A stretch of DNA of 64,000 nucleotides, from contig NC_092674.1 of assembly GCF_964355755.1 (NCBI RefSeq), positions 23,896,001 through 23,960,000 of the forward strand. Reading direction: 5' to 3'. Within the stretch, counting starts at the first letter, position 1; each line of letters opens with the position of its first letter. The notes under the pieces were generated by a model. That model was not told the origin of the DNA and ran no database searches. It saw only the letters and a list, made by a program, of their open reading frames with translations. Shown here one piece after another: positions 1 to 64,000 of the stretch. A program made the translations under genes and the position numbers. This DNA is from Antedon mediterranea (lineage: Eukaryota > Echinodermata > Crinoidea > Comatulida > Antedonidae).

Positions 1-288
1 TTTCTCATTCTCACAGATTTCCTCATCTTTATTGTTTCAAATTAATTAATTAAATTTCAGTATATCACCGGGCGGTTTAGAATTAATGTTCTTTGCCTGA
101 TTTGTTTATATATATAAAAGTATCTCTTCGGAGATCCTGCCTCGTGAATAAAAATGCTGTAAGATGAGGGCGTATCAATTTGATCTCTGGTGTGCGTGCG
201 TACAACTGAGGACTAGTGCTGTTCCGCCGTACCACGCCGAGAATGTTAAAGAGTCGCTATCCAATCGAGTTCGAACAATACCGTGAAA

Positions 289-360
289 GCCCCAGTGGTC
301 TAATGGTTAGGACATCTGCATATCAAGCAGGCGGTCCGAGTTCGAGTCTCGGTTGGGGCG
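289..360 (+). tRNA. tRNA with AUC anticodon, Glu-like body, copy 1
   Basis: A 72-nt cloverleaf: acceptor GCCCCAG/TTGGGGC, D stem GTCT/GGAC, anticodon stem TCTGC/GCAGG with loop ATATCAA, T stem CCGAG/CTCGG with loop TTCGAGT, discriminator G. The anticodon is ATC, which would read GAU (Asp). A box (TGGTCTAATGG) and B box (GTTCGAGTC) are intact, and TTTTT follows at 363. The D arm resembles eukaryotic tRNA-Glu, so TTC or CTC to ATC is a one-base change. It could be a functional variant, a pseudogene family or a SINE source. The fold was made by hand. Confidence 0.85.
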
Positions 361-653
361 ACTTTTTCTCATTCTCACAGATTTCCTCATCTTTATCGTT
401 TCAAATTAATTAATTAAATTTCAGTATATCACCGGGCGGTTTAGAATTAATGTTCTTTGCCTGATTTGTTTATATATATAAAAAGTATCTCTTCGGAGAT
501 CCCGCCTCGTGAATAAAAATGCTGTAAGATGAGGGCGTATCAATTTGATCTCTGGTGTGGGTGCGTACAACTGAGGACTAGTGCTGTTCCGCCGTACCAC
601 GCCGAGAATGTTAAAAAGTCGCTATCCAATCGAGTTCGAACAATACCGTGAAA

Positions 654-725
654 GCCCCAGTGGTCTAATGGTTAGGACATCTGCATATCAAGCAGGCGGT
701 CCGAGTTCGAGTCTCGGTTGGGGCG
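654..725 (+). tRNA. tRNA with AUC anticodon, copy 2
   Basis: Same 72 bases as copy 1, with all stems intact and a T-run terminator immediately downstream. It lies 365 bp after copy 1 in a full-length unit. Confidence 0.85.
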
Positions 726-924
726 ACTTTTTCTCATTCTCACAGATTTCCTCATCTTTATCGTTTCAAATTAATTAATTAAATTTCAGTATATCACCAG
801 GCGGTTTAGAATTAATGTTCTTTGCCTGATTTGTTTATATACTGAGGACTAGTGCTGTTCCGCCGTACCACGCCGAGAATGTTAAAGAGTCGTTATCCAA
901 TCGAGTTTGAACAATACCATGAAA

Positions 925-996
925 GCCCCAGTGGTCTAATGGTTAGGACATCTGCATATCAAGCAGGCGGTCCGAGTTCGAGTCTCGGTTGGGGCG
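925..996 (+). tRNA. tRNA with AUC anticodon, copy 3
   Basis: Identical tRNA body to copies 1 and 2. The unit is a short form (271 bp): about 94 bp of the 5' flank is missing between the TTTATAT tract and ACTGAGGACTAG. The internal A and B boxes are untouched. Confidence 0.85.
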
Positions 997-1195
997 ACTT
1001 TTTCTCATTCTCACAGATTTCCTCATCTTTATCGTTTCAAATTAATTAATTAAATTTCAGTATATCACCGGGTGGTTTAGAATTAATGTTCTTTGCCTGA
1101 TTTGTTTATATACTGAGGACTAGTGCTGTTCCGCCGTACCACGCCGAGAATGTTAAAGAGTCGTTATCCAATCGAGTTTGAACAATACCATGAAA

Positions 1196-1267
1196 GCCCC
1201 AGTGGTCTAATGGTTAGGACATCTGCATATCAAGCAGGCGGTCCGAGTTCGAGTCTCGGTTGGGGCG
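1196..1267 (+). tRNA. tRNA with AUC anticodon, copy 4
   Basis: Identical tRNA body in a second short unit with the same 5'-flank deletion as copy 3, so the short unit itself was duplicated. T-run terminator follows. Confidence 0.85.
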
Positions 1268-1561
1268 ACTTTTTCTCATTCTCACAGATTTCCTCATCTC
1301 TATCGTTACAAATTAATTAATTAAATTTAAGTATATCACCGGGCGGTTTAGAATTAATGTTCTTTGCCTCTTGTGTTTATATATATAAAAAAGTATCTCT
1401 TCGGAGATCCCGCCTCGTGAATAAAAATACTGAAAGATGAGGGCATATCAATTTGATCTCTGTTGCGCGTGCGTACAACTGAGGACTAGTGCTGTTCCGC
1501 CGTACCACGCCGAGAATGTTAAAGAGTTGTTATCCAATCGAGTTCGAACAATACCATGAAA

Positions 1562-1633
1562 GCCCCAGTGGTCTAATGGTTAGGACATCTGCATATCAAG
1601 CAGGCGGTCCGAGTTCGAGTCTCGGTTGGGGCG
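1562..1633 (+). tRNA. tRNA with AUC anticodon, copy 5
   Basis: Identical tRNA body in a full-length unit (366 bp after copy 4). Its flanks have several point changes while the tRNA has none. Confidence 0.85.
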
Positions 1634-1803
1634 ACTTTTTCTCATTCTCACACATTTCTTCATCTCTATCGTTTCAAATTAATTAATTAAATTTCAGTAT
1701 ATCACCAGGCGGTTTAGAATTAATGTTCTTTGCCTCTTGTGTTTATATATCTGAGATCCCGCCTCGTGAATAAAAATACTGTAAGATCAATTTGATCTCT
1801 GGT

Positions 1804-1985
1804 GCACGTGCGTACAACTGAGGACTAGTGCTGTTCCGCCGTACCACGCCGAGAATGTTAAAGAGTCGCTATCCAATCGAGTTCTCATCTTTATCGTTTC
1901 AAATTAATTAATTAAATTTCAGTATATCACCGGGCGGTTTAGAATTAATGTTCTGTGCCTGATTTGTTTATGTATATATATATAT
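1804..1985 (+). pseudogene. Array unit with the tRNA deleted
   Basis: The 5' flank runs normally to ATCCAATCGAGTTC near 1884 and then jumps to CTCATCTTTATCG, the 3' flank sequence about 35 bp past the usual tRNA end. The whole tRNA and its terminator are gone. A shared TTC at the junction fits a microhomology deletion. Confidence 0.85.
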
Positions 1986-2265
1986 ATAAATCCAAAGGCA
2001 AATTACTGAAAAAATGACAATGCTGTGGGTATCAGTGGCTGGATCTCAATGGAGATACAAAAAAAAAAGCGAAAAGCTAAATCAAAACGATAAAGTAAAC
2101 AGCCAGAAAAGTTAGCAGAGCTTTCGGGCAACACTTGCCCTTCATCAGTGCAAGTGAGGGAATTTGGATAAAGTCATAGCATATGAGTTGGCAAGTGCTG
2201 CTTGGGTGGACAGGAATAAAAGAAATATAACAATAGAAACAGCATGTTGAATAGTGGGTGGAGAC

Positions 2266-2332
<67 letters not shown>

Positions 2333-2345
2333 TTTCAAAAATTAA
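1986..2345. repeat. Unrelated insert interrupting the tRNA array, with (AT)n tract
   Basis: No similarity to the tRNA unit. It contains TTTCGGGCAACACTTGCCC followed by TTCATCAGTG, a motif seen in many animal retroelement ends, and a pure (AT)n run at about 2269-2331. Read on the minus strand, 2121-2148 has the layout CTGATGA - 6-bp stem - GAAA. Probably a retroelement fragment, Penelope-like or LINE; family unsure. Confidence 0.5.
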
Positions 2346-2594
2346 TTAAATAATTTTCAGTGTATCACCGGGCGGTTTGGAATTTATTTCTATGCCTGTT
2401 GTGTTTATATATATATAAAAGTATCTCTCGAGATCCCGCTTAGTGAATAAATATACTGAATTATAGATGAGGGCGTATCAATTTGATCTCTGGTGCGCGT
2501 GCGTACAACTGAGGACTAGTTGTGTTCCAACCGTACCACGCCGAGAATGTTAAAGGGTCGTTATCCGATCGAGTTAAAGAACAATACTATGAAA

Positions 2595-2666
2595 GCCCCA
2601 GTGGTCTAATGGTTAGGGCAACTGCATATCAAGCAGACGGTCCGAGTTCGAGTCTCGGTTGGGGCG
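2595..2666 (+). tRNA. tRNA with AUC anticodon, copy 6 (diverged subfamily)
   Basis: Same cloverleaf and ATC anticodon. Changes from copy 1 are GAC to GGC in the D stem (a T-G wobble), and TCTGC to ACTGC with GCAGG to GCAGA, leaving an A-A mismatch at the outer anticodon-stem pair. A and B boxes and the T-run are intact. Confidence 0.8.
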
Positions 2667-2966
2667 ACTTTTTCTCATTCTCCCAGATTTCCTCATCTTT
2701 ATCGTTTCAAAAATTAATTAAATAATTTTCAGTGTATCACCGGGCGGTTTGGAATTTATTTCTATGCCTGTTGTGTTTATATATATATAAAAGTATCTCT
2801 CGAGATCCCGCTTAGTGAATAAATATACTGAATTATAGATGAGGGCGTATCAATTTGATCTCTGGTGCGCGTGCGTACAACTGAGGACTAGTTGTGTTCC
2901 AACCGTACCACGCCGAGAATGTTAAAGGGTCGTTATCCGATCGAGTTAAAGAACAATACTATGAAA

Positions 2967-3038
2967 GCCCCAGTGGTCTAATGGTTAGGGCAACTGCATA
3001 TCAAGCAGACGGTCCGAGTTCGAGTCTCGATTGGGGCG
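2967..3038 (+). tRNA. tRNA with AUC anticodon, copy 7 (diverged subfamily)
   Basis: As copy 6, 372 bp downstream, with one further change: the T stem reads CTCGA instead of CTCGG, so its outer C-G pair is lost. It is the weakest copy and may be decaying. Confidence 0.75.
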
Positions 3039-3485
3039 ACTTTTTCTCATTCTCCCAGATTTCCTCATCTTTATCGTTTCAAAAATTAATTAAATAATTT
3101 TCAGTGTATCACCGGGCGGTTTGGAATTTATTTCTATGCCTGTTGTGTTTATATATATATATATATATATGATCTCTATATTATTATTATAGTTTACATG
3201 TCCCCGAATTGACGTAGATAAAGTTTAATTGTTCAAATTAGGCAATGGGTGAATTCCATACATAAATATTGCCCTTTTTTTTCAATTCAATTCTATTTCT
3301 AAACAAGTCCATATAAAAAAATAATATACATAAATAATACAAATAAATACAGTAGTTCCATAATTAGATTTGACTACAAAAAGGAGAATTTGCTACAAAG
3401 GTATAAAATGTACTATAAACAGAGATTATTATGCATATTATAGTAGTTGGGTCTATACCCTGTACCATTATTTTTTTACATTTTT

Positions 3486-3678
3486 TTTTATTCATACCAT
3501 CCAACAGCAAGTTACCAATTACAGGATGGATAGACTATTTTATAATTTATCATGCTAATATACTAAGTCTCATTTGAGGCTTAGGGAGTGAAGTTCAACC
3601 CTACTCTAGGTCAGGATTGAACCCTGGACCTTGAGATTGGAAGGCAAGTATGTGAACCACCAAGCTACAGCTCCACTA
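3486..3678 (-). repeat. tRNA-derived SINE, family S1
   Basis: On the minus strand the head reads GTGGAGCTGTAGCTTGGTGG (A-box-like), then GTCCAGGGTTCAATCCTGAC (B-box-like), followed by a body holding the complement of CCAACAGCAAGTTACCAATT. A second copy at 18560-18803 shares head and body. Boundaries are approximate. Confidence 0.7.
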
Positions 3679-3692
3679 CATTTTGTCTACTA

Positions 3693-3878
3693 CAGTCAAC
3701 TCTCCCAATACCGGACACCTTTGGGCCGGCCAAATAAGTCTGGTTTTCTGGAAAGTCTGGTATTCGGAATGTGTTTTTAATGGTAAATATAAATTTGGGA
3801 CCATTTGGTCCTCAAAAAAAGTCTGGTATTGGGAGAGTTTCTGGTTTTCAGAGAGTCCGGTATTGGGAGAGTTGACTG
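3693..3878. mobile_element. Short Tigger/pogo-like MITE
   Basis: Termini are CAGTCAACTCTCCCAATACC and its near-perfect inverse, flanked by TA on both sides (3691-3692, 3879-3880). Internal copies of AGTCTGGTATT resemble the terminal sequence. It is non-coding and ends 88 bp before the first SNX25 exon in the window. TA duplication and CAGT ends fit the Tc1/mariner-pogo group. Confidence 0.8.
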
Positions 3879-3966
3879 TATTCCCCATTGTAGTTGTCAA
3901 AACAATGCTGGTCTAAATTTATGGGCTATTGGTGGGATTATAATGAAGTGTCTTTCCTTTCTACAG

Positions 3967-6900
3967 CAAATTGAAGATGGTGACAAAAACCAGCCTTACT
4001 ACGTGATAGTGGTACATCCCATTGATCCCAATATTCCAATATCAGGTTGGGTTGTGTCCAGAAGACTCACTGACTTCCACATGCTCCACAAGAGGATTAA
4101 AGATGTAAGTTTTCATACATTTTTATATTACCATATTTATTCGAATAAACGCCTCGGAGAGGGAAGGTCGCAATAATTTGTTTGGGTGTAATATGCTAAA
4201 TTCTCCCTATTTTTAATATGCATGTAGCGCAGCATTTATTTCAGGATAAAAATAAAGGCCCCGGAGCATCTATTTGAGGCAGGTGACGTGTTTATTCAAA
4301 ATGATGTTCTACGTTAAGGCATTTAGTCGAGGGTTGCGTTTTTGAAAGCAGGGCGTTTATTTAAATAAATATAGTAACCATCATTCCAAATGATTTTGCA
4401 TAGTTGTCAAGCTTTTTAACAGATCTGGATATAAAATATATCTAATATTATAAGATATAAACATTTGCACCATCGACGCAACTTATTTTTAGTGGTGTGG
4501 GTAAAGCAGAAAGAGGCTAAAGACTTTTTCATAATATATTTCATATTTGATTATTTTACTAATTCTCAATGATTTGAAATATTTTACTTGGTAATTGTAA
4601 TAAAAATAAAATTTTCTTATATAAACCTAATTGTTCTTTTAATATATATTTTTTTGTATCTTAAGAAAAATGCCTTACATTTACATTGATGAGTCCATTA
4701 TTTTGTTGGTATCAGAAACACGGATCAAAATATTTTCAAAAACTTGTTATATGATTAATTAATTTTAGTGCAGCAAGTTGCTAGCAAAATATGAGTTGCC
4801 TCAGATGAGCAGACGTCCTTTCAAAACCCTTGATAAGGAATTCCTAGAAACATCAAAAGCTCAGCTACAAGACTACCTCACTGTAAGTTGTCATCTACTG
4901 GGTCATTTATTTGTCATGATAAATATTGATTTTAAAGTTGCTGACCAAGCTTTTACTAGATAGGCATGCCCATGCAACAATGTGGATAACCAGACCTCCC
5001 TAGTCTCCTAATAATCATGGAAGGTTCTTGATGTTTCAAAGCCCCCAAAGATGGATAATACAAGCTTTAACTTTGTCTACACTAGTGTGATGTGCCCATA
5101 TATGGACACGATCATGTCACTACCATATTTGGGTAGATAGGTACATTTTTTTTCAAACTAGTTTGTTAGTGCAGACTGTTGATTAAGGGTAGGTTTATGA
5201 ATTAACATCGTCGGTTATAATACAAATCTTTAATAATTATGATTTTCATAATTTTAATTTATGCTAATTTCCACAGTCTATTCTAAAAGATGATACGTTG
5301 AAGCATAGTGAAGCTTTATACAGGTTTCTTCTTCCGTCGCCAACACCAATACAAAAACCAACTGACGAGTAAGACATAGGGTTAAAGTTCAATTAGTTTC
5401 ACTCTGTCTGAGTCATTCTGTGTAGAGTATGACTTCCAGCTCATAATTGTTATTGATTATACTATATGTTATACAATAAATGATTAAAGACAAAGAAATT
5501 ACTTTAAACTACTAAAAGAACATAGGTGCCTGGGGATTTAGGAAAGACCTGGAATTCTAGAAGTGCCTGTTATTAAATGGTACATAGGGGTGCCTGGTCT
5601 GTGGAATTACCTGCCTGCAAGTATGGGAGTTTGAGATGTGAATTTTCCAAGAAAAAAAAAATGGTTGAAAATATATCATTGACTTTTTATTTTTAGAAAA
5701 GAGAAAAAAGCAGGATTTTCATTAACAGGAATTTTTAAGAGTGCACCTGAGCAACCTGAAAGTACTGAGGAAAAGGATACAATTGAAGATAGGTTTGTTG
5801 ACTGATTCTGTAAACTTCTGTATTACAACAGTAGTAGTAATAATTAAGGCATGGGAACTGTCGTTTTTGTATTGCACACAACCCTAAAGCTAATTTCTCA
5901 TCTCTGATTGGTCAGTACAAAAAAATACACTGTGCTGTGTAGCATTTATGATTGGCTGTCAGTGTATAATACTGTTTTTAAAAAATCAATTACCAATTAT
6001 TTAACCTGGTATTTAGGAGGTACCTGGGAATAAAGGGTAGCTGAGATTCAATTGGTGCCTGGGATTTAGGAGGTGCCTGGGAATGAAGGGTAGCTGAGAT
6101 TCAATCAGTGCCTGGGATTAAAGAAGTGTCTGATTCTTTAGTACTTTCGGTTGTCTGAGAGATTCATAACTTTTTTAATGTTTTGTCTAGCTCCTCTGAA
6201 GTACGCGACTCTATTGCAAAACCGATGTATTCCTTGATAGAAGAGATATTTGAGTTAAAAGGGATGTTTAAGTGGCTACGACGGACACTCATTGTTTTTG
6301 TACAAGCTACTTTTGGGGGTACAATTAATAAGTAAGTAAACAAAGTATTAATTCTCAGTATACAGTATGTAAAAAGATTTATTTGTGAAACAATAAATAA
6401 TCATTACATTTATTGAGGAATGATATATAAAACAATATATATCACCAGAATTTAGCTAAAAAGCATATCGCATTTTATCAATGAAGTTGTAGGGCCTAAA
6501 ATGAAGTGCTGAATTAAGACCCAGGGCAGCAGCTCAAAAACACATTTTGGATCCTATTTATATTATCTAATTATCATTTCTTGTGATAAAGTTTACATCA
6601 AAGTATAAAATAGTCACAATTGTATGGCTCTAAATTTAAAAAGTTAAATATAGCAAATAATTATTTATTATTATATTGATAACCATCAGAGAAATACGAA
6701 CGACCGTTGACTGGCTCTTCTCTGAACCTATGGTCATATACTACGTCCATTACTTTCGCAATGCAATGTGGCCGGATGGTAAATTTGTCCAGATGCCTGA
6801 CCCAAAGACAGAAGCTGAGGAGCAACAAACCAAACTGGATGCGAAGGAACGATTCCTCAAGAACATTCCAGGTAAGTGTAAAACAAAACGATCACTTCCT

Positions 6901-9718
6901 AAAGTAGGTGGTTGTAAACCTTGCATGTTCCAGGCACTGCTTGCCTGGCTAAGCAGATTTCCACTTAACCCCCGTCCGCTCCACATTCTATGTAAATAGT
7001 CATAAGTAATAGCATAGATTCTATGTTTTCCGTGTGAATTGGCCTTCATGCTTTTTCTTATGTTTTAATAGATATTCTACAGAATACAGTTGGAGGCCAA
7101 AACAGTCGAGTTGGGTTTGCTAAGATTTTTGATGCATTCCAAGAGGAGGTGACAAACAAGCATTTGTTTTATGTAAGATACAATCAATGTAACAATCAAC
7201 AATTCAAATTTCAGTAGAAACCCCTGTTAAGGGGACACCTGCGGGACCAAACAAAGTGTTCCTTAATTGGGGCTTCCCCTCATTGGGGGACCAAACAAAG
7301 TGTTCCTTAATTGGGGCTTCCCCTCATTGGGGTTGCCGATATATATTGCCTCTTATTCGATTAACAAGAAAGTATCGCCTAGATATGGTTGTCAGAGACT
7401 TAGACTGGTTGCTGTCGAAAATTGTGAAACTACTATAAACTTTGCCTCTTTTTTTGGTGGGTTTGAGTGGTTTTTTATGATGCGATTTTTTCCATGTAGT
7501 AAAGCAGTTTAGACACCACAGTCTATGGTCTACCTAGCGCATCGAACATAATTTACAGAATATTTATGAAAACCTGACCATTGAATAGAACCATTCATTA
7601 GAATTAGATACAATTAGATAACATATACATTGATTGGATACTTAAGGCAGCTATTTAAAATAATAAAGGATACTGATCACCCCCTTAACAAAAAAACGAA
7701 ATGGTAGAATACACGTTCCAATAACTAAGACAAACAGAACAAGATATGCCTTTGTTGCAAATGCTATCCATATTATTAATTCACATCACCATCGATAAAA
7801 TACTGTATTTTAATTAAGAATAGTAAATGAAACTTTTTAAACTACAACTTTTTAAATTGTTTATGCTTTTTATCGTATTTTAACTTCCATAAATCTACTT
7901 TTTACTCGGGGTACCCGAGTCTAGTACTTACTCATTTTCTCCTCCACCATCTGGACACTATTGAGTAAAAAGTGCAATTTTTAAAGTACTACTCCTCCCT
8001 TATTAGTTGTAGTATTGAGCTGGGATTTAGCATGAATATACTACAGGGACATGTCCTCAAATCTATAGAGCCGGATTTTTAGATTTCAAACCGGATGCAG
8101 CCATATAACGTCTCGAAAATGGTACCATATAGCCGTATTTGGTAGGTTATTGATGTGTATGTGACGTCACATCCCGTCTTATGACGTCATTACAGCTTCA
8201 TTTGCTGTACCCCGAGTATCGCACAATCGTGCTTTTTACTCGGGGTACCCGAGTCTAGTTTGTTAATTAATTTGTTTAATTAAGAAGCCACAATGTGTGA
8301 CACACCACACAGCGTAAGGTAGTTATATGCGGCTTCTTGGCGTAGTGGTTATCACGTTTGCTTAACACGCAGAATGTACCTGGTTCGAGCCCGGGCGAAA
8401 CCTTTTTTTTTTTTATTTTATGGTGAAAAGTACTGTATACGCAATATGATAATTATACACAGTATACCTTATTTTTATTATTTTTTTAAATAACTATTTT
8501 GTGTAATCGGTAATTATCACTTTTATACATGTTTATTTTGCTTTGTGCTTATTACCATATTTATTTGTAATTTAAATGGATTAAAAAACTTTGTGTAACC
8601 CACATTTTTAGTGTAAGAGGTTTTGTAGTGTAGTGGTTGTCAAGTCTGCTTAACAACAGGCAGAAGGTCCCGGTTGTTCGAGCCCTGGCGAAACCTATTT
8701 TTCTTTAACTTTATGGTGAAATATACTGTATACGTAATATGATATAGAGTATATCTCGTTTTATTACTCGGGGTACCTGAGTCTAGGACTCTCATCTTTT
8801 CCTCTTCTTCTACCATCCAGACACTATTGAGCAAAAAGTGCGATTTATAAAGTACTACTCCCCCCTTATTCGTTGTAGTATTGAGCTCGGATTTAGCATG
8901 AATATACTACAGGGACATGTCCTCAAAGCTATAGAGCCGGATTTTTTAATTTCAAACCGGATGCAGCCATATCACGTCTCGAAGATGGTACCGTATAGCC
9001 GTATTCGGTAGCGCGGTTAGTGATGTGTATGTGACGTTACATCCGGTCTTATGACGTCATTACAGCTTCTTTCGCTGTACCCCGAGTATTGCACATTCGT
9101 GCTTGTTAAACTTAAGTTTTTGTGCAATAATATGTGTGTATTCTATTTTTTAATGTTTGTTTATATTTGATATATATCTGTTTTTAATTGTACTAATATA
9201 TATTTGCTAATCTTTAAGATTATTATTATAATAATAATAATTATTATTATTTTATATGATAATGGAGAAAAATAAAGTTATTCAGTATTCAGTATTAACT
9301 TGTTTAGTATAATCAACGCCATGAAACCATTCAAATGCCAAGAACATACATAGGTGTATTATATATATAGATAATTAGTATTATTATAAACCTCTCATTC
9401 TTAGTAGATCTGTTTTCATTTGGCATTTTAAATGTTTGTTTTTGGAAATTACAAAAAATAACTAATTTATCATTTCTATTTTATATTCAGGTTTTATTTG
9501 AAATGGTATTATTAGAGCTATGTCCAGAACTGAAAGACCCAAAACTTCTTAAGAAGCTAGAAGAGTTTGATGCCCAGAACAAAGCACAGCTATCAAAGCA
9601 AAGTTCATTAGACTCGCAAGATGGGGAGCATGAGCCACTGACAGAAAAGCCAAAACAAAGGGAGGCAGCAAAAAATGTAGAACAGCCAGAAAATATTGAA
9701 GCAAAATCTGACGAGTAA
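3967..9718 (+). CDS. SNX25: Sorting nexin 25, C-terminal eight exons
   Basis: Exons: 3967-4104, 4769-4882, 5277-5368, 5697-5792, 6191-6331, 6690-6871, 7072-7172, 9491-9718 (TAA). All junctions are GT-AG and the frame stays open through 363 residues. The first two exons encode the PX domain, with the basic RRLTDFHMLHKRI segment that contacts phosphoinositides and the PFKTLDKEFLE stretch. A charged linker follows, then the C-terminal nexin domain (SLIEEIFELKGMFKWLRRTL, then EIRTTVDWLFSEP). The protein tail is acidic and low-complexity. The N-terminal membrane, PXA and RGS-like parts expected of this family (about 840 residues) must lie upstream of the window. Known family role: endosomal sorting, including TGF-beta receptor turnover. 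The 2.3-kb last intron carries tRNA-Val-like sequences and MITEs. Confidence 0.92.
4129..4376. mobile_element. MITE with TACCATATTTATTCGAATAA ends
   Basis: In SNX25 intron: left end TACCATATTTATTCGAATAA, right end GGGCGTTTATTTAAATAAAT followed by ATAGTA. A related copy lies at 37260-37384, and a fragment with CGCCCCGGAGCGTTTATTCG at about 38195-38232. Non-coding. Confidence 0.65.
5064..5178. mobile_element. M1 palindromic MITE, copy 1 (diverged)
   Basis: M1 ends read TAAAGCTCTGTCTACACTAT and its inverse, with internal ATGTGCCCATATATGGACA and CATATTTGGGCACATCACAC. This copy in an SNX25 intron has degenerate ends but a clear core. Six other copies lie at 10878, 34974, 39078, 43004, 46501 and 63955. 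Confidence 0.65.
7233..7332. repeat. Two tandem 45-bp copies
   Basis: GGGACCAAACAAAGTGTTCC followed by TTAATTGGGGCTTCCCCTCA occurs twice in direct repeat within an SNX25 intron. The sequence just upstream (AGTAGAAACCCCTGTTAAGG) looks like a pogo/Tigger terminus, so this is probably the internally duplicated end of such an element. Confidence 0.7.
7904..8217. mobile_element. MITE with ACTCGGGGTAC ends, copy A
   Basis: Terminal inverted repeat ACTCGGGGTAC ... GTACCCCGAGT; interior contains TGACGTCACATC and TATGACGTCATTACAG. Copy B is at 8766-9087 and an isolated left end at 8238-8258. Both full copies flank the tRNA-Val-like pair. Confidence 0.8.
8331..8402 (+). tRNA. Degenerate tRNA-Val(AAC)-like gene
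   Basis: Clear similarity to tRNA-Val: GTAGTGGTTATCACGTTTGC, anticodon loop TTAACAC (anticodon AAC), then GGTTCGAGCCCGGGCGAAAC. An uninterrupted T run follows at 8403. The acceptor stem has two mismatches and the D stem has C-A and T-T pairs, so it is probably a pseudogene or SINE head rather than a working tRNA. Confidence 0.6.
8619..8695 (+). pseudogene. tRNA-Val(AAC) pseudogene
   Basis: Second copy of the preceding tRNA-like sequence, 77 nt because of small insertions (AACAACAGG in the anticodon arm, GGTTGTTCGAG in the T arm). Both copies share the 3' flank TTTATGGTGAAA...ACTGTATACG, so tRNA and flank were duplicated together. Confidence 0.65.
8766..9087. mobile_element. MITE with ACTCGGGGTAC ends, copy B
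   Basis: About 90% identical by eye to copy A through its length, with the same ends and the same TGTCCTCAAAGCTATAGAGC-type core. Confidence 0.8.
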
Positions 9719-11500
9719 TTTTCAGGAAAATGTTCACCTTGTTTCTAGTGTGCAACTTGTGTTTGATTTATTAACATTTTCCAAACTAAAATTTTGAATC
9801 GTTTTAGGAACCTATTTGTCATCATTGAGTCTGTTTTATTTTTACCATCAACTGGTATTTAAAAGTGGTGAATAGTTCTCAGTTCCATAAATCTTAATCA
9901 CTGATTAAGTTTTTTCTCTCAATATTTACAAAGTTAGGAAACAGCTATTTTTAACCTTGATATCAGTGTTTTCTTCCTTTGAAGGAAACCAAAGACAGAT
10001 AAATGGCTCTTTCCTTTATCACTTATTTTGTTTGTTTTGTTCCACAACTAAACCCCGAAAGCATTTCAACCTGAGTCCATTTATATGGCTTTTATTCTTT
10101 ATCATTAGTAGTTTTTAATGAATTTTGCCAAACTAAAATCTGTACCAGTTTATGCCCAGCTCTATTCATTATCATTGAATAACCAAATTGGATTGATGTA
10201 TCTGTGTTTAGTGCATGGCTGTTATTCTTTATCTTTTGTACAGTTTGTTGATGAATTTTACCAAACTAAAATCTGAGATCATTATATACTGTACCAGTTT
10301 ATGCCCAGCTCTATTCATTATCATTGAATAACCAAATTCTGATTGATGTATCTGTGTTTAGTGCATGACTTTATTCTTTATCTTTTGTACAGTTTTTTAA
10401 TGAATTTTACGTCACATTTATGTGTATCTATATTCTTCATCACTGAATGACGACCAAATTTGGATTGCTATATCCGCTTTTTTCAATTAATTGAGGTACA
10501 GTAATTTCTTTATTACACACTATTACATAAATGTGGTATCACTATATTACTTTGAACTGCATTTGGTTTCTTAGTTAATTTATCTGTGTGTTTTGTTCCG
10601 TGTTTAGCAGCCTAGCTGTACAGTAGTCAAGTAGTAATAGAATTTTGTAATTTTATATTTAAGAAGGTGCTGGGATTTTTATAGTAACATTTCCATCCTA
10701 AAACAGATATCTTTTTTTACTACTGTTGAATTTAAAAAATATATTTTTGAAATGACAAAGATTGGAAAATATCTTGTGAATGGTTTGTTCAACCAATTTT
10801 TTTTAATGTCATATCATTTTACAATAGTGGCCTTAAAACTAATTTTGGAGTGTTTTATTTTTTTATTTTGAGATGCATAAAGCTCTGACTACACTATCAA
10901 ACTTTATGTGACAAACAAAATGTGATGTGCCCATATATGGACATGATGATGCATACATATTTGGGCACATCACACTTTTTTGTCAAACTATCTTGATAGT
11001 ACAGACAGAGCTTAAACTTCTAACCAAACAAAATTTCATGACTTATCGATATTGCTTGCTAGGTCATAGATTTTATCAAAGAGATATTTTATATTAAATA
11101 AAAAATTGTGTAGTATTTAAAATAATTGAAAAGAAATCAACTAACTTTGCGTGTAAGATTCACCAAATACTCACTTTATAGCCAAATTCAGCTATGCAAT
11201 ATGCAACATATGAAAGTGTCTGAGGTGCGAGTGACACTTGAATTTACATACATGTGTGTAGATATAGGAATCTTTTTCTATAATACAAGAGACCCTTTTG
11301 GGACTTTTTTACGAAACAAACATGAAGAAATATATGTTCTAACACTACAATTAAGGAGATGTTTGTTGTTTGTTGTTGGTCCTGAAGGTATATTTATAAG
11401 GTGTAATAAAATAATAAGCTTTTATAGATTTTTATTGATAAAAATAAATGCTGTAGTATAGACTACTGTATTGTACTGTGCACAAATAAACATACAATTT
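9719..11500. other. SNX25 3' region, with degenerate ~149-bp direct repeats
   Basis: No gene seen. At about 10070-10410 there are two good copies and one partial copy of a ~149-bp unit with ATGCCCAGCTCTATTCATTA and TTTATCTTTTGTACAGTTT. An M1 MITE occupies 10878-11014, and a poly(A) signal AATAAA lies near 11099. The region is probably 3' UTR grading into intergenic DNA. Confidence 0.5.
10878..11014. mobile_element. M1 palindromic MITE, copy 2
   Basis: Near-complete copy: left end TAAAGCTCTGACTACACTAT, right end ATAGTACAGACAGAGCTTA; 137 bp. Confidence 0.8.
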
Positions 11501-12083
11501 CGTAAAACAAAAAGATATCTCACTCAGTCTCATAAAACAAAAAGATATCTCACTCAGTCTCATAAAACAAAAAGATATCTCACTCAGTCTCATAAAACAA
11601 AAAGATATCTCACTCAGTCTCATAAAACAAAAAGATATCTCACTCAGTCTCATAAAACAAAAAGATATCTCACTCAGTCTCATAAAACAAAAAGATATCT
11701 CACTCAGTCTCATAAAACAAAAAGATATCTCACTCAGTCTCATAAAACAAAAAGATATCTCACTCAGTCTCATAAAACAAAAAGATATCTCACTCAGTCT
11801 CATAAAACAAAAAGATATCTCACTCAGTCTCATAAAACAAAAATATATCTCACTCAGTCTCATAAAACAAAAAGATATCTCACTCAGTCTCATAAAACAA
11901 AAAGATATCTCACTCAGTCTCATAAAACAAAAAGATATCTCACTCAGTCTCATAAAACAAAAAGATATCTCACTCAGTCTCATAAAACAAAAAGATATCT
12001 CACTCAGTCTCATAAAACAAAAAGATATCTCACTCAGTCTCATAAAACAAAAAGATATCTCACTCAGTCTCATAAAACAAAAA
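11501..12083. repeat. 30-bp tandem array, 19 units, almost invariant
   Basis: The unit is CATAAAACAAAAAGATATCT plus CACTCAGTCT. There are nineteen consecutive units plus a 13-bp partial; only the first two bases of unit one and one base near 11844 (AAATATATCT) differ. Because 30 is a multiple of three, long open frames arise on both strands; these are not genes. Confidence 0.97.
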
Positions 12084-12989
12084 TATTGTTGAAATAGAAT
12101 CCAAGAACATATATAGGTTTAATAGGAAAGTGCAAATAGAGATGTACATAAATACTAAATATTGGATTCCATTCCTTCTATGAAGGATTATGCAATTTGT
12201 TTATCTAATTCTCTGTAGTGCATCTACAATTGGTCCACAATTGCCAGACTAATTATGTGATTCAGTGTAACATGTATATCACATGTGGTGCTGTATTTAA
12301 TCTAACCTATTCTATGTTACATGTAAACGCTGTGTAACAAATTTTGCCTGCTATACTGGACAAACATTGCTGTACTTTCCACTGAGAATCGGTATTGAAT
12401 TGTTAAACATTATTTACAAGAGAATTTTATTGTCAATCATGGTTGTTCATATTTGTTTAGTATTTATAGTATATGTATTTCATAACAGATTGTATAGCAA
12501 GTTATTTATTTTATACTTTTCTATTTTAAGGGGAAATAAAGAGTGTTTTACAAAAACATAACTTATGTTATACTGTATTTTTTTGTATTCGAAAACCATG
12601 GGCGTGTCCAGTAAATCAGAAAATGGTTTGGGTCGAAGCCACGATTCCTTGAACTTGGGTGCAATCACAAGAGTAAAGCTGAACCCCCAGGGTGACTAGG
12701 CTCCCAGGTGTTCAAGGATGTGTGTGTTTATAGTGTCTAAAAAAATCAGTTCATATTCAATGAGTGAGTGACCGAGTGGCCCAAGACAGCAGAACCATAA
12801 TTTCGACAAGGGTAAGTCTCACCAGGTCTTGCATGCAAAAGTGCTTGAAAACCTTTCTATTTGATGTCCCACTAAAAAAAGCAATGGTTCATCTGTGTCA
12901 AATTACTTCCATTGGGTTTCATTGTGGTCTAGATGTGTATTGTACATTGAATCTCCAGTCGACATGACCAGAACATGTGTGCTGATATT

Positions 12990-13165
12990 ATGATGTGAGC
13001 GGTTAAGGCAGGGGCGCTGCAAACTATAGCTATACAATCAGCACAGTTTCAAATCATAAGTAAAGGACTTAAAACTGGAGGTCAAATGCACACGTCTAGC
13101 TCATGTGCACCCAGTACATCTTTTGGAAGGGCAAGGATTACCCCAGTGTACAGATCCATTCAGCC
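12990..13165 (+). repeat. SINE, family S2 (diverged copy)
   Basis: Contains TTTCAAATCATAAGTAAAGG and CATGTGCACCCAGTACATCT, then AAGGATTACCCCAGTGTAC, matching the S2 body at 23629 and 61030. It lies between SNX25 and the 3' end of the NDP kinase gene. The remainder of 12084-12989 shows no recognisable gene. Confidence 0.55.
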
Positions 13166-13534
13166 CCTGTGTAAGCATTTAACTACCATAGTAAAGCACA
13201 GTAACACACAAAATACTCTTTCCATGATCAATTTATTGTGAACTCCACACCATTATTGTGACAAAATATTATTAGCGGTCTCTTGAAAATATTACAGGCT
13301 TTTTATCTGGCAATTCAATTTATACAATATATATTATTTATTTAGCTGGTTTTAAACCTAAAGGAATTTTAAGTATTTTATTCTGAATTCATTTGGACCC
13401 ATGTAAATTTTAAATCTGTCTTTCATGGAAAGCAGTTTTTAATTTTTCTCTGCTGCACCCCACACAAACACGCTCAAATTAGTTCTAGTGGAAACTGCAG
13501 ATACTATTGTACTTGTTTAAAACGGTACAGTCAC

Positions 13535-15581
13535 CTATTCGTAGATCCATGCGTTTTCGGTTGGCTTCCAATCTGTAAGTTCTGTCTTGTTGAACCAATG
13601 GCCAATTTCTTTCTTTGCGCTATCCACTCCGTCAGAGCCATGGCAAATGTTGCGTCCAATGTTGATGCAAAAGTCCCCACGAATGGTTCCTGGTAGTGAT
13701 TTTAACTGTGAAATAAGATTATTATTTATATTAACATATGTATATTTTATATGCAAGTGACAATAAATGGAAGTAATTTTCCACTGATGAATGAATGAAT
13801 GAAAAAGAAATATGTTCGTTAATGGAAAATGCAACTTAAAACGAAAATTGTATGTAAACAGATGGTATAAACAAACATTGTTAATAGAAATGTATAGTGT
13901 ACTAAAATGAAAATGTGAGAAAAAGTATATGTAAAGAGATAAGGAACATGTATATGGGAAAAATGGGATGAACCCACATAAGATTAAAAAAACAATGTTG
14001 TAAAAAAGGCTCGACTACACTTACAGGATCGGTTTCACCAAGAAGAATTCTTCCTTGTTTGACAGCATCTGTGCCTTCCCATACCATTGGGAACACGGGT
14101 CCCTCAGACATGTACTTGCACAGTCCTGGAAAAAACTTCTTGGTTTTCAGGTCACTGTAATGTTCCTGAACATGATCAAGATCAGCCTGAAATGAAATTG
14201 CAAAAAAAGGGTGGATAATCATACTTTTAAGTAACATATTATATTATTATTACTCCATGGTAACTCCAGCAGTATAATTATAGTAAAACATATTTTCAAT
14301 TTTAATTGCTCACACAATTAGCAATGCAAGGGTCGCCTGCACAGAAGCTTTGTTGGGTCATAATAAAATAAAATTTGCTTAATTTTGTTGATCGCCATAA
14401 AAATCTTCTATTTACCAGTGCAGCCTTAATTAGACTGACTTTAGCCATAATACTGTTTTTAAAAAATGCACAAACCTTAGCTAGCAGGGCCGGGCTCGGC
14501 GCTCTACCAACATACAAGTATGGCATGCCACAAGTATTACATACCAGCCAGAAGAAGTTATTGTTATTTAGGATTAGGCCAAGTTGAGCCGCCGACAAGT
14601 TGAGCCGCCGCCAGAAAAACGTTATTTTCTATGGAACGCCAAATGCTAACTTTCGCCGGTGCTCGTTGTTTTATAATATTATAATTTACGACGTAACAAG
14701 TTTAATTAATAGTGATGTTGGACACATGTAAAGTAGGTCTGTCTAATTGCTAAAATTAAATATTATTATTAAACTTGTTAGTCACATAAATTAAAAAAAA
14801 TCCCTGTACTATAGTACAGAGATTTTTTTAAAGTAATACTGTGTAACCAAAATTAAAATAACGGGATTAAAAATCGTGATTGTTTCATTATTTATATTTA
14901 CATTAAATTTAATTTATTCTGTAAATAAGATAATAGACTTTGATAAAAACAACAAAATGAAGTAGGCCTAGGCCTACAGTATGTTTATATTTTGATTTTA
15001 TTAACTGTTAAAACCTTGAAAAACAATAAAATTTGTATACGTTACTTTTTTGCACGTTTGTATTTTAAAAAACGCCAACAGGTCTACTCTGTGAGCCTAC
15101 TGCTTGACGGCGTAATCATTACACGGAATATAGTAAAAGACGCGGTGGGCGTTTCATAGAAACTAGCGGCGGCTCAACTTGTCGGCGGCCCAAACGGTCA
15201 TATCCCGTTATTTATATTGCAACAAAAAAATTTATATTTAATTAAAACTCGACCGATTTATATCATCGTACTCGTAACCATCCAAAAATAGAAGAATTAC
15301 ATTTTACGATGAGCCTAATAACTCAATTCATTCATAACTAGGCCTAGGCTAGTAGTATTCTAGGCCAAGGCAAGAAGTGGAGGCGTAGGCAGCATAAACC
15401 GGGTACGCCGCCAATGTCATTGAAGGACAAAAATGGTGAGACTTTCTCTCACCTTCATTAATTTTGCGGCTACAAGTTTGTAGCCTTTTCGTTGAAAACG
15501 TTTCATAATCTCAGGAATAAGACCTCTCTCAACCCCATCGGGCTTAACCATGATAAAGGTTCTCTCAGTTTTGTCACTCAT
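13535..15581 (-). CDS. NME: Nucleoside diphosphate kinase, group I (complete)
   Basis: Three exons on the minus strand: 15453-15581 (ATG), 14025-14186, 13535-13705 (TAG), all in phase 0 with GT-AG borders; 153 residues, the usual length. The enzyme moves the gamma phosphate from ATP to NDPs through a phosphohistidine. Visible landmarks: [13 protein letters not shown] near the start (Lys in KPDG), EHYSDL, GETDP, TIRGDFC, and GRNICHGSD with catalytic His119. The C-terminus NAWIYE is the usual group I ending. The start is set at MSDKTERTF; an upstream TTG in frame is not a start. Intron 1 holds a 636-bp transposon (14571-15206). It is convergent with SNX25 and divergent from the NXPE gene. Which vertebrate paralogue (NME1-4) it matches best cannot be told here. 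Confidence 0.97.
14571..15206. mobile_element. Non-autonomous element A, copy 1, 8-bp TSD
   Basis: Left end GGATTAGGCCAAGTTGAGCC then GCCGACAAGTTGAGCCGCCG; right end CGGCTCAACTTGTCGGCGGC ... GGTCATATCCC. Flanking GTTATTTA is duplicated (14563-14570 and 15207-15214). No transposase frame. An 8-9 bp duplication fits hAT or Mutator-type elements. It lies in NDP kinase intron 1. Copy 2 is at 56262-57381. Confidence 0.85.
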
Positions 15582-16607
15582 TATTTGAAATAACTTGGAC
15601 AAATAAAGACAAAAAAATGATCAACCCTCCTTAATCACACCGTGGAACGGAAAGGCTGTCCACACGTTGAAACCTCAAGCAGCATGATATCCTATATACC
15701 CCCCTCTATAACTTTAAAGGTCTGTGCGTTACGTATGAAACGCCAAAAATGACAATTTCCTTTGTCTAATGGCATCAATGAAGGAAAAACACACACAAAA
15801 CAAACAATCAAGGAAAAAAAGGTCAGATGTAGGCCTACTGAAACTTGTATGGTCAGTGGTCCATTAACGCTCAGAGGCCTACCTTGTTATCAATGTAAGT
15901 GGAACAATCATCTATCTCTAGAAGTAGGCCTAAATAAAAAAGGCAAATCTTGTTTGTAATGGAAAGAGCGAAGTTGGCACGTCAATAAAAAAAAAACAGC
16001 ATTAGAGATTTGTCATCGTTACCATTTGTTAATACGCGTGCCGGAATCTAAATGCATTGAATCTAAAAAAAATAACATCAAAGGTTTCATGTCCGTTGCC
16101 GACAGAGCGTGTTACAACATAAGTAGGCTTCAGAGGCGCTGCGGAGGAAGTTCCCAGCAGGGTCGACCCCGATTCGATTAGGCCGGTTGATAACTTGACA
16201 ATCACCAGGCACTACAAAATAATAATAGTAACAGTTTATGTGCAACTTTCTAGAGTTTTCTAGAAAAAAAATTTAGAAAACTCAGATCTGAGTTTTCTAG
16301 ATCCTAGAAAACTCAGATATATCTGCGATCTGAGTTTTTTAGATCTGAGTTTTTTAGATCTGAGTTTTCTAGACACCCTCGCGCCAACAGATGGTGTTCA
16401 AAGAGCGTATCTCTTTGATTGGCAGCAGTGCTTGTAAGCGCGTTGCGCATTACAGTTTGATCGCAACGCCGGCCTATACAAGTCCTTGTGTTTTTTGTCC
16501 ATTTTAGACAGCCAATGAGAGAGAGATAAATCTAAACAAAAGTATTAAACCACGCCCTCTACACTGTTATGATAACAATCATCATTATAGTTTCATAATT
16601 GATATTA
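15582..16607. other. Divergent promoter side of the NDP kinase gene
   Basis: No coding sequence recognised. 16251-16376 consists of repeated palindromic GATCTGAGTTTTCTAG and CTAGAAAACTCAGAT blocks that could form alternative hairpins. Confidence 0.5.
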
Positions 16608-17558
16608 CAGTAGTACTTATGGAACGCCTCCTCTGCCTTCAGTTCACATTTGTCATGCAGTACACACCAATCGTCATGCAGTACACACCAATGGTCATGC
16701 AGTACACACCAATCGTCATGCAGTACACACCAAACATCATGCAGTACACACCAATCGTCATGCAGTACACACCAAACATCATGCAGTACACACCAATCGT
16801 CATGCAGTACACACCAATCGTCATGCAGTACACACCAGTGGTCATGCAGTACACACCAATCGTCATGCAGTACACACCAATCGTCATGCAGTACACACCA
16901 ATCGTCATGCAGTCAAATATTGCGTAATTTATACCGCCACCTATCGACAAAATCGAATATCACGTGACGTTTATTAGACGGCTGTAAAACTAGGCTATTC
17001 AAACATTATACTACAGCAACTCACGCTGTCTACTACTACACCGCACGTGCTTTATGACTAAAATGGCTGGAAAAACTATTAAATAAATCTTGGAATCTAT
17101 AGGACGTAAAGCACGTGCGGTGGTGTAGTAGTAGACAGCGTGAGTTGCTGTAGTATAAAGTTTGTATATAGCCTTAGTTTTACAGCCGTCTAATAAAAGT
17201 CACGTGATATTCAATTTTGTCGATAGGTGGCGGTATAAATTACGCAATATTGGACTGCATGGCGATTGGTGTGTACTGCATGACGATTGGTGTGTACTGC
17301 ATGACGATTGGTGTGTACTGCATGACCATTGGTGTGTACTGCATGACGATTGGTGTGTACTGCATGACGTTTGGTGTGTACTGCATGATGATTGGTGTGT
17401 ACTGCATGACGATTGGTGTGTACTGCATGATGTTTGGTGTGTACTGCATGACCATTGGTGTGTACTGCATGACCATTGGTGTGTACTGCATGACCATTGG
17501 TGTGTACTGCATGATAAATGTGAACTGAAGGCAGAGGAGGCGTTCCATAAGTACTACG
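16608..17558. mobile_element. Foldback transposon with 21-bp repeats in both arms
   Basis: Arms of about 450 bp (16608-17056 and 17104-17558) are near-perfect inverted copies around a 47-bp spacer. Outer ends read CMGTAGTACTTATGGAACGC with flanking TA. Each arm carries about 12-13 units of GTCATGCAGTACACACCAAT (21 bp), then a non-repetitive inner part with CACGTGACTTTTATTAGACG and ACCGCACGTGCTTTA. The layout of a tandem-repeat outer domain and unique inner domain is that of sea-urchin TU foldback elements (established family), but the unit length differs. The 21-bp period creates long open frames on both strands; none looks real. Confidence 0.92.
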
Positions 17559-17653
17559 GTAATTAAAGGCTAAAGTGATTTGCATACAGTAACACATACG
17601 GATTCTATTACAGTTTCACACAACGCATACTCTAATTAACACAACATCACAAG

Positions 17654-20600
17654 ATGACACTTACCCTGAAGAAACTAATTTGTTTCTTGTTTGTAACAAG
17701 TTTGGCAATTATTGGACTATTATCGGTAAGATTAAATTTACTTTCATCTTGTTGCTCAAACTATAGATAATAGATCTCTCGACACGAAATCGAATAAAAA
17801 GAAACTTAAACTCATATGAAAATATTCCGTGTCACACCACCCTCACAAAAATGGGATTGGGTGTTCATCTGGCAAAATAATCTTTTAACCAACCAACCAT
17901 GTTTGTTTATCAGTGTTATTTTAACATTTAACTATAACTTTTAGCATCCGGCGGAGGTTACGGGGAAATACATTTGTTTTATCTTATGTGGGTTCATCCC
18001 ACTTTTATTTCCATGTTCTCTTTACATATATTTTTCATTTTCATTTTAATAAACTATACATATTATTATATTAAAAATGTTTGTTTTTTAAAAAGTTTTG
18101 TTCATTTGTTTACATATTATTACATTGATTTTTGTGTTTATTTTTTCTCTACATAGTTTCCTCTTTTTATACATATTATCTATAACATATTTTCATTAAC
18201 AAGCTTATGTTTTCTTACATATTCATTTTCTTTGTTGCTCAAACTGTAGATAATAGATCTCTCGACACAAAATCGTATAAAAAGAAACTTCAACTCATAT
18301 GAAAACATTCCGGTCACACCACCCTTCTGTTCTGTTCTTCTGGCAAAATGATTTCATCGAAAATTTAAAAAACAAAACAGCCCTTTTAAAATAATCTTTG
18401 GCAGCACCACACATTATTTAACGATTTACAGAATATAGTTTTATTTTTTGTCAGAGTATTTTTTAACAGCTGTTTATAACTATACTATTAGCACTATAAT
18501 TATTAGCATCAAGAGAAGAAAAGAATTATTTTATTTTTTTTTTAATTTTTTTTTTTTATTTTTTTTTATTTCATACTTATCCAACAGCGAGTAACCCGCC
18601 AATTACAGGATGCATAAACTATTTAATAATTTCACAAGACAAACATATACACAAGATGCTCTACATAAACAAATACTTATTATTAAGTCTTTGTGAGTGG
18701 AGATGTAAATTGTCATGAAAACCTGACATATGACAGGACTTGAACCCAGGACCCTTAGATTGGTAGCCAAGCATCATAACCACCAAGCCACAGCTCCACT
18801 CCTAATTATGACATCATCAAGGCAATGCTTGATGACATGGGTTCGTGAATCGTAGTTTTATTAGGTCCATAGTTATTGTCCCTCTCTCATTTTTCATCCA
18901 TCAGTGAATTTTGAAATTAATTTAAAAAAGGTTATCGATTGATAAAGAAATCCATCATTAACATAATCGATATAACAACTAACCCTTGCTTCTTATCTCC
19001 AAGTTCATACTCTTTTGCAGAAACGCTCTGCAAAACTTTTTTCTGGGTTTACTTTAAGTTTTAAATTAGCCTTTGGCTTTGTAATAAATTACCATTCCTA
19101 ACATATAAAGTATCATAGTCTCTACATGAACATTCTAGAATAAGAGTATGTTTAGATTTAAGAAACCATGTATAATTATTATAAGAACAATCAGGAACAT
19201 TCCAGTATGCTATTAATATAAAACTGTAATACAATAGAATAAGAAGTATAAAGAACGATCTAGAAGGATAGGAACATCTTGTATATAAAGGGATGTAAAA
19301 CTATTGTAAGGTTGTTGGATATTACTTAGTTGTTGGATATTAGATTGTAAAGGTTATTGTGAAGCTGTTTAAAGTGCTTACTGGATTGTTGAAAGTTGAA
19401 GTTGATTGAAATTAAAGCTTTGTTTTTGAGTTATTTTACAACTTTGTAGATTTTGTGTGTATACTTTTATGTCACAAGGAAGTTCCTAAAGTATTTTCAA
19501 CCGCTCGGAAACATGCGTAAAGGGAGTTCGTGACAGGGCTTAAAAAATGTATTTCCATTGATATCCAGCCACTTATAGAGCCTCGGCATTTACATTTTTT
19601 TTCAGTAATTCGCCTGTTGATTTAATTTTTCTTTGGATAAGCGTTCCTAGTTCGGGGAAGCGATGATGATTTATAATTAATTCAATTCAATTCAACTTTT
19701 ATTTCAGACAATTGTCCATATGGTATAATACATTACACACAAAAAAAGATGAAGGAGAGAGGACCAAAACTTTTATCTATTGGTATATAATGCCTCTCTC
19801 CATTTGTAGTACATGTTTGAATCAATCAACAAATATTTATATATACAAATTAACTTTCTGTTTTTGCTTTTCATTATTCTTGTAAGAAATAGGTAAGTCG
19901 AAATCCTTAAATATTCATAAAATGATGGAATATTGTTTTCCACAAACAAATTCCTCGCACTAACAAATCTGGGTTGTCCCAACAACCGCCGGAAAGCATC
20001 ATTATAACAAACTTTAAGTCGGTTGATATCTTTTTTTAAATGATTAGACCATAAAGGAGAACAGTATATGTTAATACAATATGATCTAAACAAAAAACAT
20101 TCTGACTAGAAAACGTTGTTATTGATACCAGGACACAAGGAACCTAATCACAACAAGAGGCACATTTCTCTCAATAAGCTTTCTGAACAATGTCGGGTGG
20201 TTAACTCTTTGCTTGAGTCCAGAAAACAGGCATATACCGGGCTACCATTGCGGTTATAGAAATGAGTCTTTTAGATTGGAAGTTGGAAGAATAGAATTAT
20301 AATGTTAATACTGAAACTACCTACAGCACCGGTTGTTTTCTTCTAAATAGGGGGCGTCGGATGGAAGATATTCTGCTATAATTTTCTTTTTCGTATTTAG
20401 TGTTTTATTGATTTTGTAATATCACAAACTTGTGTAAAAACAATCAATGAACGAGTGGAATGGAATGGTTCTTTTAAGCCTGGTTTCCCTTAAAATCGCT
20501 ACAGCCTTTCCATTAAAGAACCATTCCATTCCCAATGAGATTCGTGATATTTCTTAACGGTTCATTCAATAATTTTAAATTAACTCTAAAGCAATATTTC

Positions 20601-23600
20601 AAATTTCATAGAGAAACTTTTTAACTTTTTAAATCATTTACTATTATATTATGTATTTTCATGATTTTATAGTATATTTCCTATGTAGATAGTCATTTTC
20701 TGTGTTGGAGAGACACACCCTACCGATGACAGCGTTTGTTAAGCTTTTGTCTCTCCTCGGCTCCGTCTTCTTCTACTTTTATATTTTATATTTATATGTT
20801 TTGTAAAGTTTATCATGATGTCTATTGCCGAAATGAATAGAATAAAAAATAAAATAACCGCAACACAATTCATTTGGCATCGAATTATTTACGATAATTA
20901 TTATTAATAAATCGATAAAGATCGATTTTACTCGTTTTTATTATTTTACTCTTCCCCGGCACAATGATTTACAAAATATGTCTAAATAATAACATTGTCA
21001 TAAATAGTATTTCCACTTATGACGAAACCGGATGATAATAAAATAGTAATAATTATTAGTTGTCAATGAAGATGAAAAAGAAATGCTACGTAAGTCTTGC
21101 TCCAAATGCTGACATACTGGCAACCGGATAAGAGAACGCTCCATCATGCAGTTATATTTAGCATTATTAATACAGTTAAATTGCTGTATTAATTAAACGT
21201 TACACGTGCATAACAAAAGCCCTACATTTAATAAGGTATTGAATCGAACCAGTATCTCGTTATTATTATTATCGATTACTTTAGTAAGTGTAGCAACATC
21301 TCCTAAATGATGAAGAGTAATATTTAAAGATATAGTGTTCTCCTGAAAAAAGTATTTTTTTTTAAATGCTTGCTGAATATTCCACTTAGTGTAATAGTTA
21401 TTCACTTATGACCAAAAAATTGATCAAAAACAGCTGTGATTTAATGGTAAACAGTCAAATTGACTAAAAGTCAATAGGGTTTTGGTTGTATTTAACCATT
21501 TAGTTTGTCTTTTTATAAGCAAACAAAGTTTTGTTATGCTATATAAATAAACGAGTATTGTATGAGTGGTTGTGTTGTAGGTGTTCTTAGATATTGCGTA
21601 ATGTATGAGGTGTCCGACATGGGGATTTGTTAGAATGGTTTACTTGCAGGGTTTATTGATTAGAGTTTTGATGCGAGCTCTGTGATGGATATAGGCCTAA
21701 TAGTAGGAATAAGAGGCAAAACAAAACTTTTTCGATAAATATTAAGCCTATATTACTGTATTCCATTTTGACACCTATCTTATTAAAAAGCTCATAACCT
21801 ATAAAATAGGTAGCATAAACATAATTATGTTTGATGATGATATATCAGAAATTCTATTAGCCTCTTTTAATCACACTTTCAATCAAAACAATATCTTTTT
21901 CACAAAGAAGAGGAATCAGGACAATCTTTCCTGGAGGAATTATTAAACTTATACTAAAACCGGGACTAAAACAATAAAAAGACAATTCTACCTCAAAACT
22001 GGAGACCAATAACTCTATTGAATGTTGATTACAAAATATTAGCAAAAATACAGAATATCTTTTACAGGTAAGGTTATAGTTAAGTGGTCTGATAGTAGGC
22101 GATAAACGTGAAACATACTGTGTTGCTGCATTATGAAATGTCCTGGACAAATCTAGATACAGTAGGCCTAGCCACAGATAACCAAGAACACATTGAGACG
22201 ATGTTCTATAGTGCAGTTAGTGCATAATTAACAAATAAAAGAGACTCTTGTTTAACGTTTTGCTTTTGTTCTGTCGGGCGTATGAGGAGCAAACATTAAA
22301 ACAATAGTTTTACAATTCTTAAAATGGTATAATTCTTCCTTCTTTCTTTTTCTTTGTTTTAATTAGCCAATAAACCATCATAATGACGACTTCAACAGAC
22401 ATTATAAAATATCATGAAAAAAACTAAAAAACTAATCAAGTTCAGTCCCTGAACATTGACTAATACAAATAAGGCAATCTTTTATAATGATATCTATGCA
22501 TAAAACATTTTTCCTGCTAACATTGTCTATGTCTGTCAAAAGAAACCATATATACATTTATTATTATACAGATATTGACTGCTTAGAGGTTAAATATAAG
22601 ATTTGACATCCCCGAGGGAATGATTAAGTTCGAGGGAATATATATTTCCCGAAGCGTGTTGTTCGTTGTTGCCATGCGGTTAATTGAACTGTAACAATAG
22701 AGAGGTTTCGCAATCTTACGAATACGATAACAAAAACGGATACGTCACGCACACGTATTCGTTTTCGTAAGCCATATTTAAAAAAAAATCTGCTTCGCAT
22801 GGCAACGAAATATTGAGGCGCGTCCAAAATATGACTGCGGTAAATTTGAGCGAAGCGTTGCTTGGTGCTTGGCTGCCTAGGCCTAGCGTAACATCAAAGT
22901 GAGTGAGGACTTTAAAAACTGCTATTTATCAAAATTGACTTGGCATTTTAGTAAATTACTTTAGTAAATTACTTTCAATAAATCTATAATTATATTATAA
23001 TCATGAATCATTCCAAATGCAAAATGTGCAAAATAGATCAAAAACTATACTCGTTTTGTACTTACGAATATGACTGGTGATATTCGTCAACACGAATACG
23101 CTTTACGAATATGAAATGGGGATCAGCTCAAAAGTTTCACAAATGTATGACGTATCCGTTTTCGTTATCGTATTCGCAAGGTTGCGAAACCTCCCTATTG
23201 TGGGCGGTCCGCGGTCTGTCGGCGAGAGTCAAGGAACCATTGATCTCACGTCGATGCATATCCTTCTATTCTTTAATCCATGATAACAATCATAATAAAT
23301 AATGATTGCATTGATTTACATTATACCTAATTTATATTAATATTGTTATGTTATGTTTTTTTATTAATTTTTTTATTGAACATTTATTTAATTTATTTAA
23401 CTTTATACAAATACGAGAAAAAGTTCAAAGGAAGGGAGAACCTAGCAAGTGAATAGACACCTCTATGATGACCTTTATTAATTTTATTGACAAATTGTTA
23501 TACACTTAATTAAAAATGAATCATTCTTTATTGAAAATACAAGTGAACATTTATATCCGTGCCACTCGCGTCAATAGAGAGGTTTCGCAATCTTACGAAT

Positions 23601-26600
23601 ACGATAACGAAAACGGATACGTCACGCATCCGTTCACGAACCGTAATCACGTAGCCATAACATCGGCAGGGGTTCGAGGCTCACTCACTCCATGGTTCTG
23701 GTGGTAGAACGAGTCTTCTCGGATAAGGACTATAAACCGTAGGTCCAGTGTACACAACTTGCTCGTGTGCACTTTAAAGAACCTAGTACATCTTTCGAGA
23801 TGAGTAGGGGGGTTACCCCGGTGTATTAGTACATCACAGCCACTGATCACCAACTGGGCCCTCTGGGAGATCAGTCTTTGACTGAAGAGGTTACCAGGGC
23901 CGTAGCCAGGATCTGTCAAGGGGGGGTTCGGACACTAAGTATTTGGGTCACTGTCCCACTGTCACTGTGTTTCCCTTGTGGCCCGGGCAACAGCCTTAAT
24001 TTCATACTAAATGTTGTTTCTGTCACTAAATTGAAATAGAGTTCCATTTCATCGTATACCATCCGGACACGGAACTTGATAGGCTTAGTCATAAAGTAGT
24101 TACAGAGTTGCAGGGCATTTTATCATTGTTGACTGTTTGGATATTAGCCTAATTGTTAAAACGACCTTCACAACCAAAATATTTCTTTGTAATAAAATCT
24201 ATTTTAAATGGAACGCTACAAAAATAATTCTCTGCTTTATCAGAGCATGCATACCTAATAACCAGACAAGGACGTGTCTTTATTACATTTTACTATCAAT
24301 CTATTTTCAAGTCACGCAATCCATTTTTCAACAATACAGTAGTATAATAACATTTTGATTGAATAGTGAGGGATTAATTACAGTTTGACTTTGAATAAAC
24401 AATTGGTAATTTACTGAAAATCCAAAATGAACTTGTGTTATAATACAAAAAAAATTATTCAATCAAAGAAACGCTCTACTACACATGAGAAATAGATGTC
24501 GGTCGATAAACTTCTGACGACGACTAAAACAACGACAATCAGCTAAATGTTAGTAATTTTATTTCATCTCTGGCTTGTTACATTTTTCATGACACATTAC
24601 CGGACTTCCCCCTCCTCTCGCAATGAACGACAGTACAGATCCTCCCTATCTAGGCTCGTGTATGTAGCATACTACTACGTTATTCACAAATTACGCACGC
24701 ATAGCAGTGTTACTAGAACCATCACAGATTACCTCTAATGGATCAATCATTCACACATGATTTAAAAAATTCATCGACAAACGAAATATAGCCTATATTC
24801 ATTCCTTTTAAATATTAAGCATATTGCCAAGGCTAATAATCGATTTGTCCATAATTATTGCGTTTTGCCGGGGGTTTTCCATAATCTAAGGCCAATGTTT
24901 AGGCCAAATCATAATTGTGCGTATAGTGTTGTATTTCCGATGCGTGTAGTACCCTATTTATCTTCATTTCCGTACGTTCGTCGTAAATAGGCCGAATTTC
25001 CGTAGTAATTTATAGACGTTCCAAAATTTGAACCGTGTTATACCGGTAACAGAGCAAAGTTTGCTTCTTTCTGCAAATTTCCTATCATTATTTTCTTTGT
25101 TTTATTTTGAGTGTGGTTTAAAACAACACTTTTGTAAAGTTTATAGTGGATAAATGAAAATGAATTTTTGGAAAATGTGGTTTTAACATCTGACTTTATT
25201 TAGCATTTTTAAATGAATTAAAATTCCAAATTATACAATTTAACCTTTTGCTCAATATATTTATAGCAACTGCTTCATATTTTTTGTACAACTTTTTAAA
25301 ATTATTAATTGATAATTAATTTACATTAATTGAGTACAGTTATTAGAATGTATTACCGTACCAAAAGTACCTTAATCGGAGACTTCCCCGCGACGTTTGC
25401 ATTGAACGAAAAAAAATTATCATAAATTTACGTGCGAGAATACTATTTGCGGCCATCTAGGGGTGTCATTTAACAATTTGCTTGCTCAAATACTCAGTGT
25501 CTACAGCCCTGGAGTCTTTGGGCAACCCTCTTAAAATAGTCCTGCGACCGCCCCTGATAGCTCTATCTATATTTATTTACAGCAATTTGTTGAGGAAACT
25601 AAATATATCAATGTAAATAGGTGGTATTGATACAGTTGAGTAGGCCTACGTATCGGCTGGTGGTCTAGAAAAAAATAATCGAATGCCATAGGCCTAATGT
25701 AAACTACAGTATACATGATACCATAGATATTATAGTGTAATATATTAAATTCACTATAATCCTCTATGATGATGATACACTATACTTCATAGCCACACAT
25801 AAATATTGTAGGTAACCGCCGCGTTCCATTTTTAAGGCTATATACTTTATGCATGCTGACTGCCAGTGATCGAAACAATAGGTACGCGGTTGTCTAGCGG
25901 TGTTCTTTGTACGATTCGTTCGTGCCCAAGCTCGCGTCAATATCATGTAACATCCTGGGACCAAAAATTCGTATTATTTTTCAGGTGAAAATCGGCAACC
26001 AATTCATTTGTTTAACAATAAGGTATGAGTTATTCACGAACGAGTTTACAAATTTTTCAATTTACAAACAACCTTTTGTATTGTGGGGCACGTATTTGGA
26101 GGATTTTCAGAGATGAGGGTGTGGTGAGGTATTGTGGATGTCGGGGATAGGGGTTCGCAGTCGGTTAAGGGGGGGGGGGGGTCGCTGTAAAGGGGGGTTC
26201 GCCCGAACCATAAAAACCCCCCCTGGCTACGGGCCTGGTTACCCAGTATAAAGATAAAACAAACAAACAAACGCACACGTATTCGTTTTCGTAAGCCATA
26301 AAACAATCTGTTTCGCATGGCAACGAAATATTGAGGCGCGTCCAAAATATGACTGCGGTAAATTTGAGCGAAGGAAGTGCAGGAACGTGTTGCTTGGTGC
26401 TTGGCTGCCTAGGCCTAGCGTAACATCAAAGCGATCGAGTGAGGACTTTAAAAATTGCTATTTATCAAAATTTACTTGGCATTTTAGTAAATTACTTTAG
26501 TAAATTACTTTCAATAAATCTATAATTATATTATAATCATGAATCATTCCTGATTCAAATGCAAAATGTGCAAAATAGATCAAAAACTATACTCGTTTTG

Positions 26601-29600
26601 TAGTTACGAATATGACTGGTGATATTCGTCAACACGAATACGCTTTACGAATATGAAATGGGGATCAGCTCAAAAGTTTCACAAATGTGTGACGTATCCG
26701 TTTTCGTTATCGTATTCGTTAGGTTGCGAAACCTCCCTAATAAGAACAAAACATAAAAACAATGATAGTTCTAAACGAAACGAATTAAAAATAATTGAAA
26801 GAACTATTATGTACAGATATATAAACTTATAAAAGAACACCGCAACACAATTCCTTTTGGCATCGAATTATGTACGATGATTATCATCAATAAATCGATA
26901 AAGATCGATTTTACTCGTTTTTATTATTTTACTCTTCCCTAGGTTTTACCAAATGTGTCTATTTTTTTGGAAATAATAACATTGTCATAAATATTATTCA
27001 ATATTCAATATTCAATAAACTTTATTGTCAAACTCATGAATGGCTTGGAACTTTGGCTGAAAGTACACACATTAAAATTGTCTAAAAATATTGTCGCACA
27101 AACAGTAAAAAAAAAGAATAAAAAAACATAAAACTGAGAACAAGATGTCAAATAAAAAGTTTAAAAAGGGCACAAAAAATACAAATTGAGTTAAAAATAC
27201 AGCTAAGATACTTATTGCGTTTATCTTTTCCACATTACATTAAAATGCCTCATAGCAGATGGGAGAAAGGATCTACGTAGGCGTTCAGTGTTCCAGCGAG
27301 GAACTTACAATACTTATAATAATAGTAATAATTATTGGTTTAATAATTCCAGTTAAAACATATAGACATATTATTATTATATTATTTTCAAAGAATATGT
27401 CATTAGGTCTGTTGTATTTTATATTGCTTGATCAGTTGTTGTTAGTTCCATGTTGATCACGAATGTAAATAGTATGTGTATTGTTTTGCTTGTGTTTTTC
27501 TGTCAAGAAAACGATTATACTATGTAAGAATGACTTAATAAATCGAATTTGAATCTGAATGAAAGAGAAATTATACGTATGTCTTGCTCCAAATGCTGAC
27601 ATACTGGTAACCGGATAAATAGAACGCTCCATCATGCAGTTATATTTATCAGTTAAATTGCTGTATTAATTAAACCATGAACCTATAAATAATGTATAGG
27701 TCCATGATTAAACCATGCATCACACAAGCCCTATATTAAGTAAGAATATCGGGTTGTTATTATTATCGATTCCTTTAGTAAGTGTAGCAACGTCTCTTAA
27801 ATGATAAAGAGTGATATTTAAAAGTTTGTTTTAAAACAAATAAATGCAGTTAATATGTTATTTTTATATACATTTTTTCATAAATAATATTAAACACACG
27901 GTTAAATAAAAGTAATGCTTAAATATTAATGAATAACAAATCTCTATACAATATTAGTAATGTTAATGTTCGGGTACCAAACATTAATTTGATAATCTGT
28001 TTGAATGCATCTACTTAAAGATATATTGTTGTCCCCCTGAAAAATATATTTTAAAATAATATTTTCACATAGGCCTAATACATTTCATTTATTTTAATTT
28101 ATTTTTATTCAAACACAGTAAAATATATACATGGTTTAGACCTACAATTATTTTTGTTGGTTCAAAGTTAAAAATTCACATAAAAATATAAAAATGAGTT
28201 AAAAAGGTTCAAATTTGGTAAAATGCAAATAAAACATTTAAAATACAGATAAAATGCATAGTTTAAAATATAAAATGCAAAAAAGGTTGGTGTGTGAAGA
28301 GGGTATAGCCTAAAATGATAGGTAACAAATAGTTAGGCCTATAGAGTATCACGGTGCTGACGTCACGACGGTAAGTGGCGCTGCGTGGTTGCTAGCGCAA
28401 CCAAAAATGCGTTCAGCCTGCCTGAGTGACTCAAAGGTCACCTATGGTTTGGAATAGGCTTATTGAAGTAGTCATTTTTTAGTTGGCTAGCAACCATGCA
28501 GCGCCCTGTATTGTTGTGACGTCACACCGTGATACTCTATTCACTTTTTCAAAAATTTGATCAAAAAGTTATGTTCCTGAAACAACCGTGTAATTTAACG
28601 CAAAAAAATAGTCAAATTGACTGAAATTCAATGGGAGTTTGGTTGAATTTAACCGTTTAGTTTGTCTTTTTATAAGTAAAAACATTATTTAAGTTATTTT
28701 TAGTCGCGTGGAAGCGACTCTATAGTTCACTATGTCGGTCGGTTGGTCGGTCTGTCTGTCGGTCGGTCTGTCGGTCTGTCTGTCTGTCTGTCTGTCGGTC
28801 CGGTATCACTATGCGTTTTATCGCTTTCTGACCTTATCAGTCAGTTTAATCTAGCTAAGTCAATTTTTCACAGTATATTCTTTATGGCCAGGAATCGATG
28901 TGGTTACGTTTTCACGGTGCGCAATAAAAAAATTACGCGGTCTACGCACGATTTAACGAAATCACGTTTGTAATCATATCTTCACAACCATGAATCACAA
29001 TTAAATAAAATTTGGTACTCATAAATTTCAGGGCATAAATCATCATATGGCAATACAATTACGTGCGTAGCGCATGTAACGCATGCGTACGCGCGCTTAA
29101 AATTTTCAAAATTTATTTTCAATGAAATAAGAGTACGTTTCAGGCAATTTTAAGCGTTTACAAAATTGCCATGAGTGCGCATATTTTTGCGCGCGCACTG
29201 CGCGTTAAATGTTATTGCGCACTCTTTTTGCCCGATTTCTGTTTTCTTGACTTACTTTTCAACTCTTTTTTCAACTTTCTGTCGGTCTGTCTGTCGGTCT
29301 GTCGGTCTGTCTGTCGGTCCGGTATCACTATGCATTGTAGCACGCGACTTAATGGCTGTTGGCCTTGTTACAGAAGTGATTAACTTGATCAAAACTACGA
29401 AATTGCCAATTCACAGTTTTTTATTAATCTTCATTTTTAATGTTTTGTGGGAGAATACACCTTAAAATTGTTAGTTAAGATTTCAACATCATTATTATTG
29501 TATAATGCGACCATATTTCAAGGATAAACTAAAGTTTATAATATGCAAGATGTAGGAAATTATGCAGTCGAGTAATGAGCTCGGTAACAAAGGTATAGGC

Positions 29601-32600
29601 CTAAGGCTGTAAATTTAATATTTAATAGAATACCATAGATTTACCATTTGCATTTATAAATCGTGTTTAGTAATAAGAAAAGAAAAGAAACAAAATCAGG
29701 AATCAAAAATAATTTGGAGATTATTTTGCTATGAATTAAAGGATTTATTAACAAATGAATTTATGCATAATTTACATAAGGCTCAAAAGAAATGGACGAA
29801 TAATTTAAAAGATAAACTATTAAAACTATCAAAAGACTTAATGGTAATAATGTAATTATTTCATTGATTCCTTTTTTTTCTTACCTTATCATAATGGATG
29901 TATATTAACGTAAACTCCGTTTTTAGGCATCAGTTATACTTTTTAAGATGCCAATTATTCAAATACATGTATGTGTATATGATATCCCGCTTCTTGAATC
30001 ATTTAATCATTGGTGGTGCAATATAATTGATGGCATGTCAATATAATCTGTAATTATTGGTATTTATTTTTTAATATATATATATATATATTTCTATATT
30101 TGCAATATTTATATTGTATGCATGTCAATGTTATCTGCATGTATTTGTATTTGTCCAATATATATATTTTTCTATATTTGCAATATTTTATATCGTAAAT
30201 ACAAATTGTAAGTATTAGTTGTACCAAGGTGACATCGGGTATGAAGCGTCTCACATACGCACAGAGCCAAAATCGCATCTTGGACTTGCACAGTGTATGG
30301 ACTCTAACCTTACGGTTTTCATTAAATATATCATTGCATGCTATCATTCTAAATATCTAACTTTCAAACTTTTGCATTCCTCTTTTTTCATCTCCTCCTT
30401 TTTATCTTGGTGAAAAGGGAGGATACTACATTTTCCTCCTCTGAGTTTATAGCCTCTCTACTCGAACACAAATAAGATCACAAATAAGATAGTTTCACAA
30501 GAAAATTTTAATCATGTATTTTACCGCCATTTTTCATTTTTACATTTTAAATAACATCGTATCTAAAATTTTAAATGAAAACAAAATGGTTAATACTGAA
30601 TTCAAGCATCTTATTATGTAAATATACCTGTATTTTAACTACTTTAAAAACTTACTTTTAGGCCTAATTGTCACAAATGTACTTATATGTATATAATATA
30701 TTCACCAATGAGAATTTAAATAAACGTGAGATGAACTCACACAAGACAAAAAAAAAGAGAATACCATAGACACTGTATATACACCTTCATTTTTGTGTTG
30801 TTTTTATATATATTCAAAAATAAAAAATAATCAATGTTTTTTATGTCTTTTGTTAATATTTTAATTTAAAAAAAATATATATATCCACCATGACTTATTT
30901 CCCGTTTGTGAGGACGTAATATGTCATTATCGTCTGGTCCAAATTTAATAAGCTTGTTCTTTACTTTGGCGTAATGGCTAAACCCAGGGGCCCCGGATCT
31001 CATGGGAGAGCAGGGTGGGGAGGGGGCGGTGCTGAGTAGGCATTACAATATGTCGAAAAGGCTATAAATATCCGAGACCTCGAGAGTTGGAGAGCCCCTT
31101 GGGGTTCCTAAGTCAGGAGCCTCAAGCCTCTGCGTTACGCCACTGGTTCTGTAATTTTAATTTCTACTTGGTTGAGTATTCTTGTTTCTTTTGTTAATGT
31201 CTGAATGTCTTGTTGTGTAAAGAATGGTGGTTGCTTTAAAACGACGTATGTTGGTGTTCCATCCAGTAAATACACGATGGCAGCTGGGTCGTTTTCCCTC
31301 ATGTCCTTTTTTGTACCATGCCCACTCTTTAAAAACATAAATAGTTTGACTTATGGCCATGGTTAGAATGTGTTTTACTACATGATGTAATCGTTAGTTT
31401 TACTGATAATTCTATTCACCGTCAAATACATTTATTTATTTATCTTTTTTAGGCGAATAGTAGAATTGGAGTATTTAGGACTACGTTGGGAGTGTATATG
31501 CCTGTAACAGTATATAAGTCTGTTAAAACAAGAATACCTCGATACCAGGTTGTGAAGACGTCCAGAATTAGCAAAGGAGTTCAACATACGTATATGGCCC
31601 GTTCAGCAGGTACAATGGGCTTACCTGATGTTTCAAAAACAAAACTTCGAATTAATAACACCAACATTCGAAAGGGAGAATTTTTTAGTTTTTTTGTTGA
31701 TTTCAAAGACAAATTTGGTCGTCAACGTATAAAAGGTGGAGATTTTATTTTTGCAACAATTGATATAAACGGTACACGGTCCACGGGTAAAGTAATTGAC
31801 TTTGACAACGGGACATACGAAGTGATTTTCTTAGCTTCGAGTGAAGGAAAAGCTACACCAACCATCCAGCTTGTTCATCCCCAAGAAGCTGTGTATTATC
31901 TCGAAAACATCGAATGGCCGGTAGAAGATCGCGTTTACTGGATCGGCAGCTTTATTAAAAATAAATTGACTGAAACATCCTCGTGTGCAATAAAACGTGT
32001 TGGAAGTTGGGTAAACAAATGCGAGTACGCTTTTCCTGAAGCACTAGGTGGAGTAATGTTTATTTGCAATAAACCAAAAACATTACCATGTGATTCGCTT
32101 ATATCCACAAGAACTGACAAGAGCAGTGTTGGAAAGAATTTCCAGAAGGTTCCTAAGAATGTTGTAGACAATTATTTCTCAAAGTAAGAATATTGATCAA
32201 TTGATAATGTGACATTATTATGCTATTATTGAATTAAAATTATGATTATTATTCCCCACCCCCAACTGTGTGTTTCCACTATACCGTCACTAATACCGTA
32301 TAAAAGGTACCATCCAAATTTAAATTATCAATACCAATACCGGTTGTGGATTACTACTGTCTTATATTCATGTCCTAGTGGGAAACAAGCTTAATTACAA
32401 AGAGTCTGATATAAAATAGGGATTATATCAATTGTATGTGGAAATAATGTCAAGGGAGACATGTCCGGGTAAATGACAGCTAGTTGCTCGTACATAAAAT
32501 ATAACCTAGATTATCGGTCCTTCACATTTTCGGAGCTATCTTATCGTGTAGCAGATGTATACATTTTACAAAATAATTCTTTTATTTCATAGAAATGTCA

Positions 32601-35600
32601 GATATGCAGTTATGAAAAACCAATTTCATATAATCATCAACTCGTCTACAGGTAAGAAGTGGGGGAGGAGAGATGCTACTTTAAACATGCAACATTGACA
32701 ATTAGTTACCAGCTCATTATAGTCACATGGGTTGATCAGGTCCATATGCAGCTAGCTGAGCTTCTGGGTTGATCAGGTCCATATGCAGCTAGCTGAGCCA
32801 CACGGATTGATCAGGTCTATATGCAGCTAGCTGGGCCACACGGGTTGATCAGGTCCATATGCAGTTAGCTGAGGCACACGGGTTGATCAGGTCCATATGC
32901 AGCTAGCTAAGCCACATGGGTTGATCAGGTCCATTATGCAGCTAGCTGAGCCACACGGGTTGATCAGGTCCATATGCAGCTAGCTGAGCCACACGGGTTG
33001 ATCAGGTCCATATGCAGCTAGCTGAGCCACACGGGTTGATCAGGTCCATATGCAGCTAGCTGGGCCACACGGGTTGATCAGGTCCATATGCAGCTAGCTG
33101 AGCCACATGGGTTGATCAGGTCCATATGCAGCTAGCTGAAGCACACGGGTTGATCAGGTCCATATGCAGCTAGCTGAGCCACACGGGTTGATCAGGTCCA
33201 TATGCAGCTAGCTGAGGCACACGGGTTGATCAGGTCCATATGCAGCTAGCTGAGCCACAAGGGTTGATCAGGTCCATATGCAGCTAGCTGAGCCACACGG
33301 GTTGATCAGGTCCATATGCAGCTAGCTGAGCCACACGGGTTGATCAGGTCCATATGCAGCTAGCTGAGCCACACGGGTTTATCAGGTCCATATGCAGCTA
33401 GCTGAGCCACACGGGTTGATCAGGTCCATATGCAGCTAGCTGAGCCACACGGGTTGATCAGGTCCATATGCAGCAAGATGAGCTCCTCAATTTCTTCATA
33501 GGTCTTGTTTTCCAAATGTTTCTATTTTTGTATAAGATAATTTCATGAATGTATAAATTTCTTTTTATCAAACCCAATGGAAAAATACGAAATTAGATGG
33601 TAAATACCTTCTTGACGGCTTCTTCGTTACCTTAAAGAACTAATTTTGATTAAAAGAGATTTACATTCATTTGTGATTACAAATCAGATGTACATTTCTA
33701 ATCAAGATAATTCGTATGTTACAAAATTTAGGCATTAATCTTTACCTGTTATCTAACACGACTTGTATTTGTTCATGAATGCCAAGAACCACAGAAGTAA
33801 TATCCTTTTTCTGTATCACCCTGTTTCACTATAGAACACGACATTTATAATCAAGATAATTCGTATGTTACAATAGGCATTAATCTTTACCTGTTATCTA
33901 ACACGACTTGTATTTGTTCATCATGAATGCCAAGAACCACAAAAGTAATATCCTTTTTCTGTATCACCCTGTTTCACTATAGAACACGACATTTATAATC
34001 AAGATAATTCGTTTGTTACAATAGGCATTAATCTTTACCTGTTATCTAACACGACTTGTATTTGTTCATGAATGCCAAGAACCACAATAGTAATAACCTT
34101 TTTCTGTATCACCCTGTTTCACTATAGAACAGGACATTTCTAATCAAGATAATTCGTATGTTACAATAGGCATTACTCTTTACCTGTTATCTAACACGAC
34201 TTGTATTTGTTCATGAATGCCAAGAACCACAAAAGTAATATCCTTTTTCTGTATCACCCTGTTTCACTATAGAACAGGACATTTCTAATCAAGATAATTC
34301 GTATGTTACAATAGGCATTAATCTTTACCTGGTATCTAACACGACTTGTATTTGTTCATGAATGCCAAAACCACAGAAGTGATATCCTTTTTCTGTATCA
34401 CCCCGTTTCACCCTTTATAGAACACTTAAAACCGAAGAAGCATGTCATTTCTGTTCGAAAGCTTGGTAGCCTAATTAATGACTTCACCCTGACCAGAATG
34501 TAGACGAACAACTCACAGGAAGCTAGCAAAGATCCTTGCCATCAATTATTATACTGTAATTGTAGGCCTATTATAATTATGTTGATATAAAGTTTGCGGT
34601 AAAACCGCGTATATAAGTTCTGAAAATAACTGTTGAGTTTCTCAACGTTTAGATCAATTTGCTTTGAGCATTTTGATCGAAACTTTGAGAAACACAATAG
34701 TTCTTTTCAGAACTAATACACGTGGTGTACCGCAAACTTTATATCAACATTTGATTTCGCCATGCAAACCTTCAAACAATGTAGGCCTATTATAAATGAT
34801 AGGCAGTGACGCCGTATCGATTTTCTCACAACAAACGATGTAATTTTACAATTCATAATACAAATAAATAATTTAATTAATTTAACTGAATTGTTAATTG
34901 TTTCTGAGGCGCCGTTGTCTTTTTCCCCTTTTTTCAGTTTATGCATGAAGCTTAGCCTTTTTTTTATCATCTTTAAGCTCTGTCCACACTATCAAACTAC
35001 CGTAGTTTGACAAAAAAAATGTCATGTGCCCAAATATGGTAGTGACATACCCAAATATGGTAATGATATGACATCATCATGTCGCTAAATGGACACATTG
35101 TCACATAAAGTTTAATAGTGTAGACAGAGCTTTACTAAAAGTATTGTACGTTATTATTATGAATTATATTAAGATATTTATTTATGTCAACTTCATCACT
35201 GTTTACTTGATGCAATAAAGGAAATAAATAAAAGATAAGTAAACTACTGTTTGACTTGATATAACGACCTGATTTCAAACTTGTTTTCAGTATGTGGTGG
35301 CAACGCAATGACGTAAGGAAGAAGCGCATCTTTGACTTGTATCCAAACACATTGTTTGAATGTTTTCATGGCGAAATCCAATGTTGATATACAGTTTTGC
35401 TGTACACCACGTATATTAGTTCTGAATTGTTGATCGAAACGTCGGGTTTTTTTTAAACTGATCTGATACGTGGTGTACCGCAAAACTTGAATCAATAATA
35501 ATATATATATATATTTTTCTTTTAGATCCTAATGTGAATAGAGATTTAGTCGAATCGTTTGATCTTCCTGTCTGTAAGGGTATATTACCCAGTACATTGA

Positions 35601-36286
35601 GTGATGGTTTCTGGACTGGGGAAGTATGGCATTCGCTAGTCTGCAAAACGAAACAATGGAGTCCATCTGAAATACGCAGATGTGTCAGAGGGAAACATCT
35701 AATATTAATGGGCGACTCAACTACTAGACAATGGGGGGAGGTTCTGGTAAAAACTTTGAATTTAAGTACTAAGATAACATTCCAGTACATTGAAGAAAGA
35801 AGTGATACCTTAAACCTAACGTTTTATTTTCACCCATTTATAATAGGCGTTCAACATACCTATAAATTAGCTGAGTTACATTTTGAGGTGGATATTTTGA
35901 AAAATCTCGTCGGATGCGATTACTACATAGTGATAAGTCCTTGGGCACATTATACGCAATGGGCGCGGGATTCATACATTGAAAGATTGCAGTTATTAAA
36001 AATTGCTGTTCTTCATTTTAAGGAGAGGTGTCCCGACACACCCGTGGTGTTAAAATCTCCCCATCCAAGAGACCATACGAAACTTCCGCAATTTATATAC
36101 GGCAGTGATTACTTAATACATAGGTTGCGACAGGTTATGAAATCTGTATTTGCTGATACTGATGTGTTTTTTATGGACGTATGGGATTTGGTTAATTCTT
36201 ACCACTCACAAAATGAAATTCATATGCCGTCACCAGTTATTCTACAAAAACTGTATATTTTCTTTTCGCATGTATGTAAGTTTTAA
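17654..36286 (+). CDS. NXPE-family (neurexophilin and PC-esterase domain) protein
   Basis: Exons: 17654-17725 (ATG), 31453-32183, 32593-32651, 35526-36286 (TAA); phases match at every GT-AG junction, giving 540 residues, close to the family's length. Exon 1 encodes a signal-anchor (LICFLFVTSLAIIGLLS). Exon 2 (residues 25-268) is the neurexophilin/Ig-like part; the last exon is the PC-esterase domain with the SGNH-type GDS motif at residues 350-352 (LMGDSTTRQW), and DVWD...H near the end in the place of the catalytic Asp-His. The protein is predicted type II membrane or secreted; its substrate is unknown. Exon 1 is assigned by phase and position across a 13.7-kb intron, so it is less certain than the rest. 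AATAAA at 36663 is the likely poly(A) signal. Confidence 0.85.
17748..18325. repeat. Direct repeat pair of ~95 bp
   Basis: TAGATAATAGATCTCTCGAC followed by similar downstream sequence occurs at 17748-17842 and 18231-18325. Between them is AATCTTATGTGGGTTCATCC-like sequence that is also found inverted in NDP kinase intron 2 (about 13915-13985). Confidence 0.7.
18560..18803 (-). repeat. tRNA-derived SINE, family S1, copy 2
   Basis: The minus-strand head GTGGAGCTGTGGCTTGGTGG, then GGTCCTGGGTTCAAGTCCTG (clear B box), and the body with complement of CCAATTACAGGATGCATAAA. It matches 3486-3678. Confidence 0.75.
19680..20093 (-). mobile_element. LINE 3' end with reverse-transcriptase C-terminal fragment
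   Basis: A 106-codon minus-strand frame contains RLKVCYNDAFRRLLGQPRF and SARNLFVENNIPSFYEYLR, the C-terminal signature after the RT domain in CR1/Rex1-like LINEs. It ends in a short microsatellite tail (minus strand GAATT repeats, plus 19680-19696), the usual 3' end of that group. The copy is severely 5'-truncated and dead. Confidence 0.8.
20690..20858 (+). mobile_element. LINE 3' end fragment
   Basis: TTGGAGAGACACACCCTACC and CTTTTGTCTCTCCTCGGCTC, then GCCGAAATGAATAGAATAAA. This resembles the 3' UTR and tail of L2/CR1-type elements. No coding part is left. Confidence 0.5.
20838..21530. repeat. Ancient duplicated segment, copy 1
   Basis: Includes ATCGATAAAGATCGATTTTA, TGCTCCAAATGCTGACATAC and TTTAGTTTGTCTTTTTATAA in the same order as in copy 2 (26828-28690). 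Confidence 0.75.
22701..23195. mobile_element. Element D MITE, complete copy
   Basis: Left end GAGAGGTTTCGCAATCTTAC, right end the inverse (GGTTGCGAAACCTCCC), flanking TA on both sides; 495 bp. The inner palindromic arms read CGAATACGATAACAAAAACG and CGTTTTCGTTATCGTATTCG. Non-coding. Confidence 0.85.
23629..26270 (+). mobile_element. S2 SINE inside element D, itself split
   Basis: SINE pieces 23629-23895 and 26244-26270, about 294 bp in total. It has a B-box-like GGGTTCGAGGCT, body GGTTCTGGTGGTAGAACGAG and TCTTCTCGGATAAGG, and tail AAACAAACAAACAA directly before the ACGCA duplication. Other S2 copies: 61030-61275, 12990-13165 and an inverted one near 40690. Confidence 0.8.
23896..26236. mobile_element. 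2.34-kb hAT-like non-autonomous element
   Basis: Ends are AGGGCCGTAGCCAGG and CCTGGCTACGGGCCT, with GGTTACC duplicated at 23889-23895 and 26237-26243. Seven clear bases are duplicated; hAT elements give 8. No transposase frame survives, and the interior is AT-rich with no recognisable gene. Confidence 0.85.
26995..27560. mobile_element. LINE-type 3' tail fragments
   Basis: At 26995, repeated ATTCAAT units followed by AAACTTTATTGTCAAACTC look like a minus-strand LINE tail. Near 27540, TAATAAATCGAATTTGAATC looks like a plus-strand tail. No RT sequence is left. Confidence 0.4.
28343..28538. mobile_element. MITE with AGAGTATCACGGTG ends
   Basis: AGAGTATCACGGTGCTGACG at the left and its inverse (GTCACACCGTGATACTCT) at the right; arms also share GCGCTGCGTGGTTGCTAGC / GCTAGCAACCATGCAGCGC. 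Confidence 0.85.
28730..29325. repeat. GTCGGT/GTCTGT simple repeats
   Basis: Runs of GTCGGTCTGTCTGTCGGTC at 28733-28803 and 29280-29325 are each followed by CCGGTATCACTATGC. The first is preceded by GTGGAAGCGACTCTATAG, and a related piece (TAGCGACTCTATAGCTAATG) sits at 37040-37100, so these belong to one dispersed repeat family. Confidence 0.8.
29326..30966. other. NXPE intron sequence, nothing recognised
   Basis: AT-rich with short (AT)n and an imperfect ~75-bp direct repeat at 30075-30195 (TTTCTATATTTGCAATATTT twice). No coding or RNA gene seen. Confidence 0.4.
30967..31146. mobile_element. hAT-like MITE (GGCGTAA ends), copy 1
   Basis: Left TGGCGTAATGGCTAAACCCA, right CTGCGTTACGCCA; interior AGGGGCCCCGG, GAGAGCCCCTTGGGGTTCCT. 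A relative lies at 53215-53390. Confidence 0.65.
32722..33474. repeat. 38-bp tandem array, about 20 units
   Basis: The unit holds GGGTTGATCAGGTCCATATG followed by CAGCTAGCTGAGCCACAC. Only scattered single-base changes occur (one indel near 32935). It lies in NXPE intron 3. Confidence 0.95.
33692..34430. repeat. ~147-bp tandem array, five units
   Basis: Each unit starts near TAATCAAGATAATTCGTATG and includes CTGTTATCTAACACGACTTG and CCTTTTTCTGTATCACCCTG. Starts are at about 33699, 33848, 33997, 34142 and 34288. It directly follows the 38-bp array in the same intron. Confidence 0.9.
34581..34748. repeat. 168-bp palindrome and a related half at 35348-35500
   Basis: Arms start GTTGATATAAAGTTTGCGGT and end with the inverse. 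The right arm with its flank (34683-34790) recurs inverted at 35348-35430, which continues into GATCGAAACGTCGGGTTTTT and ACGTGGTGTACCGCAAAAC. It is probably the terminal part of a retroelement family. Confidence 0.75.
34974..35134. mobile_element. M1 palindromic MITE, copy 3
   Basis: TAAGCTCTGTCCACACTATC at the left and TAGTGTAGACAGAGCTTTA at the right, in NXPE intron 3. Confidence 0.8.
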
Positions 36287-38355
36287 AACCTCGCGGAAAC
36301 TGAGTTTTAAATTAATTAGACTTAACAAAATACAATTAACGTTCACTCTTCCCCATGGGTGGATAGACTAAAAGATAATTCCAATAGTCAATAATCATCT
36401 TTGGGTTTAAACAGGGAATTCGGCCAAAAGACCATACGCAATATCCAATTCCATAACTCAATATTTTAAAGAATGTCGATGCCATTGATCACTTTGTATT
36501 GATGGCATTGCTCGGTAAACTGGAATGGATATCCAAATTGTCGATACCGTGAACAATTATATTGGTATTCTTTTCGATTTTACTTAATCCATGGTGAGAT
36601 GATGACCAACCACGCCAATTAAGGTTGAACGATTTTAAAGACCTACTTTTATTACTTGGCAAAATAAAATGTCAACTTGTATATAAAAACCTGCTTTCTT
36701 TGTATCATTAATGTCCGTCCAACGTAATTTTGGGGAGTTACATTTTAATTTTTAATTTTGTGTGTTTAAATTGCATGTGCTTCGTTTTAACTATCCTTTT
36801 TGATATGTAATATAAGTAAATTTAAAATGTATAAACAAGGAGACATTTTTATATGTAGGCCTATAATACTGATGAATAAATTTAAAAATCTATAATAATT
36901 AAATAATTAAAATGAATATAATTATGTAGAAATTTTATGAACTAATCTAATAACCTTTCAATACTGTTATATGTTATTGTTTTTTATGCCTATATGCCTT
37001 TTTTTGTGTGTATAATGTTGCAATTTTTGTACTAACATTTTTAGCGACTCTATAGCTAATGTCGGTCGGTTGGCTGGTTGGTTGGTCGGTTGGTCTGTAA
37101 ACACTAACTCAATATATGGCCTTGTTTCAGACTTTGTCTGCTTTTTGTAAATGTTTTCATTCTATAGCCTACCTGAATAAATAAATAAATAAGGTATATA
37201 CAGACAATTTCTTTTGATTTTCATATACTGTATATATATTAGTGATGTCACAAAATGCTTACCGTATTTTATTCGAATAACGTCGCTGGATGTTATTATT
37301 TTTTTCAGGAGGGTTTTTAGGGGGCGTTTATTCGAGGGAGACGTTTATTTGGAAGAGGTGTATATTTTTTGGGTGTATACGGTAAATCGTATTGTAACCC
37401 ACACTCTAATGGTACTCCCAACCTTCTAGTAACCCACCTTATATTATATATAAGTTATAAGTCCATCTATAATAATCCACTACTCTAATAACCCATGGGT
37501 TACTACTAGAGTCACAAAAACTATTGACAAAATGACACTAAAATAAACTTTTAACATGATTTATTCCTTAAAATATTATTGTGTCAATGATCCTTATTGA
37601 TGTACTCCAGCTTTAGTATGCCTCGATTATTGTTCCAGTTTTAGTTCAAAATACGGATATTATACAACCCTTGACAGTTCATCAATCAATATTTTTTCGA
37701 TTTGTTTTCGGCTACAAGTAGTGACATACCGATCTCGGGAGTGGAGGAGGATTGAGTGTTTATTTTGAGTTTATAAAATGAAGTTAGAGTTCAACCAAAT
37801 TTGTTTATTCGTACTGTTTTATTATTTTGCTATATTAGGCCTATGAGTTGCTGACCGAAAAAGTTGAGGGAGTGGGTTACTATTTTCAGGTGCCTAATTT
37901 AAGATTAGTAATAGTAACCCACTGCTCTAATAGTAACCCCCCCTATAATAGTAACCAACCCTAAAGAAACAATCAGGGTTAGAATTAGAAGATTTACGGT
38001 AATCTAATAAACCCCGTATATGAAAAAAATATAATAATTTCAAGAAATGATAAAATACAGTAAAAATTGTAACAAAATAAAGTTGGTCAATTGTAGATCA
38101 TGGAATTCAATGATTTGTACTACAAATACAAATGCGTTGTAATACAATATTTAATGTATAGACTAATAATATAGGCCTAGGCCAACACGGGAAATAAATA
38201 AACGCCCCGGAGCGTTTATTCGAGAATAAACAAATTATAATATTAATATCAAAAACTAATTAAAACAAGTCTATCGCCCTCTATCTTTCTACATTACCAC
38301 AGCAGTACGTATGATGGCGGCTGTTTCGAAGTTTTAACAACAAAATAAAATTAAT
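36287..38355. other. Intergenic between NXPE gene and HAUS2
   Basis: No gene recognised. It contains the 37040-37100 simple repeat, an (AAAT)n-like LINE tail near 37178, the 37260-37384 MITE (TACCGTATTTTATTCGAATA end), and repeats of TAACCCAC/AGTAACCC near 37385-37960. Confidence 0.5.
37260..37384. mobile_element. MITE with TACCGTATTTTATTCGAATA end
   Basis: Short relative of the element at 4129-4376; the right end is GGGTGTATACGGTA and the interior has GGGGCGTTTATTCGAGGGAG. Confidence 0.6.
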
Positions 38356-41024
38356 ATGAGTAACCCATGGGATATCAAATCGAGATCTCCCAATCTTGGA
38401 GCAATTTTAAGGCTAGCTGAACGCACTGGGCATTTAACTCATCATGGAAAAGTATTTAGGCTAGGCCTAGGTCCAATGATCAATTATTAAATTATTAAAC
38501 TAGGCGTAGGGCCTACTAGGCCTAGCTAGAGGCTAGGCCCTCCCTAGGCCTAGCTAGGCTTATTATTAGGCCTAGCCTAGCTAGCCCTAGCTAGGCTAGG
38601 CCTATGCCTAATATAGATAGAAGAGGGAGGCATAATATGGTAGCTGTGGCTAGGCCCTCTAGCCTTTGGCTAGGCAAGGCCCTGTCCTCCTAAGGCTATA
38701 GTACTACTAGGCCTAGCCTATAGTTTGTATAATAGTAGTAGTAGGCCTAACCTAAGTAGAATAGTATAGCAAGCAAGCAAGGATAAGGATTAAGATAAGG
38801 TAGGCCTATAATAATCAATCAATTGAGGCTTGCTTTTCTGTCTGTATGTATAGATTGTAGATTTTGTTTTTTGGTCCAGATATTATTAATAATTATACTT
38901 GGTTTAGTTCTTTACTAATTATATTTTTTTTCAATGGTTTTTTTTCAGTTTAATATTCATGGTGATACCAAGGAACAGTCTAATAGAAACATTCCAAGCA
39001 TGTCGCACCATTCACTAAACTTGATTCAACAACTTAGAGAACTAAGTAAACAAGGAAAAGAACTAGACAAAGTATGCATAAAGTTCTGTCAACACTATCA
39101 AACTTTATGTCACAAAAAAATGTCATGTGCCCATATGGACATGATGATGTCATACCCTGTTTAAGCTTTCATTTCATACCATATTTGTGCACACTTTTTT
39201 TTTCAAACTAGTTTGATAGTGCAGACAGCTTTAGAAAAATAATTTAATTAGATTTAATAAAAAAATATACAATCCTCTATAAAAAAAAAACACCTGAAAA
39301 AAAAAAGGTATAATTTTCATAGTTTTAAGAGACTTTGCTCCTGAGAGTTTCTTAAATTCAATATTGTGTTCAACCATAATGCTATGTTCCATTACAAGGC
39401 TCTGTAGTAATGAGAAGTTTCCCCTCTTTTTCTTGCAGGTTTCTTTAGATATCCAATGCCGACTGCTGGATAAGGAGACTAGAGATATTACGCATGTAGA
39501 TATACTTGGTAATTTCTGCAAAATCTTTTTATGTAAAAATGTTGCTTTTTAATTTAGACAGACAGATCATAATCAGTAAATTGTGCCAACTTGTTGTAGG
39601 TGTGTTATAAAAATGAATGTGTTATAATAGTACAAATAATTTAATTCAACTAAACATTTATTCATCCAGTAAAAAGAAAAATAAACAATGAAAAAAAGAC
39701 ACAATTGAAAAAAGGGCAAAGGCCAAAAAAGTGAACAACAGATCAGAAAATGTTATCCTGTGAAAAAAATTGTTTGTGTCATCTTTCACCTGATGAAATT
39801 ATTTGTACCATTGCACTCATTAGCATGAATTAAATTGCGTAATGTGTAGTTCTATATTTTCTCATACCAGAATGTAAAATCTCTCAACTGAATGATTTAA
39901 CATCCCATCTTCAATCAGTTGTGAAAGCCAAGCACCAGCTAATAACACGGCTTCAACAGCCATTTGTTGGCGACTACGTCAAGATCGAAGCCACATACCA
40001 TCGTCACGTTCAAGACCTGTTCCCGTTGATGGCGACCTGTCTCGCAGATCTCTCGTCTAACTTGAACAACATTGATTGGACCAGTGAATTTGATCTGAAG
40101 AATGTCAAATTAGTAAGATATTTTAGCATGTATTGGCACACACATTCGAGCCGTTCGCTTAGTTGATGCGAAACTAAACCAGGGTTTTTACTCCCCCCCC
40201 CCCCCTCCGTGCCTTACTTGATGGCAAACTAAAGAGCTGGACATTCTATTATTGTTAGTTTTAAACCATTCAACTTCAATTGAGGAAATTTGGTTTGGGC
40301 TGACTTACGGCAGCCACAGTACTCTACCATGACAGAAGCCAATATGGACCAATACACTGAGTAAAACCCTACTGATGTAAACGATTATTATTACGTTTCT
40401 TTACCCAGGGTAGCCCAAACAGTTTAAACTGGTTTGTATTGAGGCCCTGCATGCAACATTATACATTGTTACAAACTCAGCAGAGACTAATTAGTTATCA
40501 ATACATCATACAATTTTGATTTGAAGACCCTTACAGAGTCTCGGTTCTCAAATCAACGGGCAAATTGTTCCATATTATTTGTTCCACTAACACAAAAACT
40601 TGTGATATACCTCTCCTTTTTTGCAAAAGGAACCTTAAGTTTCATGAGTTTTTGAAAGTGGCGTGAATAGGTCAGTCATGCCTATGGGTGTTCAGACAAA
40701 AGATGCACTGGGCTCTTTAAAATGTGCACAAGAAGACTTCTTCTACTAATGGCTGAGGAGAGACTTTTTGTTGATAGACCTTTTCATCTTTTTATGTATT
40801 TTCTATTTTTTTTCAAATTATATTTCTCTTTAATGAATAAAATTAATGAAATGAAGCTGAGCGGCATATAATTACTTTTTGCTAGCAAGTATATGTGTAT
40901 TTTACAAGCAATTTTTAATTATTTTTACTTGCAGAAAGAGACGCTAAGTTCTATATCTACCAGCCTTGCTCAGCTGCAGACCAGTTTCCAATCTCTTTGT
41001 CTAATGAGGGAATGCTTAGAGTGA
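38356..41024 (+). CDS. HAUS2: HAUS augmin-like complex subunit 2
   Basis: Exons: 38356-38451 (ATG), 38949-39071, 39439-39508, 39871-40112, 40935-41024 (TGA); phases match throughout, 206 residues. Augmin recruits gamma-tubulin to existing spindle microtubules. Matches to remembered vertebrate HAUS2: the NPWD start, the segment around LDKETRDITHVDIL, and the most conserved part, VVKAKHQLITRLQQPFVGDY then KIEATYHRHVQDLF. The chain is mostly helical. It ends some 30 residues earlier than vertebrate HAUS2 (about 235). Intron 1 contains an AGGCCT-rich tract, and an M1 MITE starts 7 bp after exon 2. AATAAA signals lie near 41514 and 41577. UTP18 follows 0.9 kb downstream on the same strand. Confidence 0.87.
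38458..38815. repeat. AGGCCTA-rich tract
   Basis: Dense, irregular copies of TAGGCCTAGGCTAGC-like words in HAUS2 intron 1. The same word is scattered singly through the window and is clustered again at 60090-60235. Confidence 0.85.
39078..39232. mobile_element. M1 palindromic MITE, copy 4
   Basis: Begins TAAAGTTCTGTCAACACTAT seven bases after the HAUS2 exon 2 donor and ends AGTGCAGACAGCTTTA. Confidence 0.8.
40690..40860 (-). repeat. S2 SINE fragment (inverted) and LINE-like tail
   Basis: AAGATGCACTGGGCTCTTTA then AAATGTGCAC is the reverse of the S2 body. It is followed by TTAATGAATAAAATTAATGA, which resembles a LINE tail. It lies in the last HAUS2 intron. Confidence 0.5.
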
Positions 41025-41905
41025 ACAGAGTTGAAAAACACATCATAGGCCCAGGACCATTCAGTAGTGAAGGACCCAAATATGAGTCCTCCCCTGGATA
41101 GTGGTTATTGATAGGCCTACAAGAAAATATCATATGCAACGTACCATGTAGTGGTGCTATAGGATTTAGTGTTTTTATTGATGAGCCTACAGGCACAGAT
41201 TTCGTGCTACATGTCAGCTAGTGGCACTTATCATTATCAAAATTTAGTATAATTAATACTGGTAAAAAATCATGGTATATAGTATTTTACATTGGCTGTC
41301 ATGTCAGATTTTATTCTGGCCAAATTCAGTAATTCCACTTTCACATCGCACTGGCACGCATACCATACAAAATTTTTGTTTAAGCTGGAGTTTTGCTAGG
41401 CGATGTGAAAAAGGTATTAGGCCCTTAATAGTCCAACATTTCTATATGCACTATTATTTTTTGTACATAAAACGTTTAAAACATTCAGAAAGTTTTTTAT
41501 AGAACTATAGTAAAATAAAAATGATTTAATATACAAATTGACTTTATGATGATTTGAAGAAAAACATTTAAAATCCAATAAATTAATATTTATGTTGGAA
41601 TATTTTGTTGTTCGTTGTTTTTTTTAAGGTTGTCTATTAATTATTATGGCCCAAAAAGCCGTCCATAAAATAGAAATTACCCCCTCTATAGTGTGTATTA
41701 CCGCCATGATGTTTTGATTTCGGGTGATGTTGTTTCGCCGTGGTGTAACCACATGTTCACATTGTTACCAGCCTAGCAAGGCAGCCTAGACCCAAGAAAA
41801 GTATATGAAAGTGCATCGACAAGTGTATGAATGTATAGCAGGTTAAATTAGATCAAGTACAACATTAATAAGACAACCCAAAGAAAAAAGTCACAAGGAA
41901 AGAAA

Positions 41906-44900
41906 ATGCTAGGCCCGACGAGCAACTCGTCGACGAGAAGAAGAAGGTCAGTCGGTGGGGAGAAAGAAGAGATCACTGAAGGGGTTGATAATGATATGTT
42001 GGGCTTAGGCCTAGACAATGAGCTTAAAGCAGATATTCCTGTTCCGCTTATGTTGCCTAGTAAACGTAGAAAAACTGCAAAAACATTGGGAGAGGAAGAA
42101 TCAGAAAAAAGAGCTGAACGTATGTTAGAAAAAGTTGTATTTGGAGGTGAGCAATCAACATTGGATAATTTATTTGCTGAGAAAATTAAATCTGATGAAG
42201 AATTAAATGAACAGGTAATTGCATTTAACTGTGTTGTTTTTACTAGACTAGGTCGAACTAATTGGTAAAGGTTCCATTTGCCAAATCATGATTTTTTGGA
42301 CAGAAAGAAGTGGTCAACTGTGCATGTTATTATTTTCTAGTGGTACAGTTGACCGTAATATGTCTGTTGTCAATTTCGGCAAGGAACCCTTGTAAATGAT
42401 TGGATGAACGTTGGTTGACCAAGCTGAGTGTCAGCCTCTAGACAAAATGTTCTCACATGGTCAATCGTGTCGATCGAAAATACTATAGAAAACTTTAAAT
42501 TCTTTGGACAGTTGAATGATAGCCTCTTATAAATTACTCGATTAATTATCAACTTTTTAATCATAGTTTTACATTTTTGTGTATAAATATGTTATAACAT
42601 GCTTCTATTTACATTTTTCTTAGATGTCTGGTGAAGAACTATTTTTTATAGACCGTGGTGACAATTCAGAGGGCGTTTTAGATCAATCAAAACCAAAGCC
42701 TGCATGGCATGACGAAGATGATGATCAAATAACGTATGTTCAGGGAATAATTTCGCCAGTGTAGCATAGCAAAAAGCTATACAAAACAACCTTTTTGCTA
42801 ATGATTGTGTAGCAAAAAACTATGTTTCTCAACTCAAAATTCTGTTTGATTAGCAACATTGCTAAACAAATTTTTAAGTTGAAATTTTTCCCTGATGTTT
42901 TGTTTTATTTTTATCCCATGGGTAATACTATTACTAATCGTAATGTATTTGATGAATGGGTGGAGGAGAGATATTTTATAGGATTTTCGTAATGGCCTAA
43001 GCCTATCTCTTTCTACACTATCAAACTTTATGTGACAAAAAATCATCGTGTCCATATATGGACACGATGATGTCATATCACTACCAATACCATATTTGGG
43101 CATATCATACCCATATTTGGGCACATCACACTTTTTTTTTGATAGTGTAGCATAATATCGTACTCAAACCAAGCATGGTATATTTGAAATCATCCCTTTT
43201 TTAGAGCGTATTAGTGCCCTATGGTACAGTATTATATTTATATTTAACTAGATTCTAAAGTCTAATGTTTTTCTTTCTAGCCACTGATTTAAAGATGTAT
43301 TGTCCCCAAAAAACATGAAAAATAAAGATTAATTAAATCAGACTTTGATTATGTTATTTTGTAGCTTTAATAAAGTTATTCATTTCCTTAAAAAAAAAAC
43401 GAAAAAAATAATGTTTTTACTTGTAAAATGATAAAATAAATGGCTAAATTCAACCAAAAATCCATTGGCTGGCAGCCAATTTGACCATTTTTTGCTTTAA
43501 ATTACATTCTTTTCAGGTAAATACATTTTTTTTCGATACAATTTTTGGTCAAAGTGGATAACTATTATGTTACATTAAAATGGAATATTCAACAAAAATT
43601 TGTTTTTTTCAGGAGGACAATACATCTTTAACAGAGATCTTTATTTTAAATTAATACTTTGCTATTTAAGAGACAAGGTTTAAAATTATTAATTTTTTCT
43701 GCAGGCTTAATATGACTGGACGTAAGAAACTTCAAGATATAAGACATAAAGATGAAAAGGAATTATCTGGAGATAAATTAAAGCAACGCTTAAAATCACA
43801 GTAATGTGAACCAAACTTTATTTTTCACACCACCCCACCTTATTTCTCTAGAAATGAAAATATTATAATAATATCAAATTTTACTTTTAGCCAAATGTCA
43901 ATCTCTCTCCCATTGGAATGGATACCAAATTAATTAACATCAATCTTTATAATTTAATATGATGGACAAATACAATATACTATGGCTATATATTTAAGTT
44001 ATATACCATTTTAGGCAATCTTTTCCCCTTCCCAATTGCTAAGTTTAAGCCCTAACTTGTCATCCTGATACTGTTACGTATATATTTGGATTGAACTTGT
44101 TAAATGCAGTTTTTTTAAACATTTATATGAATCATGAATCAAATTACGGGCTGCCTCTCAGACAGTGTCTGCATGCATTCTATCTTCTATATTCCAAAGT
44201 ATCCAAAATCTAATAAATTATATTTATTTTTAGGTTTGAAAATTTAACTGGATCAAAACCAAACTGGGCGAAGTTGAAATCGGAGAAAGAAGATCGTAAA
44301 AGAAAGGGTTAGCTATTAGCTGTAAATTGATATACATTAATATCATATGGCTGGGGATGAATTATTTAGATAAATAATTCCTCCATGAGATGACAATGAA
44401 ATTACAAAATTGGGACCATTTGCCTGCCCAAGGCATCCCATTTTTAGACATCCTGTCTCTGAAAATGTTGATAAAGGGATTAATTTTGGATTCTTTAATA
44501 ATCTACTGGGTTAATCAACCCTAAAGGCCAATTTACACAGACGAACAGTAAGCGGAAAGCCACGTTGATTGTCCCATTTACACAGCGCGGAATTCACGAG
44601 CGGTGTGGCAGAAAGTAGGTGCTTGTAGGCCTCAAGCCTAGTGCATGATGATGTCATGTCACTGCACATTCGTTGTGGTAGATAGATAGCGTGAAGTTGT
44701 GGTAGATAGATAGCCTTGAGCTGCGATAAATAAAGTAATAATAAATTCAGGCCTGTAACTGTATTATATTTTTTTCTTTACAAGATGCAAGCAGTGACGA
44801 AGAGGATGATGAGGAGGAAGACTTGATGAAGAGAACAGGCGATTATCTGGCCTCTTCAAAGTCACTGACAAAAGGCTTTATTGATGTTAAAAAGTACACT

Positions 44901-47900
44901 GATGCAAATAAAGCATCACCCTCTGAGGTAATAAGAAAAACATTGTTGCAGGGCATCATTTATAAGGAGCGCCTGCGCGACCGCGCTCCTCCGCGCTCCT
45001 CAACAGGCTTCGAGGAGAGCAATTTATCGCGCTCCTTAATTTTCAAAATAGAGCCTAGCTTTTGACAGTGTTGATTTTTCTGTCAAGAGGCCTAAAAACA
45101 CGTGGATTTTTAAAAGTTAAAACCAATCTAGGCCTAGGCTAATAATATATAAGCTAAGTTATAAAGCTACAAGCCTAATGGCAGTCCCTCGTTTTTAAGG
45201 ATCACGAGCGCGATCGCAATCAACAACCTTCGAAAAGGAGAGCAATTCATCGCGCTCCATCTCACAGTGCGAGGTACCAACAAAGGGGATTCCCCTGCCT
45301 GCACGCATTCGATTCAAGGGCGAGTTTACTTCATCGCCTCATAGTGCAACCAGTACGGTGTCATAGAAACACCTCCTTTACAGGAAGATCATGTCCCAAC
45401 CAATAATTTTTCTCTTTATGTTTTTATGGAACGAGTTAATAAAATATATTTAATTTTAAAAGGAAACATTAATATAGGAGGGCCTAAATATAATGTTTAT
45501 TATTTAAAAAAGCTTAGCTGCTGGTTGCTTTAATTATGTCATTTTGAAGATGGATTATTTCTTCGAAAGTTCTAACCAATTTTGGTCACTCAAATCCTCC
45601 TCAAAACATGTGCTGACGTGTGACGTCAGCATCTTCTAGAAGCTCTCTCAGCCCTCCCCTATTGTGCGTGCGCCCATGTGTGACACATGTAAACACGATC
45701 AAATATCTTTCTTAATTATTTTAAAATGACACTTTGTAACTTATTATCAATATTTTAATGGCTGTTGCATGTTAGAATTGTATAATTTATGAATTGCAGG
45801 TAAATACTTTTCAGGTTTTCTGTCTGATTTCTAGGCCAACAAGCTAGGCTAGAAAAGCTAGGCTAAAGGCATATAGTTGGCCAGGACAGGATTCTCCAGG
45901 CTCCTGAAACCCAATCTACCCAGGCAGGCCATAAAAAAAAAATTGGCTTGAGTTTTTTTACTGTAGAATAATACGATCCCCACGGAAAATACTGTGTGTA
46001 AAGGTGGGTGTGGGGGATTTTAGGGGAGAGGTACAGTATACATTTGTTGATATTTGAGGAGAGCGATTTAAAATTTTTGCAAGGAGAGCGAATTGCTCTC
46101 CTCGGTGATTTGAGGAGAGCGATTTGTTGCTCTCCTGGGTTTTGCATACGTGATGCCCTGTTGTTGGTTTTCAGAATTAATTCAATTCTCCTAGGTTGAG
46201 AACTAAAGGACCGAATCATTAAGAGAGGTCTAAAAAACAAATGACCTCTCAACCTATAATTAATTAACTTTTTTTGTAAAAGTTGTTTTCTACAAACCAA
46301 AGTTAGTGATAACTGTGCCCAAGAAACCAACTTACCTGGGTAAATTACTGAGTCTGAACAGGACCTAAGATTGGAATCATTTTTAATGATAGTTGATTGG
46401 TTGGTTGTTTTAGAGGTCTTAGTGATAGAGATCTGTCTAACTTTGAGGAGAAATTGGATGAAAAAGGCTCTACATGCCAGAGATGAAGACTTATTTTATC
46501 TAAAGCTCTGTCTACACCATCAAACTTTATGTGAACAAAATATGATGTGCCCATATGTAGACATGATGATGTCATATCACTGCCATATTTAAGCATATCA
46601 CTACCATATTTGGTATTTCAGGGTTGGATAGAGTCAGTAGAATTCCATCCCAATGCACATGTTCTACTTACAGCTGGAAAAGATCTGAGGTTGAACTTAT
46701 TTCAGGTAACATTATGGTTTCTAACTATGACAATCTAACAACAGGACACTCAGCTTGAATTGCCAAGATAGGAACTTGTAACAGTCCTTTGATCTTATGT
46801 CACAAATACCAACAGTACTGTACTATGTACAAATTCTTTGTGGCGTGGTGTCTATTAACCAAACGTTTTAGGAAGCCAATTGGCCAATCGAAAATCAGTC
46901 AAAAAATTTAGTGGGCATGGATCTGATCATGTCGCAGCTACAGATAAACCCTTTGATCTCCAGAGCTCAGCATCCTGTTAGAATACCTTGAACTAACAAT
47001 GAAATGACATTCACAAAATATTAGGTATAATTTAGGCAGACTAATTCTAAGCTTAGGTCATTGCAATCCAGCCCAGATTGTTGTGTGTCCAATCTGTGTC
47101 GCCTTAAAAAGTATTGACCAATGGCACTGACATTTTTAAGTATGTTGATATTTTTATTAGGTTGACGGTAAAAACAACCCTAAAATTCAGAGCGTGTTTA
47201 TGGAGAAGTTTCCAATAATGACGGCGCACTTCTCTGCAAATGGCGAGGAGGTCATCATGAGTGCAAAAAGCAAATGGTTTTATGTTTATGATATGATTGC
47301 TGGTAAAATTATCCACATTCCATATATAAGAGGTAAGAAAGACTAGTTTGAAGTTCATCACTGTTAAAACTTTATTAGCAAACACTATGCTACGATATTG
47401 ACATAATGCCGATCAATGAGCCCAGCTTGTCAAAGATTATGTAGCAAGATGGTCATCTTGTGTGAAATACATTTACTAATACTAATGACCCAAGTATAAT
47501 TCCATGCTTGAGTATAATTCCACCCCCTAATTTAGGCTAAATATGGACATAAGACTTTGCTTAAGTCCTTTGTAGCAATTCAAATATAATTCCACTGCTT
47601 AATTGCTTATTGAAATCCCTGGTAAACTGTATTTTGTAATATACAGTACTGTTTAAATCTCAATCATTTTATATAGTTTTTGTAGGTAGAATTAAATAAT
47701 GATGTTTTATTTTATCTTCCTCACAGGTATTCAGGAACGAAAGTTAGAAAAGTTTGAGGTGTCACCTGATGGCCAGTACTTGGCATTTCTTGGTAGCTAT
47801 GGGCAAATTTATTTACTGTCGGCTAAGGTAGATATACTATAATATTTTAATTTTTGTCCTAACAATTATCAAGTATCAAAGTTTCAAAGGACATTCAATA

Positions 47901-50660
47901 GACATTTAACATTTTGTTCTTTTCAGACAAAAGAGTGGATATCTACATTGAAAATGAATGGATCTGCAGAAGCAGTTGCATTCTCAAAGGATGGGAAAAC
48001 ACTTTACTCCACAGGAGGTAATCAAATGATCAAAATTGTATAAATACTATACAACAAATCTGTATATTGTTTAAGAAATGGAAACAAGGAATGCATTGTG
48101 GGATTTAATCGTTCAATGAATCTTGTCAATACAAGCCCATAGACCCCCTATTTCCTAAAGTGCCTTTTTCAAACTAGAGACTCACTGATGAATATTGTTT
48201 TGGCCGTCCTACCTAGTCAGCAATTTCACCACTAATACTAAAAAAATCTTTACTAAACTGATCTCTTTGCGTCCCGATACACCCACCTTTTTCTGTTGAG
48301 CCTCTAGGAACATGGTAGGAGCACAAAAAGAACCCCCTATCCTGCCCATTTTAATATTTACATTCTCGTTTTTATTCACAGACGATGGTCAGATTTATAT
48401 TTGGAATTTGCAGAGTAGGACATGTCAGCATCGCTTTGTTGATGATGGCTGTGTGAAGGGGACAAGTATAGCTGTGTCACCAAATAATATGTATTTAGCT
48501 TGTGGGTAAGTATACAGTAAAACAGGCCTGGCAGCTCACCTGTTTCTCTCAGGTGACACCCAATTTAAATAATATTGGGTTGAAATTTTGATTTTTATTT
48601 GATACTACAAGGTTTTTACAGTGAGGTTCATTTTTCCACAAAAGAGGCAAAAATCTTCATGAGCTAGACTAGGCATATATACCATCACTTCTGCTACTTT
48701 TCTATAGTTGAAAAAGGCACTTCAGGCAAAAAGAGGTGTTGTTTGAACCCTACATGCTTGCCAGATGAACATTTGCAATCTTTTTTACCGGTTGAAAATT
48801 ACATGCAGCTCATTTAATAAATTATGAATTAAGAAAATAAATTAATGAATTAGAGAAAAAATTAAATTTTAATTTCTCTTCTGAACTTGATTAGTTTTAA
48901 CTATTTTTAGCCCTTTCCTGTGATATATTATGTTTTATATATGTTACTTTATGTCTTGACAATTTAATCTTAAAGTTTAGAGCATCTAACTGAATTTGAC
49001 CACATGCACTTATGACCTACTGATGATGAAAGTTGATCAAAATCTAGTCACCTGATTAAATTGTAATAGGGTCCATGATGCAGGAATTCCTGTGAGAAAA
49101 TGGCTTCATAGTAACAAACCTTTTATTTTTTAGATCATACAGTGGAGTTGTAAATATCTATGACCATCATGATTGTTTATCGAAGACAAGACCAAAACCA
49201 AGCAAAGCTATTAAAAATTTAACAACACCAACTTCTAAGGTTTTATTTAATTCAACCAATGAGATTCTCTCTATTGCCTCAAGTGCTGTTAATAAGGCCA
49301 TCCGATTGGTAAGTTTTTATGGTTGTCTTTACAGTACTATTTTAAATGATCAAATTACCGTAGTCAGTGCTGATCTTATATAATTTTTTGACAGACAGCA
49401 GTGCAATTATTCAAACGTGGCACTTCGTATTCAAATGTGGCACTACTTATTCAAATGTGGCACTACTTATTTGAATGTGGCACTACTTATTCGAATGTCG
49501 CACTACGTATTCAAATGTGGCACTACGTATTTGAATGTGGCACAATGTATTTGAATGTGGCACTACTTATTCAAATGTGGCACCACTCAAATTTAGTAGA
49601 ATATAATATAGTATTTAAATGTGATGCTACATATTCAAATGTAGCACTACTTTTTTTTCAAATGTTGCACTACTTATTTAAATGTTGAACCATGGAGAAA
49701 TAAGTTATTTCTCCATGGTTGAACTAATTCAAATTTGGTGCTACTTATTCAAATCTGCCACTACTAATTCAAATGCATTCAATTCAAATTTGTGGCACTA
49801 CATATACAATACGGCACTACTTATTCAAATACGGCACTACTTATTCAAATGCATTCAATTCAAATTTCTTTTCTTTAGGTCCATCTACCTTCATATTCAG
49901 TATTTTCAAATTTCCCTGAGCTAAATGATTTGACAGGACGAGTGAACTCCTTAGATTTTTCACCAAGAAGTGGGTTTTTAACCCTTGGAAACAACAAAGG
50001 TCAAGCACTACTATACAGGTAACTGGACTTTTGTTTGTTGTGACCTTTTTGAAAAACCGGACACCCTTTGACTGACCCGAAATGTCCAGTTACACCTCCA
50101 GTCTGAATATCCTACAGCAGAGGTCCTAACTTGACAAAATGAAATATCTGGAAACTTTGTTATAGCATAGCCAAACACTAGAGGGTGCTATTTAAACAAT
50201 CTTAAGCATCAAACAAGAGAGGGTGCTATTTAAACAATTTAAGGCATCAGTATTATGACAGTAAACAATGGTTATGATTATGTCAGCCATTTTACAGGCA
50301 TGTAAAAGGTGGAAAATGTGTTTTTTTTTAAACTTTGGTTATCAAGCAAGAGCCTATTAGTAGATAATTTTGTCCATGTCCAAAAGAATCTGGAGAAATT
50401 ACACTTAGTGGGAGTCAGGACCCAACATTTTGTGAAATTTCTGCTATTGTTCGGAGACTTGGGAAATTTATACTGTGTTGATAGGTGGCATTCCATAGAC
50501 ATACCAATACACCTAATATGCTGTGAATATAATCTATTTAATGTTTGCCATTAACACTATCTATTGTCTTTTTAGAATAAATGTTCAGCCACTTACATTT
50601 TTGTTTATATAATTTTTGTATTTTATTTTTATTAGGTTGAAGCATTTTTCTGAATCTTAA
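41906..50660 (+). CDS. UTP18: UTP18, U3 snoRNP / SSU processome WD-repeat protein (complete)
   Basis: Thirteen exons: 41906-42214, 42624-42733, 43705-43800, 44234-44307, 44785-44927, 46622-46705, 47161-47332, 47727-47827, 47927-48017, 48382-48505, 49134-49308, 49879-50018, 50636-50660 (TAA). All are GT-AG and in phase, 547 residues against about 556 in human. It is a nucleolar component of the UTP-B part of the SSU processome, needed for early 18S rRNA cleavages. The N-terminal half is charged (KRAERMLEKVVFGGE, an acidic run near residues 198-212, RTGDYLASSKSLTKGF). Exons 6-12 form the WD beta-propeller: GWIESVEFHPNAHVLLTAGK, VDGKNNPKIQ, FEVSPDGQYLAFLGSYGQIY, DDGQIYIWNLQSRTCQHRFV, then VNSLDFSPRSGFLTLGNNKG. 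Elements sit in introns 2 and 5 and a 21-bp array in intron 11. The last exon encodes only eight residues. Confidence 0.97.
42741..42894. mobile_element. Element C MITE, complete copy
   Basis: CAGGGAATAATTTCGCCAGT at the left and AAATTTTTCCCTG at the right, 154 bp, with ATGTT duplicated on both sides. It is inserted seven bases after UTP18 exon 2. A second, interrupted copy is at 56190-57493. Confidence 0.85.
43004..43150. mobile_element. M1 palindromic MITE, copy 5
   Basis: CTCTTTCTACACTATCAAAC at the left, GATAGTGTAGCATAA at the right; internal ATATATGGACACGATGATGT. In UTP18 intron 2. Confidence 0.75.
44949..46160. mobile_element. Element B, 1.2 kb, CAGGGCATCA ends
   Basis: Ends CAGGGCATCA and TGATGCCCTG, with TTG (possibly TTGTTG) duplicated outside. 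Subterminal GAGGAGAGCGATTT-type motifs repeat several times near both ends. No transposase. Short TSD and CA-starting ends resemble the CMC (EnSpm/CACTA-like) group, but that is tentative. It lies in UTP18 intron 5. 45228-46160 recurs inverted at 56414-57349. Confidence 0.85.
46501..46613. mobile_element. M1 MITE, copy 6 (truncated at the splice acceptor)
   Basis: TAAAGCTCTGTCTACACCAT at the left; it breaks off after CACTACCATATTTGG, eight bases before UTP18 exon 6, so the right terminal repeat is missing. Confidence 0.75.
49404..49866. repeat. 21-bp tandem array, decaying
   Basis: The unit ATTCAAATGTGGCACTACTT(A) is regular at 49404-49590 and then degenerates towards UTP18 exon 12. The open frame through it is an artefact of the 21-bp period. 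Confidence 0.9.
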
Positions 50661-52415
50661 CTTACGTGGCACTTTGACAGTATTAGTTGAAATGCAAATT
50701 GCATTTCATAAAAGTATTGGTTCTAAAAGTAAAGAAATCAACTGTGTACAACTAAGTGTGGATTCACATTAGCGGCAAATGGAATGCTGTGAAATAAACA
50801 TTTTGAAGACCATGATCATAATGATGTTATGCATGTGAACGGATATAAGAACTGAACTGCAAGAGTTTTATGATATTTTCGCTGTTTGCCGGCCTCCTAC
50901 CAATAAAGCCAAAAAATTTGTTGGGGACACATATGTCATGTTTTGGAAGGGCCTGTAGCCATATTCACCAATCATACTTAAGTGAGATATTCATTTAACT
51001 CAATAAATATTTAGTATTTCACTTAAATTGTGTATTGACTTAGATAGGATATTTTTATTTAAGGCCATGTTCCTTAGCCTAGGTGTGATTGGTGAATATG
51101 GCCACAGGCATACTACTGTTTACTATAGATGCTGATATCCAAGTTTTTTTAATAGTGCCCTTTATGATTTGGCTGCATTCGCTTGATATTTCATTTTTTA
51201 AAGCTGGGACCATCTTCAAGCTTTAAGTTAAATTAAATATTAATTATGGAAACAGAAATTCAGGATTTTTCAAACGGGGGGTGCTAAGTAACAAAATAAT
51301 ATTAATAGTCTGTAAAAAATAGATATCAAAAAGTAGTTCATAATGTCATTTCAGCTGTGAAAAGGGAGAACATTTCTTCTGAGTAGTGCTACCCCCTGAA
51401 TCCTCCTGGTAACATATATCAATCATGTAGACCTAAAATTATTACCATTCCTTTTCAATTCAAAATAACTGAAACACAAAATATAAACATAAATACAGTT
51501 TAAAGTAATGCACAATATAAAGTTGTTTAGAAATGTACTGTATTAGACACGCCTTTTATTTAAAAGTGGCGTAAGTATTTTGTGTAGAATAAAAATACCA
51601 CAACCATTTTAAAGTAAAAGTTCTTTTGTTTTAAATTGTGTATACTCTTTTTTTTTAAACTTTCTTTTCCAATTCCTGTATGTTCATAACATTGTTGTGT
51701 ATACTGTACAGTACATACATGTCTGGGATGTAAAGTAAATTGAGTAGGCTTGATGGACTAAAATGTTATTGAAATTGTCTTTTTTAATTGTTTATTTATT
51801 CTTTATTGTATAACAAGCCATATGTCCAAGTCCATAGTATTAGCAAGGACATAAAACAGTGAAATCCCAACAATTTGTAAAATAATGCGTTGACGTGCAC
51901 AGCGCATTTTTTCTGAAGTTTCTCAATTTGTTTTTAAAATTTGAATCATATTTAATGATGATATCTGTATACAACAAACTCCAAAGAAATTAAATAAAGC
52001 CATATATATTGTACTACTGTATGCAAATGATATATAGATAAAACTTTGTTTTCAGTCCACATTGAAGTTGATTTCTGAAAATGAACCATTTTAAAATATA
52101 TTATCACAATGACAAACCTTAGCTTTTTATTGGATCATATGTTCTTATTTGTTTTAACTTGTTCTTATAATGTTTTCTTATTGACGATCTATGTATTACA
52201 ATTAGTCACATGGGGTTGGAGGTAGTTTTACCCGTTTCTGAAATGGAAGATCCCATAATAACACAGCCCGTTGCGTAATACAGTGTTATGTGGGCGTCGT
52301 CGTAGGAATGCGTTAGCCAGGTTTAAATGAAAGGACGTGGTCCTGGCACTACATTAAATACCTTTTCGTTTAGTAAGGCTCCAATTAGCCTTTTTTGAAA
52401 ATAGAAATAACCACG
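50661..52415. other. UTP18 3' region and upstream of the BK-beta-like gene
   Basis: No gene seen. AATAAA near 50899 is a plausible UTP18 poly(A) site. A MITE sits at 50951-51109 and the rest is AT-rich unique sequence. Confidence 0.5.
50951..51109. mobile_element. MITE with GCCTGTAGCCATATTCACCA ends
   Basis: Left GCCTGTAGCCATATTCACCA, right inverse TGGTGAATATGGCCACAGGC; the inner arms share TTAAGTGAGATATTC-like sequence. Confidence 0.85.
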
Positions 52416-53761
52416 ATGGGTACGCGCTCATCATTTCTCTACAAATTAGCGATTGGAACTACAGCATCAGTGACATTGATAATCCTTATTGTAATGAGTT
52501 TTGTCTATGTCCACCCATACCGTAAAACGAAGGATTTTGAACCCACTACTTGCAAAGTGAAGGTACATGATATTAAGATCCAGGAAAATAAAGAATGTAA
52601 TTGTTACACTACCAGTGAATCAAGTGATTATGAGACGTATTGTGACTACGGTGATTTTGAATGTCTGAAAATATTTGTGAGTTTTTTGGACAGTCGTCGT
52701 CGAAATAGAACGGCAATGCTGTATACAACGGATAAACAATATCGAAGTGATAAAGAAGTAAGTATAAAGGCCTCACCTCATTATTCAATAATGATTAAGG
52801 TCAGGGGTTAAGGTCGTAGCCTTTTACTTAACTGCGATGAAGTGTTACACAATTGTAAAGCTCACTCATCAGATTGCTGCGAACTTCCCACCCCTACTGT
52901 GAAGTAGACGATGCCGACTGTCTAAAGAATTTGGCCGTGACCTAATATGAATATTCAAAATATTATATAAACTGGTATCCATTTACACGATAAAGTATAT
53001 GATACTAATAGAACACTATAGGAACCGAAGACATTTCGGTCGCGATCCCTGATTGATCCTCATTAAATTATATTTATTGTGATGTGTAACAATTAAGTAA
53101 CTCAAGTTGTCTAGCTAATTTGCATGACCCGCCCCTGTACGACGTGACGTAACTCATTATGTAAACGCACAACGAGCCAATGTGGGATTCACAGGCAAAA
53201 GCCCAAAGCCAGGCTATGAGCGCTCATTGGCTAAACACAGGGGGCCCCGGGGTTAATGGGCCACCTGAGCAGTGCCCAGAAGAGAGGCATTAGAATACGT
53301 CAAAAATATTAAAAACGCACGAGGCCTCACAGCGTTGAAGGGCCACTTGGGGTTCCTAAACAAGGAGGCCACAGAAAAGCCCCGGTTTTTCGTCTACTGA
53401 ATTTGTGAAAAAATACAATGTGCTGTTGTCAATAATACATCTTTTGTTTTAAAAAATACTAATCTCCTAAATTGTTGTTTATTCACAACAGTGCACCTAT
53501 CCGGTATGTGACACCTACGACCCAGAACACGTGTACGTATTGTCGGGCAAGTATGTAGAGGATCAGGACTACCTCGACTTCCGTGACAAGTACACAGTCC
53601 CAGGCACCAACATTCCTTGCTTTTACAATCCTGAACTCGGAGAAGCCATAATGGAGCGGCTAATTACCCGGGAAGATGCGATAGCCAGCACAGTGGCAAC
53701 AGTAGCCACGGGTACCTTCATTATTCTAATACTGTTACTCTGTTTGATTAGATCGACTTAG
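52416..53761 (+). CDS. BK-type K+ channel beta-subunit-like two-TM protein
   Basis: Two exons: 52416-52757 (ATG) and 53492-53761 (TAG), phase 0, 203 residues. Short N-terminus, TM1 at about residues 11-33 (ASVTLIILIVMSFVYV), a Cys-rich extracellular loop (TCKVKV, CNCYTTSESS, YCDYGDFECL, CTYPVCD, IPCFYNPE), then TM2 at about 177-200 (TGTFIILILLLCLI). Topology, length and the CTYPVC...PCFYNPE spacing resemble KCNMB proteins, which tune calcium sensitivity and gating of Slo1 channels. Insect TipE-like sodium-channel subunits share this layout and are the main alternative. The start is the ATG at MGTRSSF; an in-frame TTG upstream is not used. AATAAA at 54166 and 54983. Confidence 0.65.
53215..53390. 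mobile_element. hAT-like MITE relative of 30967-31146
   Basis: Shares CAGGGGGCCCCGG, GGCATTAGAATACGTC and GGCCACTTGGGGTTCCTAAA with the first copy. In the intron of the two-TM gene; ends are eroded. Confidence 0.55.
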
Positions 53762-53893
53762 GCACTATTCGTAATATATTAAAAGTGAGAACAGGACTCC
53801 ATGACGTCACTGATACGCGTCAGATGGCAGGACTTTAACGTCACCCCGTATGACGTCATGTGGATGGGAGGACTTCGACGTCACCACCGAGTT

Positions 53894-54079
53894 AAGGGTC
53901 TTTCACACCTGTTCCGGCACGGTTCCAGTCCGGCGCCGGAAAATCCAATCGAACGTCAATGTTTCGATTTTACGCGGCTACTACGCGCATATCGATTGGT
54001 GCATAGCCGCGTGAAAACGAAACATTGATGTTCGATTCGCCGGACCGGAACCGTGCCGGAACAGGTGTGAAAGACCCTT
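53894..54079. mobile_element. Palindromic MITE, AAGGGTCTTTCACACC ends
   Basis: AAGGGTCTTTCACACCTGTT at the left and its inverse at the right; arms of about 85 bp are nearly self-complementary (CCGGCACGGTTCC / GGAACCGTGCCGG). It lies just 3' of the two-TM gene, perhaps in its UTR. Confidence 0.9.
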
Positions 54080-54436
54080 TACACATCGACATAATGGTTG
54101 GTCTCCCTTGGACGGCGCAAGTTGCTCCCTTGGACACCGCATGGGTTGTGTGGACCACCACCACAAATAAAAGCCTGACCAACTTTGATACCACTGGATA
54201 GATACATTACAATAAAAATATTAATTTATATATTACTAATAACGGGTAATTTTAGTGTGAGATTCTTATAAAGTCAAAACAGTTCGACATGACGGGTAGA
54301 TTGTGGTTGTATTTAATCTTTTGATTATTATAATGATGACGTGAATGTCAAAAAATTAAATATTTTAGAAACACCTGGTCCCATGAGAAGTAAAATGTCC
54401 ACAATGAACCAAGACAACAGGGTATACCTCCGGGTT

Positions 54437-54626
54437 TAAGGCCAATTTGCACAGACGAGCGGTAACAGTAAGCGGAAAACCGCGTAGTTTCTCCCACGTA
54501 GAATCTGTATCTATCCTGAGCGGAAACAACCCGTCGCTCCGCGTTGTGTGTAAATCGTCATAAGGAATAACTTTCTATATTTTTTATTTCACCGTTACCG
54601 CTCGTCGTCTGTGTAATTTGGCCTTA
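54437..54626. mobile_element. MITE with TAAGGCCAATTT ends
   Basis: TAAGGCCAATTTGCACAGAC with GAGCGGTAAC at the left, and GTTACCGCTCGTCGTCTGTG then AATTTGGCCTTA at the right. A left-end relative is at 44523-44610 in UTP18 intron 4 (AAAGGCCAATTTACACAGAC). Confidence 0.85.
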
Positions 54627-56189
54627 CACGTTATTATAGCATTTTGCAACACATTTTTTCCCTAATCCTGTATAGGGCGGCGCGTTTCATTAAAATTTAA
54701 TATATTTTTGAGGTGCATAATCATAGTTATAGTAACCAGATTATTGTAAATGACAACGGTTGTACAGTCTGTATAATATTGTTATGCACAATATTATGAA
54801 TATTTGTACAAACGGTCACGCATCGTATGTGAATTGTTCCCGACTTTTGTGTGCGATGATGCGAATCAACCTTCTTCTACAGATTTCTAAATAACAATAA
54901 TAGCACACATCAGTTTTTGTATTTATATAAAAACATGTATACGGTGTATATAATATAAATGTATATTTTTATATGTTGTCAAAATAAAGTTATATGGAAT
55001 CTATAGGTGCATGTTTACATTACTATAGGCCTACTTCATCATCGGTAGTGGAGCTGAGTCCCGACTGGATGACAGTTTCTCAGAAAAGTGATCCGTAATT
55101 GTTGTCCGAACATATTGAGGCCTACGGTACATTAGTCCGGATGTGATAATACGCTTTATCAGCAGATTGTGAAGTATAATGCCACTTTATCAGTGCACAT
55201 CTTGCAAATTAAAAAATACCTAAAATGAGGGAAAGAAAAATTAATACTAAAATATTTGTCATGTTTGATTGGGGACTTTCGTGCTCAAATTCAATGAGCT
55301 CTTTTGCATAATTACTCAACGTTCAATCTGATCATATAGTCCGTGGAGAGGACGTGTAGAAAGAAGTCGCGCAGACCTGGGACAAATTACTGTTTTGTGA
55401 TACGACTTGCTGGTAATATGGCCATTAAAAATTTTTTCCAGTAATTTTTGTCACCAGTTTGCTCAGGTTAAACACTTACCGATAATGATCTTTTAGGATT
55501 AATGATATTTGTTATCAGTGTTCTCTCTTAGCCGTTCATTAATAAATCATGTCCAACAAAATGAGCATGCCCAGTCCGAGTTTACAAATTTCCATGATTT
55601 CTGTCACAAGCCGTAGATAGTTTCCTAATTCTTCGTTCGTCCTCTCGAATAAGCGCGGCGCAGAAATATACTCTTACGCCACCATTGTTATTGAATTTTG
55701 CTGTGGAGTACAAAAATAATTCAGCGGGAAAATAAACATCGAACAAACAACCCTGGAATTTTGTAATCATCATGGCTCGCTGATTCTAGGCCTATCGAGA
55801 TTTTGCAAGCTTATTCTTGTTTTAACTGGTTAAATCACGATTTATGATTATATATATGCAGGTAAATTATTACTGGTTCAAACACCTTTATCATTGGTAG
55901 TTTTGTTGTATGACTTGTGAAAATATTGAAAATCTTTTGCTTAGTTTTATTTGTTTCCGCGTGTGTTCACATTATTTATACATTATTGGTCGGTTTTGTT
56001 GGTGAAGAAGTGTGTTCCGTGCGCGTGTGCATGTGTCAAGAAACCCAAACAACGCTCTTTGGGTCATCATCAGGCCTAGAGCTAAGCTGCTGCTGTTTGA
56101 CTTTGTTTGTGGTGCATTGTGTGCTGTAGTTAATAATATAAGGCTAAGCTCTAATGTATGAACAGGTGGGATAATATTTTTAGTAGTGT
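54627..56189. other. Intergenic, nothing recognised
   Basis: AT-rich, no coding exon or RNA gene seen. A poly(A)-type AATAAA at 54983 may belong to the gene upstream. Confidence 0.4.
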
Positions 56190-56261
56190 CAGGGAATAAT
56201 TTCGCCAGTGTAGCATAGCAAAAAGCTATACAAAACAACCTTTTTGCTACACATTTCTACA

Positions 56262-57381
56262 GGATTAGGCCAAGTTGAGCCGCCGACAAGTTGAGCCGCC
56301 GCCAGAAAAACGTTCTTTTCTATGAAACGCCAAATGCTTACTTTCGCCGGTGCTCGTTTCTATTTAATAGAAGTTCTATTTATATTAATTATTAGATATA
56401 ACGATGTATATTCCAGGGCATCACGTATGCAAAACCCAGGAGAGCAACAAATCGCTCTCCTCAAATCACCGAGGAGAGCAATTCGCTCTCCTTGCAAAAA
56501 TTTTAAATCGCTCTCCTCAAATATCAACAAATGTATACTGTACCTCTCCCCTAAAATCCCCCACACCCACCTTTACACACAGTATTTTCCGTGGGGATCG
56601 TATTATTCTACAGTAAAAAAACTCAAGCCAATTTTTTTTTTATGGCCTGCCTGGGTAGATTGGGTTTCAGGAGCCTGGAGAATCCTGTCCTGGCCAACTA
56701 TATGCCTTTAGCCTAGCTTTTCTAGCCTAGCTTGTTGGCCTAGAAATCAGACAGAAAACCTGAAAAGTATTTACCTGCAATTCATAAATTATACAATTCT
56801 AACATGCAACAGCCATTAAAATATTGATAATAAGTTACAAAGTGTCATTTTAAAATAATTAAGAAAGATATTTGATCGTGTTTACATGTGTCACACATGG
56901 GCGCACGCACAATAGGGGAGGGCTGAGAGAGCTTCTAGAAGATGCTGACGTCACACGTCAGCACATGTTTTGAGGAGGATTTGAGTGACCAAAATTGGTT
57001 AGAACTTTCGAAGAAATAATCCATCTTCAAAATGACATAATTAAAGCAACCAGCAGCTAAGCTTTTTTAAATAATAAACATTATATTTAGGCCCTCCTAT
57101 ATTAATGTTTCCTTTTAAAATTAAATATATTTTATTAACTCGTTCCATAAAAACATAAAGAGAAAAATTATTGGTTGGGACATGATCTTCCTGTAAAGGA
57201 GGTGTTTCTATGACACCGTACTGGTTGCACTATGAGGCGATGAAGTAAACTCGCCCTTGAATCGAATGCGTGCAGGCAGGGGAATCCCCTTTGTTGGTAC
57301 CTCGCACTGTGAGATGGAGCGCGATGAATTGCTCTCCTGTTCGAAGGCTCAACTTGTCGGCGGCCCAACCGGTCATATCCC
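56262..57381. mobile_element. Element A, copy 2, nested in element C
   Basis: Same ends as 14571-15206 (GGATTAGGCCAAGTTGAGCC ... GGTCATATCCC) with a 9-bp duplication ATTTCTACA. Its interior is replaced by a reversed element B. Confidence 0.85.
56414..57349. mobile_element. Element B, inverted and truncated, nested in element A
   Basis: CAGGGCATCACGTATGCAAA at the left, then nearly identical for 0.93 kb to the reverse complement of 45228-46160. It stops at TTCGAAG, where element A resumes with GCTCAACTTGTCGG. The other terminus of B is absent. Confidence 0.9.
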
Positions 57382-57553
57382 ATTTCTACAATTGTGTAGC
57401 AAAAAATACAATACAAAACTATGTTTCTTGACTAAAAAATCAGTTTGATTAGCAATTTTGCTAAACAAAATTTTCAGATGAAATTTTTCCCTGAGTGTCA
57501 AACGTGTACAGTAATTTGATTTTTTAGTTAAAGATGTATTGTCCCTTTGACTA

Positions 57554-57893
57554 ATGCACTTGTCAATTGTATGACCCACTATACGACCCCCGGGAGAGGT
57601 GCGTCATTTGTCCGATGTGCGTCATACTTTTGAATACCATGACGCACCCGTGCGTCAAAAAGGTGACTTACCTTTAGGTGACCATGACACACCCATTTTG
57701 ACGCACTGTGACCATGTTGTTTATGATATGGTGGGTGGTAAAGTGACGGACATTGACACACCTTGTTCATTGATGTGACGTACCATCTAGGTTTTTTGAC
57801 GCACCCCTGCGTCAGTAATTATTTGTAAATGACGCACCCATGACGCACCTCTCCCGGGGGTCGTATAGTGAGTCATACAATTGACAAGTGCAT
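57554..57893. mobile_element. MITE with ~50-bp terminal repeats and many TGACGCAC motifs
   Basis: ATGCACTTGTCAATTGTATG and the following 30 bases are repeated inverted at the right. The interior has around ten GTGCGTCA/TGACGCAC words. A degenerate relative lies at 60361-60590. Confidence 0.85.
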
Positions 57894-57975
57894 AATTCCA
57901 AAAAAAAAATAAATAAAAGATTTCGAAAAAAGGTGGGTCATTTTGAAGTATCATAATAGTTATTAACTATCACCA

Positions 57976-58708
57976 TAGTTGCCATTTCTGGCATTATTAT
58001 GCTTTTTGGCATTATTTGGAGGCCCACGGCATCTGGCATAATGCCGCGGCATTATTTAGCCGTTTTTAGCATAATCTGGCATAATTTTGTGTTTTTTGAA
58101 CAACCAAAAAAATAATATACCACAGAACAAGAATAATATTTGGTTAATCTTGCAATTGCGTGCATATCACCTTGCACAATATCATATCGTACAAAACAGG
58201 TCTGTCAAGTTTTTTCCGTACAATAGTTCCTCCATCCTTTCATTTCGGACTCAATCGACTTTTCTGATAGGCTGGCAGGCTTCTGCTCAGAAACTACCGT
58301 GTGTGCGATAGTCAGCACAACGAAACGCCGAGAATAGCCGCGATTGACCGATTATGTTGCTCTATTACAGAGATCATGCAGGTTATTGGATCCCCACAGA
58401 TGATGTAGAGAGAGGGGGGGGGGGGGTGGGAGTTGCAGGGTAGGGGCTGATGACATTTGCAGTTACCATTTTCGCACCCCAGCAGATATTGGAAATTAAA
58501 TTAGTTATTAATACACACAAAACGACAGGGGATACAATTTTAGGCTCTATTTTGTGTCAGTTGGGGTTTTACAGACGTTTTTTAGACATGCAACCGTTGG
58601 TGGTGCTAATTAGGGCCACATTTTGGGGATTTGGCATTATTTTTCCCAATCTGGCATTATTTGAGATGGGCTACGGCATAATTTAAATTTTATCGCTGGC
58701 AACGCTGA
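57976..58708. mobile_element. Element with GGCATTATT repeats and AGTTGCCA ends
   Basis: Left AGTTGCCATTTCTGGCATTA, right CGCTGGCAACGCT; GGCATTATTT and GGCATAAT words recur near both ends (at least 8 times). This looks like subterminal transposase-binding repeats. A poly-G run lies at 58418-58431. Confidence 0.6.
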
Positions 58709-59533
58709 CTATCACCAAAAAATTTTCGAAAAAAAAAAAAAATTTAACTGAAAACAGTGAAATACAGACGTTTTTTTGTTTAAAAAATAACTTTTACTTC
58801 CAATCAAAGTTTTCAATCAAAACATATCCCATAACTTGGCTACTCTGTATGCATAATCATAAAACTTCCTCATGATCTGTGTGAAAATACCTTCTTAACC
58901 GTGACGAGTTGTAAACAATCCTAATTTAGCATATACATAATGCATACTCATGGTTTGAAATCTTTGTTTACTTTCGCTTGTGACGATTTTCCAGATGAAA
59001 TGTATTCAAACTAATTTACCTGTTAATTACGTAAACTTGTTGTTGTTGGCTCAAATTTTCGACTTAAAAAGTGAATAACTTTAATATTACTTTGATATGA
59101 CCACTTTAAATTTAGAATACTGTATTTTGACCTTCATTTTTTTTGTGTTTCAAGGGACAGTACATCTTTAAAAATAGGTTGTTTTTTTATTTTTAATAGT
59201 ATTTTAGAATGTTATGTGTGCTGGTGGTCAGGATAACTTTTTTTAGTTCAATTGAATGTGACAAAAATTGATCTAGCCTAGGCCCCATATATCACAGTAT
59301 GATTTAAAAAAATTATAAACATTTTTTGGATCGCCTAAATCTAAAATCAATCGAAAATAACACCAAAGTGTATAATAAAAATTGCGAGTGCATGACACCA
59401 CGATAAAAAACGTGAATCAACTGTTCACGACTGCAGCAAGGTGGTCTCCATAGCACAAAAATCGTGTATTTGATAGTAGGCTTCACATATTGGTCAACAA
59501 CACTGGGTTTACCTATATAGATTTTCATTTGTA
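58709..59533. other. Intergenic, nothing recognised
   Basis: AT-rich. Shares AAGGGACAGTACATCTTTAA-like phrasing with 43600-43640 and 57530-57545, so it is probably old repeat DNA. Confidence 0.35.
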
Positions 59534-60305
59534 CAGTCGACTCCCCGCCTAAGTCGAATTCACGTAAGTCGAAAAATCGCGAAAGTCAAATTTTTAGGAA
59601 AGTCCCAATTCTTTCCTATATATTACTGTGTATAATTTATATTTGTAAGTCAAATTTTTCTAAGTCGAAATTTGTCTAAGTCGACGTCTTTTTGCGGTCC
59701 GAATACACACATTCTTTAGTGATTTATATCGTATAAGTCGAAGTCACAAATTACGCGGCAACAACGCGCTAAAAAAGCCGATGAAACGTACGTAATTCGA
59801 TAAACAAACAACAGAGGGGATAATGTGGGACCATATCGGTTCTCTCAAGCAGGTTGTATAGTATAGGCGGCGTCCTACAACACGCGCTAGTGTATAGTGT
59901 ATGAGTTGTTTCAGAGTTGAGAACTTGAGCGGCGTTTTGTGGTTACCTATTTTGTGCTAGACAGATGACAATAAACAATGGATACCGATTTCGAATAAAA
60001 ACCGAAATGTATTTATTATACGTTTCTGTATTGTTTCGGACTTAAACCATAAAAGAAAATACAGTTTATCATTGCCGATAAAGAGGCTTAGCATTTATTA
60101 GGCCTAGCTAGCTAGCTAGCTAAGCAAACTCAATTCAAGAAGGCTCATCGCGTGGGCCGCGATCGCGACAGGGCAGGGTCCACTAGGCCTAGCCATAGCG
60201 CGGCTAGTGAGTGAACCTAGGCCTAGGCCTAGCATTTTTTTGGGCAAATCTGTAAGTCGAAGTTTATACCGGTCCCATTAGATTCGACTTAGGCGGAGTC
60301 GACTG
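59534..60305. mobile_element. Tigger/pogo-like non-autonomous element, 772 bp
   Basis: CAGTCGACTCCCCGCCTAAG and inverse CTTAGGCGGAGTCGACTG, flanked by TA. Subterminal AAGTCGAA words repeat about eight times near the left end. No transposase frame; the right half contains the 60090-60235 AGGCCTA cluster. Confidence 0.88.
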
Positions 60306-60360
60306 TATTAAACAATGATATTTTTATCACCCTTGAATGAAAAATATACATACATGATTT

Positions 60361-60590
60361 ATGCACATGTCAATTGTATGACCCACTATACGATCCCCGC
60401 GAAAGTTGTGACATAGATGCATCATTTACAAACAATTATTGACACAGTGACAGGGGGTGCATAAAAAAACATAGGCCTATTGTACTACTGTAGATGGTAC
60501 GTCGCATCAATGAACAATGGTGTGTCAATGTCTGTCTCTTTACCACTCACCATATCATGAACAACACGGTCACAATGCATTATATTGCAA
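60361..60590. mobile_element. Degenerate relative of the 57554 MITE
   Basis: ATGCACATGTCAATTGTATG and CCCACTATACGATCCCCGCG match the left end of 57554; the middle matches its interior in opposite order and the right end is lost. Confidence 0.6.
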
Positions 60591-61029
60591 GACTGTAGCC
60601 AGTGGCTAGGGATCAAGAGACCCCCTCCCCCATATCTTTTCAATAATAAACCATGGATTCAGTAATGCTTAACATTGTTCTGAAGGGTTTTTAAGGGGGA
60701 ATTTTTTTTTTGGGTGTAAAACTGTAAAAAATATTGAAAATAAACACAATTAAATTACAATTGGTTACAAGTCAACAAAATACTTTGTACACTAAGTTGT
60801 ATTGTAGATAGGTCATATCTATTCTATCTACAGATAAAAATGTGTATGTGGCTGACTTGGTGTTAGGGTATTCAAGGAAAAAATTCAATTAAATTTTGGT
60901 TTAAAAGTGTCATTGCAGAAAAATCTGAATTGCACCAAATGTACATTCTAATATAAACATTAAAAGTATAAAAATGTATTAAATTTCCATTTAAAAATTC
61001 TTTCATAAAAATAGCAAATTTACATACAG

Positions 61030-61275
61030 TACAAACTAACATTCGAGTCAAGTGGGTGGGTGAGTGGTTACTGGAGGGGTGCCGCAAATCATAATATTGG
61101 CACAGGTTCAAATCTCTCCTCGACCATAGTTCTGGTGGTAGGACAAGTCTTCTCGGATAACGCCATTAAAAAACGAAGGTCCAATGTACATATATGGCTG
61201 ATGTGTACTATAAAGAGCCCAGGGCATCTTTCATGATGAGTAGGGGGTTACACTGTGTCTTGGTTCAAATTCTTC
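61030..61275 (+). repeat. S2 SINE
   Basis: GGTGGGTGAGTGGTTACTGG (A-box-like), CACAGGTTCAAATCTCTCCT (B box), body AGTTCTGGTGGTAGGACAAG and TCTTCTCGGATAACG, then AGAGCCCAGGGCATCTTTCA. It lies 0.4 kb upstream of the NUP98-like start codon. Confidence 0.75.
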
Positions 61276-61642
61276 CCCTTTTAGTTTTACAGCAGTTACA
61301 GTATTATTGGTGAGGGGGAGGGGGGCCTGCTATTCACCTGCACCCAATCCCAGTATACTGTAGGTTCGTTTCAGCTGCAATAGGGATTATCAATCATGCC
61401 AAGAACATTACATGTACGTTAAGAATATCACTTAAATAATATTTGATTCCAGACAAATTAAATTTATTAAAATAATATGGTATTGTTTAAACTAACTGCA
61501 CTGCAACATCAATTTATTTTATTGCATTGTTGCTTTCTTATTTGATATTAATAATTTTCACCCTGTCAGTGTCACACAATGACTCCTTGCTGAGTTCACT
61601 TTTTGTTTTATTTTGTTAAGGTGTAATCTACAATAATTCAAG

Positions 61643-63072
61643 ATGTTTAGTGGTGGGGCAAATAAAAGTGGATTTGGAACAACTGGGAACACCTTTGGTT
61701 CAGGTGAGATGGCTAATCAATTAATTGATAATCAATTGATAAGAATCAATAATGAATTGATTTGTTTGTGATTGGAACAAAACCCAAGTCACTGGAAAAT
61801 TGTGGACTTTGAAAATCACCCTATGATATGCAGTAATAAAAATAATAGTTCATTCTTATACATTGCATGTACTGTTAGTGTAAGCAAGCCCTCAATGCGC
61901 TGCACATTATTACCCCGGTCATTTTTTTGATCAAACAAACATGCGTCGTATGGAAACATATTCCCATAATAATGCAGCTAGTAATCAATTCAAAGTTGTG
62001 TCTTGATCTAATCCTTGTTCGTTTTAATGGAAAGTGTCCTCTTAATGGAGGTGTCCTCTTAATGGAGGTATCCTCTTAATGGAGGTATCCTCTTAATGGA
62101 GGTGTCCTCTTAATGGAGGTATCCTCTTAATGATCCTCTTAATGGAGGTGTCCTCTTAATGGAGGTGTCCTCTTAATGGAGGTGTCCTCTTAATGGAGGT
62201 GTCCTCTTAATGGAGGTGTCCTCTTAATGGAGGTGTCCCCTTAATGGAGGTGTCCCCTTAATGGAGGTGTCCCCTTAATGGAGGTGTCCTCTTAATGGAG
62301 GTGTCCTCTTAATGGAGGTGTCCTCTTAATGGAGGTGTCCTCTTAATGGAGGTGTCCTCTTAATGGAGGTGTCCTCTTAATGGAGGTGTCCTCTTAATGG
62401 AGGTGTCCTCTTAATGGAGGTGTCCTCTTAATGGAGGTGTCCTCTTAATGGAGGTGTCCCCTTAATGGAGGTGTCCTCTTAATGGAGGTGTCCTCTTAAT
62501 GGAGGTGTCCTCTTAATGGAGGTGTCCTCTTAATGGAGGTGTCCTCTTAATGGAGGTGTCCTCTTAATGGAGGTGTCCTCTTAATGGAGGTGTCCTCTTA
62601 ATGGAGGTGTCCTCTTAATGGAGGTGTCCTCTTAATGGAGGTGTCCTCTTAATGGAGGTATCCTCTGAGTATGGAGGTATCCTCTGAGTATGGAGGTATC
62701 CTCTGAGTATGGAGGTATCCTCTTAATGGAGGTATCCTCTTAATGGAGGTATCCTCTGAGTATGGGTGTTCTAAAGGAAGGGTCTACTGTATTTTATTAG
62801 ATGACTTTAAGTTCTTATAATGTACTGTACATTGGAATTTAATAACGTTGATTGTTTTTAGTGACCATACATGTATAATTAACATAAAATTTAAATTTTA
62901 ACAGGACTATTTGGTGCGAACAAGCAAACAACTGGTTTTGGAAGTACAAGCGGATTTGGAGGTCAAAGTTCAGGAACTGGTCTTTTCGGCACAAGTGCAA
63001 ACCAATCATCAGCCGGTACACTGTTTGGAACTGGAACTGCCAACAACTCATTCGGTACTGGCAGCAATACAG
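61643..63072 (+). CDS. NUP98: NUP98-like GLFG nucleoporin, first two coding exons (partial)
   Basis: Exons 61643-61703 (ATG) and 62905-63072, donor GTATGA at 63073; the gene runs off the right edge. The 76 residues seen are Gly/Ser/Thr/Phe-rich, with MFSGGANKSGFGTTGNTFGS, two GLFG repeats (GLFGANK, GLFGTS), further FG dipeptides and no charged segments. That is the N-terminal GLFG region of NUP98, which lines the pore channel and binds transport factors. The start matches NUP98-type openings (MFxxxxxxxFGTT). NUP58-like and NUP153 FG regions fit less well. Intron 1 (1.2 kb) contains the 17-bp array at 62034-62768. Confidence 0.75.
62034..62768. repeat. 17-bp tandem array, about 42 units
   Basis: The unit is TGTCCTCTTAATGGAGG with TATCC and TCTGAGTATGG variants at the ends. 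It is followed by GTTCTAAAGGAAGGGTCTAC, which looks like a pogo/Tigger terminus, so the array probably grew from the inside of such an element. It lies in NUP98 intron 1. Confidence 0.95.
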
Positions 63073-63167
63073 GTATGATAATTACAAGTTGGGATATTTT
63101 AGGCACATGGTCAAGGATTACCAATTAGTAAATAATAATGACTGTCAGTGTCTTATCAGATGTTATA

Positions 63168-63481
63168 AAGCGTGGTTCCCACTAGAACACAACGCAGCGA
63201 ACTGGGAACCGACGACGTAATAAGGTTGCAAACATCGCTATGAAAAATCAGTTTGATTTCACGCAACAGCGCATAGGCAAAACACTGGAAAACTAGTACA
63301 GCGCATACTTAAAAGTAACCAGGTAAAAGTCTATGGCATGCTAACGTTGACGCGCAACAAGCAGGTTTGATTTCACGCAGGTGGGGGAAAACACAATTGT
63401 AGAAATAAATATCATAAATAAATAATAAAAGGGCATTTTCTTATGTTGCGTTGCTTTGTGTTGCTAGTGGGAACCACACTT
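63168..63481. mobile_element. MITE with AAGYGTGGTTCCCACTAG ends
   Basis: AAGCGTGGTTCCCACTAGAA at the left and inverse CTAGTGGGAACCACACTT at the right; arms also share ACACAACGCA / TGCGTTGCTTTGTG. A more eroded relative may be at 32270-32395 (TGTTTCCACTATACC ... CTAGTGGGAAACA). Confidence 0.85.
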
Positions 63482-63954
63482 AATCCTCCTGAATATAAAT
63501 ACCTTTTTTTTAAATTCTATAATGCCACAAAATAATTTCCACTTACGGTAATGTGCAATGCCAACACTTTTGTTTTGGCCGGGATGATACCATATTTTTT
63601 ACTGGTCTTTTAGCCTAACATCGTTCGCCCGACTTTTTAAATTTTCTCTAGGATAACTTTTTATGCAACACAAACTACAAAAAAAACTCAAACATGTGAA
63701 TAAGCGAACTTCATATACATCACTATGCAATCATAATTTATTGATATTTTCTTTTGAACGGGAGAGGAATCCTGATTTCCTCGCCTCGTTTTGTCTATAA
63801 TAATAAATACTCAACAAAACATACCCCCACCATCGATATTTAAACTGCAGATGTTATGTTAGCATGTTGTTTGTAGGGTTAACACCGGAGCTGTTCATTA
63901 ATTTTTATATCAAGTGTCCCTTATACAGTACTAGAACCACAAGCTTACTGTTTT

Positions 63955-64000
63955 TAGCTCTGTCTACCCTATCATCAGACTAGTTAAATGACAAATAAAA
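63955..64000. mobile_element. M1 MITE, copy 7, cut by the window edge
   Basis: TTTAGCTCTGTCTACCCTAT then CATCAGACTAGTTAAATGAC, the left end of the M1 family. Confidence 0.6.

Follow-up and report, generated by a model that had tools for sequence, protein, structure and literature searches.

A recently active, non-autonomous foldback transposon family with TA...TA termini and 6-bp target-site duplications in the crinoid Antedon mediterranea

A long palindrome in the analyzed window (a 64,000-nt stretch of the Antedon mediterranea genome, C5:23896001-23960000 of the 354.4-Mb assembly) belongs to a family of non-autonomous foldback DNA transposons that was active in the recent past. The family moves as a unit with TA...TA termini, duplicating 6 bp of its target, and its anatomy shows a cut-and-paste element with such ends and such a target-site duplication (TSD). 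Taken as a whole, the evidence makes it likely that a recent non-autonomous foldback is served in trans by a mover of the IS3EU/GingerRoot type and that its two arms have been independent of each other since one founding palindrome.

Anatomy and boundaries of the element

The two inverted arms (16604-16992 and 17175-17563) are 389 nt each and 97% complementary, with a second inverted pair nested inside them (16996-17042 and 17122-17168). Arrays of 21-bp units were detected independently in both arms, with 12 units per arm anchored at 16654...16906 and 17255...17507, and when single-stranded, the element folds as a single long hairpin (-537 kcal/mol vs -135 kcal/mol for shuffles). A preliminary description of this DNA had recognized a foldback transposon with a TU-like architecture, and outer tandem arrays with an inner non-repeated domain are indeed present, but the boundaries given there, 16608-17558, have to be moved inward. 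When the arm was compared with the genome, 140 matches were obtained, the full-length ones beginning at query base 15, which corresponds to window position 16618. Comparison with other copies sets the true ends at 16618 (TATGGAACGCCTCC...) and 17549 (...GGAGGCGTTCCATA); the outer 14 bp on each side (ATTACMGTAGTACT) are missing from all other copies and are thus not part of the element. The family-wide end is TATGGAACGCCTCCTCTGCCTTCAGTTCAC, beyond which the DNA is unrelated between copies, as judged from the flanks of many of them, and the termini TATGG...CCATA are found in the window copy and in essentially all copies with readable ends. The features, in window coordinates, are as follows.

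16618..17549, no strand: complete non-autonomous foldback transposon, TATGG...CCATA, 932 bp, with ends fixed by other copies
16612..16617, plus strand: left TSD AGTACT, from end comparison
17550..17555, plus strand: right TSD AGTACT, from end comparison
16604..17563, no strand: target palindrome ATTACAGT-AGTACT-ACGGTAAT, split into 16604-16617 and 17550-17563 and absent from other copies
16618..16653, plus strand: left outer domain, 36 bp, holding the terminal inverted repeat, from end and unit comparison
16654..16905, plus strand: left tandem array, 12 units of 21 bp (CATGCAGTACACACCAATCGT)
16906..17261, no strand: inner domain (core), 356 bp, nearly palindromic, without coding capacity, containing the inverted pair 16996-17042 / 17122-17168
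17262..17513, minus strand: right tandem array, 12 units of 21 bp
17514..17549, minus strand: right outer domain, 36 bp, holding the terminal inverted repeat, from end and unit comparison

Flanked by the 6-bp TSD AGTACT, the window copy landed in the center of a nearly perfect 22-bp host palindrome, in which 10 of 11 center pairs match, a level reached by ~0.1% of window positions. A 3-nt indel is the only difference between its core and those of the copies C2:11923338 and C2:11880769.

As to the surroundings, what may be a first coding exon, MTLTLKKLICFLFVTSLAIIGLLS followed by GTAAGA, lies at 17654-17725, 104 bp downstream of the element, and NXPE/neurexophilin-like exons are located at 31453-32184 and 35462-36283; the foldback may reside in a promoter or 5' UTR. 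Elsewhere, the window contains seven tRNA-Asp-like genes in tandem units of 271-372 bp (289-3038) and long minisatellite arrays at 11503-12083, 32724-33483, and 62024-62757, with 30-, 38-, and 17-bp units that are 94-99% alike.

Insertion and recent movement of the family

The 354-Mb genome contains 224 family ends with at most two mismatches (~110 copies), compared with none for a control pattern. Overlapping loci were merged and ends then paired before TSDs were counted, with copies on C6-C11 read in part; TSD copies were gathered by a 6-bp match tolerating no more than one mismatch, the fair denominator being all simple end pairs (33). By this measure, 31 of the 33 complete readable copies carry a 6-bp TSD, which is perfect in 29 and varies in sequence between copies, and among the 31 there is no exact direct repeat of 3-5 or 7-12 bp. 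The two exceptions, C3:861155 and C2:11893660, lack a direct repeat at each length between 1 and 12.

In seven cases, the insertion sits within the core of a different copy of the family, and the joined site with a single TSD is intact in other cores. For instance, the empty site of C6:29763230, CAATGGCCTCCTAGCCGCGCCTG, is present in 14 cores, with no mismatches where shown. Once its two nested inserts (TSDs CAGCAA and GTAGAC) are removed, the copy at C6:29764441 measures 971 bp and is identical at 971 of 971 positions to C7:18881307. The empty sites and the element restored base for base demonstrate insertion, as opposed to local duplication. The window copy and C2:11923338 align without a substitution; gaps take up 24 positions (one 21-bp unit plus 3 nt), and the two copies have different TSDs (AGTACT and CCTATG, respectively). 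Such copies, free of substitutions yet residing at different sites with different TSDs, imply recent movement. The young age that the preliminary description had considered for the palindrome applies to the window insertion; the palindrome itself predates the spread of the family.

Source of mobility and choice of target

The preliminary description had envisaged that a genome search with the ends would retrieve full elements with a transposase. The search recovered the ~110 copies, and no transposase-bearing one was found among the end pairs listed, which cover C6-C11 in part; for this reason, the superfamily is assigned indirectly. Complete IS3EU families have TA...TA termini and usually 6-bp TSDs (PMC10045372), and both structural marks are present here, the latter in 31 of 33 copies. 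This combination fits IS3EU/GingerRoot and not Tc1/mariner, Mutator, or TU, and we infer that the family is driven by an IS3EU/GingerRoot-type enzyme.

The longest copies were considered as well. The core of a 5,059-bp copy (C5:13234777-13239835) carries a nested dispersed repeat of ~3.6 kb and no transposase; because this insert is foreign and non-coding, the copy was ruled out as an autonomous partner. The repeat (L091:484-4440; C5:13235230-13239186), with AGTAG...CTACT ends and dozens of copies at 90-98% identity, itself contains a 642-bp inverted-repeat element. A 9.6-kb copy (C5:14112808-14122430) is not an independent long element but a segmental duplicate with the same flanks and TSD as the 5,059-bp copy; because the two long copies share their flanks, we rejected the idea that the 5,059-bp copy had undergone composite transposition. 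Searches with shorter end patterns returned only chance-level or already known matches. The genome does hold rva_4 and rve integrase domains and many integrase-type ORFs. None of 77 rva_4 integrase-like matches falls inside a pair of family ends, among the pairs listed, and the rve matches look mostly like long-ORF retroelement integrases. One rva_4 family, found at C8:21793437-21795055 and ~9 other places, has an intact integrase-like ORF and is recent, its copies being 98-99% identical; following it for 1.1 kb downstream did not bring up a terminus.

Under the proposed mechanism, an integrase-like enzyme, a DDE transposase of IS3EU/GingerRoot type acting in trans, would bind the outer 36-bp domains and perhaps also the 21-bp units, as the Galileo transposase does its repeats; by this analogy, the units are candidate transposase-binding sites. 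The enzyme would then excise the element and insert it into a target cut with a 6-bp stagger. A 112-bp minimal copy (C3:881501-881612) has both ends and a 6-bp TSD, GTGCCG, which suggests that the outer domains and two units may suffice for movement.

Other superfamilies with ~6-bp TSDs exist, which counts against the IS3EU-type assignment, and the foldback might instead be moved by one of these, such as an unusual hAT, P, MULE, or Polinton-type integrase. More than one superfamily has given rise to foldbacks, Mutator and P most often (PMC4079207; PMC3688188), and an autonomous partner was not found among the end pairs listed. We nevertheless judge this alternative rather improbable: the TSD is strictly 6 bp, compared with 8-10 bp in Mutator-type foldbacks (PMC4079207), the termini are TA...TA, and Dada elements are devoid of terminal inverted repeats and target small RNA genes (PMC3706591), whereas the present family has long terminal inverted repeats and dispersed targets.

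On C1-C5, 11 of 40 paired copies lie inside another copy according to their end coordinates, whereas the family occupies an estimated ~0.03% of the genome (~110 copies of ~1.1 kb); self-nesting is far above chance. By the same coordinates, nesting reaches a depth of four in the cluster C5:28664609-28676851 (outside the window), and further nested clusters are located at C6:29762653-29768193, C11:9363603-9365907, C1:4714116-4716421, and C2:11844473-11846404. The GTAGAC site was hit twice, by nested copies in opposite orientation within two hosts that have different outer TSDs. Among 29 distinct target sites, 4 are symmetric about the TSD in 7 or more of 10 pairs, compared with 0.3 sites expected, under a cut-off picked post hoc. 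Together, nesting and symmetric targets point to a preference for inverted-repeat DNA but fall short of proof. It is conceivable, if somewhat doubtful, that no foldback lineage before this one was known to depend on an integrase-like IS3EU/GingerRoot transposase, and that this enzyme homes to inverted-repeat DNA, chiefly to the family's own cores, where the nested clusters would offer a safe place to land. The marked self-nesting makes it a testable question whether inverted-repeat DNA is preferred by the enzyme.

Register of the two arms and comparison with known systems

The observation in the preliminary description that the arms hold the same number of units, with variants at matching places, is borne out: each arm has 12, with AAACA as the fourth and a GG-type unit as the ninth (AGTGG and AATGG, respectively). 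The best register between the arms is at zero shift, and 6 of 12 units are identical in register vs 3.2 expected for shuffled units (P ~0.02). This match and the 97% complementarity of the arms speak for a register maintained by gene conversion between the hairpin arms, or for a palindrome newly made. The comparison of unit variants across other copies, which the preliminary description had recommended, makes this reading very improbable. Each arm was encoded as a string of units, and unit edit distances were determined in subtypes A (8 copies) and B (14 copies). In subtype A, the two arms of a copy are on average 7.4 edits apart, opposite arms from different copies 7.1, and same-side arms 6.6 and 4.9; the corresponding values in subtype B are 11.5, 11.1, and 5.0 and 6.2. 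The arms of one copy are not nearer to each other than to opposite arms elsewhere in the family (permutation P of 0.80 in A and 0.997 in B), whereas same-side arms of different copies are closer than the two arms of one copy. Likewise, the inner 112 nt differ by 4.6% within a copy vs 4.5% between opposite sides in subtype A, and by 15.9% vs 15.8% in subtype B, and the side-specific bases in this region are fixed across copies. Since within-copy distance equals that between opposite arms of different copies, the arms do not homogenize each other.

Unit numbers of the left and right arms elsewhere are often unequal (8/13, 9/15, 24/3), and the sister copy C2:11923338 has 13/12 units despite the absence of substitutions relative to the window copy. 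Related left arms retain two adjacent GG-type units and the window arm has one; thus, the 12/12 count is most simply explained by loss of one unit. The equal number is incidental, and the founding palindrome is the source of the AAACA-AATCG-AAACA motif that the arms share. Both arms would have begun as one palindrome, hence their common unit pattern, and since the spread of the family, 21-bp units would have been gained and lost in each arm without arm-to-arm homogenization.

A Tc1/mariner-like element with a TA target and CMGTAG ends, for which the TTACMGTAG on both flanks of the window copy speaks, is refuted by the comparison of flanks: the CMGTAG bases, absent from all other copies, and the TA flank are host DNA of the split 22-bp palindrome, the element ends are TATGG...CCATA, and the duplication is AGTACT, with 6-bp TSDs of varied sequence in the family in place of the TA duplication of Tc1/mariner (IS630). 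Local inverted duplication of an immobile tandem array, which could produce a palindrome with two arrays in a single locus and against which the preliminary description had wished insertion to be weighed, is refuted by the ~110 dispersed copies, their TSDs and empty sites, and base-for-base identical copies on different chromosomes.

Copies with zero substitutions and unequal unit counts constitute a natural record of change in tandem arms, which proceeds in single-unit steps and in each arm separately. The resemblance to sea-urchin TU elements, for which PMC4079207 cites Liebermann et al. (1983), holds for the architecture, that is, long inverted arms with an outer tandem-repeat part and an inner non-repeated part. 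It does not extend to the dimensions: TU elements have 15-bp units and 8-bp TSDs, compared with 21 and 6 bp here. Tetris of Drosophila virilis, assigned to Mutator, shares the flanking domain, tandem array, inner domain, non-coding middle, and lack of a detected autonomous copy, but has 220-bp units and 8-10 bp TSDs (PMC4079207). Galileo, a member of the P superfamily in which repeats hold extra transposase-binding sites, likewise has long, internally repetitive inverted arms and provides a model for the proposed function of the arrays, but differs in its P-type THAP transposase and its ends (PMC3688188). So far, Mutator and P are the superfamilies to which most foldbacks have been attributed; if the present assignment is true, a recently mobile foldback with TA...TA termini and 6-bp TSDs would represent a third, integrase-like route to the hairpin architecture. 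No link between foldback arms of 21-bp tandem units and IS3EU was found in the literature searched. The family resembles IS3EU/GingerRoot (PMC10045372) in its TA...TA termini and 6-bp TSDs and differs from it in having long foldback arms built of 21-bp tandem units and no transposase seen.
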